This document shows, piece after piece, positions 1-64,000 of a stretch of 64,000 nt of DNA. The notes beneath the pieces were generated by a model that was not told the origin of the DNA, did no database searches, and saw nothing but the letters and a program-made list of their open reading frames with translations. This stretch comes from Microbispora hainanensis (GTDB lineage Bacteria > Actinomycetota > Actinomycetes > Streptosporangiales > Streptosporangiaceae), in contig NZ_VIRM01000020.1 of assembly GCF_006874475.1 (NCBI RefSeq), forward strand, positions 1 to 64,000. Reading direction: 5' to 3'. The first letter of the stretch is position 1, and each line of letters opens with the position of its first letter. A program made the translations under genes and the position numbers.

Positions 1-75
1 CGTGTCTCCTCGTCGTTTCCTCGTCAGTGGGGGTCGGGGGTGAGCCGTCCGGCAGACTCCGTGACGGGCACGGCC

Positions 76-124
76 GTGGTGTCCCGCCTTCGCCGCGGTC
101 GCCACGGCGAAGGCGGGACACCAC
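76..124 (-). terminator. Perfect 20-bp stem-loop behind the SGNH esterase gene
   Basis: A perfect 20-bp inverted repeat (left arm GTGGTGTCCCGCCTTCGCCG) with a 9-base loop begins 2 bases past the stop codon of the leftward esterase gene. It has no clear T-tract, as is usual for actinomycete terminators. Confidence 0.8.
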
Positions 125-126
125 CG

Positions 127-1476
<1,350 letters not shown>

Positions 1477-1627
1477 TCAAGGCTCCCGCCCGGCCCGGGC
1501 CGGCCTCCCCGGTCTGCCGGTGCGCCTCATCTGCCGCGACGACAGCGGGCCCGGTAACCGCAGGCGGCCACGGGTGAAAATTTCACGACTTCGACGGAGC
1601 GGTTATGCGCCGGCCCGCGTACGGTCG

Positions 1628-2653
1628 TCAGGAACGGTGACGGCGCGCGCGGGCGGGGCCGGTCGTGCCCCGCAGGGAGATGGGCGGTGCGACCAGGAGA
1701 TGACCGTGCGGGGTGGCGGGGTCGGCGATCAGCCGGATGAGCATGTCGACGGCGCGGGCGCCGAGCTCGTCCGCGGGGACGTCGGCGGCCGTGAGCGGAG
1801 GATGCAGGTTCTCCGCCCAGTGCCGCGCCGCGACGCCGGCGATGGAGAAGTCGCGAGGCACGACCAAGCCCGCCTGGGCCAGCGCGTGGTACATCCCGGG
1901 GGTGGCGGCCTCGTTGATGGTGGCGATCGCGGTCAGATCGGGATGCTCGCCGAGGAGCCGCTCGACGCAGGACACCCCCGATTGGGCGTCGTCGGCGCAG
2001 CAGGTCTGCACCCCGTCGAGACCCCGCTCCGTCATCGCGCGGGCGAAACCGGCCTGGGCGCGGTGGCCGGGACCGTATCCGGCCGCCACCAGCTCCTCGG
2101 AGCGGTTGACCAGGGCGATGCGGCGATGACCGAGGTCGGCCAGGTGGTGCACGCAGTTGGCGATCAGCTTCTCGTAGTCGATGTCCACCCAGGACATCTC
2201 CTCCGGCCGGCAGGTGCGGCCGATGCCGACGAAGGGCAGCCCGGCCTGCCGCAGGCGCGTCACCCGGTCGTCCTCCAGCCGTATCTCCATGACGATGACC
2301 CCGTCAACGCGTCTGCCGCCGACCACGCGCTCGAACGACCGGTCGTGCTCGCCCCCGGACGGTGACAAAAGGACGTCCAGGTCGGCGTGGGCGGCCGCGT
2401 CGACGACGCTGGCCACGAACCCGAGCTGCATGTCGGTAAGGCGCCGGCTGGCGGGTGGGATGACCAGGCCGATGGTGTGGGTCCTGCCCTCCTTGAGCGC
2501 CTTGGCGGCGGCGTTGGGCCGGTAGCCCAGCTCGTCGATGACCGCCTGGATGCGCCGGCGCGTCTCCTCCGACACGGGCCGCTTGCCACTGAGGGCGTAC
2601 GAGACGGTGCTGCGCGCCACACCCGACCGCTTGGCGATCTCCCCGATGTTCAC
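1628..2653 (-). CDS. LacI-family transcriptional regulator
   Basis: DNA-binding repressor of 341 residues, a normal LacI/GalR length. The N-terminal helix-turn-helix (IGEIAKRSGVARSTVSYAL, residues 3-21) and hinge helix (RPNAAAKAL) are followed by a periplasmic-binding-protein-like sensor domain, starting near residue 60 with TIGLVIP. The GTG start has a GGAG element upstream. The palindrome CGAATCGATTCG lies 132 bases upstream of its own start, and a second copy lies before the neighbouring secreted glycosidase gene. This strongly suggests local autoregulation and control of that enzyme. The effector is presumably an oligosaccharide or pentose but cannot be named. Confidence 0.9.
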   Translation of the reverse strand: MNIGEIAKRSGVARSTVSYALSGKRPVSEETRRRIQAVIDELGYRPNAAAKALKEGRTHTIGLVIPPASRRLTDMQLGFVASVVDAAAHADLDVLLSPSGGEHDRSFERVVGGRRVDGVIVMEIRLEDDRVTRLRQAGLPFVGIGRTCRPEEMSWVDIDYEKLIANCVHHLADLGHRRIALVNRSEELVAAGYGPGHRAQAGFARAMTERGLDGVQTCCADDAQSGVSCVERLLGEHPDLTAIATINEAATPGMYHALAQAGLVVPRDFSIAGVAARHWAENLHPPLTAADVPADELGARAVDMLIRLIADPATPHGHLLVAPPISLRGTTGPARARRHRS

Positions 2654-2784
2654 CGGCGCTCCTCACCTCGTCCGACCGACATGCACATCGTAAGTCGAAT
2701 CGAGCGCATGCATCGACGACCACGACGCATGTCACCATCCGCGCGACCCCCGTGACGTGCGCGATCTGCTCCTTCGCGGTCCTA

Positions 2785-2796
2785 CGAATCGATTCG
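2785..2796. promoter_or_regulatory. Operator CGAATCGATTCG upstream of the lacI-type gene
   Basis: Perfect 12-bp palindrome. A half-conserved copy (CGAATCGAG) lies closer to the gene at 2696. The identical palindrome occurs upstream of the glycosidase gene. By genomic association the LacI-type protein encoded next to it is the likely ligand. Confidence 0.72.
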
Positions 2797-2833
2797 ACGT
2801 CAGGGGAGGCGATCGCGCCGGCGAGTCCGGACG

Positions 2834-2867
2834 CCGGTCGGACGTGTGGTGGCGCACGTCCGACCGG
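2834..2867 (-). terminator. Stem-loop terminator behind the glycosidase gene
   Basis: Perfect 13-bp inverted repeat (CCGGTCGGACGTG with its complement) with an 8-base loop, 45 bases past the stop codon of the leftward glycosidase gene. Confidence 0.7.
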
Positions 2868-2912
2868 TATGGCGGTTACGAGCGAGGCGGGCCGGCGCCG
2901 CCGGTCACCTGA

Positions 2913-5419
<2,507 letters not shown>

Positions 5420-5423
<4 letters not shown>

Positions 5424-5755
5424 GAACCGTTCTCGCGGGCGTCGAGGGCCTGGACCCATTTCACCGCGACCGCGGCGACCTGGATGAGCTCGGTGCGCAG
5501 GCGGCCGGGGTCGTCCTCGGCGAACGCTTCGAGCACCTCTTCGTGCAGGATGTGCCGCCAGGTCAGGCGGCCTTCGGCCGCGGCGTCGGCCACGGCCCGC
5601 TTGGCGAGGTCGGCCTCGGGCGCGTACGCGGGCCCGGTGCCGTCGGGGTGTTCCTGCAGCCCCCACATCGCATCCTGGGCGACGCGCTCGGTTGTCACGT
5701 CGGCCAGAACTCGGTGCAGCGAACCGGGAACGCCGTAGTCGCCAGGCTGCGTCAT
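5420..5755 (-). CDS. Small helical protein, MazG-like in character
   Basis: A protein of 111 residues of a type common in actinomycetes and their phages and plasmids. The sequence pattern HEEVLEAFAEDDPGRLRTEL followed by IQVAAVAVKWV resembles the ExxE...E metal-binding helices of MazG/NTP-pyrophosphohydrolase-like proteins, but I cannot assign an activity. The ATG was chosen because GGAAGGA precedes it by about 10 bases; the frame is open 30 bases further upstream. Its stop overlaps the GTG of the next, frameshifted gene (GTGA), so the two were co-translated. A TATAGT -10-like element lies at 5875-5880. Confidence 0.62.
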
Positions 5756-5934
5756 GTGCCGGTGTCCTTCCTGCCGCACGATCACCTACCGCGACCGGCT
5801 CGCGTCCTGCCATGAGCTCGGGTGCGGCGGCTGGTTGTAGGCGGTGTTCTGCCAGGCCAGGGCGACGCGATAGCACTATATCCACTCCAGACGGGCAAAA
5901 GATCGCACTATCGGGCGGATCGCACCAGCTCGCC

Positions 5935-6594
5935 TCAGGTCACCAGGCCCCGGCGGTAGGCGTACACCACGGCCTGCACGCGGTCGCGCAGGCCGAGCTT
6001 GGTGAGGATGCGCGACACGTACGTCTTGACGGTCTCGTGGCTGATGACCAACGTCGCGGCGATCTCGCTGTTGGACAGGCCGTCGGCGATGAGGCGCAGC
6101 ACCTCCAGCTCGCGCGGGGTCAGCGCGACGTCGTCCGCTGCGCCCTCGGCGGGACGGATCCGCGCCGCGTACCTGCCGACGAGCTGCCGCGTCACCTCGG
6201 GCGCCAGCAGCGCGGCGCCCGTCGCGACGGTGCGGATGCCGTGCAGGAGCTGCGCCGGTGGGGCGTCCTTGAGCAGGAACCCGCTCGCGCCCGCCCGCAG
6301 CGCCTCGTACACGTACTCGTCCAGGTTGAACGTCGTCACCACGAGCACCTTGACGGGATTCTCCACCCCCGCGCCGGCCAGCAGGCGGGTCGCCTCGATG
6401 CCGTCGAGCACCGGCATGCGCACGTCCATCACCACGATGTCCGGGTTCAGCCGCCGGGCGAGGTCGACCGCGGTGCGGCCGTCCCCGCACTCGCCCACCA
6501 CTTCGAGGTCGGGCTGCGCATCGATGATCGTCGCGAACCCGGTGCGGATCAGCGCCTGGTCGTCGCAGATCAGGACCCGGACCGGCGCGGTCAC
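5935..6594 (-). CDS. NarL/LuxR-type response regulator
   Basis: Response regulator of 219 residues and last gene of a CPBP protease-kinase-regulator operon. The receiver domain has the acidic pair CDD (residues 10-12), phospho-acceptor Asp57 in VVMDVRMP, the conserved TTF and a Lys in FLLKDAPP. The C-terminal LuxR helix-turn-helix is clear (LTPRELEVLRLIADGLSNSE, then HETVKTYVSRILTKLGLRD). The GTG start overlaps the kinase stop as GTGA, implying translational coupling and a fixed kinase-regulator pairing. Confidence 0.93.
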   Translation of the reverse strand: MTAPVRVLICDDQALIRTGFATIIDAQPDLEVVGECGDGRTAVDLARRLNPDIVVMDVRMPVLDGIEATRLLAGAGVENPVKVLVVTTFNLDEYVYEALRAGASGFLLKDAPPAQLLHGIRTVATGAALLAPEVTRQLVGRYAARIRPAEGAADDVALTPRELEVLRLIADGLSNSEIAATLVISHETVKTYVSRILTKLGLRDRVQAVVYAYRRGLVT

Positions 6595-7745
6595 GACGGG
6601 CTTCCCGAGGGGATGCGTGCCCGTACGACGAAGCCGCCGCCCGCCTGCCGGTCGGCGCTGAACTCGCCGCCCAGGGCGTCGACCCGCTCGCGGAGCCCGG
6701 CGAGACCGCGCCCGCTCCCACCGGGGGCGCCGGTTCGCGAGCCGGAGCCGCCGGTGCCGACCTCCACGAATATCTCCTTCTCGCCATAGCGCACCCGGAC
6801 CTCGGTGCGGCTGCCATGAGCGTATTTGAGGGCATTGGTCAGGGATTCCTGCACGACCCTATAGGCGACGAACTCGGCGCTGCCGCTGGATTCGGCCGGT
6901 TCGCCCTCCTCGGTGAACTCCACCGGCTGCCCGGCCTGGCGCGTCTGCTCCACCAGCGTGCGGAGCTCGCCGACGGACGGCATCCTGACGTCGCTGTCGT
7001 GGCCGGGGTTGAGCAGGTCGAGCAGGCGCCGCAGGTCGGAGATGGCCCGCCGGCCGGTGTCGGTGACCGCGCTCAGGGCCGCGTCGAGACGCTCGGGCGC
7101 GGCGGTCAGATAGCGTGCCGCCTCGGCCTGTACGACCATCGCCGTCACGTGATGGGTGACGACGTCGTGGAGCTCGCGGGCGATGCGGGTGCGTTCGGCG
7201 GCGCGGGTGGCCTCGGCGACGCGGAGGCGGGCCGCGGCCTCGGCGGCCCGGGCGGAGCGCAGCCAGGCCCCGGCTCCCCACGCGAGGACCAGCGCCATGA
7301 AGAACGTGACGTAGCCGTCCAGCTCCTCGGGCGAGCCGCTCCGGTCGAGCGCGAGCGCCAGCGGCACGTACGCCGCCGAGAGGAGGACCATGATGACGCG
7401 CCGGTGACGCTCCAGGTGGACGCCCGAGCTGATGAGCGCGATGGGCAGCGCGGTGCCTCCCGCCGTGTGGTACGCGAGGAGCTGGTCGAGGGCAAAGCCC
7501 AGCGTCACCGGGAGGAGACAGGCGGCCGGCCATCGCCGGCGGACGGCCAGCGGCAGGCACTCCAGGGCGATCACCAGGACGGCCGCCGCGTCCAGGGGGC
7601 GGGTCGGCAGGTCGCCGAGCTGCGTCCCGTAGTTGCGCACCGGCGGCAGGAGTGACGTGGCGGCCAGCAACAGCGCCAACGAGGAATCCCGGACCGTGAC
7701 GTCGAACCGCATCCACAGATCCGGCACCCGCCGGAAATCGATCAC
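6591..7745 (-). CDS. Sensor histidine kinase (HisKA_3 type)
   Basis: Membrane sensor kinase of 384 residues. The N-terminal half holds about five hydrophobic segments. The dimerisation/phosphoacceptor helix is RIARELHDVVTHHVTAM (His at LHD). It is followed by an HATPase domain with an N-box (VVQESLTNALKYAHG) and a Gly-rich segment (GRGLAGLRERVDALGG). It phosphorylates the partner regulator encoded next. The start was set at GTG, which overlaps the stop of the CPBP protease gene as GTGA; a longer frame upstream only shadows that gene. The three genes form one operon, perhaps sensing envelope stress. Confidence 0.92.
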   Translation of the reverse strand: MIDFRRVPDLWMRFDVTVRDSSLALLLAATSLLPPVRNYGTQLGDLPTRPLDAAAVLVIALECLPLAVRRRWPAACLLPVTLGFALDQLLAYHTAGGTALPIALISSGVHLERHRRVIMVLLSAAYVPLALALDRSGSPEELDGYVTFFMALVLAWGAGAWLRSARAAEAAARLRVAEATRAAERTRIARELHDVVTHHVTAMVVQAEAARYLTAAPERLDAALSAVTDTGRRAISDLRRLLDLLNPGHDSDVRMPSVGELRTLVEQTRQAGQPVEFTEEGEPAESSGSAEFVAYRVVQESLTNALKYAHGSRTEVRVRYGEKEIFVEVGTGGSGSRTGAPGGSGRGLAGLRERVDALGGEFSADRQAGGGFVVRARIPSGSPS

Positions 7746-8575
7746 CGGGAGAGCGTAGCGGTCGCCGCGGCCCGGGCGTGCCGCCGGAGGGGGACCAGGT
7801 TGCCGCGACGGCGGGCCAGCCACATGAAGGCGATCGTCAGCAGCGCGCCGAACAGCACCGCGTACGGGCTCGCCTCCGGCCCGAAGTCGCCGCCGGTGAG
7901 CAGGGCCGGGCCGGACGTCACGCTGTTCAGCAGCCCGTGGGTCGCACCGTTGCCGGAGACCTCGGCGCTGAAGACGCCGGCCTCGGCGAAGTTCCAGCCG
8001 AAGTGCAGGCCGATCGGCAGCCACAGGGTGCGGGTGGCGGCGTAGGCGGCGGCGAGCATGCCGCCGGACTCGACGGCGATGGCGATCGCGCCCCACAGGC
8101 TGGCGTGCTCGCTGCCCAGGTGCATAAGGCCGAACACCAGGCCGGACAGTCCCAGCGCGATCCACGTGCCGGTCCATTGCTCGACGATCCGGAACAGCAC
8201 GCCGCGGAACATCAGCTCCTCGGTCACGGCGGCGGCGGCCATGAAGCCGAGCAGCCCGATCATGCCCGTCACCGAGCCGAGGCCGTCGACCCGGAAGTAC
8301 CCCAGGAAGGCGAGGTTCACGATCACGGCCGCGAACATCCCGGCCCCGATCAGCAGCCCCCGGCCGACGGCGGGGGCGGCGCCCCGCACGGCCACCTCCA
8401 CCGGCGCGCGGCGCTCGGACCACCGCACCACCCGGGCGTACACGACCACGGCGAGGACGGCTGTCGCGAGACCGAGGACGAGGGTGACGAACGCGTTCCC
8501 CTGCACCGCGCCCACGAGCGCGCCGCCGGCGAAGGCGACCACCGCGACGGCCACGAGCTGCTTCAACAGTCGCAT
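7742..8575 (-). CDS. CPBP-family intramembrane metalloprotease
   Basis: Integral membrane protein of 277 residues with about eight hydrophobic segments. The three CPBP/Abi (CAAX protease) motifs are present: EELMFRGVLF (Glu-Glu and Arg), FGLMHL (His) and GLHFGWNF (His). Family members cleave inside or next to membranes; the substrate is unknown. The ATG has AAGGAG at good spacing. It is the first gene of an operon with a histidine kinase and response regulator. The promoter region is shared with a divergent TetR gene and contains candidate operators. Confidence 0.9.
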   Translation of the reverse strand: MRLLKQLVAVAVVAFAGGALVGAVQGNAFVTLVLGLATAVLAVVVYARVVRWSERRAPVEVAVRGAAPAVGRGLLIGAGMFAAVIVNLAFLGYFRVDGLGSVTGMIGLLGFMAAAAVTEELMFRGVLFRIVEQWTGTWIALGLSGLVFGLMHLGSEHASLWGAIAIAVESGGMLAAAYAATRTLWLPIGLHFGWNFAEAGVFSAEVSGNGATHGLLNSVTSGPALLTGGDFGPEASPYAVLFGALLTIAFMWLARRRGNLVPLRRHARAAATATLSR

Positions 8576-8772
8576 GACGACTCCTTCGGGAGACTCCGCG
8601 ACCGGAGCGCCGCGGCTACGCCGAGAACGCTAGGGATCCGGCTGCCGGGAATCGTCACCGCGCGGTGGACATTCGCCGGTAGCTCGCACGGGGGACGGCC
8701 GCGGACCCGGACGACGTCGTCATACGAGCCGTCACCGCGATAACCGCTTGCGCTCCGCGCCGGCGTGCGGAA

Positions 8773-8819
8773 ACCTAGGTGTCCAAGGAAAAATCTAGGG
8801 CTCCTAGGAATCTCTTGGA
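8773..8819. promoter_or_regulatory. Dyad cluster between CPBP operon and tetR-type gene
   Basis: Contains the palindrome ACCTAGGT (8773-8780) and a nested dyad: outer arms TCCAAG (8782-8787) and CTTGGA (8814-8819), inner arms CTAGG (8795-8799) and CCTAG (8803-8807). The right end overlaps the ribosome binding site of the TetR gene, so autorepression is the simplest reading. Confidence 0.55.
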
Positions 8820-8827
8820 AGGGCGGC

Positions 8828-9427
8828 ATGCGCATGGTGCGGGCCGGGTTGACGGCGGATCGGGTGACGCTCGCCGGTGCCGAGCTGGCGGACGAGGTCG
8901 GGCTCGACCACGTGACCATGTCGGCGGTGGCACGACGACTCGGGGTGAAGGACGCCAGCCTGTACGCGCACGTCCGCAGCCTTGAGGACCTGCGCGGGCG
9001 GATCGCGCTGCTGGCGGCGGACGAGAAGACCATCCGCATCGCGGAGGCGACCGCCGGGCGGGCCGGGAAGGACGCACTCGTCGCGTACGCCAACGCCTGG
9101 CGGCAGTACGCGCACGACCACCCGGGCCGATACACGGCGACGCAGATCCCGATACAGATCGACCCCGAGCTCGCGGCCCGGGCGGCCGGGCCGCGGCGCG
9201 CCGTCGAGCTGACCTACAGCATGCTGCGCGGCTACGCGCTGGAGGAGCCCGACCTGACCGACGCGGTCCGGCTGATGCGCAGCACGCTGCACGGCTTCAC
9301 CAGCCTGGAGGCCGCGGGCGGGTTCGCGCACGCGCGCCCGGCGGAGGACACCTGGGTCCGCTGCCTCGACGCCCTGCACACCCTCCTGGAGCACTGGCCC
9401 ACGCACGACGAAGGAGATCCGGCATGA
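8828..9427 (+). CDS. TetR-family transcriptional regulator
   Basis: Regulator of 199 residues. The helix-turn-helix covers about residues 10-55 (VTMSAVARRLGVKDASLYAH). The C-terminal part (DPELAARAAGPRRAVELTYS, then LRGYALEEPDLTDAVRLMRS) resembles the TetR_C group that follows a WHG-like ligand domain. ATG chosen for GGAAGGG 5 bases upstream. The stop overlaps the start of the alpha/beta hydrolase gene (ATGA), so the two are one operon. It probably represses itself through the dyad cluster upstream. Confidence 0.9.
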   Translation: MRMVRAGLTADRVTLAGAELADEVGLDHVTMSAVARRLGVKDASLYAHVRSLEDLRGRIALLAADEKTIRIAEATAGRAGKDALVAYANAWRQYAHDHPGRYTATQIPIQIDPELAARAAGPRRAVELTYSMLRGYALEEPDLTDAVRLMRSTLHGFTSLEAAGGFAHARPAEDTWVRCLDALHTLLEHWPTHDEGDPA

Positions 9428-10299
9428 CCAGCCCCGCCATCGGCCACCTGCGCGTGGACGGCGCCACCCTGCACTACGAGGTGCGCGGAGCGGGACCGCT
9501 CCTGCTGCTCATCCCCGGCGGCACGGGCGGAGCGTCCTCCTTCGACGGCGTCGCCGAGGCCCTGGCCGCCGACTACACGGTCGCGTCCTACGACCCGCGC
9601 GGCCTGTCCCGCAGCCCCCTTGACGACCCGGAGGCTCCGCAGCGGGTCGAGCGGCACGCCGACGACGCGCTCCGGCTGCTGGAGCTGCTGTCTCCGGACG
9701 CGCCCGCCCGCGTGGCCGCCTGCAGTTCGGGCGCCATCGTCGCGCTGCACCTGCTCACCACCCATCCCGAGCGGATCGAACGCGTCGTGGCGCACGAGCC
9801 GCCGGTGGTGGAGGTGCTGCCGGACGCGGCCGAGCACCGCGCGCTGCTCGCCCGCGTCCAGGACACGTTCCATCGGGAAGGGCTGATGCCCGCGGCGGCC
9901 GTCTTCGCCGCCGGCCTGAGACGGCCCGGCACCGAGCCCGCCGACGAGCCCGCCGACGAGCCCGGCGCCGAGCCCGCCGACGCCGGGGCGGCCACCGAGC
10001 TTCCCCCGCAGGCGGCGGCACGGGCGGAGCGGACGATGGCCGACATGCCCTACTTCCTCGGACGCATCGTGCCGGGCTTCATGGCGTACCGGCCGGACGT
10101 GGACCGGCTGGAGGCCCTGTCGGACCGGCTCGTGCTCGCCGCGGGGGCGGACTCGGAAGGCGAACTCCCCTACCGTCCCGCCGCCTTCCTCGCCGAGCGG
10201 TTCGGCACGGAGCTCGTCCACTTCCCCGGCGGGCACACCGGGCTCAGCACGCACCCCGCCGAATTCGGCGAGCTGCTCCGCAAGGTGCTGACCGCCTGA
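9424..10299 (+). CDS. Alpha/beta hydrolase
   Basis: Cytoplasmic alpha/beta-fold hydrolase of 291 residues. It shows an oxyanion-loop motif (LIPGGTGGASSFD), nucleophile elbow ACSSGAIVAL (Ser near residue 100; an A-C-S-S-G variant of GxSxG) and the catalytic His in FPGGHTGLS near the end. It is co-transcribed and overlaps with the TetR gene. Between the core and the lid there is a low-complexity insert, EPADEPADEPGAEPAD, encoded by four tandem copies of a 12-bp unit (9934-9981), which probably varies in length between strains. Substrate unknown. Confidence 0.88.
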   Translation: MTSPAIGHLRVDGATLHYEVRGAGPLLLLIPGGTGGASSFDGVAEALAADYTVASYDPRGLSRSPLDDPEAPQRVERHADDALRLLELLSPDAPARVAACSSGAIVALHLLTTHPERIERVVAHEPPVVEVLPDAAEHRALLARVQDTFHREGLMPAAAVFAAGLRRPGTEPADEPADEPGAEPADAGAATELPPQAAARAERTMADMPYFLGRIVPGFMAYRPDVDRLEALSDRLVLAAGADSEGELPYRPAAFLAERFGTELVHFPGGHTGLSTHPAEFGELLRKVLTA

Positions 10300-10309
10300 T
10301 CCGGCAGCT

Positions 10310-10330
10310 CCGGCGGAGTCCTGCCGCCGG
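10310..10330 (+). terminator. Short GC-rich hairpin after the hydrolase gene
   Basis: Perfect 7-bp stem CCGGCGG/CCGCCGG with a 7-base loop, 11 bases beyond the stop. Weak by length alone. Confidence 0.35.
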
Positions 10331-10366
10331 GTGTCGTAAAAGGCGGGTGCCCGATCGTCTTCCTGT

Positions 10367-10414
10367 CGAGGGCCGATTCGAGGGCCGATTCGAGGGCCGA
10401 TTAGAGGGCCGATC
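10367..10414 (+). repeat. Four tandem copies of a 12-bp unit before the YCII gene
   Basis: CGAGGGCCGATT is repeated three times exactly and once with two changes (AGAGGGCCGATC). It ends 18 bases before the start codon and merges with the purine-rich ribosome binding region, so it lies in the leader or promoter of the YCII-sigma operon. Confidence 0.85.
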
Positions 10415-10432
10415 GAGGGAAGAGAGTCAACC

Positions 10433-10771
10433 GTGAAGTATGTGCTGATGTTCGTAGAGAACGAGGAGTTCGCCGCGCGTCTGGAGGCGATGGGCGAGCT
10501 GGAGCGCGAGGCCGCCTACGAGGCGGTGACGCGCTGGTTCGCCGAGAACTCCGGCAAGATCACGCATCACGCTCATCTGGCGCCCGCGCACACCGCGACC
10601 ACCGTACGCCTCGACGGCGGCGAGCCCGTCGTCACCGACGGACCGTTCGTCGAGGGCAAGGAGGTCGTCAGCGGCTACGCCGAGGTGGAGGTGGCCGACC
10701 TGGACGAGGCGCTGAAGCTGGCCAGGTCGTGGCCGGCGTGCCCGGTCGTGGAGATCCGCCCGATCGCATGA
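10433..10771 (+). CDS. YCII-domain protein (sigma-factor partner)
   Basis: A protein of 112 residues with the YCII fold features: MKYVLMFV start, a His-His pair in KITHHAHL, and the conserved DGPFVEGKEVVSGY segment. Genes of this kind sit directly in front of ECF42-type sigma factors and the product is thought to act with them. Here the stop overlaps the sigma gene start as ATGA. The GTG start is preceded by GAGGGAAGAGAG. Biochemical role unknown. Confidence 0.9.
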   Translation: MKYVLMFVENEEFAARLEAMGELEREAAYEAVTRWFAENSGKITHHAHLAPAHTATTVRLDGGEPVVTDGPFVEGKEVVSGYAEVEVADLDEALKLARSWPACPVVEIRPIA

Positions 10772-12003
10772 GCGCACCGGACGACGGCCGGGGGAGCCGC
10801 GAGGCGCTGGCCCACGTGGTGCGCGAGCACGCGGGCCGCCTCGTGGCCTGCCTGGTGTCGCTGCTGGGCGACTTCTCCGCCGCGGAAGACCTGGTGCAGG
10901 ACGCCGTGGAGACCGCGCTGCGCCGCTGGCCGGTCGAGGGCGTGCCGGACCGGCCGGACGCCTGGCTGCTCACCGTGGCCCGGCGCCGCGGCCTCGACGT
11001 GCTGCGGCGGGAGACGAACCACCGCGCCAAACTGGCCCGGCTGCGGTGGCCCGAACCGGGGGAGGGCGACGACCGGCTACGGCTGATCTTCACGTGCTGC
11101 CATCCGGCGCTGTCGCCCGAGGCCCGGATCGCGCTGACCCTGCGGGTGGTGTGCGGGCTGAGCACCGCGCAGATCGCCGCGGCCTTCGTCGTGCCGGAGA
11201 CCACCGTCGCCCAGCGGATCACCCGCGCCAAACGGAAGATCGCCGCAGCGGGCATTCCCTATCGGATTCCGGCCGCGGACGAACTGCCCGAGCGGCTCGG
11301 CGCCGTGCTCGCGGTCGTCTATCTGCTGTTCAACGAGGGCTACCTGTCGAGCACCGGCGACCGGGCCGAGGCACGCGACCTGGCCGACGACGCCGAGTGG
11401 CTGGCCGCGCTCCTGGCCGGCCTCATGCCGGGCGAGCCGGAGGTGGCCGGGCTGCTCGCCCTCATCCGGCTCCACCGCGCACGCGGCGCGGCCAGGTTCG
11501 ACTCCCACGGGCGTCTGGTGCCGCTCGCCGAGCAGGACCGCTCGTTGTGGGACCACGCCGCGATCGCGGAGGCGACCGCGGCGCTGACCCGGGCCGCCCG
11601 GGCCCACCGCCGGCCGGGGCCCTACCAGGTGCAGGCCGCGATCGTCGCCTGTCACGCCGAGGCGGCCGGCTTCGAGCAGACCGACTGGGCGCAGATCCTC
11701 GTGCTGTACGACATGCTCCTGGCCGTCGCCCCGTCGCCGGTCACCCGGCTGCACCGGGCCGTTGCCCTGCGCTATGTCAAGGGGCCGGCCGCCGCGCTGG
11801 CGGAGCTGACCGGCCTGGAGGAGGCCCTGTCCCGCTACCCGCTGCTGCACGCCACCCGGGCCGAGCTGCTGCGCGCGCTGGGTGACACCGATCAGGCGCG
11901 GCTATCCGACGAGCGAGCGCTGGGCCTGACCGCCAACCCGGCCCAGCAGGCACTGCTCCACCAGCGGCTGGATCAGGCGCACGGAGACGTCAGGTATGGC
12001 TGA
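10768..12003 (+). CDS. ECF42-type RNA polymerase sigma factor with C-terminal helical extension
   Basis: Sigma factor of 411 residues, far longer than a plain ECF sigma. Region 2 (HVVREHAGRLVACLVSLLGD, SAAEDLVQDAV) and region 4 (LSTAQIAAAFVVPETTVAQR) are clear. The DRLRLIFTCCHPAL signature and a ~200-residue TPR-like/DUF6596 extension (LFNEGYLSSTG, then YQVQAAIVACHA, LHRAVALRYVKG) mark the ECF42 group. These lack a classical anti-sigma gene and are paired with YCII proteins, as here. The start overlaps the YCII stop. Its 3' end overlaps the convergent dehydrogenase gene by 14 bases. Confidence 0.93.
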   Translation: MSAPDDGRGSREALAHVVREHAGRLVACLVSLLGDFSAAEDLVQDAVETALRRWPVEGVPDRPDAWLLTVARRRGLDVLRRETNHRAKLARLRWPEPGEGDDRLRLIFTCCHPALSPEARIALTLRVVCGLSTAQIAAAFVVPETTVAQRITRAKRKIAAAGIPYRIPAADELPERLGAVLAVVYLLFNEGYLSSTGDRAEARDLADDAEWLAALLAGLMPGEPEVAGLLALIRLHRARGAARFDSHGRLVPLAEQDRSLWDHAAIAEATAALTRAARAHRRPGPYQVQAAIVACHAEAAGFEQTDWAQILVLYDMLLAVAPSPVTRLHRAVALRYVKGPAAALAELTGLEEALSRYPLLHATRAELLRALGDTDQARLSDERALGLTANPAQQALLHQRLDQAHGDVRYG

Positions 12004-13411
12004 TCATCACGTGCTTGACCCGTGTGTAGGCGTCGAGGCCGTATCGGGACAGGTCCTTGCCGGTGCCCGAGTGCTTGAAGCCGCCGTGCGGCATCTCGGG
12101 GATGATCACCTGGTGGCAGTTGACCCAGACCGCGCCGAAGTCCAGCGCGGCGGAAAGGCGCATGGCACGCCCGGTGTCCCTGGTCCACACGCTGGAGGCG
12201 AGCGCGTACTCGACCCCGTTGGCCAGGGCGACGGCCTCGTCCTCGTCCTCGAACGGCTGCACGGTCACGACCGGGCCGAAGATCTCCTGCTGCACGATCT
12301 CGTCGTCCTGCCGCACGTCGGCGACGACGGTCGGCGGGAAGAAGTAGCCGGGACGGTCGAGCCGGGCGCCGCCGGCGACCACCCGGGCGTGCGCGGGCAG
12401 CCGGTCGAGGAACCCGGCGACCCGCTCGGCCTGGGCGGCGTTGTTGGACGGGCCGAGGAACACGCCCTCGTCGGGGCCACCGACGGCGAGGGCCCGCGCC
12501 GCCTCGGCCAGCGCCTCGACGAACCCGTCGTAGGCGCGCCGCTCGACGAGCACGCGGGTGACGGCCGTGCAGTCCTGTCCCGTGTTGAAGAACGCCGCCT
12601 CGGCGATGCCGGCGGCCGCGGCGGCCGGGTCCACGTCGGCGAAGACCAGCGCGGGGGCCTTTCCGCCCAGCTCCAGGTGGACGTCCTTGAGGTCGCTCGC
12701 CGCGGCCGCCATCACCTCGGCTCCGGCCCGGGTCGAGCCGGTGATCGCCACCATCTCCACGCCGGGGTGCGCCACCAGCGCTCGGCCGGTGTCCCGGTCG
12801 CCGCACACCACGTTGACCACGCCGGGCGGCAGCACCCGGGCGCACAGCTCGCCGAGCAGCACGGTCGAGCCCGGCGTCGTGTCGGACGGCTTCAGCACCA
12901 GCGTGTTGCCCGCCGCCAGCGCCGGGCCGATCTTCCAGGCGGCCATCATCAGCGGGTAGTTCCACGGCGTCACCTGGGCGACGACGCCGATCGGCTCACG
13001 GCGTACGAACGAGGTGTGCCCCTCGGCGTACTCGGCGGCGCCGAGGCCCTCCAGCACCCGCGCCGCGCCGGCGAAATAGCGGATGGTGTCGATCGCCCCG
13101 CCCACGTCGACCCGCAGCGCGATGCCGCGCGGCTTGCCGGTCGCCCGCACCTCGGCCTCGGCCAGCGCCTCCCTGTTGTCCGCCATCAGATCGGCCAGCT
13201 CAAGGAGCAGCCGCTGACGCTCGGCCGGGGTGGTGCGCCGCCAGGTGCGCGCGGCCTCGGCGGCGGCCGTGACCGCGTGGTCCACGTCGGCGCCGCCCGA
13301 GCGGGCCGCCTGGGCGTACACCTTCTCGGTGGACGGGTCGACCAGGTCCATCCACTCTCCGGACGCCGGGTCGCGGCTCTCTCCGGCGATCACATTGCGA
13401 TACGTGTCCAC
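11990..13411 (-). CDS. NAD(P)-dependent aldehyde dehydrogenase, gamma-aminobutyraldehyde dehydrogenase type
   Basis: ALDH-superfamily enzyme of 473 residues oxidising an aldehyde to its acid. Visible motifs: PWNYPLMMAAWKIGPALAAG (cofactor/active-site Asn), ITGSTRAG, catalytic Glu in LELGGKAP, catalytic Cys in FNTGQDCTA, and EIFGPVVTV. Overall resemblance is to PatD/KauB-like aminobutyraldehyde dehydrogenases of polyamine breakdown; substrate is inferred. The GTG start has AAGGAG at 7 bases. No putrescine aminotransferase or oxidase gene is adjacent. The gene is monocistronic and converges with the sigma-factor gene. Confidence 0.9.
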   Translation of the reverse strand: MDTYRNVIAGESRDPASGEWMDLVDPSTEKVYAQAARSGGADVDHAVTAAAEAARTWRRTTPAERQRLLLELADLMADNREALAEAEVRATGKPRGIALRVDVGGAIDTIRYFAGAARVLEGLGAAEYAEGHTSFVRREPIGVVAQVTPWNYPLMMAAWKIGPALAAGNTLVLKPSDTTPGSTVLLGELCARVLPPGVVNVVCGDRDTGRALVAHPGVEMVAITGSTRAGAEVMAAAASDLKDVHLELGGKAPALVFADVDPAAAAAGIAEAAFFNTGQDCTAVTRVLVERRAYDGFVEALAEAARALAVGGPDEGVFLGPSNNAAQAERVAGFLDRLPAHARVVAGGARLDRPGYFFPPTVVADVRQDDEIVQQEIFGPVVTVQPFEDEDEAVALANGVEYALASSVWTRDTGRAMRLSAALDFGAVWVNCHQVIIPEMPHGGFKHSGTGKDLSRYGLDAYTRVKHVMISHT

Positions 13412-13525
13412 GACGGTCTCCTTGGAGTCGATTAGGGTCTCAGGCGGCGACGGAGGCGCGGTGAGCGCGGCGCGACAGCGGGCGGGTCGCCGAGGCCCAG
13501 GTCGGCCGGCACCGCGACCGCGGCT

Positions 13526-13654
13526 TTCGCCGACCCCTATGCGTTCGACGTGACACGCGAGAACAACGACCACATCACTTTCGGCAAGGGCAGCCCGCAC
13601 TTCTGCCTGGGCAACTCCCTCGCCTGGCCGACATCAGGACGAAGTTGGACCTGA
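13526..13654 (+). pseudogene. Cytochrome P450 C-terminal relic
   Basis: A short stretch reads FADPYAFDVTREN, then ITFGKGSPHFCLGNSLA: the P450 haem-binding loop (FGxGxxxCLG with the Cys ligand). After one frame change it continues as LADIRTKLDLT, the expected following helix. No other P450 sequence or start is present upstream, so this is a dead 3' fragment, including at least one frameshift. Confidence 0.6.
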
Positions 13655-13703
13655 CGCGGCGGGCGTCGCCCCCGAGCCCTGGCCTGACCGGCATCGGACG
13701 GCC

Positions 13704-13749
13704 CACAGCGGGGCCGGCGGGCTCTCATGGCCCCGCCGGCCCCGCTGTG
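13704..13749 (-). terminator. Perfect 18-bp stem-loop behind a small gene
   Basis: CACAGCGGGGCCGGCGGG pairs perfectly with its complement across a 10-base loop. It ends 11 bases from the stop codon of a leftward gene of 64 codons and can also stop rightward transcription from the P450 relic. Confidence 0.8.
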
Positions 13750-13760
13750 CTCCCGTACGG

Positions 13761-13955
13761 TTACCGGATCTCGCGGGACTCGCGATCGACATCGAGGCCC
13801 ATCGGGATCTCCGCCGTGTCTTCCAGACACGTGTCGTTCCCGTCCGGGGGTTCGCCGTCGGCCCGGGCGTCGCCTCGATGGCCCGGGCGGTCCGGGGTCT
13901 GTGCCCGTTCGTCCCGCGGGCGCCTGGGCCGGCCTGCCTGTTGGTCCTTCCGCAT
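13761..13955 (-). CDS. Small acidic-tailed protein of unknown function
   Basis: A gene of 64 codons with unusually good signals: GGAGGT placed 6 bases before ATG, GC-rich third positions throughout, a TAA stop, and a strong terminator immediately after. The product starts MRKDQQAGRPRRPRDERAQ, is Arg/Asp/Pro-rich and probably disordered in its first half, and ends with a more structured acidic tail (DTCLEDTAEIPMGLDVDRES). It has one Cys and no signal peptide or membrane segment. I do not recognise a family; a peptide precursor, anti-factor or small regulator are all possible. No modifying enzyme is adjacent. Confidence 0.5.
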   Translation of the reverse strand: MRKDQQAGRPRRPRDERAQTPDRPGHRGDARADGEPPDGNDTCLEDTAEIPMGLDVDRESREIR

Positions 13956-14053
13956 GAAGACACCTCCAGGATCATGGGAATGAGGGCCTCCTCGCCCTCG
14001 CATGGGTGCGTACCCGCTGCCCGGTATAGCGACGTGCGAAATCCGGCCTGCGC

Positions 14054-15064
14054 TCATCCGGTGCGAGTGAGGCCGGCGATCCGGCGGCCCAGCAGGGCCA
14101 GCAGACCCACCATGACCACGCCGACGGCCGCCAGACCGGCGCGGTCGGCCGCCGTGTCGGTGTTGGAGATCAGGCCGAACGCGGTGTGCGCGATCAGGGC
14201 GCCCGAGGCCAGGGCGAGACTGTGCCGGTCCGTCCAGAGGCCGCCGGCCGTCCAGCGGCGCAGGAGCCACGCGACGATGACCGCCAGCACGGCCGCCGCC
14301 GACATCGGCACGATCACCCATCCGCCGTGCGTGAAGGCGGGCCGGGTCGCGCCCCCGAAGGGGAACAGCGACGCCAGGAATGCGAAGGCGGCCACGGCGC
14401 CGAACACCCCGGCCACCGCGGGCGCGGGCGGGCTGACCGGGGATACGGCCCGGCGGAGCCTGAGCCGCAGCCCCACCGCCGTCAGCAGGGCCACGGCGGC
14501 CGCGCAGCCCGCGAGGATCGCCGGTGGCGCCTCATACCCGGGGTCGATGGCCGTCACCACCGTCACCCGCAGCAGCAGCGCGCCGAGGACGAAGACCGTC
14601 CCGGCCACCCAGGCGCCGAGCCTGCCCAGGTAGGGCCGGTCACGCAGCGACGGGACGATCAGATCGGTCAGCAGGATCGGGATCGCGGCGCTGAAGACCG
14701 CGTGATAGGGGATCTGCAGCTCGGCGTACGCGCTGTTCAGCCCCAGGATCCGGGGCGCCCACCCGGCGGCGCCGTAGATCGTGGGGCTGCTCAGCGCCTG
14801 CAGCGCCAGGCCCTCCTCGACGATGCCGTACGCGGCCCCGAGCAGCAGCACCCCGGTCCAGCCCGTCCCGGCCCGCCGCACCAGCTCGCGCACCAGGACG
14901 ACGCCCGCGCCGTATATCGGGACCCACAGCAGCAGGAGCCAGGCCATGCGCAGCGGCGGGTTGCCGAGGGTGAACTCGGCCACGAGCGGTGTGATCACCG
15001 CGAGGAGCAGTGCGGCCAGCCGGCCGCGCGTCTTGTTCGCCTTGTTCGTCTTCTTCGCCGTCAT
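14054..15064 (-). CDS. Polytopic membrane protein of unknown function
   Basis: Integral membrane protein of 336 residues with about nine hydrophobic helices after a Lys-rich start (MTAKKTNKANKTRGR). The segment AAYGIVEEGLALQAL, with an EE pair in a membrane helix, faintly recalls CPBP-type proteins, but the other CPBP motifs are not evident. The start is uncertain: an ATG 27 bases upstream is also in frame and neither has a good ribosome binding site. It is transcribed divergently from a two-component system. I do not recognise the family. Confidence 0.72.
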   Translation of the reverse strand: MTAKKTNKANKTRGRLAALLLAVITPLVAEFTLGNPPLRMAWLLLLWVPIYGAGVVLVRELVRRAGTGWTGVLLLGAAYGIVEEGLALQALSSPTIYGAAGWAPRILGLNSAYAELQIPYHAVFSAAIPILLTDLIVPSLRDRPYLGRLGAWVAGTVFVLGALLLRVTVVTAIDPGYEAPPAILAGCAAAVALLTAVGLRLRLRRAVSPVSPPAPAVAGVFGAVAAFAFLASLFPFGGATRPAFTHGGWVIVPMSAAAVLAVIVAWLLRRWTAGGLWTDRHSLALASGALIAHTAFGLISNTDTAADRAGLAAVGVVMVGLLALLGRRIAGLTRTG

Positions 15065-15196
15065 GCGCCCAGCGTGTTCCGCACCCAGCATGGACGTCTG
15101 CCGCCCCGGGCCCTGGCCGTGCCAACCCAGGTGACAACCCGGAGTCGACTTTGGTTGCTGCCGCCGCCGGGCCCGCCGTCATTACGCTGGGCGTCC

Positions 15197-16321
15197 GTGA
15201 CGGCAGACGTACGGCCGGGTCCGGCCACGACACGGCGGGACCGGGCGATCCGGGTGGGAGGGGTCGCCTGCGCGCTGGCCGCGGCGGCGGTCGTCGTGCA
15301 CGGCGACCTCGGCGCGGCTTCCGGCTGGTGGCTCGCCGTGGACGTGGCCGGCGGCGCGGTGGCGTGCGGGGCGTTGTGGCTGTCGCGCCGGTGGCCGGCC
15401 ACGATGGCGCTCGTGGCCGTGGCGCTGGCGGTGCCCGCGGCATCGGCGTCGGTCGCGGCCGGCATCGCCACGCTGATGACCGCTCTGTATCGCCGCTCGG
15501 CCGTCGCGATCGGGGTGGGCGCGGCGTGGGTGGCCGCGACGCTGGCCCGGTTCTGGCTGCGGCCGCCGGGGCTGGCGCCCTACCCGGTGTGGGCGCTGGT
15601 CGCGGTGCTGTTCGGGGTGGCGCTGACCGGATGGGGGATGCTGGCGCGGGCCCGCCGTCAACTGGTGCTGTCGCTGGAGGAGCGGGTCCGCAGGGCCGAG
15701 GAGGAGCAGCGGCGACGCGTCGAACAGGCCCGCCACGCCGAACGCCTGGCCATCGCGCGCGAGATGCACGACGTGCTGGCGCACCGGCTGTCGCTGCTGG
15801 CCCTGCACGCCGGGGCGCTGCAGTTCAACGCGCGGGCCGACCCCGAGGAGGTCGTCGAGGCGGCCGCGGTGGTGCGCTCCAGCGCGCACCAGGCGTTGCA
15901 GGAGCTGCGCCAGGTCATCTCGGTGCTCCGCGAGGCGCCCGTCCTCGCCGAGCTGGACCTGCACGCTCTGGTCGAGGAGGTACGGCAAGCGGGCATGCAG
16001 GTGGAGATGCACGACGGCGGTGTGCGCCTGCCCGGCCTGCCGGGGCTGACGGCGCGGGCGGCCTACCGGATCGTCCAGGAGGGGCTCACCAACGCCAGGA
16101 AGCACGCACCGGGCAGGCCCGTGACCGTCCGCCTCGACGGCGGGCCGGAGCAGGGGCTCGCCATCGAGATACGAAACCCCGTGGTGCACGCTCCCCGGAG
16201 TGAGGGCGCCGGCCTGGCCGGGATGCGGGAGCGGGCCGAGCTGGCGGGCGGCCGGGTGGAGCAGGCCGGGATGGACGAAGGCGAGTTTCGGCTGGCGGTC
16301 TGGCTACCATGGCCGGTGTGA
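15197..16321 (+). CDS. Sensor histidine kinase (HisKA_3 type)
   Basis: Sensor kinase of 374 residues with four to five N-terminal membrane helices, a coiled linker (EERVRRAEEEQRRRVEQ), the phosphoacceptor helix AIAREMHDVLAHRLSLL and an HATPase domain (IVQEGLTNARKHAPG; GAGLAGMRERAELAGG). The GTG start excludes a long upstream frame that only mirrors the divergent membrane-protein gene. It forms a two-gene operon with the following response regulator, with which it overlaps. Signal unknown. Confidence 0.92.
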   Translation: MTADVRPGPATTRRDRAIRVGGVACALAAAAVVVHGDLGAASGWWLAVDVAGGAVACGALWLSRRWPATMALVAVALAVPAASASVAAGIATLMTALYRRSAVAIGVGAAWVAATLARFWLRPPGLAPYPVWALVAVLFGVALTGWGMLARARRQLVLSLEERVRRAEEEQRRRVEQARHAERLAIAREMHDVLAHRLSLLALHAGALQFNARADPEEVVEAAAVVRSSAHQALQELRQVISVLREAPVLAELDLHALVEEVRQAGMQVEMHDGGVRLPGLPGLTARAAYRIVQEGLTNARKHAPGRPVTVRLDGGPEQGLAIEIRNPVVHAPRSEGAGLAGMRERAELAGGRVEQAGMDEGEFRLAVWLPWPV

Positions 16322-16971
16322 GCGCCGTACGCGTGCTGGTCGTGGACGACGACCCGCTCGTCAGGGCGGGTCTGACGCTGATGCTCAAGGGCGCCGACGA
16401 GCTCGTCGTGGTGGGCGGCGTGGCCGACGGCGCCGAGGTCGGAGCCGCGGTCGACGCGTACGCGCCCGAGGTGGTGCTCATGGACATCCGCATGCCGGGC
16501 CTGAACGGGATCGACGCCACCCGGCTGCTGCGGCGCCGGCCCGACCCGCCCCACGTCATCATGCTGACCACGTTCGACGCCGACGAGCACGTCTTCGGCG
16601 CGCTGCGCGCCGGGGCCAGCGGTTTCCTGCTCAAGGACACCCCGCCGGAGGGCATCGTGGACGCGGTGCTCCGGGTCGCGGCGGGCGAGCCCATCCTGTC
16701 GCCCGGCGTGACCCGGCGCCTGATCGCCCACCTGGCGCCGGAGGCGGAGGACCGCCGCCGCGACGACGGACGCAGACTGCTGTCCCGGCTCAGCGACCGC
16801 GAGCGTGAGGTCGCCGCCGCGGTCGGCCGGGGCGCGTCCAACGCGGACATCGCGGCGGAGCTCCACATGAGCGTCGGCACGGTCAAGAGCTACATCTCCC
16901 GCATCCTCGCGAAGACCAACCTGGACAATCGCGTCCAGCTCGCCCTCATCGCCCACGACAATCCGCTCTAG
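16309..16971 (+). CDS. NarL/LuxR-type response regulator
   Basis: Response regulator of 220 residues, cognate to the kinase encoded just upstream. Receiver: DDD (residues 13-15), phospho-acceptor Asp59 in VVLMDIRMPG, TTF, and Lys in FLLKDTPP. Output: LuxR helix-turn-helix LSDREREVAAAVGRGASNAD and VGTVKSYISRILAKTNLDNR. The ATG overlaps the kinase gene by 13 bases. A GTG nine bases later (GTGA overlap) is equally likely and would match the coupling style of the other operons here. Confidence 0.92.
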   Translation: MAGVSAVRVLVVDDDPLVRAGLTLMLKGADELVVVGGVADGAEVGAAVDAYAPEVVLMDIRMPGLNGIDATRLLRRRPDPPHVIMLTTFDADEHVFGALRAGASGFLLKDTPPEGIVDAVLRVAAGEPILSPGVTRRLIAHLAPEAEDRRRDDGRRLLSRLSDREREVAAAVGRGASNADIAAELHMSVGTVKSYISRILAKTNLDNRVQLALIAHDNPL

Positions 16972-17017
16972 CCGTTCCCGGCCCGCGTCGTTCATGCGGT
17001 GGGAGTTGATGCCGCAT

Positions 17018-17077
17018 GCGTTCATGCAGTGTGCGTTCATGCGGTGTGCGTTCCTGCGGTGTGCGTTCATGCGGTGT
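17018..17077. repeat. Four tandem 15-bp repeats between convergent genes
   Basis: GCGTTCATGCGGTGT repeated four times with single-base variants; a partial copy lies just upstream (from 16986). It occupies the gap between the response regulator and the FAD monooxygenase and just enters the 3' end of the latter. Confidence 0.85.
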
Positions 17078-18212
17078 GCCGCCGGTTCAGCCCGGACAGT
17101 TGCCAGGCCAGCCGCGTACGGACGGTGGGGATGCGGCCGGCCAGGGCAAGGACGAGGTTGCGCAGCACGCGGCGGCCGGCGGCGGCGGTGGCGAGCTTGG
17201 TGAGCCGCCCGGCGAGGGCGACCACCTGCTCTGCCTGGGGGAGCCGGGTGGCGGCATAGGAGTCGAGGAGGCTGTCCGGGCCGCCGTCGAGCACCCGGGC
17301 CAGCGTCTCACCCAGGTGTACGGCGTCGTCGATGCCCAGGTTCATGCCCTGGCCACCGGCGGGTGAGTGCACGTGGGCGGCGTCGCCGGCCAGCAGGATG
17401 CGGCCCCGGCGGTAGGTGTCGGCGATGCGGTGGTGGACCCTGAAGCGCGAGCTCCAGATCAGCTCCCGCACCCGCGCGGGCTCGGCCTTCGGGCCGCGGG
17501 TGTCGAGCAGGTGCTGCACCAGGGGGATGCCGGGCTCCTTGGGCGCCTCGTCCACGGTGGCGACGATGCGGTGCAGGCCGCCGGGCAGCGGGGCGACGAC
17601 GACCAGTCCGGCGGGCGAGAAGTACAGGATGACCTCGTTGCCGGGCACCCCGCCGGACAGGCGGACGTCGGCCAGCACGAACGACTCGGCGTAGGTGCCG
17701 CCGCTGAAGCCGATCCCCGCGCTCTGGCGGACGGTGCTGTGCATGCCGTCGGCGCCGATCAGATAGGCGGCGTGGATGCGCTGCCCGTCGTCCAGGGTGG
17801 CGGTGACACCCTCGGCGTCCTGCTTGATCCCGCTCACCCGGACGGGCCTGATCACTTTGCCGCCGAGCTCGTGCAGACGGGCCAGCAGGTGGGCCTCCGT
17901 GTCGGCCTGGGAGATCATCAGAGTGTACGGGTAGGCGGTCGGCAGACCGTCGAAGGGCACCGGCACCAGCACTCGGTCGCGGTCGCGGATGGTGAAGACC
18001 GGAGCGTGGATGCCCTGCGCGGCCAGCCGGTCCGCCACGCCGTACGGCTCCAGGACTTCCAGTGTGCGGGAGTGCACGACGGCAGCGCGAGAGGTGTTGG
18101 CGCCTCCCTCCTGCGCGTCCACGATCACGACCTTCCGGCCGTGCCGGCTCAGGACGATCGCGGCGGTCAGCCCGACGGGTCCGGCTCCCACGATGAGCAC
18201 TTCGGCGTTCAT
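17067..18212 (-). CDS. FAD-dependent aromatic-type monooxygenase
   Basis: Flavoprotein hydroxylase of 381 residues, PHBH/PheA-TetX class. Rossmann motif LIVGAGPVGLTAA at the N-terminus, the DG motif in AYLIGADGMHSTVR, and the FAD ribityl-binding segment LLAGDAAHVHSPAGGQGMN. The ATG was chosen for AAGGAG 6 bases upstream; a longer frame would cross the operators. It faces a TetR gene with three operator copies between them, the usual arrangement for a drug- or aromatic-compound-inducible detoxifying hydroxylase. The substrate is not deducible. Confidence 0.9.
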   Translation of the reverse strand: MNAEVLIVGAGPVGLTAAIVLSRHGRKVVIVDAQEGGANTSRAAVVHSRTLEVLEPYGVADRLAAQGIHAPVFTIRDRDRVLVPVPFDGLPTAYPYTLMISQADTEAHLLARLHELGGKVIRPVRVSGIKQDAEGVTATLDDGQRIHAAYLIGADGMHSTVRQSAGIGFSGGTYAESFVLADVRLSGGVPGNEVILYFSPAGLVVVAPLPGGLHRIVATVDEAPKEPGIPLVQHLLDTRGPKAEPARVRELIWSSRFRVHHRIADTYRRGRILLAGDAAHVHSPAGGQGMNLGIDDAVHLGETLARVLDGGPDSLLDSYAATRLPQAEQVVALAGRLTKLATAAAGRRVLRNLVLALAGRIPTVRTRLAWQLSGLNRRHTA

Positions 18213-18224
18213 GGCGTCTCCTTG

Positions 18225-18298
18225 GTCAACGGTTGTTGGCATGACCGTAAGCCCGCCGCGCGTGCGAAGTCAACAAGTGTTGGCCTACAATCGTTGAC
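18225..18298. promoter_or_regulatory. Three copies of a TetR-type operator between tetR and monooxygenase genes
   Basis: GTCAACGGTTGTTGGC (18225-18240), GTCAACAAGTGTTGGC (18269-18284) and an inverted copy reading GTCAACGATTGTAGGC on the minus strand (18283-18298). The last covers a TACAAT -10 box (18286-18291) that lies 7 bases before the ATG of the TetR gene, implying a leaderless mRNA and tight autorepression. Confidence 0.75.
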
Positions 18299-18835
18299 AT
18301 GAGAAGATCCTCCACCGAGACCAAGGCCGTGATCCTGGCCGCGGCCCGCGAACGCTTTGCCGCCGACGGCTACGACAAGGCCACCATCAGGGCCATCGCC
18401 GCCGATGCGCGAATCGACCCGGCCATGGTGATGCGTTATTTCGGCACCAAGGAGAAGCTGTTCGCGGCCGCGGCCGAATTCGACCTGGAGCTGCCCGAGC
18501 TGCCCGCGGATCAGGCCGGCGTCGGCCTGGTGCGCCACTTCCTGCGCAAGTGGGAGGCCGACGAAGGACTGCAGGTCCTGCTGCGCACGGGTGTGACGAA
18601 CGAGGCCGCCGCCGAACGCATGCGGACGATTCTCGGCGGCCAGGTCATGCCGCTCGTGATCAGCCTGACCGGCGATCCGGAACGCGCCCCCCTGCGGGCC
18701 TCCCTGGTCGCCTCACAACTGCTGGGCTTGGCCCTGTCCCGCTACATCCTGAAATTTCCGCCGATGGTGGCGGCAACGGAGGAAGAACTGGTCGCCTGGC
18801 TGAGTCCCACGATCCAGCGTTATCTCACCGAGTGA
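18299..18835 (+). CDS. TetR-family transcriptional regulator
   Basis: Regulator of 178 residues with helix-turn-helix ATIRAIAADARIDPAMVMRY-FG (residues about 28-50) and a TetR_C_17-like ligand domain (LRTGVTNEAAAERMRTILG). The ATG is only 7 bases downstream of a TACAAT -10 element and there is no ribosome binding site, so it is probably translated from a leaderless transcript. Three related dyads in the divergent promoter suggest that it represses itself and the FAD monooxygenase. Confidence 0.92.
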   Translation: MRRSSTETKAVILAAARERFAADGYDKATIRAIAADARIDPAMVMRYFGTKEKLFAAAAEFDLELPELPADQAGVGLVRHFLRKWEADEGLQVLLRTGVTNEAAAERMRTILGGQVMPLVISLTGDPERAPLRASLVASQLLGLALSRYILKFPPMVAATEEELVAWLSPTIQRYLTE

Positions 18836-18926
18836 GGCCGGGGCGTGAAGGTCGCCCGCGCCTGGTTCGCAGTTTTGGCGCCTCGGCGCGGACGGAAGGA
18901 CCGGATCGGGTGCGTGAAACCGCGTT

Positions 18927-18932
18927 TACCCT
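18927..18932 (+). promoter_or_regulatory. Candidate -10 box (TACCCT) for a leaderless transcript
   Basis: TACCCT lies 6 bases before the GTG of the following gene and no Shine-Dalgarno element is present, the arrangement expected for leaderless actinomycete mRNAs. No clear -35 was found. Confidence 0.35.
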
Positions 18933-18938
18933 TCTGGC

Positions 18939-19565
18939 GTGATCTCCGCGTTTCTCGACACGGCCGAGGTCGTATCCGGGCTGCTGCACGCTCCGGCGCT
19001 GACCGAACGCTGGGAGCGGCCAAGCGCGCTGGCCCGGTTCCGGGTCAGCGGACTGGCCGGTCATCTTGCCCGAGCCGTCTTCAACGTCGAGCGCTGGGTG
19101 GCTGAGCCGCCGCAGCCCGACGGGACACCCATCGACGCCGTCGCGTACTTCCTGGCCGGTGCCAGGCCCACGCCGGATCTGGACGATGCGGTGCCGCGCC
19201 GGATCCGCGAGCTGGGCGAGCAGGAGGCGGCTGACGGGCCCGTCGCCTTGGTCGAGGAGTTCGACGCCGCCCGCGCCCGGCTCACATCGTTGCTGCCGGC
19301 CCTGCCGCCCGACCGGCCTGTCGGCGTCTTCGCCCATGTGCTCCCGCTCGACCAGTGCCTGCTGACCCGGCTCGTGGAACTCGTCGTCCACCTCGACGAC
19401 CTGGCGGTCAGCCTGGAGATCCCCACACCACCGGTGCCCGTCGAAGCCGCCGACGCGGTCACCACCTGCCTGACCCGCATCGCCGTGGCCCGCCACGGTT
19501 GCCTCCCGCTGATCCGCGCCCTGTCCCGCCGCGAACGCGCCGTCGACCAGATCGCAGCGTTCTGA
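18939..19565 (+). CDS. Mycothiol-dependent maleylpyruvate isomerase-like (MDMPI/DinB fold) protein
   Basis: A protein of 208 residues of the MDMPI N-terminal/DinB-like four-helix type. The pattern FRVSGLAGHLARAVFNVERW has the first metal His of the family, and LTRLVELVVHLDDLAVSL contains the later conserved E-x3-H-x2-D motif. Members bind a divalent metal and are often mycothiol-linked transferases; the reaction of this one is unknown. No ribosome binding site precedes the GTG. Confidence 0.75.
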   Translation: MISAFLDTAEVVSGLLHAPALTERWERPSALARFRVSGLAGHLARAVFNVERWVAEPPQPDGTPIDAVAYFLAGARPTPDLDDAVPRRIRELGEQEAADGPVALVEEFDAARARLTSLLPALPPDRPVGVFAHVLPLDQCLLTRLVELVVHLDDLAVSLEIPTPPVPVEAADAVTTCLTRIAVARHGCLPLIRALSRRERAVDQIAAF

Positions 19566-19712
19566 AACTCCTGCACGTCCGGAAGCAGCGGCATCTGCTG
19601 GGCGCGCGGAGATCGGCGTCAACGGCGGCCGCGTGGGCGCTATCACGGCCGAGCCCTGGCCGCGAGTGGGTGCAACGGACCTTGGACCCGGTTCATGGCG
19701 GTAGCCAGCGGT

Positions 19713-19773
19713 AGTTATGCGCGGGACAGACCGTGATCCCGTTCCGTAGGCAGTTATGCGCGGGACAGATCGT
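19713..19773. repeat. 22-bp direct repeat in a gene-free gap
   Basis: AGTTATGCGCGGGACAGA is followed by CCGTG in one copy and TCGTG in the other, 39 bases apart. The surrounding 476-bp gap (19566-20041) holds no gene that I can support. Confidence 0.6.
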
Positions 19774-19812
19774 GGACCCCGGTCACTGCGCCAGAAGGAA
19801 ACTCCGGTCCTC

Positions 19813-19839
19813 GCGAAGCCCGCTCCGCTGGGCCTTCGC
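19813..19839 (-). terminator. Imperfect hairpin in the gap after the HNH gene
   Basis: GCGAAGCCC pairs with GGGCCTTCGC (one bulged base) across an 8-base loop. It lies ~200 bases past the stop of the leftward DUF222/HNH gene; the distance makes it a weak call. Confidence 0.35.
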
Positions 19840-20041
19840 TGCGGTCCTCGCTCCCTTCCGCTCCGCTCCCTCGATCCCGCCGGAGCACCGTGAAGCACTG
19901 CAGCGCACCGTGAAGCGCTGTGAGCACTGTGGAGCCCAGCGGATCGCGCGCGGGCGACCCTCGCGTCGGTCCTCGTGTGGGCCCTTGGCCCTGGTGGTCA
20001 TTCCCGCAGCCGCCCGGGCCTGTCCGCGCGTCGCGCCTCCC

Positions 20042-22834
20042 TCACTCGTGTAGTCGTCGGGCTCTTCCGAGGCGGTGGTAGGTGAAGGCCCAGCGGTCTT
20101 TGCCTTCTTTGCGGCGGGTGTAGCGCTCGGGGTGCTGGTAGCGGTCGCGGTTGTGGAACTGGCAGGCCGGGCCGAGCAGTTTCAGGTCGGTGAGGCCGCC
20201 GGTGCTCCAGTTGTCGGCGTGGTCGATCTGGCACATGGTCGCGGGCAGGGGGCAGCCGTCGATCCAGCAGGTGGCGTAGCGGGCGTAGATGGCCCGTCGT
20301 TGGGCGGGGGTGGCCAGGCGGACCTTGCGGCCCATATCGAGGACCTGTCCGTCGGCGTTCATGACGATCCGCACCAACGTGCTGGTGCGGGCGAGGCGGT
20401 GCACGCTGGAGACGGGCAGCACCTGCCCGGTCGCCAGCAGCAACCCCGGCACCATCCCCAGCGACGCCCCCAACGACGCCCCCAACGACGCCCCCAGCGA
20501 CCCACCCAGTGCCGTCCCCAGCAATCCCGGTATGCCCTGGCCATGCCGGCCGTCCCCCGCAGGCCGAGACCCGGCGTGGGTGTGAGGTGCGGAGGCGTCC
20601 TCGGGAGGAGGATCCGGCCGGGTCGCCTCCGAAGGCGCTGCCTGTGATGGCGGTGCGTCCGAACCTGTCGCGTCCGAACCTGTCGCGTCCGAACCTGTCG
20701 CGTCCGAACCTGTCGCGCCCGAAGCCGTCGCGCCCCAAGGCGCTGTGTGCGAAGGCGCTGTGTCCGAATGCCTGCCACCGTCGGCAGGCCATGCTGACGC
20801 GCCCCGCCGGATGTGGGTTGCTCCAGAGCGGGCCGCGCCGCGATCGCAGCCATCGCCCTCTACGGCCGCGGTCTCGTCGCCCTCGGCAGAGGCAGTGCTC
20901 GCAGTCTCATCGCCCTCGGTGGAGGCGGCGTTCGCGGTGTGGTCGCCCTCGACAGAGGCGGTGCTTGCGGTGTCGCGCGGCTTGCACTCGCCGGGCCGCT
21001 GCTCGCCGGCCCTGCGCTCACCGGCCCTGCGCTCACCGGCCCTGCGCTCACCGGCCCTGCGCTCACCGGCCCTGCGCTCACCGACTCCGCAGTCGCGAGA
21101 CTCCTCATCGGCAAGTCCGGCCGCGGCGTCGACGGAACCACGGGCAGGGGCGAGGTCGGTGGCGGGGGCGGTGGCGGGGGCCGCCTCGGCCGCGTCCACA
21201 CCACTGACGTCGGCCTCTGGGATATCGCAGGCATCGGCGCAGGGGTCGGCGGCGGCTTCCTCGCTCGCGCCGTCGGCGCTCCCCGCACCGGCACCTGCCT
21301 TGGCCTCGGCAATGTCGCGCCCGTCCGCGACCTCGGGGGCGTCGATGCCGCCCGCAGCACCGGGGTCGCCCATCGTGCCGGAGACGGTGTCGTCAGCCTG
21401 GCTCGGGTCGTCGGCGCTTCCGGCACAGCCGGGGGCGTAGTCGCGGGTGTCGTCGGCTTCGGCGGGAGCGGGATCGGCGGGGTCGTCGGCGGGGTCGTCG
21501 GCGGGGTCGTCGGCGGGGTCTTCGTCCGGGTCTTCGGTGGCCGGGTCAGCGACGGGGTCGGTGGGGAGGGATTCGGCGCTGACCACGACGAGGAGTTCGG
21601 TGACGATCTGCTGCTCCAGCGCGGCGATGAGGGCGTCCGCTTGGCGCTCCGTCAGCGTGCGGTCATCACCGTCGGCCTTCTTCTTGGCGTACTCCTGCAA
21701 CAGGGTCATCAGGCGGGCGCCGGGTTCACGGGGAATGTAGAACTCCCCTTCCACGCCGCCGCCCTTACCGGGCCGGACCCGCAGGAACCGCCGCCCGTAA
21801 TCGGCCTGCTCATCGCGCTCTTCGCCGTCGGGGTCGAGCACCGCCCGTAGATGGCGGCCGGCTTTGGCCACCTCCGCCGCACCGGCTTTGCCCGCCAGCT
21901 CCACCAGGATCGGCTCCGCCAGTGAGGCCTGCTCATCGGTCAGCCCGGCGACAGCGGCGCAGATGGCCTCCACCACCCCCGCCGCCAACTCACCCACGGC
22001 GAACTTCTCCCGCACCTGAGGGAGGCGCGGCAGCTCAGCCCCCAACGTGAGCAGGCGGCCCGCACCCCCCACCGTCATCCCGGCGGCGGTACGCAACCAC
22101 GACCTGGTGGAGGCATGCCCATGCTGCTTGGCCTGACCTGCACGATGGACCCGGCCCACCCGGTCGGCCAGGGCGCACGTGATCCGATCCCGGGCGAACA
22201 GCAACTCCTCCGCCTCAGCCAGACAAGTGTCCACATCGTCGGGAAGCGGCGCCAGCGCCAGCTCTTGCGCCACCTCACGAACACACCCCACCACCACCCA
22301 CGACGACCGCACACGGCCGCGACCACGACCACCCACACCGGAAGCACCCGCACCAGCGCCACCCGCGCCAGCAGCGTCGGCACCATCAGCATCCCTACGG
22401 GCGGCATTCGGGTCAGAAGCACCAGCACCCTCGGCATCCCCACGCGCGGCATCCCCACGCGCGGCATCCCCACGCGCGGCATCCCCACGCGCGGCATCCC
22501 CACGCGCGGCATCCGCGCCAGCGCCGTCTGCACCAGAGGCAGTCCCACGGGCGGTATCCGCGCTGTCGGCCTCTGCGCCGTCGGCAAGCCTGCCAGCGGT
22601 GTCCGCGCCCGGGCCGGCTGTGCTCCCACTATCGGGCGCACCGTTGCTCGCGGATGTGCTCCCGCTCTGGCTCGCATGCTGCGGCGGCTCGAAGCCGATG
22701 ATCGGGAAGGGCTCGCGGGCGGACGAGCCGTCGGACGACCACAAGGGGGAATTGGCGATCAGACGGTCCCACCACTCACCGTCGCCATCGTTCGAATGAC
22801 GAAGGCGCTCGGGATCGATGTCGAACAGATCCAT
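20042..22834 (-). CDS. 13E12/DUF222-family HNH endonuclease inflated by five internal tandem repeats
   Basis: A protein of 930 residues, about twice the usual 400-550 for this family. The DUF222 region (LAEAEELLFARDRITCALAD, AGMTVGGAGRLLTLGAELPR) occupies roughly residues 185-410. The HNH nuclease motif is at the end (CWIDGCPLPATMCQIDHADN, then LLGPACQFHNR). Between and before them lie long Ala/Asp/Gly-rich stretches built from tandem units: AARGD x5, DPAD x4, GERRA x5-6, GSDAT x4, LGAS x3-4. All unit lengths are multiples of three, so the frame is kept. The ATG follows GGAGGTG closely. Family members are abundant, repeat-associated genes of uncertain function in actinobacteria. The repeats may make a long disordered linker. 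Confidence 0.88.
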   Translation of the reverse strand: MDLFDIDPERLRHSNDGDGEWWDRLIANSPLWSSDGSSAREPFPIIGFEPPQHASQSGSTSASNGAPDSGSTAGPGADTAGRLADGAEADSADTARGTASGADGAGADAARGDAARGDAARGDAARGDAARGDAEGAGASDPNAARRDADGADAAGAGGAGAGASGVGGRGRGRVRSSWVVVGCVREVAQELALAPLPDDVDTCLAEAEELLFARDRITCALADRVGRVHRAGQAKQHGHASTRSWLRTAAGMTVGGAGRLLTLGAELPRLPQVREKFAVGELAAGVVEAICAAVAGLTDEQASLAEPILVELAGKAGAAEVAKAGRHLRAVLDPDGEERDEQADYGRRFLRVRPGKGGGVEGEFYIPREPGARLMTLLQEYAKKKADGDDRTLTERQADALIAALEQQIVTELLVVVSAESLPTDPVADPATEDPDEDPADDPADDPADDPADPAPAEADDTRDYAPGCAGSADDPSQADDTVSGTMGDPGAAGGIDAPEVADGRDIAEAKAGAGAGSADGASEEAAADPCADACDIPEADVSGVDAAEAAPATAPATDLAPARGSVDAAAGLADEESRDCGVGERRAGERRAGERRAGERRAGERRAGEQRPGECKPRDTASTASVEGDHTANAASTEGDETASTASAEGDETAAVEGDGCDRGAARSGATHIRRGASAWPADGGRHSDTAPSHTAPWGATASGATGSDATGSDATGSDATGSDAPPSQAAPSEATRPDPPPEDASAPHTHAGSRPAGDGRHGQGIPGLLGTALGGSLGASLGASLGASLGMVPGLLLATGQVLPVSSVHRLARTSTLVRIVMNADGQVLDMGRKVRLATPAQRRAIYARYATCWIDGCPLPATMCQIDHADNWSTGGLTDLKLLGPACQFHNRDRYQHPERYTRRKEGKDRWAFTYHRLGRARRLHE
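20459..20506 (-). repeat. 12-bp minisatellite, four units (encodes LGAS)
   Basis: Units of CAACGACGCCCC with minor variants inside the HNH gene, just before the nuclease domain. Confidence 0.85.
20655..20729 (-). repeat. 15-bp minisatellite, four exact units plus one decayed (encodes GSDAT)
   Basis: GCGTCCGAACCTGTC repeated exactly four times, then GCGCCCGAAGCCGTC. Confidence 0.9.
20999..21088 (-). repeat. 15-bp minisatellite, six units (encodes GERRA)
   Basis: GCGCTCACCGGCCCT four times exactly, flanked by one variant unit at each side. The unit is unrelated to the other repeats in this gene. Confidence 0.9.
21479..21526 (-). repeat. 12-bp minisatellite, three exact units plus one variant (encodes DPAD)
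   Basis: GGGGTCGTCGGC repeated in tandem within the acidic linker of the HNH protein. Confidence 0.88.
22438..22512 (-). repeat. 15-bp minisatellite, five exact units (encodes AARGD)
   Basis: CCCCACGCGCGGCAT repeated five times without change, in the N-terminal part of the HNH gene. Perfect identity suggests recent expansion. Confidence 0.92.
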
Positions 22835-22920
22835 CACACCTCCATCCAGCGATTCGAAAACTTGTATCAATTTTCTCGTCTCTCCGAGGACGATGCAAGA
22901 TCAACTAAGAATCTCTTGGG

Positions 22921-23033
22921 ATCACAGATGAGGGCTGCGAGGGCCCTGGCGATGTGGGTCTTGGCGGTCAGCAGGCAGATGACCAGGCGCTCGGTGACCT
23001 CCCGCGCGTGGGAGGTGCCGGCCGTGGTGAAGT
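22921..23033 (-). pseudogene. LuxR-type helix-turn-helix relic
   Basis: The minus strand encodes SHAREVTERLVICLLTAKTH followed by IARALAALICD, which aligns with the C-terminal LuxR/NarL helix-turn-helix (typical form: SNAEIAERLVISPLTAKTHV-SRALAKLG). No receiver domain or start codon is upstream and the reading frame degrades on both sides. The gap from 22835 to 23298 holds nothing else that I can support. Confidence 0.55.
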
Positions 23034-23298
23034 ACGCCGCTGCAATACCAGCCGCCGCAATACCAGGAGCAACCTCCGTTGATCGGCTGCTTTGCGCTGA
23101 GGGCTGTGACAGTCTCGCCCCTGGATGTAGCGGGTGCGGCCCTCGTTCTCGCCGCGATTTCGCTGTGACCACCCGCAATCAGGGGCTTGGGGTACGCGGG
23201 CGGACTACGTAAACGGGATTCCGGCGGCGGGCGCCGAGCCGCCCTCGGCCGTCGCGTCGACACGGTGTGAACAGCACGACCAGGTCGGCGGTGCCTGG

Positions 23299-23631
23299 TC
23301 AGCCGCGTGGTGCGTACATGATGACCAGTACACCGGCGAGGCAGACGAGCGCGCCGATGACGTCCCAGCGGTCGGGCCGGAACCCGTCGACGAGCATGCC
23401 CCACGCCAGGGAGCCGGCGACGAAGACGCCGCCGTAGGCCGCGAGGATCCGGCCGAAGTTCGCGTCCGGCTGGAACGTGGCGACCAGGCCGTACAGGCCC
23501 AGCGCGATCACGCCACCGCCGACCCACAGCAGGCCACGATGCTCGCGTACGCCTTGCCAGACCAGCCATGCTCCGCCGATCTCGGCGAGGGCGGCCAGGA
23601 CGAAGAGCAGCAGGGAGCGGACGACCGTCAT
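23299..23631 (-). CDS. YnfA/UPF0060-family small membrane protein
   Basis: Four-helix membrane protein of 110 residues, the exact size of the family. Diagnostic segments are [14 protein letters not shown], the central helix [18 protein letters not shown], and [19 protein letters not shown]. YnfA proteins resemble SMR-type small multidrug transporters; the substrate here is unknown. The ATG was chosen to match family length, eight codons inside a longer open frame. Confidence 0.92.
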
Positions 23632-23694
23632 GGCCGGTAGTACAGCGCATGGCAACGGACGACGCGCCGCCGGGGCAGCCTGCGCGCCACAGAT

Positions 23695-23730
23695 CGGGCC
23701 ATAGACCGGGCCATAGACCGGGCCACAGAT
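23695..23730. repeat. 12-bp tandem repeat, three units
   Basis: CGGGCCATAGAC twice, then CGGGCCACAGAT, in the gap between the YnfA gene and the MerT-like gene. Confidence 0.8.
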
Positions 23731-23749
23731 CAGGTCGCGGTTCGGGCGC

Positions 23750-24052
23750 TCAGCATCCGCAACCGCTCCCGCCGCACCCGCAGGGGGAGCTCGCGCGAGA
23801 GGCGCGTCGGCGGTGCAGCCACCAAAAGCTCGCCGCGGCGGCGATCAGCACTCCGGCCACGGCCGGCAGCGTCTGTTCTGCCAGCGCGGCACCGGCGCCG
23901 GTGAGCAGTCCGGCGCCGATCAGCACCGGCAGGGCGCAGCAGGCCGCGCACGTGAGCACCGCCAGAGTGGCGGCGACCTTGCTTCGCAGGGGCGGACCGT
24001 CACCGCCCGGCAGGCGGCGGACGGGGCTCCGACGCTCGGGGTGGGTGCTCAC
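23750..24052 (-). CDS. MerT-like small Cys-rich membrane protein
   Basis: A protein of 100 residues with two membrane helices. The first carries a paired cysteine motif ([17 protein letters not shown]), as in the mercuric transporter MerT. The C-terminus ends in a Cys/Gly cluster ([12 protein letters not shown]) suited to soft metals. It is the last gene of a three-gene operon with a MerR regulator; the starts and stops overlap by ATGA. Mercury or another thiophilic ion is the likely substrate. No merA or merB is in the window. Confidence 0.78.
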
Positions 24053-24540
24053 GACGGTCGGACCTCCTCGGGAGCGCGGCCGGGAGCGCGCCCGGTGGTG
24101 CGGCCAGTGGTGAGGTCGGTGGCCAGGTCGGCGTACGGCAGCGGGCAGTCGGGACAGGTGCAGTTCGTCAGGCTGTCGCAGCCCGCGGTGACCACCTGGG
24201 TGAGCGCGGTGCGGATGGTGGTGAGGTCGGCGATGCGCGCGTCCACCTCGGCGATCTTGGCCTGGGCGCGGGCGCGCAGGTCGGGGGTGGGGTGACCGCG
24301 CCGGCCGGTGTCGATCAGTTCGGCGACCTCGTCCAGGGTGAAGCCGAGCCGCTGGGCGGCCTTGATAACGGTCAGCAGGGTGACGGTCTCCGGCGGGTAG
24401 GCGCGGTGCCCGCCGGGGCTGCGCGCCGGTTCGGCGATCAGCCCGCGGCGCTCGTAGTAACGCAATGTCTGCAGGTTGACGCCGGCCTGCCTGGCCACTT
24501 GCCCGCTGCGCAGGTAGGGGCCGTCGAGATCCTGACTCAC
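24049..24540 (-). CDS. MerR-family heavy-metal-responsive regulator
   Basis: A protein of 163 residues. The N-terminal winged helix (SGQVARQAGVNLQTLRYYER) and HRAY motif are canonical, followed by the dimerisation helix and a metal loop GCDSLTNCTCPDCP. The Cys normally found at the start of the dimer helix in mercury-sensing MerR appears to be replaced (RRGHPTPDL), so the metal may be other than Hg(II). It is flanked by overlapping genes on both sides in one operon, whose promoter has the elongated 19-bp spacer typical of MerR activation. Confidence 0.9.
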   Translation of the reverse strand: MSQDLDGPYLRSGQVARQAGVNLQTLRYYERRGLIAEPARSPGGHRAYPPETVTLLTVIKAAQRLGFTLDEVAELIDTGRRGHPTPDLRARAQAKIAEVDARIADLTTIRTALTQVVTAGCDSLTNCTCPDCPLPYADLATDLTTGRTTGRAPGRAPEEVRPS

Positions 24541-24926
24541 GCCGAGCCTCGCGATGCGGCAGATCCCTGTACGGCAGGCGGGGGTGCGGCCGACGCGGCG
24601 GCGCGGGCCTGGAGCGCGTCCAGCACCTCGGCGTGCGCCGGGGGCACCGCCACCTCCAGCGTCAGGCCGCCGTCGGCGATGGTCAGGGTGAAGGCGAAGA
24701 AGGAGCAGCAGCCGGTCTCCCGCGCGGTCAGCTCGGCCGCCCGGGCCGCGTGCTCCGGGCTGAAGGCCAGCTCCAGCCGCAGCACCTCACGCCCGGGGCG
24801 TCGCACCGCCTGGACCGCCTCGGCGAACAAGGCGTCGAACTCGGCCACCCGCAGTGGCCGCTCGGCAGTCGGCAGGGTGCACGCTGAGGGAGCCCATCCC
24901 CATTCGGGGGCGATGTCCTGGGTCAT
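24537..24926 (-). CDS. Cys-containing metal-resistance-associated protein
   Basis: First gene of the merR operon; 129 residues. It has an isolated Cys in WGWAPSACTLPTAERPLR and a CC pair in ELTARETGCCSFFAFTL, with an ASPEHAARAAEL-like helix before it. Proteins of this pattern accompany MerR genes in actinobacteria, and a metal-binding role is inferred from the cysteines. I cannot name a reaction. The ATG begins directly after GGAGGC, so a leader-poor transcript from the promoter just upstream is likely. Confidence 0.65.
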   Translation of the reverse strand: MTQDIAPEWGWAPSACTLPTAERPLRVAEFDALFAEAVQAVRRPGREVLRLELAFSPEHAARAAELTARETGCCSFFAFTLTIADGGLTLEVAVPPAHAEVLDALQARAAASAAPPPAVQGSAASRGSA

Positions 24927-24934
24927 GCCTCCGA

Positions 24935-24965
24935 CGGTAAGCCTGTACCTGGGTATCGGTTGCAA
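24935..24965 (-). promoter_or_regulatory. MerR-type promoter with 19-bp spacer
   Basis: Reading leftward: -35 TTGCAA, a spacer of exactly 19 bases containing the imperfect dyad TACCCAGGTA, then -10 TTACCG. This over-long spacer with a central dyad is the hallmark of MerR-activated promoters and lies directly before the metal operon. Confidence 0.72.
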
Positions 24966-25010
24966 GCCCTTGCTGAGCGGGCGACCGCGCGTACGCGGGA
25001 TGGCGTCGGA

Positions 25011-25303
25011 TCAGCGGGAGTCGTCCTGGGCGGGGGAGCAGCACGGGTCACCGCACCGGCCGGACGAGGGGGACGGCGCGCGGGCGGGACCGGCGCAGCA
25101 GGCGTCCCCACGCCAGGCTTCGCGGCCTTCCTGGGCGTGGAGTGCTCGGCCTCGCCGGAGCCGAGGAGGGCGCGTACGGCGTCGACGGCGACATAGGCGG
25201 CCAGCCCGAAGAACGCTTCTCCCGCGCCTGGTGGCCGGCTGCGGAGAACTGCCAGGCCACCACGGTGGCGGAGGCGACCTCGACGACGGAGTCCAGGCCC
25301 TTT
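25011..25303 (-). pseudogene. Cation diffusion facilitator (CDF) relic with internal deletions
   Basis: Three pieces in different frames: GLDSVVEVASATVVAWQFSA (an inner CDF helix), then FFGLAAYVAVDAVRALLG and SGEAEHSTP, then the C-terminus EGREAWRGDACCAGP, CGDPCCSPAQDDSR and a stop. The order is correct for an actinobacterial heavy-metal CDF transporter, but the N-terminus and a central block are missing. It lies next to the merR operon promoter, so a metal-export gene was lost here. Confidence 0.72.
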
Positions 25304-25307
25304 CACG

Positions 25308-26093
25308 TCACGACGCGCCGGGTTCGGGGACGCCGTGACGGCCTGCGCCGGCGGCGAAGCGGGCCGCGCCGGCCACGCCCTCGCGCTCCACGATCGGGAC
25401 GCCCGCCGTCCCTTCGGCGCGCAACGCCTCGGCCAGGGGCAGGTCGAGGGCGGCGTACGTGGAGGCCCGGTCGGCCAGGACGCATGCGAAGGGGAACGCC
25501 GCGATCTGCCCGGCCAGCTCACGGGCCGCCTCGACCGCCCGGCCCGGCTCGACGACCCGGTTGGCCAGCCCGATCGCGAGGGCTTCCTCGGCGTGCACCG
25601 GGCGGCCGGTGAGGATCATGTCGAGGGCGCGTCCGAGACCGACGATCCGCGGCAGCCGGACCGTGCCGCCGTCGATGAGCGGCACCCCCCAGCGGCGGCA
25701 GAACACCCCCAGCACCGCGTCGGACTCGACAACGCGCAGGTCGGCCAGCAGCGCCAGCTCCAGACCGCCCGCGACGGCGTATCCGCTGATCGCGGCGATC
25801 AGCGGTTTGCTCAGGTGCGTCCGGGTCGGCCCCATCGGGCCGCCGCCGCCTCCCTCGGGGTCGAGCTCGTTGCGCCGCTCGGGGTCCCCGACCGCGGTCA
25901 GGTCGGCGCCCGCGCAGAAGGTGCCGCCGCTGCCGGCCAGGATCGCCACCCGCCGGTCCTCGTCGGCCTCGAACTCCTCGAACGCCGCCCGCAGTTCCCC
26001 GGCCATGGCCCGGTCGACGGCGTTGCGCCGGTCGGGCCGGTCCATCCAGATCGTGGTGATCGGCCCCTCGACCTCCACCCGTACGTCACCCAT
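25308..26093 (-). CDS. Enoyl-CoA hydratase/isomerase (crotonase) family protein
   Basis: Crotonase-fold enzyme of 261 residues. It has the CoA/oxyanion segments GGTFCAGADLTAVG and ISGYAVAGGLELALLADL, with a Glu in GGLELAL. The second catalytic Glu of true hydratases is not obvious (FCRRWGVPLIDGGT), so another crotonase reaction is possible. The ATG follows GGAGGGAG. It is separated by only two bases from the stop of the upstream channel gene, so the two are co-transcribed. Confidence 0.9.
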   Translation of the reverse strand: MGDVRVEVEGPITTIWMDRPDRRNAVDRAMAGELRAAFEEFEADEDRRVAILAGSGGTFCAGADLTAVGDPERRNELDPEGGGGGPMGPTRTHLSKPLIAAISGYAVAGGLELALLADLRVVESDAVLGVFCRRWGVPLIDGGTVRLPRIVGLGRALDMILTGRPVHAEEALAIGLANRVVEPGRAVEAARELAGQIAAFPFACVLADRASTYAALDLPLAEALRAEGTAGVPIVEREGVAGAARFAAGAGRHGVPEPGAS

Positions 26094-26095
26094 CG

Positions 26096-26710
26096 CTACT
26101 CCCTCCCGCCGAGGCCCCAGGCCAGGGGCGCACGCCAGCGATACCGCATGGCGAGGATGCGGAACGCGAAGGCGACCACCGCCGAGGACAGGATGGCGGT
26201 GAACCCCCGCACGTCCAGCGCGTAGAGCACGGCCATCATCGTCGAGCCGAGCATGGCCGGCACCGCGTAGAGCTCCCGGTCGTAGAGCAGGGTCGGCTTC
26301 TCTCCGGACAGGACATCCCTGATGACGCCGCCGCCGACCGCCGTGCAGACCCCGAGGAACACGGCGTGCATCGGCGCGAGGCCGTAGTGCAACGCCTTGG
26401 ACGTCCCGACCGCGCAGAACAGCCCGAGGCCCGCCGCGTCGAAGACCAGCACCCCGGGCATCGCCCGTTCGAGCTGGCGATGCCAGAAGAACGCGATGAC
26501 GGCGGCCGCGATCGGCACGAGGAGATAGGCCGTGTCGCGCAGCGCGGCGGGCTGCACACCGATGAACAGGTCGCGCACGATGCCGCCGCCGACGGCCGTG
26601 AAGAACGCGAGCACCGCGATGCCGACCGCATCGAACCGCTTGCGTACGCCCTCCAGCGCGCCGGACAGGGCGAATACGAAGATTCCGGCGAGGTCGAGCA
26701 CGGGGGTCAC
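26096..26710 (-). CDS. TRIC/UPF0126-family membrane channel protein
   Basis: Seven-helix membrane protein of 204 residues with the internal duplication of this family: TAVGGGIVRDLFIG and TAVGGGVIRDVLSG. Prokaryotic TRIC homologues form trimeric cation channels. First gene of a pair with the enoyl-CoA hydratase. The start is at ATG after AGCGGCTGTGACCCC-type sequence without a strong ribosome site; 204-205 residues is the family norm. Confidence 0.9.
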   Translation of the reverse strand: MTPVLDLAGIFVFALSGALEGVRKRFDAVGIAVLAFFTAVGGGIVRDLFIGVQPAALRDTAYLLVPIAAAVIAFFWHRQLERAMPGVLVFDAAGLGLFCAVGTSKALHYGLAPMHAVFLGVCTAVGGGVIRDVLSGEKPTLLYDRELYAVPAMLGSTMMAVLYALDVRGFTAILSSAVVAFAFRILAMRYRWRAPLAWGLGGRE

Positions 26711-26757
26711 AGCCGCTCAGTCTCCCATAAAACGGGTAAAACCCCACGTCACGATGT

Positions 26758-26910
26758 TCAGCACTGACGAATGGGGCGCCTCGTCAAGCGGACGATCGCG
26801 GGAACGGGGAAGAGCATGAGACAGAGGTTCGGTATCCACCAGGCGAGCGAGAAGTCTCCCCGCAGCGTCCAGAGCGCGATCGCCATGGGCCCTGAGGCCA
26901 TGGTCAGCAC
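26758..26910 (-). CDS. Possible small membrane protein or fragment
   Basis: A 50-codon frame with strongly protein-like composition: VLTMASGPMAIALWTLRGDF, then SLAWWIPNLCLMLFPVPAIV and a basic end RLTRRPIRQC. It could be a two-helix small membrane protein or the surviving C-terminus of a larger one; an in-frame stop lies four codons before the first usable start. No ribosome binding site. The rest of the 26711-26990 gap is empty. Confidence 0.35.
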   Translation of the reverse strand: MLTMASGPMAIALWTLRGDFSLAWWIPNLCLMLFPVPAIVRLTRRPIRQC

Positions 26911-26990
26911 CAGCGAGACCGGTCATGCGTACGTGAAGCGGGCGGGGTAGCGTCGGGAACATGCCGCAGGACGGGCAGCGGGGGCGGTAG

Positions 26991-28248
26991 GTGAACGAGT
27001 GCCCTGACACCGGGCGCATCTGGGGCGGTCTGGTGCGCGATCACCACCTGACGCCCCTGGACGACCTGGCGTCGTTCGTCATCGAGCATGTCAGGCCGCT
27101 CGGCTTCACCGAGGTCATGATCTACGTGGCCAGCCTGCGGCCGCTGTATCTCGTGCCGCTGCCGGGGCAGAGCGACGCGTACGGCGAGCCGCTGAACCGC
27201 CTCGCCATCGACACGACCCTGGCGGGGCGCGCCTACCGCAACCTGGAGATCGTCCAGGTGCGCCCCGCCGCCGACCCGTACGTCGCCGAAGCCGCGGAAC
27301 CGCTCGGCAGCGAGGGGCCGCGGCGGCTGTGGGTGCCGATGCTGAACGGCGCGGAACGGGTCGGGGTGCTCAGCGTGACCGTGCCCGTGGTCGACGCGGC
27401 CACCGAGCGGATCGCGACCGAGCTGGGCGGGCTCGTCGCGCTGCTGGTGGTGAGCAAGCGGACCTACAGCGACACCTTCGCGCGGCTGATGCGCACCGAG
27501 GAGATGCACCTGTCGGCCGAGATGCTGTGGACGCTGCTGCCCATGAGGAGCTTCGCGACCGGCACGGTGGCGGTGAGCGCGGCGCTGGAGCCGGCCTACC
27601 GCGTCGGCGGGGACGCCTTCGACTACGCCCTCGACGGCGCCACCCTCCACCTCGGGATCTTCGACGCGATGGGGCACGACACCTCCGCCGGGCTGACCGC
27701 GGCCATCGCCCTGAGCGCCTACCGCAACAACCGCCGCAGGCGCCGGGCCGGGCTGCTCGAAGTCAGCGACGCGATCGACGAGGCGATCGCCTGGGAGTTC
27801 GGCGCCGCACGTTTCGCCACCGCGGTGCTGGCCGACCCTGGATCTCCGCACCGGATGGCTGACCTGGGTGAACCGGGGGCACCCGCCGCCGCTCGTCCTG
27901 CGGCGGGGGCGGGTGGCCTGCGTGCTGGAGACCCCGCCGGACACGCCGATGGGCCTGCGCCTGGGCCCGACCGCCGTGCTCGCGCGCCGCCGGCTGGAGC
28001 CCGGCGACCGGCTGCTGTTCTACACCGACGGCATCGTCGAGGCGCAGACCCCGGACGGGGAGCGGTTCGGGCTGGAGCGCTTCGCCGACTTCGTCATCCG
28101 GCGCGAGTTCGACGGCGTCTCCGCCCCGGAGTCGCTGCGCCGCCTGATCCAGTCGATCCTCGTCTACCAGCGCGGCCGGTTGCAGGACGACGCCACGGTG
28201 CTGCTGGTCGAGTGGCGCACCGGGCGGGAGCATCACCGCACGACGTGA
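26991..28248 (+). pseudogene. PP2C/SpoIIE-type serine phosphatase, frameshifted
   Basis: Two frames make one protein of about 419 residues. The first gives a GAF-like sensor half and the start of the phosphatase (RVGGDAFDYAL, FDAMGHDTSAGLTAA). At 27836-27838 an extra C in GACCCTGG shifts the frame. The second frame continues LDLRTGWLTWVNRGHPPPLV, then FYTDGIVEAQ and QDDATVLLVEW, the canonical remaining PP2C motifs with the last metal Asp. Removing one C restores it exactly. Such proteins act in RsbU-like partner switching. Either a recent mutation or a base-call error. Its GTG directly follows a 9-codon frame, ATG (26961) to TAG, itself 8 bases after TAGCGT. Confidence 0.72.
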
Positions 28249-28253
28249 GCCGC

Positions 28254-29252
28254 TCAGGCGCGGGCGAGCAGCTCCAGCGTGTCGACGACCCGGTTGGAGA
28301 AGCCCCACTCGTTGTCGTACCAGGCCACGACCTTGACGTGCCTGCCCTCGATGCGGGTGAGTGCGGCGTCGAAGATCGCCGACGCCGGCTGTCCGGTGAT
28401 GTCGCTGGAGACCAGCGGCTCGTCCGCGTAGTCGAGGATGCCCTTGAGCCTGCCGCCGGCGGCGGCGCGGTAGGCCGCGAGCACCTCGTCGCGGGTGACC
28501 TCCCGCGCGACGGCGGTGTTCAGCTCCACGATCGAGCCCACCGGGACCGGCACGCGGATCGAGTCGCCCGACAGCTTGCCGTCGAGGTTCGGCAGCACCA
28601 GGCCGATGGCCTTGGCGGCCCCCGTGGTGGTGGGCACGATGTTCACGCCGGCCGCGCGGGCGCGGCGCAGGTCGCGGTGCGGGCCGTCCTGGAGGTTCTG
28701 CTCCTGGGTGTAGGCGTGCACCGTGGTCATGAAGCCGTGCTCGATGCCGGCCAGGTCGTCCAGCACCGACGCCAGCGGAGCCAGCGCGTTCGTGGTGCAC
28801 GAGGCGTTCGAGACGACCACATGCCGGGCGGGGTCGTACGCCTCGGTGTTCACGCCGTAGGCGAGCGTGACGTCGGCGCCCTCGGCGGGGGCGCTCACCA
28901 GCACGCGCCGGGCGCCCGCGTCGATGTGCGCGCGGGCCGCGTCCGCCTTGGTGAAGCGGCCGGTGGACTCCAGCACGATGTCCACGCCGAACTCCGACCA
29001 GGGCAGCTTGGAGGGCTCGCGTTCGGCGAGCACCGCGATGCGGCGGCCGCCGACCACGAGCGCGGCGCCGTCCACCTCGACGGAGTGGCCGAGCCGGCCG
29101 AGCGCGCTGTCGTACTTCAGCAGGTGCGCGAGGGTCTCGGGGGCGGTGAGGTCGTTGACGGCGACCACTTCGAGGTCGCTGTCACGTTCGAGCAGGGCGC
29201 GGAGGGTGTTGCGTCCGATGCGGCCGAATCCGTTGACGGCGATGCGAGTCAT
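28254..29252 (-). CDS. gap: Type I glyceraldehyde-3-phosphate dehydrogenase
   Basis: Glycolytic NAD-dependent enzyme of 332 residues. Rossmann start MTRIAVNGFGRIGR, catalytic Cys152 in SNASCTTNALAPL, the His of MTTVHAYTQ, and C-terminal WYDNEWGFSNRVVD. AAAGGA 9 bases before the ATG supports this start. Length and motifs are fully standard. It stands alone, convergent with the phosphatase gene five bases away, and away from pgk/tpi, which suggests an accessory gap copy. Confidence 0.95.
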   Translation of the reverse strand: MTRIAVNGFGRIGRNTLRALLERDSDLEVVAVNDLTAPETLAHLLKYDSALGRLGHSVEVDGAALVVGGRRIAVLAEREPSKLPWSEFGVDIVLESTGRFTKADAARAHIDAGARRVLVSAPAEGADVTLAYGVNTEAYDPARHVVVSNASCTTNALAPLASVLDDLAGIEHGFMTTVHAYTQEQNLQDGPHRDLRRARAAGVNIVPTTTGAAKAIGLVLPNLDGKLSGDSIRVPVPVGSIVELNTAVAREVTRDEVLAAYRAAAGGRLKGILDYADEPLVSSDITGQPASAIFDAALTRIEGRHVKVVAWYDNEWGFSNRVVDTLELLARA

Positions 29253-29402
29253 GGGCGTTCCTTTCGTTCCGCGCTCCATGATCGGTAGCCGGATGCCGAG
29301 CCGACAGTGGCTCGAAAGACAGCACGCGCAAGGATCCAGCCAAGAGTTTCGCCATCGCCCGCAAGGATCTCGCCAGGGATCTCGCCACCTGCCGTCAGGG
29401 CG

Positions 29403-30350
29403 TCAGGCGGAGAAGGTGTGGCGATACTCGGTGGGGGAGGTGCCGAGGATGCGCTGGAAGTGCAGGCGCAGGTTGGCGCCGGTGCCGAGCCCGACCCGGT
29501 CGGCGATCTGCTCCACGCCCAGGTCGGTGCGTTCGAGCAGCTCGCGCGCCAGGTCCACGCGTGCCCTGAGCACCCACTGCATCGGCGTGTAGCCGGTGTC
29601 CTCCACGAACCGCCGGGAGAAGGTGCGCGGCGACACTCGCGCGTGACGGGCGAGGGTCTCCAGGGTCAGCCGTTCCGACAGGTGCGCCAGGGCCCACTCG
29701 CGCGTGTTCGCGAACAGGTCGCCGAGCGGCTCGGGGACGCTGCGGGGCACGTACTGCGCCTGGCCGCCGCTGCGGTAGGGCGCGGCCACCAGCCGTCTCG
29801 CGACGTGGTTGGACAGCCCGACGCCGTGGTCGCGCCGCACCAGGTGGAGGCACAGGTCGATGCCGGACGCCGCGCCCGCCGACGTCAGCACGTCGCCCTC
29901 GTCCACGAACAGCACGTTCTCGTCCACTCGTACGAGCGGATGCCTGGCGGCGAGGGCCTTCGTGTAGTGCCAGTGGGTCGTCGCCCGCTTGCCGTCGAGC
30001 AGGCCCGTCGCCGCCAGGGCGAACGCCCCTGTCGAGATGGCCGCGAGCCGGGTGCCGCGTTCGCGGGCGGCCATGAGCGCGCCGACGACCGCGGCCGGCG
30101 GTTCCGTGGTCGCGGGCTCCCGGTAGCCGGGGATGAATATGGTGTCGGCCTCCTCGAAGGCGTCGAGGCCCTCGGCCACGTGATAGGAGAGGCCGTCGCC
30201 GCCGGTCACCAGCCCGGGCGCGGCGCCGCACACCCGCACCTCGTACGGCATGCTCGGCCGGTTGGAGAACACCTGCGCCGGGATGCCGACGTCGAGCGGT
30301 TTCGCGCCCTCCAGCACGAGCACGGCGATGCGATGGTTGCTCAGGCTCAT
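29403..30350 (-). CDS. GlxA-type transcriptional regulator (DJ-1/PfpI-like domain plus AraC HTH)
   Basis: A protein of 315 residues. The N-terminal DJ-1/PfpI-like amidotransferase fold (IAVLVLEGAKPLDVGIPAQV; AISTGAFALAATGLLDG, with Thr-Gly in place of a catalytic Cys) is regulatory. Two AraC helix-turn-helix motifs end the protein (LETLARHARVSPRTFSRRF and LGVEQIADRVGLGTGANLRL). The ATG follows GAGGAGG. It is transcribed divergently from the monooxygenase/ABC operon, and a TGTCAAC-C-GTTGACA dyad lies between them, so control of that operon is a reasonable inference. Confidence 0.92.
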   Translation of the reverse strand: MSLSNHRIAVLVLEGAKPLDVGIPAQVFSNRPSMPYEVRVCGAAPGLVTGGDGLSYHVAEGLDAFEEADTIFIPGYREPATTEPPAAVVGALMAARERGTRLAAISTGAFALAATGLLDGKRATTHWHYTKALAARHPLVRVDENVLFVDEGDVLTSAGAASGIDLCLHLVRRDHGVGLSNHVARRLVAAPYRSGGQAQYVPRSVPEPLGDLFANTREWALAHLSERLTLETLARHARVSPRTFSRRFVEDTGYTPMQWVLRARVDLARELLERTDLGVEQIADRVGLGTGANLRLHFQRILGTSPTEYRHTFSA

Positions 30351-30442
30351 CGGCCTCCTCCGGCTCTCCCGCGATCCGGCGGGCGTCGCCCCGCGCACCG
30401 TGACCGCCATGACCACTACCGCAAGCATCCTGCCACCGCCCA

Positions 30443-30486
30443 TGTCAACCGTTGACAAAGCATGCTTTTCCTACATAGTTAGTAGG
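30443..30486 (+). promoter_or_regulatory. Dyad-rich promoter of the LLM/ABC operon
   Basis: TTGACA (30452-30457) with CATAGT (30474-30479) at 16-bp spacing forms a good promoter. Three dyads tile it: TGTCAAC-C-GTTGACA (30443-30457, over -35), AAAGCATGCTTT (30457-30468, in the spacer) and CCTAC-N7-GTAGG (30470-30486, over -10). The last recurs between the two other operons of this cluster. Confidence 0.75.
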
Positions 30487-30513
30487 TAAAGCCCCCTGGG
30501 AGGTATGCGACTC

Positions 30514-31602
30514 GTGAAATTCCTCGCCATCACCCTCATCGCGCACGGGCCCGACCCGCTGACCGGCGAGACCGAATCCACCACCGAACGGTTCCGCGAC
30601 GTCGTGGACAGCGCCCTGCTCGCCGAGGAGCTGGGCTTCGACGGCTTCGGGGTGGGAGAGCGGCACGAGCGGCCCTTCATCTCCTCGTCGCCGCCGGTCG
30701 TGCTCAGCCACATCGCCGCCCTGACCTCCCGCATCCGGCTGTTCACCGCGGTCACCACGCTCAGCCTGCTCGACCCCGTGCGGGCGTACGAGGACTACGC
30801 GACGCTCGACCACCTGTCGGGCGGCCGGCTGGAACTGATGATCGGCAAGGGGAACGGGTCGGCCCAGGCGCGGCTCTTCCACGTCACGCCCGAGGACCAG
30901 TGGGACCGCAACCGGGAGGCGTACGAACTGTTCCGCAGGCTCTGGCGGGAGGACAGGGTCACCTGGGAGGGCCGGTTCCGGCCGTCCCTCACGGACGCGG
31001 AGACCTGGCCGCGCCCCCTGCAGCGGCCCATCCGGGTCTGGCACGGCAGCGCCACCAGCAAGGACTCGGTCGACCTGGCCGCCCGCTATGGCGACCCGCT
31101 GTTCTCGGCGAACGTCACCAACCCCATCGAGCCGTACGCCGAGCTGGTCGACCACTACCGCGAACGGTGGGCGCACTACGGGCACGACCCGGCCGACGCG
31201 CTGGTGGGCGCGGGCAGCGCCGGCTTCTACACGGCGCGCACCTCGCAGGAGGCGATCGCCACCTATCGCCCGATCTACGACGCCCGGGTCGCGTTGTTCC
31301 GCAAGGCGGGCGTGGAGCCGGTCTTCCACTCGCTGGAAGACGCCATCGAGCGCGGCTCGATCCTCGTGGGCAGCCCCCAGCAGATCATCGACAAGGTCCT
31401 GCGCTATCACGCGCGGCTCGGCCACGAGGTCGTGCACATCAGCGCGGACGGCGACGGCCTGACCCGCGCGCAGCACCGGGAGGCGCTTGAGCTGTTCCAG
31501 AGCGACATCGCTCCCGTGTTGCGCAAGGAGATCCCGAGCCGGCCGTTCCCCCAGAACACCCCCCTCACGAGCACCCTCACGAGCACCGGAGCACCGGCAT
31601 GA
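30514..31602 (+). CDS. LLM-class (luciferase-like) flavin-dependent monooxygenase
   Basis: FMN-dependent monooxygenase of 362 residues with the TIM-barrel pattern of bacterial luciferases: LLAEELGFDGFGVGERHERP, TTLSLLDPVRAYEDYATLDH, then LSGGRLELMIGKGNG. The GTG was chosen because GGGAGG lies 10 bases upstream; an ATG nine bases earlier abuts that element too closely. First gene of an operon with a second LLM enzyme and a peptide-type ABC transporter, each overlapping the next. It needs reduced FMN from a reductase not encoded here. Confidence 0.9.
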   Translation: MKFLAITLIAHGPDPLTGETESTTERFRDVVDSALLAEELGFDGFGVGERHERPFISSSPPVVLSHIAALTSRIRLFTAVTTLSLLDPVRAYEDYATLDHLSGGRLELMIGKGNGSAQARLFHVTPEDQWDRNREAYELFRRLWREDRVTWEGRFRPSLTDAETWPRPLQRPIRVWHGSATSKDSVDLAARYGDPLFSANVTNPIEPYAELVDHYRERWAHYGHDPADALVGAGSAGFYTARTSQEAIATYRPIYDARVALFRKAGVEPVFHSLEDAIERGSILVGSPQQIIDKVLRYHARLGHEVVHISADGDGLTRAQHREALELFQSDIAPVLRKEIPSRPFPQNTPLTSTLTSTGAPA

Positions 31603-32795
31603 GCCTCCCCCAGCAGACAGCACAGGAGAGCACGGCGCGGCCGGTTCCCCTGTCGATCCTCGACCTGGCCCCGATCCCGTCCGGCAGCGGCGCGGGAGAC
31701 GCGTTGCGCAACAGCATCGACCTCGCCCGGCACGCCGAGCGGCTCGGGTATCTCCGCTACTGGGTGGCCGAGCACCACTTCGCGGCCGGCGTCGCGAGCT
31801 CGGCCCCGGCGGTGCTCATCGGCCTCATCGCGGCCGCGACGAACCACATCAGGGTGGGCTCGGGCGCGGTGCAGCTCGGCCACCAGACGCCGATCGCGGT
31901 GGTCGAACAGTTCGGTCTCGTCGACGCGCTCCATCCCGGCCGCATCGACCTCGGGCTGGGCCGTTCCGGGCAGCGCAGGGCCGAGGTCGTGGCGGAGGCC
32001 GCCCAGGCCCCTGAAGCCTCAGCGGCCTCAGCGCCGCGTGAGCCGCGCGTGGTGGACGGGCTGCTGATCCCGCCCGCGTTCTCCTTCGCCGAGCTGGCCC
32101 GCCTGCCGCAGCTCGCCGTCCAGGCCGCGCTGCTGCAGCAGCCGGGCGCACGGACCCCCGACTTCGCCGAGCAGGTCGACGAGGTCGTCGCCTTCCTGGA
32201 GGGCACCTACCGGTCGTCCGACGGGATCGCGGTGCACGCCGTGCCGGGTGAGGGCGCCGAGGTGGAGCTGTGGATCCTCGGCAGCAGCGGCGGGCAGAGC
32301 GCGAAGGTGGCGGGGGAGCGGGGGCTTCCGTTCGCCGCCAACTACCACGTCAGCCCGGCGTCCGTGCTGGAGGCCGTGGAGGCCTACCGGGGGGCGTTCA
32401 CCCCGTCCAAGGTGCTGTCCGAGCCGTACGTCGTCGTCTCGGCGGACGTGGTCGTGGCCGAGGACGACACGACGGCCAGGCAACTGGCCAGACCGTACGG
32501 CCTGTGGGTGCGCGCCATCCGCACGGGCCAGGGGGCGATTCCCTATCCGACGCCCGAGGAGGCGGACGCGCACGTCTGGAGCGAGGCCGACAGGGCACTC
32601 GTGGCCGACCGGGTGGACACCCAGTTCGCGGGCTCGCCGGAGACGGTCGTGGAACGGCTGCGCGTGCTCCAGCGGGTCACGGGCGCCGACGAGCTGCTGG
32701 TCACCACGATCACGCACGGGCACGCCGACCGGGTGCGCTCCTACGAACTGCTCGCGGAGGCATGGCAGACCGGCACGGCAGGAGGAGCACGGTGA
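31599..32795 (+). CDS. MsnO8/CmoO-like LLM-class oxidoreductase
   Basis: Monooxygenase-like protein of 398 residues. It starts the fold with VPLSILDLAPIPSG and carries LGYLRYWVAEHHFAAGVASS, GSGAVQLGHQTPIAVVEQFG and the phosphate-binding LHPGRIDLGLGRSGQ. These match the subgroup of B. subtilis YtmO/CmoO, part of S-modified cysteine breakdown. The start overlaps the preceding LLM gene (ATGA) and its stop overlaps the lipoprotein gene (GTGA). Confidence 0.9.
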   Translation: MSLPQQTAQESTARPVPLSILDLAPIPSGSGAGDALRNSIDLARHAERLGYLRYWVAEHHFAAGVASSAPAVLIGLIAAATNHIRVGSGAVQLGHQTPIAVVEQFGLVDALHPGRIDLGLGRSGQRRAEVVAEAAQAPEASAASAPREPRVVDGLLIPPAFSFAELARLPQLAVQAALLQQPGARTPDFAEQVDEVVAFLEGTYRSSDGIAVHAVPGEGAEVELWILGSSGGQSAKVAGERGLPFAANYHVSPASVLEAVEAYRGAFTPSKVLSEPYVVVSADVVVAEDDTTARQLARPYGLWVRAIRTGQGAIPYPTPEEADAHVWSEADRALVADRVDTQFAGSPETVVERLRVLQRVTGADELLVTTITHGHADRVRSYELLAEAWQTGTAGGAR

Positions 32796-34402
32796 AGGCC
32801 ATCAGGGGCGCGCTGCCCTTCATCCTCGTCGCGGCCCTGGCCGCGTGCGGCTCGCAGACACCGGCCGCGCAGACCGGCGGCACCGCTCTGACGTGGGCGG
32901 TCGAGACGGAGCCCATCACGTTCAACCCCCACCAGTGGGGGCAGAACAAGGCCAGGCTGCTGGTGTTCAACCAGTTCGACGCGCTGGTCGCGCGCGGGGA
33001 GGACGGGTCGTTCGTTCCCTGGCTCGCCCGGTCGTGGAAGGTCTCGGACGACGGCCGCACCTACACCCTGGAGCTGCGCGACGACGTCACCTTCCAGGAC
33101 GGCACGAAGTTCGACGCGGCGGCGGTCAAGGCGAATTTCGACAAGCTGCGCGAGCCCGGCTACAACCCGACGGTCGCCGCCATCCAGCTGCACGCCTTCG
33201 ACAAGGCCGAGGTGGTCTCGCCGACCACCCTGAAGATCACACTGAAGGAGCCGGACGGGCTGTTCCTCGACTTCCTCTCCTCGCCGCTCGCCGGGCAGGT
33301 GTCCCCGAAGTCCCTCAAGGAGGCCGAGGACCTCAAGGCCGGCGGGCCGGACGTGGTCGGGACCGGCCCGTTCGTCCTCGACCGCTATGTGCGGGGCCAG
33401 GAGGTCCACTACACGCGCAACCCCCGCTACAACTGGCCGCCGCAGGGCAGCGCCCACCAGGGACCGGCGTACCTGTCGGAGGTCACCTACCGCTTCCTGC
33501 CACAGGCGGCCGTCCGCATCGGCGCGCTCACCTCCGGACAGGTCCAGGTCGTCGAGGGCGTCCCGGCCACCGACATCCAGACGGTCAAGAGCGATCCCTC
33601 GCTGTCCTTCCAGTCGGCGCTCAACTCCGGCACGGCGTTCTCCTACTACTTCAACACCTCCCACCCGCCCTTCGACGACAGGCGCGTGCGGCAGGCGTTC
33701 CGGGAGGCCGTCGACCTCGACACCGTGCTGGCGTCCGTCTACCAGGGCACCGCCAAGCGGGCCTGGAGCGTCGTCGCCGACACCAGCCCCTTCTACGACC
33801 CGTCCCTGGAGAAGACGTACGGCGGGGACGCCGCCAAGGCGAACGCGCTGCTCGACGCGGCGGGCTGGACCCAGCGCGACGCCGAGGGCTACCGCACCAA
33901 GGACGGCAAGCGGCTGACGGTCCGCTCGGTGGCCGCGGCGCCGTACGTCCGCGACCGCAGGGACATCCTGGCCCAGGCGATCCAGGCCCGGCTCAAGCAG
34001 ACGGCGGGCATCGACTTCCAGGTGAGGATCGTGGACCAGGGCACGGCGCAGAAGGCGTACGAGGACGACGCGTTCGAGGTCTTCGAGAACTCGCGCGGCG
34101 ACTCCGACGCCGGGGCCGCGCTCAACCTCATCCTGCCGAAGGGCGGGGCCATCAACCGCACCCACTTCGCGGACGCCGCCCTCGACACGTGGCTCGCCGG
34201 CGCGACGGCGAGCTCCGACACCGCCGAGCGGAAGGCCCTGTACGCCAAGGTCCAGCACAAGGTGGTGGCCGACGAGGCGATCGTCTTCCCCATCTACGTG
34301 CCCTCCGACCAGATCGCGGCGAGCAGGAACGTGCAGGGCCTCGGCTTCGACCCCGTCTCCGGCACGCCGCGCGGCGTCTACGACGTGCGGATCGCCGCAT
34401 GA
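32792..34402 (+). CDS. ABC transporter substrate-binding lipoprotein (peptide/SBP_bac_5 type)
   Basis: A lipoprotein of 536 residues: MKAIRGALPFILVAALAACG carries a lipobox LAAC (Cys near residue 19). The mature part is the large two-lobe SBP_bac_5 fold (WAVETEPITFNPHQWGQNKA, DVVGTGPFVLDRYVRGQEV, FNTSHPPFDDRRVRQAFREA). It captures a peptide-like or modified organic ligand for the two permeases and the dual ATPase that follow. GGAGGAG precedes the GTG start, which overlaps the previous stop. The long frame upstream of this start is spurious. Confidence 0.92.
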   Translation: MKAIRGALPFILVAALAACGSQTPAAQTGGTALTWAVETEPITFNPHQWGQNKARLLVFNQFDALVARGEDGSFVPWLARSWKVSDDGRTYTLELRDDVTFQDGTKFDAAAVKANFDKLREPGYNPTVAAIQLHAFDKAEVVSPTTLKITLKEPDGLFLDFLSSPLAGQVSPKSLKEAEDLKAGGPDVVGTGPFVLDRYVRGQEVHYTRNPRYNWPPQGSAHQGPAYLSEVTYRFLPQAAVRIGALTSGQVQVVEGVPATDIQTVKSDPSLSFQSALNSGTAFSYYFNTSHPPFDDRRVRQAFREAVDLDTVLASVYQGTAKRAWSVVADTSPFYDPSLEKTYGGDAAKANALLDAAGWTQRDAEGYRTKDGKRLTVRSVAAAPYVRDRRDILAQAIQARLKQTAGIDFQVRIVDQGTAQKAYEDDAFEVFENSRGDSDAGAALNLILPKGGAINRTHFADAALDTWLAGATASSDTAERKALYAKVQHKVVADEAIVFPIYVPSDQIAASRNVQGLGFDPVSGTPRGVYDVRIAA

Positions 34403-35388
34403 CGGCGGCGCTGCCGGCCCGGCGGCCCCCGGCGGGGCGGGGGCTTGCGGGCCTGCGGGTGCCCGCCTGGCTGGGCACGCCGGTGCGCAGGCTCGTCACG
34501 GCGGTGGCCGTGCTGTGGGCGGCCGCCACCACCGCGTACGCGGCCCTGCTGCTGGCGCCCGGGGACACCGTCGACATCCTCGTGGGCGACGGCGCCGACA
34601 CGCCGGAGATCCGCGCGCAGATCGTCGCCGAGTGGGGCCTGGACCGGCCCGAGGCCGTGCGCTATCTGAGCTATCTCGGCCGGCTGCTGCACGGCGACCT
34701 CGGCCGTTCCTACCAGTTGCAACGCGACGTCGGCGAGATCCTGGCCGGGCAGGTGGGCCCGACGGTGCGGCTGACCCTGGCGGCCGCCGCGGTCGGCGTG
34801 GTGCTGGCGGTCGCCGTGGCGGTGGCGACGGCGGGCAGGTCGGTGTGGCCGCGCCGGATCGTCTCCGCCGCCGAGCTGGTGGCGGTGTCGGTGCCGCAGT
34901 TCGTGATCGGCATCGTGCTGCTGTTCGTGTTCTCGTTCTCGCTCGGCTGGTTTCCCGTCTCGGGCGCGGCCGATCCGCAGGCGCTCGTCCTTCCCGCGCT
35001 GGCGCTCGGCCTGCCCGTCGCCGGCGTGCTCGGACAGGTGCTCAGGGAGGGCCTGGAACGCGCGCTTGAGCAGCCGTTCGCGGTGACGGCGCGCTCGCGC
35101 GGCCTCAGTGAGCGTGCCGTGGTGGCCCGGCACGCGCTGCGGCACGCGCTGCTGCCCGCCGTCACCCTCGCCGGCTGGTTCACCGGTGTCCTGCTCGGCG
35201 GGGCCGTCATCACCGAGGCGCTCTTCGGCCGCCCGGGGCTCGGCCGGGTGACCATGCAGGCCGTCACCGGCAAGGACATGCCGGTCGTGATGGCCGTCGT
35301 CATCCTGTCGGCGGCGGTGTACGTGACGATCAGCGCCCTGCTCGACCTCGCCTATCGGCTCATCGACCCCCGGCTCAGGAGCGCGTGA
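34399..35388 (+). CDS. ABC transporter permease 1 (DppB-like)
   Basis: Inner-membrane permease of 329 residues with about six helices and the EAA loop GLSERAVVARHALRHALLP. The N-terminal LAPGDTVDILVG and YLGRLLHGDLGRSYQ are typical of DppB/OppB subunits, though the usual N-P-x-D/PGDP form is slightly changed. Overlaps the lipoprotein gene by ATGA. Works with the next permease and the fused ATPase. Confidence 0.93.
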   Translation: MTAALPARRPPAGRGLAGLRVPAWLGTPVRRLVTAVAVLWAAATTAYAALLLAPGDTVDILVGDGADTPEIRAQIVAEWGLDRPEAVRYLSYLGRLLHGDLGRSYQLQRDVGEILAGQVGPTVRLTLAAAAVGVVLAVAVAVATAGRSVWPRRIVSAAELVAVSVPQFVIGIVLLFVFSFSLGWFPVSGAADPQALVLPALALGLPVAGVLGQVLREGLERALEQPFAVTARSRGLSERAVVARHALRHALLPAVTLAGWFTGVLLGGAVITEALFGRPGLGRVTMQAVTGKDMPVVMAVVILSAAVYVTISALLDLAYRLIDPRLRSA

Positions 35389-36251
35389 TGGCCGTCGCCG
35401 CCCCCGTCGCCCGATCCGCCGCCCGATCCGCCGCACGGGCCGGCGCCCGCGTGCGCCCCGGCCTCGTCCTCGCGTTGCTCGTCCTGGCCGTCCTGGTCGT
35501 GGCCGTGGCGGCCCCGGGCCTGATCACCCGGGTCGACCCGCTGGCGGCCGACCCGCTGCGGGCGCTGGCCCCGCCCGGCGCGGGCCATCCGCTCGGCACC
35601 GACCACCTCGGCCGGGACGTGTTCGCCCGCGTCGTGTACGGCGCCCGCCACTCGCTCGGCATCGGGGCCCTCGCCACCGCGCTCGCGGTGGGCGCGGGCT
35701 CGCTGCTCGGCCTGGCCGCCGGGCTGGCGGCCCGCCTCGCCGGTGAGGCGCTGGCCCGCCTGTTCGACGTGCTGTCGACCTTCCCCGAGCTGCTGCTCGC
35801 GCTCCTCGTGATCGCGATCACCGGCCCCGGCACCTGGAACGTCGTCGTCGCGATCGGGATCGCCCAGATCCCCACGTACGCGCGGGTCGTCCGGGCGCAG
35901 ACGTTCGTCGTGCGCCGCTCCGGATACGTCGAGCAGGCCGTGACCTTCGGTCACTCGCGGGCCCGGGTCGTCGCCCGGCACGTGCTGCCCAACGTCGTCG
36001 GACCCGTCCCCGTGCTGGCGACGATCGGGCTCGGCCAGGCCGTCATCGCGACATCCGGCCTCAGCTTCCTCGGCATGGGACCCCAGCCGCCCGCCCCGGA
36101 GTGGGGCACCATGCTGGCCGAGTCGCGGGACTACCTGCGGGTCGCCTCGTGGGTGGCCTTCTCCCCGGGGGTGGCCCTCACCCTGTCGGTCGTGTGCCTG
36201 ACGGTCGCCGGACGGCATCTTCAGCGGCGTTTCGAGGGAAGGACACCATGA
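35385..36251 (+). CDS. ABC transporter permease 2 (DppC-like)
   Basis: Permease of 288 residues with the DppC hallmark [20 protein letters not shown], six helices and the EAA loop [17 protein letters not shown], ending in [24 protein letters not shown] at the very overlap (GTGATG) or the ATG one codon later may serve as the start. Partner of permease 1. Confidence 0.93.
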
Positions 36252-37891
36252 CAGAGCTCGCGGTCACCCGCGCCCATCCCGCCGCCGCCGGCGCCGCGCC
36301 GCTCGTCGCGGTGGAGGACCTGCGCGTCTCGTTTCCCGCCTCCGGCGTCGAGGCCGTACGCGGGCTGTCACTGTCGATCGCGCCGGGGGAGTGCGTCGCC
36401 CTGGTCGGCGAGTCGGGGTCGGGCAAGAGCGTGACCGCCCGCTCGCTCATCGGCCTGGCGGGCCCGGGCGCGACGGTGCGGGCGTCCGCCTTCCGCGTCG
36501 GCGGCGGAGACGCGCTCACCTTCGGCCCGCGCGAGTGGCGCCGGGTGCGCGGCCGGTTCGCCGGGCTGGTCCTCCAGGACGCCCTGGTCTCGCTCGACCC
36601 GCTGCGCACCGTGGGGGCCGAGATCACCGAGGTGCTGGCCGAGCATGACGTGGTGCCCCGCCCGGCCCGGCCGGAGCGCGTACGCGCGCTGCTGGCGGCT
36701 GTGGGCGTCCCGGATCCCGACGCGCGCGCGGGGCAGCACCCGCACCAGCTCTCCGGCGGGCTGCGGCAACGGGCCCTGATCGCCTCCGCCATCGCCGCCG
36801 AGCCCGAGCTGATCATCGCGGACGAGCCCACGACCGCCCTCGACGTGACCGTGCAGGCGCAGATCCTGCGGCTGCTCGCGGAGCGGAAGGCGGCCGGGAC
36901 GGCGCTGCTGATGATCAGCCACGACCTCGCCGTGGTGGCCGCCATCGCCGACCGCGTCCTGGTCATGAAGGACGGCTTGGTGGTCGAGGAGGGCCCGGCA
37001 CGGGAGGTGCTGACGACTCCGCGGCACGACTACACGCGGGAGCTCCTCGCCGCCGTGCCCTCCATGTCCGCCGGATCCCGCCGCCCGACCGGCACCCTGT
37101 CCCCCACCCCGGCCCCGCGCGATCCCGTGCTCGCCGTCACGGGGGTGTCGGTCGCGTACGGCTCGCGCAGGGCCGTGGACGGGGTCTCCTTCCGGCTGCA
37201 CGCGGGTGAGACGCTCGGCGTCGTCGGCGAGTCGGGGTCGGGCAAGACGACCCTCGCACGGCTGGCCCTCGGCCTGCTCGCGCCCGACGCGGGAGAGGTG
37301 AGCCTGCGGGGAGGCCCGTGGAGCGCCCTGCCCGAGCGGCGGCGGCGCCCCCTCCGCCCCGCGATCCAGGTGATCGCGCAGAACCCGCTCGACTCCTTCG
37401 ACCCGCGTCACACGGTGGGCCGCCTGGTAGCCGACCCGCTCTCCGCGCTGCCGCGGCGGCAGCGCCGGGAGCGCGCGATCGAACTGCTGGGCCGCGTCGG
37501 GCTGCCGCCCGAGCTGCTCGGCCGGCGTCCGCGCGAGCTGTCCGGCGGACAGCGGCAGCGCGTGGCCATCGCCCGCGCGCTCGCGTCCCGGCCCGAGGTG
37601 CTGATCTGCGACGAGCCCGTCTCCGCGCTCGACGTGTCCGTCCAGGCCCAGGTGCTCGACCTGCTGGCCGAGATCCAGGCCGAGGACGGGACGGCGCTGC
37701 TGTTCATCTCCCACGACCTGGGCGTCGTCCGCCACCTGAGCGACCGCGTCCTGGTGATGAAGGACGGCCGTGTTGTGGAGGAGGGCGACGTGGACGAGGT
37801 CTTCCGTCACCCCCGGCATCCGTACACCCGGGAGTTGCTGGCGGCCGTGCCCCGGCTCCCCTGCTCCCCGGATGAGCGGGTGACCGGATAA
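36248..37891 (+). CDS. Fused dual ABC-transporter ATPase (DppD-DppF type)
   Basis: A cytoplasmic protein of 547 residues with two complete ATPase domains: Walker A GESGSGKS and [11 protein letters not shown] signatures [12 protein letters not shown] and [12 protein letters not shown], Walker B ELIIADEP and VLICDEP, and H-loops in each half ([16 protein letters not shown]). This gives a four-protein importer of the dipeptide/nickel/glutathione class. The start overlaps the preceding permease (ATGA). A strong terminator follows, so this is the last gene of the operon. Confidence 0.95.
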
Positions 37892-37897
37892 CGATGC

Positions 37898-37932
37898 TGT
37901 GCGGGGCGAGCCCGGCCGCCTCGCCCCGCACA
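37898..37932. terminator. Bidirectional terminator between convergent operons
   Basis: TGTGCGGGGCGAG pairs perfectly with CTCGCCCCGCACA over a 9-base loop, seven bases past the ATPase stop and 18 bases before the stop of the convergent LLM gene. Confidence 0.82.
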
Positions 37933-37950
37933 CGATCTCAGGCCGCGTCT

Positions 37951-39135
37951 TCAGGCCGCGTAGCGGCTGGCGGGACGGGCCAGGCCGAGCCGCCCGCGCA
38001 GGTCCACCGTGTCGTACGCCGACCGGAACGCGCCCGCGTTCTGCAGGGCGGGCACCAGGCCACGGGTGATCGCCGTCAGGTCGTGCGGCAGCACGCCCGG
38101 CCTGAGCCGGAAGCCCTCCAGCCCCGCCTCCCGCCACTCCAGCAGCAGCCGGGCGAGCTCCTCGGGGGTGCCGGTGAAGACGTGGGCGTCCGACTCGAAC
38201 GCCGCGCCGTCGAGGTCGTCCAGCCGGGCCCTGCGCCCGGCCGCGTCGTGGGCGTCGAGGAAGACCACGAGATCCGCGAAGATCCGCAGCGGCGGCTCGG
38301 TGCGTCCCACCGCCGCCTCCGCCGCCCGGACGCTCCCGACGATCGCCGCCGCGTCCTCCCGGTCGCGCGGCGTGACGTACACGACGTCGGAGGACCGGGC
38401 CGCGAACTCGTACGGCAGCCTGTCGTGGGCCAGGGAGGTGACCAGCGGCTGGCCCTGCGGGGAGCGCGGCGTGATCGAGGGGCCCTTGACGCTGAAAAAC
38501 TCGCCGCGGAAGTCGATGTAGTGGAGCTTGTCGCGGTCGACGAAGCGGCCGGTCGCCACGTCGCGGATCTCGGCGTCGTCCTCCCAGCTGTCCCACAGGC
38601 GGCGGACGACCTCGACCGCGTCGGTGGCCTCGGCGAACAGGGTCCGCACGTGCCCGGCGAAGACGGGATCCCGGTCGGGGGAGTAGTCCTGCGGCGGGAA
38701 CGGAGGACGGCGGCCGAAGTGCGCCACATGGTCGGGACGGCCGGAGATCTGGGGCCGCCAGCCGGCCCTGCCACGGCTGATGTGGTCGAGCGAGGCGATG
38801 CCGATCGCGACGTGGAACGGCTCGGTGTGGGTCGTGCTCGTGGTCGGCACGAGGCCGATCCGCGAGGACAGCGGGGCCACCCGCGAGGCGATCAGCACCG
38901 CGTCGAGCCGCCCGCGCACCTGGTCGAGGCGGCCGTCGGGCTCGTCGAGGCGGGAGGACTGCAGGCCGAGCGCGTCTTCGAAGGTGACGAAGTCGAGCAG
39001 GCCGCGCTCCGCCTCCGCGACGAGCTCGGCCCAGTATCCGGGGGTGAACAGCCGGTCGGGCCGCGCGCCTTCGGCCCGCCAGGCGGCCGGGTGCCAGCCC
39101 GCCCCGTCCAGCGCGACGGCGAGATGCAGGGTCAT
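37951..39135 (-). CDS. NtaA/SnaA-like LLM-class flavin monooxygenase
   Basis: An enzyme of 394 residues of the nitrilotriacetate/DszA-like branch: YWAELVAEAERGLLDFVTFE, TTSTTHTEPFHVAIGIASLD, HISRGRAGWRPQISGRP and GPSITPRSPQGQPLVTSLAH. It overlaps the preceding LLM gene by ATGA and ends the leftward operon MDR oxidoreductase-GNAT-LLM-LLM. Substrate unknown; the family cleaves C-S or C-N bonds using FMNH2 and O2. Confidence 0.9.
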   Translation of the reverse strand: MTLHLAVALDGAGWHPAAWRAEGARPDRLFTPGYWAELVAEAERGLLDFVTFEDALGLQSSRLDEPDGRLDQVRGRLDAVLIASRVAPLSSRIGLVPTTSTTHTEPFHVAIGIASLDHISRGRAGWRPQISGRPDHVAHFGRRPPFPPQDYSPDRDPVFAGHVRTLFAEATDAVEVVRRLWDSWEDDAEIRDVATGRFVDRDKLHYIDFRGEFFSVKGPSITPRSPQGQPLVTSLAHDRLPYEFAARSSDVVYVTPRDREDAAAIVGSVRAAEAAVGRTEPPLRIFADLVVFLDAHDAAGRRARLDDLDGAAFESDAHVFTGTPEELARLLLEWREAGLEGFRLRPGVLPHDLTAITRGLVPALQNAGAFRSAYDTVDLRGRLGLARPASRYAA

Positions 39136-40484
39136 GAGGTCTCCTCGATGCGGTTCGGAGTGCGGGGGGCGAGGCCGAGGTGGTCGCGGAGGGTGGGCCC
39201 GGTGTAGTCGGCCCGGAACACGCCCTTCTCCTGCAACAGGGGGACGACCTTGTCGACCAGGTCGTCCAGCCCGCCCGGGGTCAGGTGGGGGACGACGATG
39301 AAGCCGTCGGCCGCGTCGGTCTGCACGAAGTGGTCGATCTCGTCGGCGACCGTCCGCGGCGTGCCGATGAAGGTCTGCGGCGCGGCGACCTCGATGGCGA
39401 GCTCACGGATCGACAGGTTCTTCTCCTCGGCGAGGGCACGCCACTTGGCCACCAGCTCGCCGCGGTCGCGGCGGAACGCCGCGTGTCCCTTGGACACACC
39501 CTCGTCCAGGTTCGGCTCGACGTCGGGCAGCGGGCCGTCGGGGTCGTATCCCGACAGGTCGCGGCCCCACACGGCCTCCAGGAAGTAGAGCGCCGTCTGC
39601 GGGCCGACCTGCGCGCGGCGGATCTCGACGGCCCGCTCGGCGGCCTCGGCCTCGGTGTCGCCCAGCACGTACGTCACGGCGGGGAGGATCTTGAGGTCCT
39701 CGGGCCGCCTGCCGTACGCGGCGAGCCTGCGTTTGACGTCACGGTAGAAGGCGCGGCCCTCCTCCAGCCTGCTGTGCCTGCTGAAGATCACGTCGGCCGA
39801 TGACGCGGCGAACTCGCGGCCCTCGTCGGAGTCGCCGGCCTGGATGATCACGGGGTGGCCCTGCGGGCCGCGCGGCACGTTGAACAGCCCCGAGATGTCG
39901 AAGTGCCGGCCCTGGTGCCGGAACGGCGTGACGCCACCGGGCCGCAGGAACCGCCCCGACCGCGCGTCGGCGGCCACCGCGTCCGTCGCCCACGAGTCCC
40001 ACAGCTCCCTGGCGGTCTGCAGGAACTCCTTCGCCCGGGTGTACCGGTCGGCCTCGGCGAGGAAGCCGCCCCGGCGGAAGTTCTCCCCGGTGAAGGCGTC
40101 GAAGCTGGTGACCACGTTCCACGCGGCCCGGCCGCCGCTCAGGTGGTCGAGCGTGGCGAGCCGTCGCGCCACCTCGTACGGCTCGTTGAAGGTGGAGTTG
40201 ACGGTCGCGGCGAGCCCCAGGTGGGTGGTGACGGCGGCCAGGGCGGAAAGGACGGTGAGCGACTCCGGGCGTCCCACGACGTCCAGGTCGTGGATGCGTC
40301 CCTTCGCCTCGCGCAGCCGCAGCCCTTCGGCCAGGAAGAAGAAGTCGAACTTGCCGCGTTCGGCCGTCTGGGCCAGGTGACGGAACGAGTCGAAGTCGAT
40401 CTGACTGCCCGACGCGGGGTCGGACCAGACCGTGGTGTTGTTCACGCCGGGGAAGTGCGCGGCGAGATGGATCTGCTTGGTCAC
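39132..40484 (-). CDS. NtaA/SnaA/DszA-type FMN-dependent monooxygenase
   Basis: A protein of 450 residues, the full size of NtaA/DszA/CmoJ-type enzymes. Characteristic stretches: MTKQIHLAAHFPGVNNTTVW, KFDFFFLAEGLRLREAKGRI, ATLDHLSGGRAAWNVVTSFD, NFRRGGFL, and GPQGHPVIIQAGDSDEGREF. Enzymes of this branch open C-S, C-N or sulfone bonds. Together with a GNAT and an amino-acid transporter it recalls the ytnJ (cmoJ) product of the B. subtilis S-alkyl-cysteine pathway. Second-to-last gene of its operon. Confidence 0.92.
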   Translation of the reverse strand: MTKQIHLAAHFPGVNNTTVWSDPASGSQIDFDSFRHLAQTAERGKFDFFFLAEGLRLREAKGRIHDLDVVGRPESLTVLSALAAVTTHLGLAATVNSTFNEPYEVARRLATLDHLSGGRAAWNVVTSFDAFTGENFRRGGFLAEADRYTRAKEFLQTARELWDSWATDAVAADARSGRFLRPGGVTPFRHQGRHFDISGLFNVPRGPQGHPVIIQAGDSDEGREFAASSADVIFSRHSRLEEGRAFYRDVKRRLAAYGRRPEDLKILPAVTYVLGDTEAEAAERAVEIRRAQVGPQTALYFLEAVWGRDLSGYDPDGPLPDVEPNLDEGVSKGHAAFRRDRGELVAKWRALAEEKNLSIRELAIEVAAPQTFIGTPRTVADEIDHFVQTDAADGFIVVPHLTPGGLDDLVDKVVPLLQEKGVFRADYTGPTLRDHLGLAPRTPNRIEETS

Positions 40485-40527
40485 GGGGACTCCTGATGTC
40501 TCGAAACGGTCGCCCGATCTGCCGGTC

Positions 40528-41238
40528 TCACGCGACCGGCACGTCGGCGGGCACGCGTACGGTGGCGAACGTCGTCCGCCGGCGGAGCCGGAAGCCGAGC
40601 GCCTCGTAGACCCGGATGGCGGAGACGTTGCTCGCGGCGGCGTGCAGGAACGGCGTCTCGCCGCGGGCGCGGATGCCGGCGGCGACGGCCAGGACCAGCC
40701 GCGACGCCAGGCCCTGGCGGCGGAAGGCCGGATCGGTGCAGACCGCGCTGATCTCCGTCCAGCCGGGCGGGTGCAGCCGCTCCCCGGCCATCGCGACCAG
40801 CGCGCCGCCCCGGCGGATGCCCAGGTAGGTGCCCATCTCGACGGTGCGCGGCCGGAACGGGCCCGGCTGCGTGCGCGCGACGAGGTCGAGCATCTCCGGC
40901 ACGTCGGCCGCCCGCAGGCGGACCGCCTCGTCGTCGGGTGCGGGGACCACGTCGTCGCCGGTTAGTTGCACGCCCTCGCCGTGCGCGACCACCTCCCACC
41001 CGTCCGGCAACCCGTCCGGCGCCGCAGTGGCGTCACCGGTGACCGCGACCGTCGCGCCGGGCCCCGCGAGCTTGGCCAGGTCGTTCCAGTCCGCGGGACC
41101 GGGCTCGCCGGGCAGCGCGAAGAACGGGGACACGTCGTCCGGGTAGCGCAGCGCGCCGCCGCACCGTTCGGCGAAGCGCGCGTGCGGGCCGGTCAGCGAC
41201 GCCCACGCGGGGTTGTCGAGGAGGTGCCGGTCGCTCAC
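40528..41238 (-). CDS. GNAT-family N-acetyltransferase
   Basis: A protein of 236 residues with an N-terminal half that lacks clear motifs and a C-terminal FR47-like GNAT domain: the acetyl-CoA pyrophosphate loop is TDPAFRRQGLASRLVLAVAA, followed by PFLHAAASNVSAIRVYEALG and FRLRRRT. Its place between the MDR and monooxygenase genes suggests that it acetylates the amino group of the compound processed by the monooxygenases (as SnaA does for S-alkyl-cysteines); that is inference. The start is a GTG with GAGGGGAG upstream. Confidence 0.88.
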   Translation of the reverse strand: MSDRHLLDNPAWASLTGPHARFAERCGGALRYPDDVSPFFALPGEPGPADWNDLAKLAGPGATVAVTGDATAAPDGLPDGWEVVAHGEGVQLTGDDVVPAPDDEAVRLRAADVPEMLDLVARTQPGPFRPRTVEMGTYLGIRRGGALVAMAGERLHPPGWTEISAVCTDPAFRRQGLASRLVLAVAAGIRARGETPFLHAAASNVSAIRVYEALGFRLRRRTTFATVRVPADVPVA

Positions 41239-41266
41239 TTCGGCTCCCCTCGGGACACCTCGCCGG

Positions 41267-42184
41267 TCACGCGTCCACCTCGATCACGATCTTGCCGCGG
41301 GCGTGGCCGTCCTCCACCGCGCGCAGGGCCTCGGGCGCCTGCGCGAGGGGGAAGGTCCGCGTGACGTACGGCCGGAGGGCGCCGCTCGCGGCGAGGCCGG
41401 CCACCGCTTCGAGCACCGCCCTGTCACGGGCTCGCTGGACGAGGGAGCCGCCGAGCCGCGTGACCGTCTCCCCGTCGGCCGCGCTGATCAGCTTCGAGCG
41501 GTCCTTCAGCACCTCGGCCGCCTCCTCCAGCGCGGCGCCGCCGACCAGGTCGTAGATCGCGTCGACGCCGTCCGGCGCGGCCGTGCGGATCCGGTCGGCC
41601 ACGCCGGGCCCCGGCTCGACGTGGACGACGCCGAGCGACTCGACGAAGTCCTTCTTGCCAGCGCCGGCCGTGCCGATCACGGTGACGCCGGTGTGCCTGG
41701 CGATCTGCGCCGCCGCCACTCCGACCCCGCCGCCGACGCCGGTGATCAGCAGGGTGGCGCCGGCCGGCAGTCCGAGCGGGCGTACGCCGTCGTAGGCGGT
41801 GGCGGCCGCCACGGGCAGGGTCGCCGCGTCCGTGAACGACAGGGCGTCGGGCTTGCGCGCGGTCAGCTCGCGGGGGAGCAGCGCATACTCGGCGAAACCG
41901 CCGGCGAGCGTGTTGCCGAACACCGCGTCACCGGCCGCGAACTCGGCGACGCCGTCCCCCGCCTGCTCGACCACTCCGGAGACTTCGCGGCCGAACACGG
42001 CCGGGAACTCGACCGGGACGATCTGCGCGAGGTGACCGTCGCGCTGTTTCCAGTCGACGGGGTTGACTCCGGCGGCGCGCACCGCCACGAGCACCTGCCC
42101 GGGACCGGGCACCGGCCGTTCGACGTCCGCGAACGCCTCGACCTCCGGGCCTCCGTATCGGGTGAACACATATGCCTTCGGCAT
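41267..42184 (-). CDS. Zinc-free MDR-family NAD(P)H-quinone oxidoreductase-like protein
   Basis: A reductase of 305 residues: GroES-like start (MPKAYVFTRYGGPEVEAF), VNPVDWKQRDG, then the NADPH-binding ITGVGGGVGVAAAQIARH. No structural or catalytic zinc cysteines are seen, as in the QOR branch. AGGAGGTCCG before the chosen ATG fixes the start, five codons inside the open frame. First gene of the leftward operon and divergent from the amino-acid transporter operon; the CCTAC-N7-GTAGG dyad lies between them. Confidence 0.92.
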   Translation of the reverse strand: MPKAYVFTRYGGPEVEAFADVERPVPGPGQVLVAVRAAGVNPVDWKQRDGHLAQIVPVEFPAVFGREVSGVVEQAGDGVAEFAAGDAVFGNTLAGGFAEYALLPRELTARKPDALSFTDAATLPVAAATAYDGVRPLGLPAGATLLITGVGGGVGVAAAQIARHTGVTVIGTAGAGKKDFVESLGVVHVEPGPGVADRIRTAAPDGVDAIYDLVGGAALEEAAEVLKDRSKLISAADGETVTRLGGSLVQRARDRAVLEAVAGLAASGALRPYVTRTFPLAQAPEALRAVEDGHARGKIVIEVDA

Positions 42185-42230
42185 CGGACCTCCTGTCATT
42201 CGTCCACCTGCGACGTATCGTAGATAAAAA

Positions 42231-42247
42231 CCTACTAAACAAGTAGG
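42231..42247. promoter_or_regulatory. CCTAC-N7-GTAGG operator between two divergent operons
   Basis: The repeat extends to ACCTAC-TAAACAA-GTAGGT. The reverse complement of the copy at 30470 matches it in 14 of 17 positions. One site here can serve both the leftward MDR operon and the rightward amino-acid transporter operon; TTGACG follows at 42250. Confidence 0.75.
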
Positions 42248-42413
42248 TCTTGACGGTATTACTTAGGTGTGCTGAAGATGGGGGCATGTCAGACGTCCGA
42301 GGCGCGATGACCGCGCCCGCCGTGCCGGAGGAGACGGCGGCCGAGTCCGCCGGCTCCTGACCGTCGTCAAGGCACGTCACCCCGGGCGCTGGATCGCCGG
42401 CGCGCTGGTCGCG

Positions 42414-43274
42414 GTGCTGCTGGCCATGGCGGTCAACGCACTGGTCACCAACCCGGCCTGGGACTGGCCGGTCGTCGGCGCCTACCTGTTCCACCCCTCG
42501 GTGCTGCACGCGGTGCTGTTCACCGTGGAGCTGACCGCGCTCGGCATCGTGCTCGGCTTCCTGCTGGGCACCGTGCTCGCGCTGATGCGGCTGTCGCGCG
42601 TCCCGCTGCTCGCGTCGGCGGCCTGGGGCTACGTGTGGCTGTTCCGGTCGGTGCCGCTCATCCTGCAGCTGCTGTTCTGGTACAACCTCGCCGCCCTGTA
42701 CAAGCAGATCTCGTTCGGGGTGCCGTTCGGGCCCGCGTTCTTCTCCGTCGACTCGATGGACCTGATCGGGCCGGTGACGGCGGCCGCGCTCGGCCTGGCG
42801 CTGCACCAGGCGGCGTACGCCGCGGAGATCGTGCGGGGCGGCTTTCTCTCGGTCGATCCTGGCCAGCTGGAGGCGGCCGCCGCGCTCGGCATCCCGAGGG
42901 CCAGGCAGATCTTCCGGATCCAGCTTCCGCAGGCCATGCGGTCGATCGTCCCGGCGGCCGGAAACGAGATCATCGGCCTGGTCAAGGGCACCTCGGTCGT
43001 CTACATCATGGCGCTGCCCGAGCTCTTCTACCAGGTCCAGGTGATCTACAACCGCAACGGCCGGGTGATCGCGATGCTGCTGGTGGCCGCGATCTGGTAT
43101 CTCGTCCTCACCACGGTGCTGTCGGTCGTGCAGCACCACGTGGAACGCAGGTTCGGCCGGGGCCTCGCGCGGACCCTGCCGCCCACGCCGCTGGAACGGG
43201 CGCGCCGGATCCTCACCGTACGGCGGGCCGCCCGGCGGCAGGGCCCGGCCTGGGACGGAGGCGGGCGGCGATGA
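42414..43274 (+). CDS. Amino-acid ABC transporter permease (probably N-terminally frameshifted)
   Basis: Polar-amino-acid type permease (HisM/TcyL-like): TVELTALGIVLGFLLGTVLA, WLFRSVPLILQLLFWYN, EAA loop AAALGIPRARQIFRIQLPQA. The GTG used here cuts into the first membrane helix. The true N-terminus seems to start at the ATG at 42286 (MSDVRGAMTAPAVPEETAAE) but that frame stops at 42360; the correct continuation (RRLLTVVKARHPGRWIAGAL) is in this gene's frame with no start codon. A single-base indel near 42350 would join them. Operon with ATPase and lipoprotein. Confidence 0.82.
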   Translation: MLLAMAVNALVTNPAWDWPVVGAYLFHPSVLHAVLFTVELTALGIVLGFLLGTVLALMRLSRVPLLASAAWGYVWLFRSVPLILQLLFWYNLAALYKQISFGVPFGPAFFSVDSMDLIGPVTAAALGLALHQAAYAAEIVRGGFLSVDPGQLEAAAALGIPRARQIFRIQLPQAMRSIVPAAGNEIIGLVKGTSVVYIMALPELFYQVQVIYNRNGRVIAMLLVAAIWYLVLTTVLSVVQHHVERRFGRGLARTLPPTPLERARRILTVRRAARRQGPAWDGGGRR

Positions 43275-44035
43275 GCACCCCCATGGTCGACGTGCGCGGC
43301 GTGCACAAGAGCTACGGCCCGCTGGAGGTCCTGCGCGGGGTGGACCTGACGGTCCGGCCCGGCGAGGTGACGGTGATCATCGGTCCGTCCGGGTCGGGCA
43401 AGTCGACGCTGCTGCGCAGCATCAACCACCTGGAGAAGATCGACTGCGGCTACGTCGCCATCGACGGCGAGCTCGTCGGCTACCGGCGGTCCGGCGACCG
43501 GCTGTACGAGCTGCGGGAACGCGACATCCTGCGCCGGCGCACCCAGATCGGCTTCGTCTTCCAGAACTTCCACCTGTTCCCCCATCTCACCGTCCGGGAG
43601 AACGTGACCGAGGCTCCCATCTCGGCCCAGGGCCGCCCTCGCGACGAGGCCGAGGCGCTGGCGGCCGAACTGCTGGAGCAGGTGGGCCTGTCGGACAAGG
43701 CCGGCGCCTATCCGCGGCAGCTGTCCGGGGGACAGCAGCAACGCGTCGCGATCGCCCGGGCCCTGGCGCTGCGTCCCAAGGTCGTGCTGTTCGACGAGCC
43801 CACCTCGGCACTCGACCCCGAGCTGGTGGGCGAGGTGCTGGAAGTGATGAAGGCGCTCGCACGCAGCGGCACCACCATGATCGTCGTGACCCACGAGATC
43901 GGTTTGGCCCGCGAGGTCGCCGACACCGTGGTCTTCATGGACGCCGGTCAGGTCATCGAGCACGGCCCGCCCCGGCAGGTGCTCGACCAGCCGAGACACG
44001 ACCGCACCCGCGCCTTCCTCAGCAAGGTGCTCTGA
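43271..44035 (+). CDS. Amino-acid ABC transporter ATP-binding protein
   Basis: ATPase of 254 residues: Walker A GPSGSGKST, Q-loop FVFQNFHLFPHLTVREN, signature [15 protein letters not shown], Walker B VVLFDEPTSALDPEL, H-loop VTHEIGLA. The GlnQ/HisP/TcyN pattern identifies a polar amino-acid importer. Overlaps the permease gene (ATGA). Confidence 0.95.
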   Translation: MSTPMVDVRGVHKSYGPLEVLRGVDLTVRPGEVTVIIGPSGSGKSTLLRSINHLEKIDCGYVAIDGELVGYRRSGDRLYELRERDILRRRTQIGFVFQNFHLFPHLTVRENVTEAPISAQGRPRDEAEALAAELLEQVGLSDKAGAYPRQLSGGQQQRVAIARALALRPKVVLFDEPTSALDPELVGEVLEVMKALARSGTTMIVVTHEIGLAREVADTVVFMDAGQVIEHGPPRQVLDQPRHDRTRAFLSKVL

Positions 44036-44062
44036 CCCCCAAGGAAGTCATCCCTGTCCCGG

Positions 44063-45016
44063 TTGTCCGTGCTCGGCGCGTCCGCACTGCTGCTGCTCGC
44101 CGCCTGCGGCACGGTTCCCGACGACGGCGCGGCCGGCGCCGCCGAGGCCGTCCCGCCCGGCGTCTTGAAGATCAACACGAGCCCGGAGCAGAACCGGATC
44201 CGGGCCGCGAAGGTGGAGGCGATCGCCGCCGAGGTGCCCGCCGCGATCCGGGCCAAGGGGGAGTTCCTGATCGGCACCTCCACGTTCGAGCCGCCGCTGT
44301 CGTTCGTCGCCGACGACAACGTCACCCCGATCGGGGTGGAGGAGGACATCGCCTCCCTCGTCGCCGACGTGCTCGGCCTCAAGCTGCGCATCGAGGCCAC
44401 GTCGTGGGAGAACCTGTTCCTCGCGGTGCGGTCCGGCAAGTACGCCGCCGGCTTCTCCAACATCACCGTCACCGAGGAACGCAAGGACATCTACGACTTC
44501 GCCACCTACCGGCTGGACCAGCTCGCCTGGGAGGTGCCGAAGGGCAGCACGATCACCTCCATCGCCAAGCCGGCCGACGTCGCCGGGCTCAGCGTGGCCG
44601 TGGGCTCCGGCACCAACCAGGAGAAGATCCTGCTGGGCTGGGACAAGCAGAACCAGGCCGCCGGGCTGAAGCCCGTCCGGATCCAGTACTACAAGCAGGC
44701 GGCCGACACCTACCTGGCGCTCAGGTCGGGCCGGATCCAGGCGTACTTCGGGCCCAACCCCACCTCCGCCTATCACGCCGCGGTGAGCGGCGACACGAAG
44801 ATCGTGGGCACCTACTCCGGCGCCGGTCCCACGCTCCAGGGGCTCATCGCCGCGATGACGCAGAAGGGCAACGGCCTGGCCGAGCCGATCGCCGACGCCC
44901 TCAACGCCCTCATCGAGGACGGCACCTACGGCAAGGTGCTCGCCCGCTGGGGCCTGTCCAGCGAGGCCGTCCCCGAATCCCTGGTCAACCCGCCCGGCCT
45001 GCCCCGCGAGCAGTAG
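44063..45016 (+). CDS. Amino-acid ABC transporter substrate-binding lipoprotein
   Basis: A lipoprotein of 317 residues of the SBP_bac_3 family; lipobox LLAAC at the N-terminus, then EFLIGTSTFEPPLSFVADDN and GFSNITVTEERKDIYDFATY. The start is unusual: no ATG or GTG precedes the signal peptide. Either TTG (used here) or a CTG nine bases upstream, which sits 8 bases after AAGGA, must be used. Third gene of the importer operon. The ligand may be an S-modified cysteine, by analogy with TcyJ/TcyK and the neighbouring monooxygenases. Confidence 0.9.
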   Translation: MSVLGASALLLLAACGTVPDDGAAGAAEAVPPGVLKINTSPEQNRIRAAKVEAIAAEVPAAIRAKGEFLIGTSTFEPPLSFVADDNVTPIGVEEDIASLVADVLGLKLRIEATSWENLFLAVRSGKYAAGFSNITVTEERKDIYDFATYRLDQLAWEVPKGSTITSIAKPADVAGLSVAVGSGTNQEKILLGWDKQNQAAGLKPVRIQYYKQAADTYLALRSGRIQAYFGPNPTSAYHAAVSGDTKIVGTYSGAGPTLQGLIAAMTQKGNGLAEPIADALNALIEDGTYGKVLARWGLSSEAVPESLVNPPGLPREQ

Positions 45017-45159
45017 GCCGTTTTTTGGAGAGACCGTCTCCGGAGAGACCGGCCGTCCGTACGGCGAGCCGGAGGTTGAACAGGGCGGCCCCACCGCTGA
45101 CATGCAGCGAGCGCCCGCGGGGGTCGCGGACGCGAAGGCGAGCCGGTGGCCGGGTCAGG

Positions 45160-45197
45160 CCGGCGCCCACCCCCAGGGGGCCGGGGGTGGGCGCCGG
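45160..45197 (-). terminator. Stem-loop terminator behind the DoxX gene
   Basis: CCGGCGCCCACCCCC and its exact complement (15 bp) with an 8-base loop, 18 bases past the DoxX stop; it can also end the convergent transporter operon. Confidence 0.78.
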
Positions 45198-45215
45198 AGC
45201 CGATGGGCCGCAGGT

Positions 45216-45812
45216 CTACTTGAGGATCGGGAAGCGGCGGACGAGGCGGGTGGCGGCCCACCGGGTGCCGAGCCCGAGGGTGGTGCCGGCGCCGGCGAGG
45301 GCGAGTCCCGCCAGGACGATGGCGTAGACGATGTGCTCGTCCATGAAGGGGTTGGTGGTCAGCGGCAGTTCCGCGGCCCACATCATCAGCAGGAGCAGTC
45401 CGCCGGTCGCGGCGGCGATGCGCATTCCGATGCCGAGGACGAGGGCGGCGCCGATGCCGGCGAGACCGGTCATGAACAGCCAGTCGACCCAGGCCTGACC
45501 CGCGAGGGTGTTGAACAGGCCGCCGAAGGTGTGGTCGGCCGTGCCCTTCAGGAAGCCCGTGGTCGGGCTGCCGCCGTTGATCCACGCCTTGGCGGCGGGG
45601 GTGGCGAAGCCCCAGCCGAACAGCTTGTCCAGGAAGGCCCACAGGAACACCCAGCCGATGGCGATCCGGGCGGCGGCCCACACGTACCGCACCGGGCCGG
45701 TGCCCATGGTGGCGGTGGTGGTCGTCTCGCCGTGCGTGCGGGGGGCGGGGACGGTGGGAGCGGCGGCGCGGAGGTGGTGGTTCCTCTGGTTACGCCCTTC
45801 GATGGTGGCCAT
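45216..45812 (-). CDS. DoxX-family membrane protein
   Basis: A protein of 198 residues with a disordered ~45-residue N-terminus and four membrane helices: RIAIGWVFLWAFLDKLFGWG, WLFMTGLAGIGAALVLGIGM, TGGLLLLMMWAAELPLTTNP and HIVYAIVLAGLALAGAG. DoxX/DoxD proteins are linked to quinone or thiosulfate redox and to oxidative-stress complexes; the reaction here is not known. AAAGGGG precedes the ATG. A DevR/DosR-like box lies about 118 bases upstream, suggesting hypoxia or NO control. Confidence 0.85.
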   Translation of the reverse strand: MATIEGRNQRNHHLRAAAPTVPAPRTHGETTTTATMGTGPVRYVWAAARIAIGWVFLWAFLDKLFGWGFATPAAKAWINGGSPTTGFLKGTADHTFGGLFNTLAGQAWVDWLFMTGLAGIGAALVLGIGMRIAAATGGLLLLMMWAAELPLTTNPFMDEHIVYAIVLAGLALAGAGTTLGLGTRWAATRLVRRFPILK

Positions 45813-45914
45813 GACCGGCCCCTTTCAACGTCTTTTCGCTCTTTTCGACACCTCAAGGAAACCGCGATCACCGGCCGTGCCGCAGGTGCCGTACGGCACG
45901 CTCAGACCGGCATG

Positions 45915-45943
45915 AAGTCCCCTGATCGTGGGACTTTCGGTCC
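45915..45943. promoter_or_regulatory. DevR/DosR-like box upstream of the DoxX gene
   Basis: GGGACTTTCGGTCC (45930-45943) is close to the mycobacterial dormancy-box consensus GGGACTWWAGTCCC. Directly beside it AAGTCCC-N8-GGGACTT forms another dyad, giving two overlapping sites. Confidence 0.5.
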
Positions 45944-46000
45944 AAGCCGGTCAGACGAGGCGGACCGGCACGCCGTGAGGCATCGCCGAGGGCCGCCCGC

Positions 46001-46588
46001 TCAGCTCCGGGCCGAGTCGCCGATGCCGATGACGGCCCGGCTGCTGCGGAGGAACGAGGCGGCGACGGTGGCCGGCTGGTCGAGATATCCGGCGACCATG
46101 GCGCCGTCGCGGATCAGCATCAGGTCGTCGGCGACCTCGGCGGCGTTCGCGATCCCGAGCGGGGCGATCAGCTGCTCGAACGCCGTCCTGTTCCAGCGGC
46201 GATGCGCCTCGACGGCCTTGCGGACCGGGCTGTCCGCGTCGGGATGTTCGGCGGCGGCGTTGATGAAGGGACAGCCGCGGAAGCCGGGCGTGCAGGCGAT
46301 CATCCCGATCGCCTCCGCGATCGCCCGCAGGGTGGCGTCGACATCGCCGTCGCCCTGCTTGATGGCCGCGCAGATGCCGTCGCGCTCCAGGGCGGCGCGG
46401 CGTTCGAGGTAGGCGACGACGAGGTCGTCCTTGCTCTTGAAGTGCCGGTAGAACGTGACCTTCGTCGTGCCGGCCAGGTCGATGACCTTGTCGACGCTCA
46501 CGGCGCGGAGCCCATGCGCGTAGAACAGCTCGGTCGCCGCCTCGACGAGGCGCTCACGCATCGGGCTGCTGCTCATGCTCGAGATCAT
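46001..46588 (-). CDS. TetR-family transcriptional regulator
   Basis: A protein of 195 residues; helix-turn-helix VSVDKVIDLAGTTKVTFYRH-FKSKDDL, then a TetR_C domain with CTPGFRGCPFINAAAEHPDA, a pair of Cys typical of the AcrR/RutR-like subgroup. The ATG used has GGGAGG 7 bases upstream; another ATG directly abutting that element is less likely. It faces the DUF308 gene across a near-perfect 26-bp palindrome. Confidence 0.92.
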   Translation of the reverse strand: MISSMSSSPMRERLVEAATELFYAHGLRAVSVDKVIDLAGTTKVTFYRHFKSKDDLVVAYLERRAALERDGICAAIKQGDGDVDATLRAIAEAIGMIACTPGFRGCPFINAAAEHPDADSPVRKAVEAHRRWNRTAFEQLIAPLGIANAAEVADDLMLIRDGAMVAGYLDQPATVAASFLRSSRAVIGIGDSARS

Positions 46589-46635
46589 ACGCATTCCTCC
46601 CTTGCGCCGGACCTCCCGGCGGGCTACTGTCTGCC

Positions 46636-46661
46636 AGGTAGAGTTACTAGTCATTCTACCT
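46636..46661. promoter_or_regulatory. 26-bp near-perfect palindrome, TetR operator
   Basis: AGGTAGAGTTACT joined to AGTCATTCTACCT; 22 of 26 positions are symmetric around ACTAGT. It lies midway between the divergent tetR and DUF308 genes and probably controls both. Confidence 0.78.
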
Positions 46662-46686
46662 AGCCTGCCTGCCGAAAGGGGAGACG

Positions 46687-47241
46687 ATGACCACCGTCGC
46701 CGACAGAAGCGCCAGCCGCACCGCCATGGCGTTGCGGAACCTCTACGTGGTGCGCTTCGCATTCGCCCTCATCTGGGCGATCCTGCTGTTCCTGACGCAA
46801 CCGGCTTCCGGCCCGCTGGGCACGGCACTGCTCGTGATCTATCCGCTGTTCGACGTCGCCGCGGCGCTCGTCGATCTGCGCTCCACGACCGCGCGCCCCA
46901 CCGCGGCCCTGTACGTCAACCTGGTCCTCAGCCTGCTCACCGCCGTGGGCCTGGCCGTCACGGCGGCCTCGGGCGTGCCCGCGGTGCTGCGGGTCTGGGG
47001 CGCTTGGGCGATCACCGCCGGAATCGTGCAGCTCATCGTCGGCGTCAGCCGGCGCAGCCTCGGGGGCCAGTGGGCGATGATCCTCAGCGGAGGGATCTCC
47101 GCGGTCGCCGGGACCGCGTTCATCGTCCAGGCCGGCACCCCGGCCGCGTCGCTGACCAATCTCGCCGGCTATGCGCTCTTCGGCGGCATCTTCTTCCTCG
47201 TCTCCGCCCTGCGTCTGAACCGCGCCGCCAAGAGCGCGTGA
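46687..47241 (+). CDS. DUF308/HdeD-like membrane protein
   Basis: A protein of 184 residues with six short helices in paired repeats (RNLYVVRFAFALIWAILLFL, AWAITAGIVQLIVGVSRR, GYALFGGIFFLVSALRLN), the pattern of HdeD/DUF308 proteins linked to acid stress in enterobacteria. GAAAGGGGAG precedes the ATG. Likely controlled by the divergent TetR protein. Confidence 0.85.
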   Translation: MTTVADRSASRTAMALRNLYVVRFAFALIWAILLFLTQPASGPLGTALLVIYPLFDVAAALVDLRSTTARPTAALYVNLVLSLLTAVGLAVTAASGVPAVLRVWGAWAITAGIVQLIVGVSRRSLGGQWAMILSGGISAVAGTAFIVQAGTPAASLTNLAGYALFGGIFFLVSALRLNRAAKSA

Positions 47242-47300
47242 ATCCCCCTGCGCTCCCGGAGCCGCCGGCCGCCGATCACGTGCGAAGCGGGACCGCGACC

Positions 47301-50300
47301 TCAGCAGATCTTCGTGTAGGGCACTTCCCCGCCGACGTGTTCCCGCCACTCGGCCGGGGTCAGTTGCCGGCCGGCGCGCCGGCAGACCTCGGGTGCGGCG
47401 TGGCCGGCGTCGAGGGGGAGTTCGTGAAGAGTGCCGTCGGCTCCGAGGACGCGCAGCACACTGCCGTCCGCGGAGAAGGCCATGACAGGTGGCACCGGGT
47501 TTCCCTGCTCGGCGTCGCCCACGGTGACGACCTGCGGAGCGCCCAGCTGGTAGCCGCCGGCCACGTCGAACAGCGTGACGCGGGTGTCATGGCTGACCGC
47601 CAGGAACCGTCCGTCGGGGGAGAACCTTCCGCTCAGCGCGTTCCCGGGCAGCTTGAGCAGGCGCCCGGTCGGCTTCCAGGTGCGTGTGTTCCACAAGGCC
47701 ACCGCTCTGCCCCCGTACGGGGATGCCGCGAGGCCGCCCTTCGGGGCCAGTGTCATCCAGCCCTTGGCCAGTGTGCCGGGGCCCTCCGACCGCGGCAGTA
47801 CCTTCTTTTCCACGAGGTCGATGACGTCGACGCCGCCGTCGTCGGCGGTGACGAGGGTCTTTCCGTCGGCGCTGAAGGACATGTGTCCCCCCGCGACCGG
47901 CGTGAACCGCATCACCTGCTCGCGACGCCCGACATCCACGATCTCGACACCGCCCTTACCGGTGTAGTCGCTGGGCAGACTGTGGCTGAGGGCGAGGAGG
48001 CGGCCATCCGGGCTGAACCGCAGTTCGCGGTTCTCCGCGCTCTCCTCCTTCAGCGTGACGTCGCCCAGTTTGCGCCGGGTCTCGATGTCCCACAGCGTCA
48101 GCTTCGGCGTGGAGGCATTGAAGACGCTGGTCGCCAGCGTGCGGCCGTCCGGGGAGACGGCCATGCCCAGCTCTTCGAACTTGTTCGTGCCCGGCTTGAT
48201 CTTCAGGTTCGTCTCCGTGAGGGCGGGCAGCGCCCATCGGTGCAGCACACCGCCGGCCAGGGCGAACAGGGTGTCGCCGGTGACGTCGAGCTCCCTGTTC
48301 TCCGCGTCGGCATCCGGGACGTCGGGTGGCCGCGTGTGCCGGCTGATGTCGTAGGCCGTCACCTGTCCCGTTTCGTCGAGCAGGGTGAGCGTACGGTTGT
48401 CGGGGCTGATTCTCGGGGACCCCACGATCGCGGCGTCGACGGTCATATCGAGAAGCCGGACGCCGTCCTTCAGCCGCCACAGTGCGACGGTGGTCCCTTG
48501 CCCGCCGGCGTCGTAGGTGACCAGCAGCGTGCCGTCCGCGCTGAAGACCGCGTCCTGGCTCGGGCCGTGTAAGTTTCGCCCCCACTCGCCTGTGGTCAGG
48601 TTCCACAGCCTGACCTTCTCCTCACCCGTCTCGTGGTCCGCGATCACGGCGAGAGTGGCGTCGGGGGAGAAGGCGAGGATCCTGCCGGGGAGGCTTCCCG
48701 GGAGCCGCATGCCACGGACGGGTCCGCCTGCGGGAAACGCCCGCAGCGTGGCCGTCGGCCTTTCCCCGTCCGTGACGGCCACCACGCCGAAGTCGTCGTG
48801 CGGGCCCAGCGTCGCGGCATTCAACGCCAGGATCTCCGACTCCGGCAGCGTCGCCGGCGGAATCTCCAGCCGCCGTTTCCCGACGTTCCACAACGCGTGG
48901 TACGGCCCGCCCCGGTTCTCGTACGCCCACAGGTATCCGCCCCCTGGGCTGAAACGCAGTTCGCTGGGGTCGCCCTTGCCCGCGTTCTGCCTTCTCGGCA
49001 CGACCGCCCCGTCGCCGAGGCGCTCGCCGGTGCGCAGGCTCCACAGGTGGATCCCGTTCCTGCCCAGTGCGAGGGTGTCGCCGTCCGGGCTCAGGGCGGC
49101 GCTGAAGGGGCCGTGCCCGACCCCGGTGAAGGTCCTGATCGTCTTGCCGGTGCCGACGTCGTAGGCGGTCACCCTGTCGGCGCCCGCGCTGACCAGTATC
49201 CGTCCGTCGACGCTGAGCGCCCGCCCCTCGTTGGCGAGCGCCGGGTCCTTGAAGACGCGATGCTCCTGCTGCGCCAGTGCGCTGAACACCGCCGCCCTCG
49301 CCTCAGGCACCGGTGCGATTCGATAGGCGGCGACGCTCAGCAGCATCGCCTTCACCGGGTCGCTGTCGCGCAACGCGTCGGCCTGCAGGGCGACCCGGCG
49401 AGCGGCGGCCTGAGCACGCTGCTCAGCGAGCCGCAGGTCGCTCGCCTCACTTCTGCGTGCCTGCTGCCAGGCGAACAGTCCGCCGGTGAGCGCGCCGACG
49501 AGCAGCATCGCCACCGTGCCCGCCAGCAGCCTGCGCCGCCTGCCCTGCCGCGCCGAGTCGGCGCCGCTTCGCCGGAGGAACTCTGTCTCCAGGGAGTTGA
49601 GCGTGAGGCGCGTCGACGCCGTCCAGGCCAGGGCGGCGTGCAGGGCGCCGCCTCGCAGGAGGTCCTCGGCCAGGCGCCCGTTCGCTGTCCAGCGGCGGGC
49701 GGCCTCGCCGAGCCGGCGGTGACGGCCGATCGACTCGGGATCGGAGGTGACCCATTCATGCAGGCGGGGCCAGGCCCGCAGCAGCGCGGCCTTGCCCAAG
49801 GTGACGGTGCCGGCATCCAGGCGGACCAGCGACGCCCGATCAAGTGCCTGGAGCACTCGCCGGGCCTCCTCCGCGTCGGGCCGCCCCTCGACGAGCTCGC
49901 CGAGGGCCGCGCTGCGCGCCACCTCCTCACCGTCCCGCACGTCCACCAGGCGCAACAGCAGATCGCGTGCCACCTCGCGCTCGTCCGGCGGCAGCGCCGC
50001 GTACACCTGCTCGGCGACGACGCCGAGCGCGGGTTCCGCCGCCAGGGAGTCCGGAGGCCGTACGCCCGAGGCGGCCCGCGTGCCGCCGACGAGCAGGGCG
50101 CTGCCGGTCCCGCTTCCGCCGAGAAGGCTCAGCAGGAGCCCCTGGGCGGAGGGGCGGCCGGCCGGCTCCTTGGACAGGGCGGCGGCGGCGAGTTCGCGCA
50201 GCCCCGCGGGCAGCGCACCGAGATCGGGATCATGGGTCAGCAGCCGGTTGATCACCGCGATCGGTGTGGGCCCGTCGAACGCGTCGCGGCCGGTGGCGGC

Positions 50301-50930
50301 GAACAGGAGCACCGCCGCCCAGGCGAACACGTCGGCCGCCGGCTCGGCCTGGCCGCCGGAGAACAGCTCGGGCGCCATGTAGGCGGGGGTGCCCACGAGT
50401 CCTTCGGTGGTGCCGGTCGTCACTCCGGCCGCACGGGCGATGCCGAAGTCGATGACCCGGGGGCCGTCCGGGCCGAGCAGCACGTTCTCCGGTTTGAGAT
50501 CGCGGTGGACCACCCCGGCCTCGTGAATGGCGGTCAGCGCGGTGGCGATGCCGACGGCGAGCCGGTGCAGCGCCTCGGGGCCCAGCGGCGGCCCTTCGCG
50601 CACCGCCCGGCGCAGACTGGGGCCGGGGACGAACTCGCTGACGATGTACGGGCGGTCGCCGTGGAGGTCGTGCCCGAGCACCCGGGCAGTGCAGAACGGC
50701 GGCACCCGCTCGGCCGCCCGCGCTTCCTTGGCGAATCGCCGCCGCAGGGGATGGTCGCCGGCGAGATAGGCGTGCAGCACCTTGACGGCGACCCGGTTGG
50801 CGGCCTCGTCGTACGCCTCGTAGACGACGCCCTGCCCACCCGATCCCAGCCTTGTCGCCAGCCAGTACGGGCCCAGGCGTAAGGGACCCTCGGGGCCCGA
50901 TGCCTTGCTAGTCATGCGCATTAGATCCAC
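47301..50930 (-). CDS. Membrane-anchored Ser/Thr protein kinase fused to nSTAND-type helical region and WD40 propellers
   Basis: A protein of 1209 residues. Kinase: glycine loop LGSGGQGVV (28-36), Lys50, HRDLKPENVLL, DFG, and the APE segment TPAYMAPELF, complete and presumably active. Next (about 300-465) a winged-helix/helical part like the C-terminus of nSTAND1 NTPases (LGKAALLRAWPRLHEWVTSD), but the NTPase is absent. One membrane helix (AGTVAMLLVGALTGGLFAW) follows, then the stress-type helix QADALRDSDPVKAMLLSVAA, and at least ten WD40-like blades (FSPDGRLLALSH and similar). The start is a GTG; an ATG five codons later is possible. It lies downstream of the NO reductase genes on the same strand. 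Confidence 0.9.
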   Translation of the reverse strand: MDLMRMTSKASGPEGPLRLGPYWLATRLGSGGQGVVYEAYDEAANRVAVKVLHAYLAGDHPLRRRFAKEARAAERVPPFCTARVLGHDLHGDRPYIVSEFVPGPSLRRAVREGPPLGPEALHRLAVGIATALTAIHEAGVVHRDLKPENVLLGPDGPRVIDFGIARAAGVTTGTTEGLVGTPAYMAPELFSGGQAEPAADVFAWAAVLLFAATGRDAFDGPTPIAVINRLLTHDPDLGALPAGLRELAAAALSKEPAGRPSAQGLLLSLLGGSGTGSALLVGGTRAASGVRPPDSLAAEPALGVVAEQVYAALPPDEREVARDLLLRLVDVRDGEEVARSAALGELVEGRPDAEEARRVLQALDRASLVRLDAGTVTLGKAALLRAWPRLHEWVTSDPESIGRHRRLGEAARRWTANGRLAEDLLRGGALHAALAWTASTRLTLNSLETEFLRRSGADSARQGRRRRLLAGTVAMLLVGALTGGLFAWQQARRSEASDLRLAEQRAQAAARRVALQADALRDSDPVKAMLLSVAAYRIAPVPEARAAVFSALAQQEHRVFKDPALANEGRALSVDGRILVSAGADRVTAYDVGTGKTIRTFTGVGHGPFSAALSPDGDTLALGRNGIHLWSLRTGERLGDGAVVPRRQNAGKGDPSELRFSPGGGYLWAYENRGGPYHALWNVGKRRLEIPPATLPESEILALNAATLGPHDDFGVVAVTDGERPTATLRAFPAGGPVRGMRLPGSLPGRILAFSPDATLAVIADHETGEEKVRLWNLTTGEWGRNLHGPSQDAVFSADGTLLVTYDAGGQGTTVALWRLKDGVRLLDMTVDAAIVGSPRISPDNRTLTLLDETGQVTAYDISRHTRPPDVPDADAENRELDVTGDTLFALAGGVLHRWALPALTETNLKIKPGTNKFEELGMAVSPDGRTLATSVFNASTPKLTLWDIETRRKLGDVTLKEESAENRELRFSPDGRLLALSHSLPSDYTGKGGVEIVDVGRREQVMRFTPVAGGHMSFSADGKTLVTADDGGVDVIDLVEKKVLPRSEGPGTLAKGWMTLAPKGGLAASPYGGRAVALWNTRTWKPTGRLLKLPGNALSGRFSPDGRFLAVSHDTRVTLFDVAGGYQLGAPQVVTVGDAEQGNPVPPVMAFSADGSVLRVLGADGTLHELPLDAGHAAPEVCRRAGRQLTPAEWREHVGGEVPYTKIC

Positions 50931-51051
50931 GAGGAGTGCATTCGGTTGTCGGTCTCACGGTTGTCACCGGTGCGCCGGTTCTTCGGCGACGCCGCCACCG
51001 GCTTTGACGCCCTGGGAAAGCACAGGGAGGCCCTGACGTCTCAGGAAGGTA

Positions 51052-51468
51052 CTACCGGTCGCGATTCGCCGTCCTCTGCCCGGGCTCGGGAAAGCCTGCG
51101 GGGGCGGCGCGCAGGTGGCCGGTCAGCCACCGTCCCGTGACGGCGGCGGCCGCGAGCACGGCGGCGGCCAGGGCGAGGTCGGGCCAGGCTGGATGGCGCA
51201 CCGCCTCGACGAGCGTCAGCGAGGCGGCCAGGACGACCAGCACGAGAGCGAGCCCGCGGTGGAAGCGCCCCGCCTCGGAGTGCGGCCAGGGCCGCGGCGC
51301 CCGGACGATCTCGCGCCCGTCGTGCGAGGGGGTGCGGCCGGGCCTGCGGCGGCGTTCGGACCGCCCGGCGACGCGGCGGGCCAGACGGTCCAGCCCGGCG
51401 GCGGTGACGAGCAGCGCGGCCGCGTAGCCGTACGCCAGGACGGACTCCGTGACGAAGGGACCGATCAT
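51052..51468 (-). CDS. Small membrane protein co-encoded with NO reductase
   Basis: A protein of 138 residues with three hydrophobic helices (SVLAYGYAAALLVTAAGLDR, FHRGLALVLVVLAASLTLVE, LALAAAVLAAAAVTGRWLTG) separated by a basic cytoplasmic loop. No family recognised. Its ATG overlaps the stop of the nitric oxide reductase gene (ATGA), so an accessory or assembly role for that enzyme is a fair inference. Confidence 0.72.
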   Translation of the reverse strand: MIGPFVTESVLAYGYAAALLVTAAGLDRLARRVAGRSERRRRPGRTPSHDGREIVRAPRPWPHSEAGRFHRGLALVLVVLAASLTLVEAVRHPAWPDLALAAAVLAAAAVTGRWLTGHLRAAPAGFPEPGQRTANRDR

Positions 51469-53768
51469 GCGCTGTCCACCGGCTCCCTGACGTCCGACAG
51501 CCGGGGCGCGGGGGTGAGCCCGGTGGCCGGGTCGGCCGCGGCCTGGCGGCCCCTGTGGCGTACGCCGAGCCAGGCGATCCAGCAGAAGGGGAGCACGCCG
51601 CCGACGATGAACAGCGCGTCGCCGGGCAGCCGCAGCCACTCCAGCAGCGTGTTGGTGCTGCCGGTGATGTAGCCGAGCGAGCGCGCCTCGAAATATCCGG
51701 AGGCCACCGACTCGTGCAGTTGCAGGAGCCCGAGCGGCAGCAGGGTGGCGAAGCACATCCAGGCCAGGCCGATGTTGAGGGACCAGAAGGAGACCCTGGC
51801 CCACTTCTCCGGCCACCGGCCGGCGGGGATCAGATAGCGCAGCGCGAACAGTCCCAGGGCGACGGCGAGCATGCCGTAGACGCCCATCATCGAGCCGTGC
51901 GCGTGGTTGGCCGTCAGGCCGGTGCCGATCTCGTAGTAGGAGACGATCGGGAGGTTGATCAGGAAGCCGAAGACGCCCGCGCCGAGGAAGTTCCAGAAGC
52001 CGACGGCGACCAGGAACATCACGGCCCAGCGGTGCGGGAACGGCGTGCGCGACTCCATGTGCTGGCGCGCTCCGAGCTGCACGAACGACCACGCCTCCAC
52101 GGTCAGGAAGGTCAGGGGGACGACCTCCATCGCGGAGAAGAACGCGCCCAGCGCGAGATGCTCCACGGGCTCGCCGCTGAAGTACAGGTGGTGCATGGTG
52201 CCGATCACGCCGCCGGCCGAGTAGAGGATGATGTCCAGATAGATCACCACGAGGGCGACCCGCTCCCGCACCACGCCCAGCTGGACGAACATGTAGGCGA
52301 CCATGACGGTGGTGAACAGTTCGAGGAAGTCCTCCACCCACAGGTGCACCACCCAGAAGCGCCAGAAGTCGGTGGCGGTGAAGGTGTCGCCCGGGCGGGC
52401 CAGCAGTCCGACGGCGTAGACGCCGGGGATCGCCAGGCCGGCCAGGAAGAACAGCCAGGGCAGGTTGCCCCGGCTGTCCCTCGCCAGGGTCCCGCGCAGC
52501 ACCCGCCACATCATCACCGCCCACAGGGCCATGCCCGCGGCCAGCAGGATCTGCCAGACGCGGGGGAGATCGAGCCATTCGAACTGCTGGCTGCCCCAGA
52601 AGCTGCCCGGCGGGACGAACCCGTGGATGCTCAGCCCTTCTGCGAGGAGGGAGCCGAACGCCACGACCACCAGGGCGATCAGCAGCGTCCAGGCGAGCCT
52701 CCCCTGCCCACGTGGCTCGCGTCCGGCCATCAGCGGAGCCAGGAAGATGCCGGCCGCGAGGAAGGCGGCCACCACCCAGAACAGCGACAGTTGCAGGTGC
52801 CAGGTGCGGGCCAGGTTGAACGGCAGCAACCCGGCCAGGTCGAAGCCGAAGAAGCTCGTGAGGTCGGCCCGGTAGTGCTCCGTCGCACCGCCCAGCAGCA
52901 CCTGGGCGAGGAAGAGCAGCGCGACGACGAGGAAGAAGAACGCGGTGACCCGTTGCGCGGGCGTGAGCGCCACCTGGTCGGGGGAGTGGAAGTCGACGGT
53001 CTCCGCCTGACGGCCGCGCCAGCCCAGATGGCCGCCCCACCGGCCGACGGCTCCGAACAGCGCCCCGATGCCGGCCAGCAGGGCGATCAGCGACACCACG
53101 CTCCACAGCACGGTGTCGGCGGTGGGCACGTTGCCCACCAGTGGCTCACCGGGCCAGTTGTTGGTGTAGGAGTAGTCCTCGCCGGGGCGTTCGGCCGCGG
53201 CGATCCAGGCCGTCCAGGACAGGAACGCGGTCAGCTGGTGGATCTGCCGCGGGTCGGTGATCGCGTACGGACGCAGTCCCTTGCCGGTGCGGGGGTCGGC
53301 GAAGTAGCCGCGATAGTGGCCGACGAGAGCGGTGAAGGCGTCCGCCTGCGCCCGCGTGTAGGTCAGCACCCCTGAACGGGGGTCGTAGCGGTTGGTGCGG
53401 AACTCCTGCTCGAGCTGCTCACGGGCCCGGTCGCCGCCGCCGCTGGCCCGCAGGGCGATGGTGGCGGCCCGGCGCAGATAGTCGGCCGTGTAGTCCGGCC
53501 CGAGATAGCCCCCGTGCCCGAGCACCGACCCGTACTGCATCAGCCCGTGGGCCAGGAAGACCTTCTGCCCGTCGGCGACGTCGCGGCCGGTGTACACCTC
53601 CTGCCCGGATTCGCTCACCACGAGCCGTGGCACGGGCGGCTGCGCCGTGTACGTACGGAGGGCGAGCACCCCCATGACGAAGAACCCGAACACGGCCACC
53701 AGCGCCGCCGCCTGGATCCAGCGTCTGGAGACCAGAAGCTCTCTGCGCGTCCCTGCCCCTGGCACCAT
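51465..53768 (-). CDS. norZ: Quinol-dependent nitric oxide reductase (qNor)
   Basis: Membrane haem-copper-family enzyme of 767 residues reducing NO to N2O with quinol electrons. Fourteen helices are expected. Metal ligands are visible: His in RTWHLQLSLFW and in VVHLWVEDFLELFTTV (with the Glu typical of NORs), the HH pair of IGTMHHLYFSG, and two His in NHAHGSMMGVYG. The fused N-terminal extracellular domain (SESGQEVYTGRDVADGQ through the YTNNWPGEP segment) marks the single-subunit quinol type. First gene of a pair with a small membrane protein. An inverted repeat lies just upstream of the start. Confidence 0.95.
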   Translation of the reverse strand: MVPGAGTRRELLVSRRWIQAAALVAVFGFFVMGVLALRTYTAQPPVPRLVVSESGQEVYTGRDVADGQKVFLAHGLMQYGSVLGHGGYLGPDYTADYLRRAATIALRASGGGDRAREQLEQEFRTNRYDPRSGVLTYTRAQADAFTALVGHYRGYFADPRTGKGLRPYAITDPRQIHQLTAFLSWTAWIAAAERPGEDYSYTNNWPGEPLVGNVPTADTVLWSVVSLIALLAGIGALFGAVGRWGGHLGWRGRQAETVDFHSPDQVALTPAQRVTAFFFLVVALLFLAQVLLGGATEHYRADLTSFFGFDLAGLLPFNLARTWHLQLSLFWVVAAFLAAGIFLAPLMAGREPRGQGRLAWTLLIALVVVAFGSLLAEGLSIHGFVPPGSFWGSQQFEWLDLPRVWQILLAAGMALWAVMMWRVLRGTLARDSRGNLPWLFFLAGLAIPGVYAVGLLARPGDTFTATDFWRFWVVHLWVEDFLELFTTVMVAYMFVQLGVVRERVALVVIYLDIILYSAGGVIGTMHHLYFSGEPVEHLALGAFFSAMEVVPLTFLTVEAWSFVQLGARQHMESRTPFPHRWAVMFLVAVGFWNFLGAGVFGFLINLPIVSYYEIGTGLTANHAHGSMMGVYGMLAVALGLFALRYLIPAGRWPEKWARVSFWSLNIGLAWMCFATLLPLGLLQLHESVASGYFEARSLGYITGSTNTLLEWLRLPGDALFIVGGVLPFCWIAWLGVRHRGRQAAADPATGLTPAPRLSDVREPVDSA

Positions 53769-53786
53769 CGATAACCGATCTCGATC

Positions 53787-53805
53787 AGGAAGGGGAGAGC
53801 TTCCT
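53787..53805. promoter_or_regulatory. AGGAAG-N7-CTTCCT inverted repeat upstream of norZ
   Basis: Perfect 6-bp arms, centred about 28 bases before the ATG. Could be an operator or part of the leader; it does not match the usual NsrR or NorR consensus. Confidence 0.4.
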
Positions 53806-53917
53806 ACTCCTATCGGGCACGGGCCGCACCGGTCGAGAGGACACGCCCGCCGCGCCGGACTCCTGGGGTGCCCACGGGGGGACCGCGGGCACCGCAGGTG
53901 CCGGGGAACCGATCGGG

Positions 53918-56638
53918 CTACCTGGAGTTGGGCCCGCCCGGAGTGGGCGCGTTGGACGTGACGAAGTCGTGGCAGAGGCTGTCGGCGTCGGTGCCGTCGG
54001 GCCAGCGGGCGTTGCTCCGGCCCGCGCCGGCGGCCGCGCCGGCCACGACGGCGATGCAGCCGCCCTTGCCCTGGTCGGCCTCCATGACGGCGAGTTCAGG
54101 GGTGGCGATGGTTCCGTTGCCGCTCGAACTGCTCTGCTGGGAGCCGTAGACGACGGCGTCGACGACCACGCCGCCTCGTTCGTCGAGGAGCGCGATGGAA
54201 CCGGCGCTGGTGGACAGGGCGCTCCCGAACCACTGGTCGGGCGCCGGCGTTCCCTGGTAGCCCGCCGTCGTCACCAGGGGGTTGACCACGGCCGTGCCGA
54301 TCGGGTGGGCCTTGAGCGGCTTGTCGAGCGTGAGACCGCCGCCCAGCGCCTGCACCGGCTCGCCGCTCGTGTGCGGGTGACGGGTCGGCGGCGAGAAGCC
54401 GATCCCGGTGCCGGGGTCGGACACGTCGACGCCCGACGCGTGGGCCAGCCGCAACGGCGCGGCCAGGTCGACGCCAGTGCCGTTCGCGCCGGTGGTGCCG
54501 ACGTTCGCGACCGTGACGGTCTCCTTGTTCTCGCCGGTGTCCACCGTCAGGGTGTCGCCGACGGTCATGTTGGCGTCGGCCGCGACCTTGATGTTGGTCG
54601 CGCCCTCGGCCGCGTCGGCCGACAGGGTCGTCTGTGTGGCCGCCTTGCCGACCGCGCTGACCGTGGCGAGCTCGTAGTCGTCGCCCGAACCGATGCCGAT
54701 CCTGTCGCCGACGGTGAAACCGGTCGCGTTCGTGACGGGCACGTTGGTCGAGTGGGCGGGGACCGTGATCCAGGGCCCGGTGGAGACGGGAACGAACAGA
54801 GTCGTCACCAGGCTGGCCGCCGTCCCGACCGACTGGATCGTGCGGGTCTCCCGCTCGTGCCCGGTGTCGATGTCGATCTGCTGGCCGGCCGCGAAGCCGG
54901 TCGTGCTCCTCACGTTGATCGTGGTGTCCTCGGCGTTCGCGGGGGCCGCCAGCCCGGAGCCGGCGAGGCCGAGCAGGTAGTAGGCGCCGCTCGCGAGCCG
55001 CGTCCCGGCAGGGATCTTGGCCAGTGTGGTGCCGGGTGAGCCGCTCGGGGTGGTGGTCAGGGTCCAGCCGGAGATGTCGATGTCGTTCGCGGAGGGGTTG
55101 TAGAGCTCCACGAACTGGTCGGTCGCGTTGGTGCTCGTACGGAACCGAACCTCATTGATCTTGATGGGGAGGACGTTGCGTACGGCTTGCGCGGTTTCCG
55201 TGGACTGGCGGCCCTTCACCGGGCCCGAGGGGTTCGTCCACTCGGCCCTGCCGGTCAGATAGCCGGCGCCGGTCCTGTCCGCGGAGGTGACCGTGAAGGT
55301 CGCGCTCACGGTCTCACCCGGTGCGACCGACGGGAACGTCGCCGACTTGTCGCGGGTGTCCTTGACCGAGGCGGTCCATCCCCCGGGGGCGGACAGGCTC
55401 AGCTTGACGCCCACCGCGGCCGAGCCCGTGGTGTTCGTGAACGTCTCGGTGACGTCCTGCGCGGAGCGCGGGGTGAACGTGGTGGCCCGCGACAGCGCCA
55501 GACGCGTCACGTCATACTTGGCGGCCACGATGTTGGCCTGCACCGCGTCCGTGGTGGCCTCCGACGGGTAACCCTTCGTCATCACTCCCTCGTAGAAGGT
55601 GCCCGACGAACCGTTGCCGTTGTCGCCGCCGGTGCCGAGGAGGACGGCGCCCTTCTTGCGCATGGGGTAGTAGCTGCTGTTGGTCAGCGAGCCGGGACGG
55701 ATCCCGCTGTAGAAGGTCGTCAGAGGGCCGTCCTGGGCGTTGCCGCCGCGCAGATCCCACTGGTTCCCGCCGCCGCCGTCGACGACCGCGGTGACGAATC
55801 GCCAGGAGTCGATGGTCGGATCCGCCGGGTTCTGCTTCGCGTTGTACCCGGAGAACAGGCCCGCCTCCATGTCGGCCATGATCCACGGGCCGGGGCCGCT
55901 GCCGCTGCCCCAGGCGGTGGCGGTGCCGAAATACGTGGTCTCCATGGTGCCGGTGCCCACGGCGCGGCTGTTCGTCGAGGAGTTGCCGTAGTCGAAGCAG
56001 CAGCCGCTGTCATAGTGGGTGCCGTCGATGACGTAGTAGATGCCCTCCGGCTCGTCGCCCTTCGCGAGGCCGGTGGCGTTGTTGTTGCGGTACCCCATGC
56101 CCGGCATGATGTACACGCCGTAGGCCTTGTGGCCGCCGATCGTGATCGGCGCCATGTCCGCGATCGCGAGGGTGTCGTAGCCGCCGACGGCCGGGCCCCG
56201 GAACGTGCCGGGCGGAGCCTGATAGAGGTCGTTGCCGGTGCCGGACTGGTCGTAGATCTTGGTGATCACGCAGACCACGTGGTCGCAGAACGCGTCCTGG
56301 GAGGCCGCGTCGGCGTATCCGCCGGAGTCCGGGGAGGGGTGGGCGGCGGAGCGGACGACGCCGATGTCCCTGGTCGCGTTGTCCGAGGTGCGCATGACCT
56401 GGTAGAGCGGGCCGTTGTAGGACGAGTACAGCGCGCGCGTTGTGCTGTGGGCGGCGACGCAGGGCGTGCCGCCGGCGGCGTAGATGTCACAAGGACCCTG
56501 TGGCCGGTCCGGGGCGGCGGGCGGCGCCGCCTGCGCCTGCGGCGTCACCGCGAGCGCGCCGCCGATCAGAGCCAGTGCGGTCGCCGTACGAGCGGCCAGG
56601 GTGCCGAGGCGTCCGCGTTCGATGGGGGGTCTGAACAT
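53918..56638 (-). CDS. Secreted GH54 alpha-L-arabinofuranosidase with NEW3-like and lamin-tail-like domains
   Basis: An extracellular enzyme of 906 residues with a 38-residue signal peptide ending PQAQAA. The catalytic domain (about 48-377) matches the fungal-type AbfB/GH54 fold: QGPCDIYAAGGTPCVAAHST, the Cys-Cys of DSGCCFDYGN, nucleophile Glu258 in WIMADMEAGLF and acid/base Asp339 in GTGGDNGNG. A NEW3-type beta-sandwich (GGWTASVKDTRDKSATFPSV) follows, then a lamin-tail-like domain (INEVRFRTSTNATDQFVELY) interrupted by Thr/Val-rich repeats. It lacks the AbfB-type CBM42 of fungal enzymes. GGAGGAG precedes the ATG; a perfect LacI-type operator lies upstream. It releases arabinose from arabinoxylan or arabinan. 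Confidence 0.92.
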   Translation of the reverse strand: MFRPPIERGRLGTLAARTATALALIGGALAVTPQAQAAPPAAPDRPQGPCDIYAAGGTPCVAAHSTTRALYSSYNGPLYQVMRTSDNATRDIGVVRSAAHPSPDSGGYADAASQDAFCDHVVCVITKIYDQSGTGNDLYQAPPGTFRGPAVGGYDTLAIADMAPITIGGHKAYGVYIMPGMGYRNNNATGLAKGDEPEGIYYVIDGTHYDSGCCFDYGNSSTNSRAVGTGTMETTYFGTATAWGSGSGPGPWIMADMEAGLFSGYNAKQNPADPTIDSWRFVTAVVDGGGGNQWDLRGGNAQDGPLTTFYSGIRPGSLTNSSYYPMRKKGAVLLGTGGDNGNGSSGTFYEGVMTKGYPSEATTDAVQANIVAAKYDVTRLALSRATTFTPRSAQDVTETFTNTTGSAAVGVKLSLSAPGGWTASVKDTRDKSATFPSVAPGETVSATFTVTSADRTGAGYLTGRAEWTNPSGPVKGRQSTETAQAVRNVLPIKINEVRFRTSTNATDQFVELYNPSANDIDISGWTLTTTPSGSPGTTLAKIPAGTRLASGAYYLLGLAGSGLAAPANAEDTTINVRSTTGFAAGQQIDIDTGHERETRTIQSVGTAASLVTTLFVPVSTGPWITVPAHSTNVPVTNATGFTVGDRIGIGSGDDYELATVSAVGKAATQTTLSADAAEGATNIKVAADANMTVGDTLTVDTGENKETVTVANVGTTGANGTGVDLAAPLRLAHASGVDVSDPGTGIGFSPPTRHPHTSGEPVQALGGGLTLDKPLKAHPIGTAVVNPLVTTAGYQGTPAPDQWFGSALSTSAGSIALLDERGGVVVDAVVYGSQQSSSSGNGTIATPELAVMEADQGKGGCIAVVAGAAAGAGRSNARWPDGTDADSLCHDFVTSNAPTPGGPNSR

Positions 56639-56799
56639 GTCGGATCAACTCCTCCATGCGTCGTGCTCGACTGAGCCGACGTGCGGGGGCGTGGCCTGCC
56701 GAGGTTCGGTTAGGCGACCGCGGACACCGTCACGCGGGCATGGGCGATCCCGCGCCGGACGTCTCGGTCGGCACTTGGCAGGGTGCCCGCTGACCGCGC

Positions 56800-56817
56800 T
56801 TTGTTAGCGCTAACAAA
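56800..56817. promoter_or_regulatory. LacI-type operator upstream of the GH54 gene
   Basis: TTTGTTAGCGCTAACAAA, an 18-bp perfect palindrome whose 14-bp core is identical to the site before the SGNH esterase gene. It lies 162 bases upstream of the ATG. The rest of the 56639-57058 gap holds only this promoter region and the 11-bp repeats. Confidence 0.8.
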
Positions 56818-57002
56818 AACGATCGCGTCAACGGGTTCGTGGATGGAGAGGGAGTCGGGAGCGGGGTTGATCTTGATCAACTGCCCACACTATGGCATCG
56901 GCCGCAGGTAACGTCAAGGTTACATACGCAATATCGGACCGGTCCTTTCCGGCCGGCCCGGTGCTCGGCCTGCGACGTCCGGGGGCCGTCATGCGTGCCG
57001 TC

Positions 57003-57034
57003 GTGATCCCGGCGTGATCCCGGCGTGATGCCGG
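57003..57034. repeat. 11-bp tandem repeat, about three units
   Basis: GTGATCCCGGC twice and GTGATGCCGG once, just behind the stop codon of the haloacid dehalogenase gene. Confidence 0.75.
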
Positions 57035-57058
57035 AGCGCCCGCCCGTGGAGCTCGCCG

Positions 57059-57775
57059 TCAGCGCCGGAACCGGATGAGCTGATCGGCCAGGCCGGGCAG
57101 GTCCGGCGCGACCAGGTCCGGCCTCGGCAGGGACTCGACGGGCAGCGGGGCGTTCCCCGGCCGGGTGATCAGACCGGCGGTGTAGCCGCAGCTCTGCGCG
57201 CCCATCGTGTCCCACAGGTGCGCGGCGACCAGGAAGCACGAGGCCGGGGGGACCCGGAGAGACTGCGTGACCAGGTGATAGACCCGGGGCGCCGGTTTGT
57301 AGGCGCGGACCGTGTCGACGCTGAACTGCCGCTCGAAGAAGTGCGCCAGACCGGCATGCTCCAGCGGGCTCCGGCCACCGGGGCCGAGAGGCGAGTTCGT
57401 GAGCGTCACCAGGCGAAATCCGGCGTCCGCGAGCCGGGTCAGGCCGGCTTCCACGTCGGGATGGGGTGGCATGGTCAGCATGCCTTGGCTGATCTGTTCG
57501 ATGTCGGCGTCGGTGACCGTCACCCCGTGGATGTCGCCGAGCATTCTGAGCAGCCCCTGCCCCAGGGTGAAGAACTGCTCGTAGAGGCCCGCCGCGGTGA
57601 TGGCCATCGAATACAGGAAAAGATGGCCGAGCCATTCGCGCATCACCCGGGCGTCCCCGAAGACGCGCTGGAAAAGCGGGTTCATCGACTCGAAGTCGAT
57701 CAGCGTCTCGTTGACGTCGAACACCAGGATCGACGGCTCGCCGGCGGCGATCGCGGGCGCGGCGTCGTCGTTCAT
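57059..57775 (-). CDS. Type II haloacid dehalogenase
   Basis: HAD-superfamily hydrolase of 238 residues, (S)-2-haloacid dehalogenase class. Nucleophile Asp20 in LVFDVNETLID, the Ser/Asn of LVTLTNSPLG, Lys in YKPAPRVYH, and the acidic loop AAHLWDTMGA. These are the residues used for hydrolytic dehalogenation, although many such proteins act on other substrates. The ATG follows AAGGGGG; the open frame extends 19 codons upstream without a better start. Confidence 0.92.
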   Translation of the reverse strand: MNDDAAPAIAAGEPSILVFDVNETLIDFESMNPLFQRVFGDARVMREWLGHLFLYSMAITAAGLYEQFFTLGQGLLRMLGDIHGVTVTDADIEQISQGMLTMPPHPDVEAGLTRLADAGFRLVTLTNSPLGPGGRSPLEHAGLAHFFERQFSVDTVRAYKPAPRVYHLVTQSLRVPPASCFLVAAHLWDTMGAQSCGYTAGLITRPGNAPLPVESLPRPDLVAPDLPGLADQLIRFRR

Positions 57776-57982
57776 CGGTGCGGCCCCCTTCCGCGCGGGC
57801 CCCACCATTATGGTGCGTGCACGCAGTGTCACCGCAGGTCGGCCCCGCTCTCCGCGCGTACCGGCTCCGCCACGGAGCCGGCCGCCCCCGGCCGCCGGCG
57901 GCTGCGGATATGACGGGTGTCATGGTCAGGACGCGACGTGCGGCACTTATCGCCACATCGGCCGATCCGTAGCGTGAAGGTC

Positions 57983-58342
57983 ATGACGAACACGACATCA
58001 TCGCAGCGTACGGACTGGCACGTCTCCCTCATCGGCGGCCTGAAGCGCCGGGGCCCGGGGCGGATGCCCGCGGACACGGTCGTCCTCACTCCCATCGGGG
58101 GAGCCGACCTCGACCTGCGCGACGCCCGGATCGAGGCGATCACCTCGGTGACGAAGATCTCGATCGCGGGCGGGGTGCGGCTGCGGGTGCCCGCCGACGT
58201 GACAGTGGAGGTCGAGAGCTTCAGCCTGTTCGGCGGCCGTAAGGTGGAGCCGGGCACACAGGACACGCCGGACGCCTCCTGCCGTGTCGTCCGCGTCCGC
58301 AACTACAGCGTCTTCGGCGGCGTCGACGTCACCCGCGGCTGA
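57983..58342 (+). CDS. LiaF C-terminal-like (DUF1707-associated) small protein
   Basis: A protein of 119 residues with the beta-helix pattern of LiaF/VraT-like domains: SLIGGLKRRGPGRMPADTVV, SVTKISIAGGVRLRVPADV and VRNYSVFGGVDVTRG (repeated phi-x-GG turns). In many actinobacteria it is fused behind a DUF1707 DNA-binding-like domain, absent here. It probably resides in the cytoplasm or at the membrane face; role unknown. GAAGG precedes the ATG. Confidence 0.75.
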   Translation: MTNTTSSQRTDWHVSLIGGLKRRGPGRMPADTVVLTPIGGADLDLRDARIEAITSVTKISIAGGVRLRVPADVTVEVESFSLFGGRKVEPGTQDTPDASCRVVRVRNYSVFGGVDVTRG

Positions 58343-58385
58343 GCCTGGTCGGAGGTGGCCGGGGGCGGCCGGAGGCGTCGCGGGC

Positions 58386-59288
58386 TCAGGCGGGGCCGCC
58401 GTCCGCCAGGATGCGGTCCAGGGTGCGCCGGCCCATCCGGCTCATGGCCGGGTTGGTCTCCAGGTAGTACCAGACGAGTCCCATCGCCTGGGCGAAGGCC
58501 CACGCCTTGCCCCGCTCCCACTCGAGGTCGTCGCACCCCAGGCCGAGACGGAGCACCTGGCGCGGCGCGGCCTCCAGCAGATGCCAGGCGCTCACGAGAT
58601 CGAGGGCGGGGTCGGCCGGCCCGAACCCGCCGCCGTCGAGAATCCCGGCGAGCCGGCCGGCGGACACGAGCACGTTGCCGGGGATGAGATCACTGTGATT
58701 CATCACGTCGGCCGCTTCGCGCGGCAGGCTGCGAAACGCGTCCCACATGCGGCGCAGCCGGGGAACGTCCAGCAGTCCTTCACTGCGCTCGAAGCAGGTC
58801 TCCATCCACGCGTCGTGGGCCGTAAGGTCGCCTCCCCGGCCCGTGCCGGAGAACGTACGGCCGCGCGTGCCGGCCGCGCGCAGGTCGGTGATGAGATCGG
58901 CGAGGTCGTGGGCGAACGCGATCGACTCGCCCGGGTCCTCGTCGGTCGCCACGGTGCCGGGCAGCCACGTCTGCACCGACCACGGAAGCGGATATCCCGC
59001 ACCGGGCTCGCCGAGCGCGACCGGCTCGGGGGTGGGGAAGCGGGTGGCGGCCGCCAGTTCGCGGGCCGCCTCCGCTTCGGACTCCAGCCACCGCCGCGTG
59101 ACGTCGACCGGCCGCGGCTGCAGGGGGAAGCGGGCCGTGAGGCGGTCGCCGACACGGAAGATGGCGTTGACCGTCCCGTGAGAGGCGACGCCCGTGACGG
59201 GCAGGCCGCGCCACTGCGGGAACTGCTCGTCCACCAAGGCGCGCACGGTCTGCGGTGACACCGTCAGCTGGTCGGCATGCATCTTCAC
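58386..59288 (-). CDS. Aminoglycoside phosphotransferase-family (APH) kinase-like protein
   Basis: Kinase-fold protein of 300 residues. Catalytic loop MNHSDLIPGNVLVSAGRLAG and metal-loop equivalent ILDGGGFGPADPALDLVSAW. In the standard family the metal Asp sits in D-F/W-G/E; here it is followed by GGG, so the phosphotransfer centre is slightly unusual. Substrate unknown: antibiotic, choline-like or sugar kinase are all possible. The GTG start used lacks a ribosome binding site; an ATG two codons later is possible. Confidence 0.88.
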   Translation of the reverse strand: MKMHADQLTVSPQTVRALVDEQFPQWRGLPVTGVASHGTVNAIFRVGDRLTARFPLQPRPVDVTRRWLESEAEAARELAAATRFPTPEPVALGEPGAGYPLPWSVQTWLPGTVATDEDPGESIAFAHDLADLITDLRAAGTRGRTFSGTGRGGDLTAHDAWMETCFERSEGLLDVPRLRRMWDAFRSLPREAADVMNHSDLIPGNVLVSAGRLAGILDGGGFGPADPALDLVSAWHLLEAAPRQVLRLGLGCDDLEWERGKAWAFAQAMGLVWYYLETNPAMSRMGRRTLDRILADGGPA

Positions 59289-59611
59289 GCCGGTGAGGGT
59301 TCCGCTTTCCGGTCGTCTCCCGCAACCGGTTTTTCGGCATCCCGAGACGGCTTCAGGAAATCATGGAGAACGATTCTCCGGTTGCCGGCCGCCCGTTTTT
59401 CCGGCCGATTCATTTCGTTGTTGCATCGCGTGGAAAAGCTGATCCGATTTCGGTGCGCGGCCTCGGCGCCCTCTCTGCTCACGTCCGCGACGCCGGTCCG
59501 GCCGTGCGCCGAGAACCTTTTTGTCGTCTGTTCACTGTCGAAATGACTCTTACTACCGTGTCCTCCCGGCAGGGCGCCCGCGCCCTTCGTGGAAAAGGAG
59601 GACCCTTACCG
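59289..59611 (+). other. 323-bp intergenic region before the GH43-like gene
   Basis: More AT-rich than its surroundings, with an AAAAGGAGGA ribosome binding site at its end. No LacI-type palindrome of either class in this window was found here, so the downstream CAZyme seems to be under different control. Confidence 0.5.
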
Positions 59612-60964
59612 ATGACTGGTGCCGATAACGGATTTCAGGTGGGCCGGCGGTCCGTGCTGGCCGGTGTCGCAGGCCTGTTGGGAGCGGCGGCGCTGCCCCC
59701 GGCCGCCGCGCACGCGGACCCGAAGGAGCTGCCGCACGGGGGCGGGCCGAAGGGGCGTTACCCGTCCAATTGGCCCGAGCTCACGCCGTACGGCCTGGCG
59801 GACACGCGGACGGACCTGTGGCCGCGTGACGACAACTCCTTCATCCTCCCGCTGGAGCCGCGCCCCCGCGACGAGGAGCTCGGCCGGGTCTGGATGCGGG
59901 ACACCTACGTCAACTGCTTCGACGTCGGCGGTCGTCCGGTCTACGTCGCCACCGGCACCACGCGGGTGCCCGGGCTGGCGGCGGCGGGCCCGTGGAACGA
60001 CGGCATCTTCGTGTGGACGGCCACGTCGCTGCACGGGCCGTGGAAGCTGGCCGACACCACGGGCATCCGGCCGGACGCCGAGAAGGGCAAGGTGTGGTCG
60101 CCCGAGTTCGCAGGCGAGAACCGGCCCGGGCGCACGGTCGTCGCTCCCTGGCAGGAGTACTGGTATGACGACCAGTTCGGCAAGCGCGGCAACGTGTGGG
60201 CGCCCGAGGTGCACTACTTCCGCGGCACGTGGTACATCGTCGCGTGCATGGGCGACCACTCACAGAAGGTCGGGTCGTTCATGCTCGTGAGCGAGGGCGG
60301 GGTTGAGGGTCCCTACCGGCTCGTCCAGGGCAACCACGACAAGCCCTTCGGCGACTCCTTCATCGGCGGGCCGGCCTTCATCAAGCCCGGCGCCTACCAC
60401 CACATCGACGGCGGCCTGTTCAGCGAGGGCGACGAGGCGTGGCTCGTGCTGCACAACAACCTGTACGCGAAGTTCCGGGATGACATGGAGGACATCATCC
60501 CCACGACGAACCTGCCGCGGTTCCAGCAGACGCCCTACGCGCCCGAGCCCTATCTCGAAGGCGCGTACGTGTTCAAGTACGACGGCAAGTACTACCTCGT
60601 CCACGCCGCGTGGGACCGGTCGTCGGCCGGCCCCGACGGCGGCACGCGCTACGCCTACGACACGGCGGCCGCGGGCCGCGTGCAGTACCAGTACGACGCG
60701 ATCGTCGCCGTCGCCGACAGGTTCGAGGGGCCCTACTCCAAGCGGTGGACCCTGGGGGTCGGCGCCGGCCACAACAACATCTTCGCGGACCGCAGCGGCC
60801 AGTTGTGGGCGACGTTCTTCCGCAACCCCAACGCCGGCTACTGGGCCGACCCGTCGCGCATCGGCCAGGCCGCCGTGCCCGGCGTCGTACGGCTGGAGTG
60901 GACCGGCCCCGAGGGCGACCGCCTGTACGTCGCCCGCCGGAACCCCGGGCACAGCAAGGATTGA
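59612..60964 (+). CDS. Tat-exported GH43-like five-bladed beta-propeller glycosidase
   Basis: An exported protein of 450 residues. The N-terminus has a twin-arginine signal (VGRRSVLAGVAGLLGAAALP, cleavage near AAAHA). The rest looks like a GH43/GH117-type propeller: WMRDTYVNCFDVGGRPVYVA, VWSPEFAGENRPGR, NVWAPEVHYFRGTWYIVACM (Glu of an APE motif), EPYLEGAYVFKYDGKYYLVH (typical E-G blade) and GAGHNNIFADRSGQLW. The target glycan is not known. AAGGAGG stands at 11-17 bases from the ATG. Confidence 0.85.
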   Translation: MTGADNGFQVGRRSVLAGVAGLLGAAALPPAAAHADPKELPHGGGPKGRYPSNWPELTPYGLADTRTDLWPRDDNSFILPLEPRPRDEELGRVWMRDTYVNCFDVGGRPVYVATGTTRVPGLAAAGPWNDGIFVWTATSLHGPWKLADTTGIRPDAEKGKVWSPEFAGENRPGRTVVAPWQEYWYDDQFGKRGNVWAPEVHYFRGTWYIVACMGDHSQKVGSFMLVSEGGVEGPYRLVQGNHDKPFGDSFIGGPAFIKPGAYHHIDGGLFSEGDEAWLVLHNNLYAKFRDDMEDIIPTTNLPRFQQTPYAPEPYLEGAYVFKYDGKYYLVHAAWDRSSAGPDGGTRYAYDTAAAGRVQYQYDAIVAVADRFEGPYSKRWTLGVGAGHNNIFADRSGQLWATFFRNPNAGYWADPSRIGQAAVPGVVRLEWTGPEGDRLYVARRNPGHSKD

Positions 60965-61032
60965 CACCCCCGCCGCGGACCCGCGCCCGCTGATGGGCGT
61001 GGTGACCGCACGCTGGCGGCTCCGCCGGGGGG

Positions 61033-61617
61033 TCACTCCACGGCTTCGGCCGGGACCCGCGCCGTCGTTGCCGGGCGGTAGCGGATGTTCACCACCGACG
61101 CGGGGTCGACCGGGCCGAGCCGGTGGAGGCGGATCGGCTCACCTCCGGGGTTGTCGTACAGCCGGATGCCCTCGCCGAGCAGGACCGGCGCGATGTGCAG
61201 GTCGATCTCGTCGATCAGACCCAGTTCGAGAAGACGCCGCCCGATGGTGGGGGAGAAGACTTCGAGGTTCTTGCCGCCGGCCGCCTCCAGTCCGATCCGC
61301 ACCGCCTCCGCCGGGTCGCAGCTCAGGAACGTGACGCCGGCGGCGGGCGTCGCGTCCTCGGGATGGTGGGTGAGCACGAACAACGGACCCTCCCAGAGGC
61401 CGCCGTACGGGCGGTGGCCTCCGGCGGAGTCCCAGCCGTCCCGGCCGCCCAGTATCGCGCCCGTGGTCCGGACGTACTCGTCTATCAGCCCCGGACGGGC
61501 CGAGATCCCGCTCATCCAGCCCATCTCGTGGCCCGGCCCCGCCACGAAACCGTCGAGCGACATGGTGAAGTGCCAGAGGACCTTCCCGGTCGCGGTCTGC
61601 GGCTCGATGTCGCTCAT
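61033..61617 (-). CDS. Dihydrofolate reductase-family (RibD C-terminal) protein
   Basis: A reductase of 194 residues: KVLWHFTMSLDGFVAGPGHE, ILGGRDGWDSAGG, PLFVLTHHPED, GKNLEVFSPTIGRRLLELGL and DEIDLHIAPVLLGEGIRLYD, all typical of the YyaP/RibD_C group. These bind NADPH but are generally not true DHFRs. GGGGAGG lies 6-10 bases before the ATG. Two TTGCA dyads in the promoter suggest control by an unidentified repressor. Confidence 0.9.
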   Translation of the reverse strand: MSDIEPQTATGKVLWHFTMSLDGFVAGPGHEMGWMSGISARPGLIDEYVRTTGAILGGRDGWDSAGGHRPYGGLWEGPLFVLTHHPEDATPAAGVTFLSCDPAEAVRIGLEAAGGKNLEVFSPTIGRRLLELGLIDEIDLHIAPVLLGEGIRLYDNPGGEPIRLHRLGPVDPASVVNIRYRPATTARVPAEAVE

Positions 61618-61635
61618 TCATCGCCTCCCCATTCG

Positions 61636-61691
61636 GGTTGCATTTTGCAACCAGTGGGGCCACGCTAGGTCCTCCGATTGCAAATCGCAAC
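61636..61691. promoter_or_regulatory. Two GTTGCA-type dyads upstream of the RibD/DHFR-like gene
   Basis: GGTTGCATTTTGCAACC (61636-61652) is a perfect 7-3-7 dyad; a second site reads GTTGCGATTTGCAATC on the minus strand (61676-61691). The centres are about 40 bases apart, nearly four helical turns, as in cooperative operators. Confidence 0.7.
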
Positions 61692-61843
61692 TGGTTCCGT
61701 GATGACGGACACGCGCTCCACCCGGATGGAGCCGCAGAGTCGTCCCACCGCCCCGTCGCCGACGAGATCGCCGGGCAGGAGGACACGGGGGTATGTCGCT
61801 CCGGAGTAGCCGTCGGCGGAAAGACGGCTCGGGAGCCGGCCTG

Positions 61844-62515
61844 TCACCGTGACCGGAGACGGCGGCGTGACAGGAGCCCGGCGCAGGCGGCGAGGGTGAT
61901 CACAAGGCCGGCGAGCACGTACATCCGCCCGTCCGGCCCGGCCTCGCCGCCGCCTCCGGTCGCAGCCCCGCCTACCGGGGTCGTGTCCACGTCCTGCGCC
62001 GCCCCCGCATCCCGCTCAAGGTCGTCGTCGCCCGATTCGCCGGCCGTGTCTCCCGCTGTGTCTCCCGCTGTGTCTTCGGCCGGGTCTCCGGCCGTCACGG
62101 TGACCGTGACGGTGCGGGTCGGCTTCGGGCTGGCGACGGCGCCGTCCGGAGAGGGGGTGGGACTCGACTGACCCTCCTGAGTCACGGTCAGGGGATAGGT
62201 GGTCAGGGTCCCGGCGTTCCGCACCTCGCACTTGATGAGCGGCGCGGTGGGCGAGGGCCCGATGTTGACGGCGGCCGGCCGCACCCGTGCCGTGCCCGCC
62301 GTGGGCGAGGTCGTCTTCAACGTGATTCCAGCCTGCGGCAGCGGAACGACCTGCCCGGCGGCGACGGTCACCGGCTCGCTCACACCGGTGGCGGAGGTCA
62401 GATTCTCGATGCCGGTGAGGGCCGCGTAGGCGTACACCTTGACGTCGGCCAGGCCCTCGGTGGGCGCCCGCAGCTCGCTGCCCGTGACGTACGTTCCGCG
62501 CCAGCCGATCGACAT
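61844..62515 (-). CDS. Surface-anchored protein C-terminal part, probably N-truncated
   Basis: 223 residues starting at an internal-looking Met (MSIGWRGTYVTGSELRAPTE) with no signal peptide. A beta-rich domain (GQVVPLPQAGITLKTTSPTA) leads to a Pro/Ser/Thr stalk, an acidic stretch AGDTAGDTAGDTAGES encoded by a 12-bp repeat near 62040-62076, and a C-terminal membrane anchor MYVLAGLVITLAACAGLLSR plus Arg tail. The topology needs an N-terminal signal, yet the sequence upstream is not protein-like. It is therefore likely a remnant of a larger exported protein. Family not recognised. Confidence 0.55.
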   Translation of the reverse strand: MSIGWRGTYVTGSELRAPTEGLADVKVYAYAALTGIENLTSATGVSEPVTVAAGQVVPLPQAGITLKTTSPTAGTARVRPAAVNIGPSPTAPLIKCEVRNAGTLTTYPLTVTQEGQSSPTPSPDGAVASPKPTRTVTVTVTAGDPAEDTAGDTAGDTAGESGDDDLERDAGAAQDVDTTPVGGAATGGGGEAGPDGRMYVLAGLVITLAACAGLLSRRRLRSR

Positions 62516-62744
62516 CTGCCGCCCCGCGGTGGGGTCGTCCGGGCCGGGCGACCCGTGAGCGCGCTTTTCTGAACGGCGGGCAAGCGGCGGGGTTCCGATC
62601 CGCTGCCGCCAGGCGTCCGGCCCGCATACGGCCATTTCTCGGCCGCATATGGCTGGACGGCGTTTCAGCCGTGTTAGCGCGGCGGTCATTCCGGCTGTCG
62701 ACCATTCCCGGTGGACGTTCGCCTCGCCGCCACCGGGGAGCATC

Positions 62745-64000
62745 ATGGATCCCACCCTCAGCCGCCGTGCCTTCCTCCTCGCCTCCGGAACGACCGCCTC
62801 CGGGGTCGCACTGGACATCGCGCTTTCCGCCGCCCCGGCCGCCTCCTCGGCCGTGACCCCGTCGACGGCCGCGCTCATGACGACGGTCCACACCGTCGCG
62901 CGACCGCGCGGCGCCGGCGGATATCGCCGGCTGTCCGACGGCCCCGGCTGGCGGCGGGTGACCCGCACCGAACTGGCCGGGGCCGGAAAGGGCAGGGCGG
63001 AAAGCCGCACGGCGCTGGCCTGCTTCGTCCAGTTCACCGACCTGCACATCACCGACGTGCAGAACCCGCAGCGCTACGAGTTCCTGCGCGCCGCCGACAT
63101 GGGCTCCTGGCGCCCGCAGGAGGCGCTGACCGCCGTCGGAGCCGTCTCGCTGATCGAGCAGGTCAACGCCCTGCGGTATGGCCCGGCCACCCGGGCGCCG
63201 ATCGGCTTCGTCATGACCACCGGCGACAACACCGACAACAACTCCCGGATCGAGCTGGAGTGGTTCCTCACCGCCATGAGCGGCGGGCGCTTCACCCCTG
63301 ACACCGGCGACCCGGGCGCGTACGAGGGCGTGCAGGGCTCCGGCCTGGGCCTCTACTGGCAGCCCGAGTCAGGCGTACGCGACATCGACAAGCGGGCGGG
63401 GTTCCCGCACCTGGAGGGTTTCCTGGAGGCGGCCGTCCGCGAGGTGAGCAGCCCCGGCCTGGCCGTGCCGTGGTATTCCACCATCGGCAACCACGACCGG
63501 CTCTTCGGCGGCGCCTACTCCGCGGCCGGCGGCTTCTTCGCCGACCTGGCCACCGGCTCGCGCAAGCTGTTCGACCTGCCCGCCTCCGAGGCCGGCGCCG
63601 TCTATCGGGCGCTGCGCCATGGCGACCCCACCGGCGCCCGCTTCCGCGCCGCGTGGCAGCACTACCGGCGCAGGGCCCGCACGGTCACCGCCGACGAGCG
63701 CCGCGCCCCCGTGAGCCCGCACGCGTACCTCGCCGCTCACCTCGACCCGGCGTACGCCGGGCCCGGACCGGTCGGCCACGGCTACACCCGCGACAATCTC
63801 GACAGCGGCCGCCTGGACTACTCCTTCCGGATCGCCGACGGGGTCGTCGGCATCAGCCTGGACACGACCGACCGCGGCGGCGACTACCGGGGATCGGTCG
63901 GCACCCGGCAGCTGGCCTGGCTGGAGCGGACGCTGAAGACCCACGCCGACGACGTCGTGCTGATCTTCAGTCACCACCCGAGCTGGGCCATGACCAACCT
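62745..64000 (+). CDS. Tat-exported metallophosphoesterase (TIGR03767-like), truncated by window end
   Basis: The first 418 codons are present and the gene runs off the window. A twin-arginine signal starts it (LSRRAFLLASGTTASG). Calcineurin-like metal motifs follow in order: FVQFTDLHITD (Asp, His), FVMTTGDNTDNN (Asp, Asn), WYSTIGNHDRL (Asn, His) and LIFSHHPSW (His) near the window edge. The general look matches the PPA1498/TIGR03767 group of secreted phosphoesterases. Substrate unknown. The ATG follows GGGGAG by four bases. Confidence 0.88.
   Translation, partial: MDPTLSRRAFLLASGTTASGVALDIALSAAPAASSAVTPSTAALMTTVHTVARPRGAGGYRRLSDGPGWRRVTRTELAGAGKGRAESRTALACFVQFTDLHITDVQNPQRYEFLRAADMGSWRPQEALTAVGAVSLIEQVNALRYGPATRAPIGFVMTTGDNTDNNSRIELEWFLTAMSGGRFTPDTGDPGAYEGVQGSGLGLYWQPESGVRDIDKRAGFPHLEGFLEAAVREVSSPGLAVPWYSTIGNHDRLFGGAYSAAGGFFADLATGSRKLFDLPASEAGAVYRALRHGDPTGARFRAAWQHYRRRARTVTADERRAPVSPHAYLAAHLDPAYAGPGPVGHGYTRDNLDSGRLDYSFRIADGVVGISLDTTDRGGDYRGSVGTRQLAWLERTLKTHADDVVLIFSHHPSWAMTN

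Follow-up and report, generated by a model that had tools for sequence, protein, structure and literature searches.

A candidate orphan small-protein gene of Microbispora with a conserved translation start and a near-neutral body

Lineage-restricted small disordered proteins are a recognised class in bacteria. RiPP and lanthipeptide precursors are another kind of short gene product, consisting of a leader and a modifiable core, with the modification enzymes encoded nearby. For the ends of transcription units, GC-rich, I-shaped intrinsic terminators without a U-tract have been described in mycobacteria in PMC12288462, which also cites work finding the U-tract to be required.

A small open reading frame (ORF) touching on all three was found in the window, by which is meant the whole 64,000-nucleotide stretch of Microbispora hainanensis DNA that was analysed. 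Related copies are referred to by genome: G000 is the window's own genome, G006 is Microbispora rosea ATCC 12950, and these two with G011 carry the close orthologues, G002 carrying the most distant copy. The features discussed below are as follows.

13761 to 13955, minus strand: small ORF of 64 codons plus TAA, encoding a basic disordered N-terminal half and an acidic tail, with homologues in three other Microbispora genomes
13962 to 13967, minus strand: Shine-Dalgarno sequence GGAGGT, separated from the ATG by six bases and unchanged across the four homologues
13943 to 13973, minus strand: conserved translation-initiation block; over its 31 bases the most distant homologue differs at no more than two positions (G000-G002, permutation p 0.02)
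13982 to 13999, minus strand: weak 5'-UTR hairpin, GAGGGC/GCCCTC; G002 has a similar stem with other bases
14010 to 14027, minus strand: ATACC-N7-GGGTAC element located where the promoter is likely to be, with ATAC and GGGTA invariant in the four genomes and no sigma-70 match
13704 to 13749, no strand assigned: perfect 18-bp hairpin with a 10-base loop and no U-tract; the same 18-bp arms lie beside an intact P450 gene in G011
13523 to 13624, plus strand: P450 fragment including the heme-binding loop, identical in 33 of 34 residues (97%) to the intact P450 of G011 (L012, 9954-11201)

The small ORF, its product and its relatives

A first-pass annotation had described a 64-codon ORF with a TAA stop, and it is indeed present on the minus strand from 13955 to 13761. 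Its length carries no weight, because a frame scan found all six frames to be stop-free over its 192 bases; open frames of about 64 codons are commonplace in this 73% G+C DNA. The biased codon use that had been attributed to it is absent, GC at codon positions 1, 2 and 3 being 0.81, 0.55 and 0.83 and the synonymous-codon score being 0.017 bits per codon, versus 0.07 to 0.41 in 16 window genes; codon use in the small ORF is not gene-like by this test. The description of a disordered basic half followed by an acidic tail with a single Cys held up better, with a pI of 11.5 for the N-terminal half, one Cys in the tail and no predicted secondary structure; AlphaFold2 gave neither helix nor strand, a pTM of 0.11, and pLDDT above 70 at no residue. 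The product had no match in Pfam, NCBIfam, PHROGs, PADLOC or PDB sequence, and the G002 copy had a single sub-threshold Pfam match (11 residues, E 0.057).

Relatives occur in 4 of 15 Microbispora genomes, the window genome included. Protein searches matched 3 of 60 relatives, among them the window's own genome, and gave three clear matches and eight weak rows in the 15 genus genomes. The fourth, more divergent copy, which lies at a different chromosomal place in G002, was added by a search with the leader DNA (all 15 genus genomes matched at E <=1, four of them at <=2.7e-10 and the rest at >=0.037). A four-member profile run against 341 family genomes gave 17 at E <=0.01, where only the four known copies are convincing (<=6.8e-14; the others 9.2e-5 to 9.4e-3), and a covariance model built on the leader matched 50 of 338 family genomes at E <=1, four of them strong (<=2.5e-22) and the next at 1.4e-4. 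With the G002 protein as query, 18 of 338 family genomes were matched at E <=0.01, as were 12 of 394 class genomes. Of these only G002 itself and G006 (3.0e-7) are more than weak matches: the best others in the family stand at 3.9e-4, with G011 at 0.0028 and no report of the copy in the window, and the best in the class, at 4.4e-5, lies within a 605-codon frame. In genome contigs of 84,980 species a single-protein search had no match and a profile search found one locus, that of M. rosea.

The weaker matches were rejected on reading. The weak family-profile (14) and genus (8) rows are arginine/proline-rich stretches, several with stops or in other frames of long ORFs, as judged from the translations of 11 of the 14 and 7 of the 8 (L039, L043, L046 and L005 being left out). 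None of six weak matches to the G002 protein that were read has the start block, and none of 13 leader-model matches read beyond the four true ones has a Shine-Dalgarno followed by M-[GR]-K-D; an extra pattern match in G003 is the start of an unrelated 111-residue protein. Nothing was found in viral contigs, phages or plasmids, and a phage or plasmid origin was rejected for lack of a match. Thus convincing relatives outside Microbispora were absent from the 341 family genomes, the 394-genome class sample, the contigs of 84,980 species, and the phages, plasmids and viral contigs. Because most species are without it, the gene is, on this distribution, non-essential to the genus.

Conservation of the start region and drift of the body

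The Shine-Dalgarno GGAGGT had been noted six bases before the ATG, and it is found there, at 13962 to 13967. All four homologues keep the frame open behind a Shine-Dalgarno and an ATG, as expected of a coding sequence. Of the "textbook signals" claimed for the gene, this sequence and the downstream hairpin exist, but their force is weakened by the chance level of the former, the missing U-tract of the latter, and the failure to find a sigma-70-type promoter upstream of the small ORF. GGAGGT-N4-9-ATG occurs three times in the 64-kb window versus 1.9 expected by chance, and 15 Shine-Dalgarno-like matches in the window precede frames of 30 to 130 codons, many of them evidently within other genes.

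The best-kept DNA block reads GATCCTGGAGGTGTCT-[TC]-CATGGGGAAGG and onward. Between G006 and G002, 43 bases around the Shine-Dalgarno and ATG contain 2 mismatches (permutation p 0.003), and 43 of 170 aligned bases differ overall; the same test gave p 0.048 for G011-G002 and was not significant among the close orthologues G000, G011 and G006. At the protein level, the alignment gives identities to the window protein of 85% for G011, 72% for G006 and 43% for G002, and the 16 residues invariant across the four proteins all lie in the first 30. The best-kept stretch is the translation start region with about 30 codons, a Lys/Arg/Pro-rich N-terminus that ends in PD-[RC]-PGHR and has one gap, of 3 bases. 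Larger gaps (23 codons, and a few at the end) count for little, because alignment as protein makes them whole codons. Beyond the stop of the window and G011 proteins, the tails of G006 and G002 continue with a common motif, E-[IV]-E-[DE]-PPEY, which suggests that the protein in the window may have been shortened.

Over the whole small ORF, dN/dS is 0.84 (0.24-3.95) for G000-G011, 0.93 (0.36-3.10) for G000-G006 and 0.79 (0.32-2.03) for G011-G006; versus G002 it is 0.57 (0.18-1.30) for G000, 0.78 (0.35-1.89) for G011 and 0.43 (0.23-0.87) for G006. Ratios near 1 in relatives had been named beforehand as evidence against a gene, and the close three, with their wide intervals, come near to that outcome, the G006-G002 pair alone departing from it. 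For comparison, two neighbouring genes have dS of 0.107 to 0.163 and dN/dS of 0.14 to 0.42, and a third control gene has dS of 0.075 to 0.137 among the close three and 0.456 to 0.475 to G002 (0.475 for G006-G002). The overall divergence of the small ORF matches these neutral yardsticks (other genes having dS of 0.075-0.163), so that among close relatives the ORF taken whole is evolving near the neutral rate. The exception is the N-terminal 30 codons between G000 and G011, where 1 non-synonymous change in 67.7 sites compares with 3 synonymous changes in 25.3. A frame-by-frame substitution test did not single out the coding frame: with three orthologues it reached z 0.88 (90/500 shuffles), and another plus frame reached z 2.36 but contains stops; with the four N-termini the coding frame reached z 1.67 (24/500) and a minus frame z 2.04. 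By these comparisons, the start region is the main target of selection and the first 30 or so residues are under weak selection, the acidic tail varying in sequence and length.

These rates bear on the most serious alternative, that of a near-neutral or decaying ORF, a once or never useful frame that lies in variable intergenic DNA and has stayed open through 73% G+C. Besides the dN/dS of 0.79 to 0.93 in close orthologues, a divergence equal to the neutral yardsticks and the opening of all six frames, it would account for the earlier stops of G000 and G011 relative to G006, whose tail motif EIE-[DE]-PPEY recurs in G002, for the remnant state of the adjoining P450, and for the small number of carriers. 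However, the start block is kept beyond chance in three comparisons with G002 (p 0.003-0.05), the interval on the G006-G002 ratio lies below 1, and the Shine-Dalgarno, ATG and open frame persist in every copy. Decay is accordingly given real but lesser weight, and an orphan small-protein gene is favoured over it.

The start-block conservation takes in synonymous positions, and G002 has a counterpart of the upstream stem made of other bases; both would suit a second alternative, in which the functional part is the transcript, a small regulatory or dual-function RNA made up of the conserved 43-base start region and that stem. However, the leader folds with no excess stability over shuffles (z -1.08 to 0.33), which makes support for the 5'-UTR hairpin weak, Rfam gave no match at or above gathering score over 13400 to 14200 (the best match being far below its own), and the conserved block is what translation initiation would keep. 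An RNA function is improbable on this balance. Slightly less probable still is a Microbispora-specific dual-function element in which the 43-base start region would act as a regulated translation switch or base-pairing RNA and the disordered basic peptide that it controls as a small regulator, the whole being inherited as a compact unit at variable chromosomal sites. The leader as a whole has 7 to 9 changes in 72 to 73 bases among the close three, near the neutral rate. At the likely promoter position a sigma-B-type promoter, whose consensus is GNNT with GGGTAY, was considered and rejected by eye; the GGGTAY motif is there, but no GNNT lies at the right spacing.

The P450 remnant, the variable site and the downstream hairpin

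The P450 relic that had been reported beside the small ORF is real, and because the fragment is 97% identical to its intact relative, the loss of the window P450 was recent. In G011 the small ORF is convergent with the intact P450; a glutamine-synthetase-like gene comes after the P450, and an amino-acid permease lies further along. The gene next to the small ORF on its own strand is an aldehyde dehydrogenase both in the window and in G006, whereas the G002 copy stands between a Ppx/GppA gene before it and a GNAT acetyltransferase after it. A membrane-protein-like gene at 14054 to 15091, with no Pfam match, lies upstream of the small ORF in the window and G011, and also in G006 with other genes between. 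It has clear orthologues, at 87-90% identity, in six other genus genomes, and there the 1.5 kb downstream is different and contains no small ORF. Because the sequence downstream of these orthologues differs between genomes, the small-ORF site is, by synteny, a variable one. Almost every one of the Microbispora genomes examined has something different past the 14054-15091 orthologues (L088-L096), in the manner of an insertion hotspot. Elsewhere in the window, a 15-base tandem repeat of about six copies lies between response regulator and FAD monooxygenase genes (16989-17079), and tandem repeats with units of 12 to 33 bases cluster in a stretch with few clear genes (20456-22514), among them a perfect 15-base repeat of 5.5 copies (22432-22514).

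The intact P450 adjoining the G011 copy, together with the size, charge pattern and single tail Cys of the product, recalls a RiPP precursor, with an N-terminal leader and a Cys-bearing C-terminal core modified by neighbours such as the P450; the first-pass annotation had likened the product to a precursor or a small regulator. A precursor peptide is disfavoured, and seems very unlikely, because neither the tail nor its Cys is conserved and RiPP enzymes were not seen nearby: Ser stands in place of Cys43 in G011 and G006 alike, G002 is without most of that region, and conservation is confined to the half that would be the leader. No RiPP-type modification enzyme or transporter was found among the Pfam-scanned neighbours in the window, G011, G006 and G002, a scan covering part of the ORFs there. 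Furthermore, the G011 P450 keeps company with the glutamine-synthetase-like gene and permease, and it has no match in the 19.5 kb around the G006 copy or the 19.9 kb around the G002 copy.

The 18-bp perfect hairpin claimed after the stop codon was recovered, beginning 11 bases past the TAA. It is the second longest of five perfect hairpins (>=12 bp, loop <=12) in the window and, with its flanks, has a folding energy of -57.1 kcal/mol (z -6.0). The longest perfect hairpin of the window, with 20-bp arms and a 9-base loop, is at 76 to 124. A stable GC hairpin near a stop codon is what an intrinsic terminator would show, and no U-tract follows the 13704-13749 stem. The locus sequences show the hairpin after the stop in the window and G011 copies and degraded or largely lost in G006; in G002 an inverted repeat is readable by eye past the stop. 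The window hairpin is probably a terminator acting in both directions, set between the small ORF and the P450 that once converged on it. A leader-peptide attenuator, in which ribosome progress on the small ORF would decide termination at the hairpin before a downstream gene, could draw on the same-strand genes that follow in the window, G006 and G002, but is as doubtful as the precursor, for the downstream gene is not conserved among the four copies (in G011 it is the convergent P450 on the opposite strand), the small ORF is without a run of one amino acid's codons, and G006 has largely lost the hairpin yet has the same kind of aldehyde dehydrogenase downstream.

The favoured reading and its place among known systems

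We judge it about an even chance that the small ORF represents an orphan small-protein gene, taxonomically confined to Microbispora, translated, disordered and fast-evolving, with a transcription unit of its own. Translation is favoured because the start region and frame are kept, and a weak or drifting function because the body is near neutral. The earlier proposal of a small gene thus stands as the most likely reading, given the start region and frame kept in four species, and its precursor component is left unsupported. Under the orphan-gene reading, a short transcription unit would run from the conserved leader (about 13956-14030) to the hairpin, and a strong ribosome-binding site would direct synthesis of an intrinsically disordered, highly charged protein of 61 to 76 residues. 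The basic N-terminal half might make charge-based contacts with a cellular partner, such as nucleic acid, the ribosome or some acidic protein; a dispensable solubilising segment is the role proposed for the tail. Promoter, termination, translation and partner binding are all proposed here from sequence.

If translated, the ORF would add one undescribed small-protein family to a genus noted for natural products, and would be a compact test case of a strong start signal persisting while the protein drifts. It also carries a warning: where DNA is very GC-rich, the combination of a Shine-Dalgarno, an open frame and a hairpin is only weak evidence of a gene.

In comparison with known systems, the small ORF resembles lanthipeptide and RiPP precursors in size, in its disordered leader-like half and, in the window copy only, in its tail Cys; it differs in that no modification enzyme was seen nearby and in its unconserved Cys and tail. 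The mycobacterial I-shaped terminators, as PMC12288462 presents them, are similar to the present hairpin in being GC-rich, in having no U-tract and in lying less than 50 bases from the stop, and they differ in that here the hairpin is a predicted terminator, probably common to the small ORF and the convergent P450. The closest likeness under the favoured reading is to orphan small disordered bacterial proteins: there is no named family for the Microbispora ORF among the databases searched, and it would be like them in being short, charged, domain-free and fast-evolving, with few relatives and a transcription unit of its own.

Follow-up and report, generated by a model that had tools for sequence, protein, structure and literature searches.

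In-frame repeat arrays in the disordered linkers of a dispersed DUF222/HNH-like gene family at fixed loci in Microbispora

A DUF222/HNH-like gene with two disordered linkers

The window (the whole stretch of 64,000 nucleotides of Microbispora DNA that was analysed) carries on its minus strand a DUF222/HNH-like gene, more than half of which encodes sequence that is predicted to be disordered. Its parts, its tandem repeats and the element in front of it are the following:

22852..22865, minus strand: private family start motif ACANNNNTTCGAAT, a candidate promoter/operator directly upstream of the start codon
20042..22834, minus strand: DUF222/HNH-like gene, an open reading frame of 930 aa with its ATG at 22834 and its stop ending at 20042; the start is conserved in the family
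22679..22834, minus strand: N-terminal conserved segment with the motif WWDRLxAxSPLWSS (family alignment)
22298..22678, minus strand: N-terminal disordered linker (pLDDT about 30-40, secondary structure absent)
22432..22514, minus strand: minisatellite AARGD (TRF: 15 bp x 5.5, 100%)
21563..22297, minus strand: N-terminal DUF222 piece (Pfam positions 2-220), homogenised among the copies of each genome
20453..21562, minus strand: main disordered linker, inside the Pfam DUF222 model, with ordered modules and an acidic-to-neutral gradient
21474..21537, minus strand: minisatellite DPAD (TRF: 12 bp x 5.3, 92%)
21001..21083, minus strand: minisatellite GERRA (TRF: 15 bp x 5.5, 98%)
20867..20975, minus strand: repeat DTASTASAEGD (TRF: 33 bp x 3.3, 76%), beyond the list of the earlier note
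20655..20732, minus strand: minisatellite GSDAT (TRF: 15 bp x 5.2, 95%)
20456..20522, minus strand: minisatellite LGAS (TRF: 12 bp x 5.6, 81%)
20054..20452, minus strand: C-terminal DUF222 piece (Pfam positions 252-305) and the HNH-like domain (Pfam; weak fold matches, to HNH nucleases only)
20138..20269, minus strand: HNH-like motif C-x4-C..DH..GG.T..C..H with Leu886 for the usual Asn (alignments)

The match to Pfam PF02720 (79.2 bits, against a curated cut-off of 24.4) is split, in such a way that positions 2-220 of the DUF222 model fall on residues 206-410 and positions 252-305 on the last 142 residues of the protein. Since it comes in these two pieces, the main linker can be regarded as an insertion within the DUF222 model. 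Together with the N-terminal linker (1110 and 381 bp, respectively) it makes up 53% of the gene, and the segment that precedes them, at 22679..22834, has a mean nucleotide identity of 86-89% among family members. The HNH-like motif (CWIDGCPLPATMCQIDHADNWSTGGLTDLKLLGPACQFHN) overlaps the second DUF222 piece and then extends beyond it. This C-terminal piece retains the C-x4-C, DH, GG.T and C..H elements, but Pfam reports no HNH domain for it at E<=1. When compared with other actinobacterial DUF222/HNH members, the 37 aligned sequences of the family all have Leu in the place of the Asn of the HNH motif (Leu886 in the window protein), so that the intact catalytic motif of an HNH homing endonuclease is not present.

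The full-length structure model has a mean pLDDT of 46.6 and is reliable only at residues ~245-335, and that of the HNH piece is weak (mean pLDDT of 61.2), with four fold matches in all (Z 2.1-3.3), namely the HNH nucleases EcoKMcrA, Cap5, TagI and FnCas9. For the modelled DUF222 core (residues ~190-335; window 21563-22297), the DNA-binding domains of ParB, Noc and Spo0J were matched as a group and represent 11 of the 17 best fold matches (Z 5.6-7.6). As these Z values are below the safe level for helical domains, the match serves as a lead only, according to which DUF222 may contain a ParB-like helix-turn-helix. ParB was not recovered when solved structures were searched with a diverse DUF222 profile, and neither this profile nor the window gene found a solved structure by sequence. 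Known defence, phage or NCBI-named proteins were ruled out for the window gene by searches of PADLOC, PHROGs and NCBIfam, all of them without a match, and none of the papers in the collection searched dealt with HNH endonucleases of Microbispora. In general terms, DNA is the most likely target of the protein, with DNA binding by DUF222, an HNH-like module and a flexible acidic tether between them.

Repeat arrays in the window gene

An earlier note on this DNA had described five in-frame arrays with units of 12 or 15 bp in the gene, for which it gave the exact coordinates, and TRF confirms all five of them. Identity is perfect in AARGD (100%) and ranges from 81 to 98% in the others, and a sixth array, with a unit of 33 bp, had been overlooked; TRF also finds shorter arrays in the gene. 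The note further held that the repeats double the size of the protein, which is far from what they contribute: the five arrays measure 64-83 bp each and 375 of 2793 bp in sum (13% of the gene), and collapsing each of them to one unit would remove 306 bp (~102 aa, ~11% of the length), the large part being the linkers as a whole. The location that it proposed, between DUF222 and the nuclease, has to be corrected as well, given that AARGD lies in the separate N-terminal linker and that the main linker interrupts the DUF222 model itself, from Pfam position ~220 to 252. The rapid variation that it anticipated is supported by comparisons across species (single isolates, one genome per species) and across paralogs. 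A closed sister genome (G011, genus Microbispora) has, at the syntenic locus, one copy of AARGD, none of GSDAT, one of LGAS and four of GERRA (five in the window gene), and AARGD, by the copy-count method, reaches six tandem copies in the window gene and at most one in any other gene among 33 of the family.

A dispersed family at stable places

Actinobacteria carry many DUF222/HNH genes, whose function is, to our knowledge, undefined. The genome to which the window belongs (8.7 Mb in 251 contigs) has 35 DUF222 matches, and the start motif delimits 18 family starts in it, plus one with a variant motif (i.e., ~19). The closed genome G011 has 22 family copies and seven copies of a second kind, and all the genomes of the genus examined bear DUF222 matches, from four to more than 40. 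For 18 loci of the window's genome, the flanking DNA corresponds to that of a single G011 locus each, with an identity of mostly 92-97%, and at the window locus the gene adjoins the UPF0060 (YnfA) gene in G000, G011, G012, G010 and G001. In G003, G006, G008 and G013 the window gene is missing at its locus, where other sequence was found and a clean empty junction was not seen. Because flanks and places match between the species for almost all copies, the genes are to be seen as a dispersed family that keeps its positions and not as a moving element. A mobile element with defined ends was considered and rejected, since the homology between copies ends variably, from -8 to -169 bp upstream, and the places are shared in the two species. 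The precise insertion into an empty site that characterises HNH homing was likewise not found, the places being common to two species and empty sites having been checked at the window locus.

The start motif ACANNNNTTCGAAT has 19 matches in the genome, as opposed to none in a reversed control. Eighteen of these matches precede a family start, with a short and nearly constant spacing. The motif looks like a degenerate LexA box; the canonical box, CGAACNNNNGTTCG, was looked for at family starts and not found. In M. tuberculosis, some 13E12 genes are LexA-regulated as part of the SOS response (PMC5005354; PMC4181829).

All 12 complete copies of the window's genome have an unbroken reading frame. 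Several others end at contig ends, within or just past the near-identical DUF222 part, a reminder that draft assemblies break at DUF222/HNH family genes. In G011, at least two of the 22 copies look broken: L127 (G011:C1:2058500-2069500), with a frame change within the linker, and the copy syntenic to the window gene (L107:9978-13798), where an element with an rve-type transposase (rve/HTH_21 domains) interrupts the gene just before its HNH part and a Mutator-family transposase gene lies just downstream of the copy.

Exchange between loci and selection on the folded domains

The nearest relative of a copy is almost always another copy in the same genome (34 of 34 cases for the DUF222 part, 39 of 40 for the HNH part). 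In the DUF222 part, orthologs are no closer to each other (87.0%) than they are to the other copies of the sister genome (86.9%), and the syntenic ortholog can take any rank between 1st and 21st among 22. This is reflected in the DUF222 tree, which sorts by genome and not by locus, with 12 copies of the window's genome in one clade (support 100/99) and the 22 sister copies in another (98/95); the HNH parts show the same clustering, in a weaker form. A Sawyer-type runs test for mosaic identity gave p<=0.002 in four of four sets. Furthermore, different loci of one genome share exact tracts of main linker, the longest of which measure 204 bp in G000 and 331 bp in G011, whereas between orthologs they do not exceed 40 bp. 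Clustering by genome, mosaic runs and shared tracts together form the signature of gene conversion.

The folded domains are under strong purifying selection, as indicated by a Ka/Ks of 0.08-0.16. Ortholog Ks in the DUF222 part is 0.40, against a median of 0.10 in 38 neighbouring genes, in line with homogenisation within each genome. Less easily reconciled with it, copies within a genome differ by a Ks of 0.21-0.25, more than that between-species median. Either homogenisation is incomplete, then, or the family mutates faster. In the DUF222 part, 69 sites share at least two alleles between the species, which would fit an old pool of variants that is being reshuffled and would complicate simple concerted evolution. 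The within-genome Ks and the shared alleles would be accounted for by such reshuffling of a pool across loci, by an elevated mutation rate or by the two together.

Turnover of the linkers

The abundance of repeats in the linkers is a property of the whole family. In 55,075 bp of linker from 34 family genes, 215 arrays with a score of at least 50 were observed, far more than the 5.8 on average (10 at most) that were obtained when the codons were shuffled. Their periods are nearly all multiples of 3, as expected under selection on the reading frame. The closed genome G011 has the same type of array in 22 of 22 copies, up to 489 bp in length, and two of its loci, L113 and L115 (genes 1693-1944 and 1699-2187), carry one 120-bp unit in 2.1 and 4.1 copies, respectively, which is a direct case of block sharing at differing copy number.

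Leaving aside a copy that carries an insertion, the N-terminal linker ranges from 102 to 675 bp among family members and the main linker from 684 to 1788 bp (2.6-fold), while the folded domains are nearly alike. Between orthologs, linker sequence is fully replaced. What is kept is the composition (A, G, D, P, T, S and E) and, as read from the translations, the order of the modules: acidic DP-rich, AEA/GSD, GER, STAEGD, TAPS, PPPED..HTHAG and PGASLG. In the structure model of the window protein the linkers lack secondary structure. The charge per residue of the main linker rises by quarters from -0.30 through -0.19 and -0.09 to -0.01 (SD 0.03-0.07, 32 copies), whereas in the five other reading frames it is positive or near zero. 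This conserved gradient may reflect inherited module order and not selection.

Origin of the arrays and alternative explanations

The explanation that we regard as very probable is that of a fixed, dispersed family of ~20 paralogs of the 13E12 type, subject to in-frame slippage, gene conversion between loci and purifying selection, in which the arrays are for the most part a tolerated by-product. Slippage or unequal recombination, in frame and within the low-complexity, GC-rich DNA of the linkers, would make and lose repeats of 6-135 bp. Gene conversion between the ~20 loci would homogenise the folded domains in each genome, move blocks of linker from one locus to another and spread or remove repeats on the way. 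Purifying selection, which is seen on the two folded domains, would also maintain the frame and the start motif and, in the linkers, the bulk properties (disorder, gradient and module order), barely holding linker sequence or length, and the five minisatellites would need no function of their own, let alone that of a length rheostat. Slippage as the source of the repeats, conversion as the means of exchange and tolerance rather than selection of the arrays are what the sequence comparisons point to, the putative conversion tracts being themselves deduced from sequence. Alongside tolerance, selection on repeat number in individual copies is possible.

Could the genes themselves be responsible for the exchange? 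A resident network of ~20 fixed HNH-like genes, which share one private start motif and by themselves bring about the conversion between their loci, is unlikely in our view, and so are the means that it would need (nicking or cutting of family loci with repair from other copies, or DNA binding plus recruitment of a recombinase, that is, a kind of homing without movement to new sites) and the outcome ascribed to it, with folded domains made uniform and linkers left to diversify. HNH homing enzymes do exist, there is strong exchange with the genes themselves at its centre, and the start motif is shared and specific to the family. Nevertheless, the loci are fixed and no clean empty site was seen, the central Asn of the HNH motif is Leu, and ordinary RecA-dependent conversion, given 20 similar copies, would have an equal effect.

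It is also quite unlikely that linker variety is useful in itself, as in antigenic or effector repertoires, with conversion shuffling it. Some 20 intact-looking copies with differing linkers, whose blocks are reshuffled, would suit such a family; however, the bulk properties are kept while the sequence drifts, which fits drift under a constraint on composition, and an informal look at the sequences revealed no apparent signs of secretion or surface display.

We give little credit to the tuning of linker length put forward in the earlier note, where repeat number would set the distance between DUF222 and the nuclease, adjust its activity and be selected for its variation. In its favour, the arrays are in frame, their copy number changes and the linkers are predicted to be disordered. 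Against it, the main linker varies over the range given above both within and between genomes with its domains nearly unchanged and with composition, module order and charge gradient kept, the five arrays shift the length by only ~11%, and one of them lies outside the DUF222-HNH interval. Moreover, the loss of the Asn in all 37 members makes it doubtful that a nuclease activity depends on linker length. Mis-assembly of repeats in a draft of 251 contigs, which the same note had named as a possible objection, is highly improbable: several copies do break at contig ends in or after the DUF222 part, but the window arrays (at most 83 bp, or 109 bp for the 33-bp one) are shorter than usual reads, the closed G011 has the same type of array, and the frame is intact in every complete copy of the draft.

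Relation to known systems

The nearest known system is that of the REP13E12 genes of M. tuberculosis, which combine DUF222 and HNH in dispersed copies of undefined function and rank among the top gene-conversion hotspots of that species (PMC13061034). The Microbispora family shares with this 13E12 repeat family the Pfam domain pair, the presence of several dispersed copies per genome and the signs of conversion between them, in genes that are hotspots of conversion and diversity. Unlike REP13E12, it has ~20 copies at conserved places in two species; its DUF222 carries a large, repeat-rich and disordered insertion, its HNH motif lacks the Asn, and a private start motif (ACANNNNTTCGAAT) stands in place of the canonical LexA box. 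The number of fixed loci common to two species, the insertion in DUF222, the degenerate HNH and the private start motif are what is new here.

The PE_PGRS genes of M. tuberculosis have glycine-rich repeats and encode proteins linked to the cell surface, and their domains are unrelated to those of the Microbispora family. They resemble it as a multigene family in which a repeat-rich variable part is joined to a conserved domain, with gene conversion between copies (PMC13061034). The likeness to HNH homing endonucleases resides in the HNH-type motif, the weak fold matches and the association of nuclease genes with gene conversion; unlike them, the family has fixed loci, no clean empty site was found and the catalytic motif is degenerate.

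With ~20 copies at matching places, closed and draft genomes and a shared start motif, Microbispora makes two questions directly testable: is gene conversion among DUF222/HNH genes driven by these genes themselves? And what must a disordered linker keep when its sequence turns over fully in one species split?

Related genes and repeats

The second kind of DUF222/HNH gene (L043 and L129-L135), of which one copy was seen in the window's genome and seven in G011, encodes proteins of 1016-1353 aa whose HNH motif has its Asn and whose linkers also contain tandem repeats. In addition, a 15-bp array (x 6.1) occurs in the window at 16989-17079, at the junction of a FAD-binding gene (17067-18242) and the start of an open reading frame (16063-17070). 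Since this array has only ~1-2 copies in G011, short-repeat turnover extends beyond the DUF222/HNH family.
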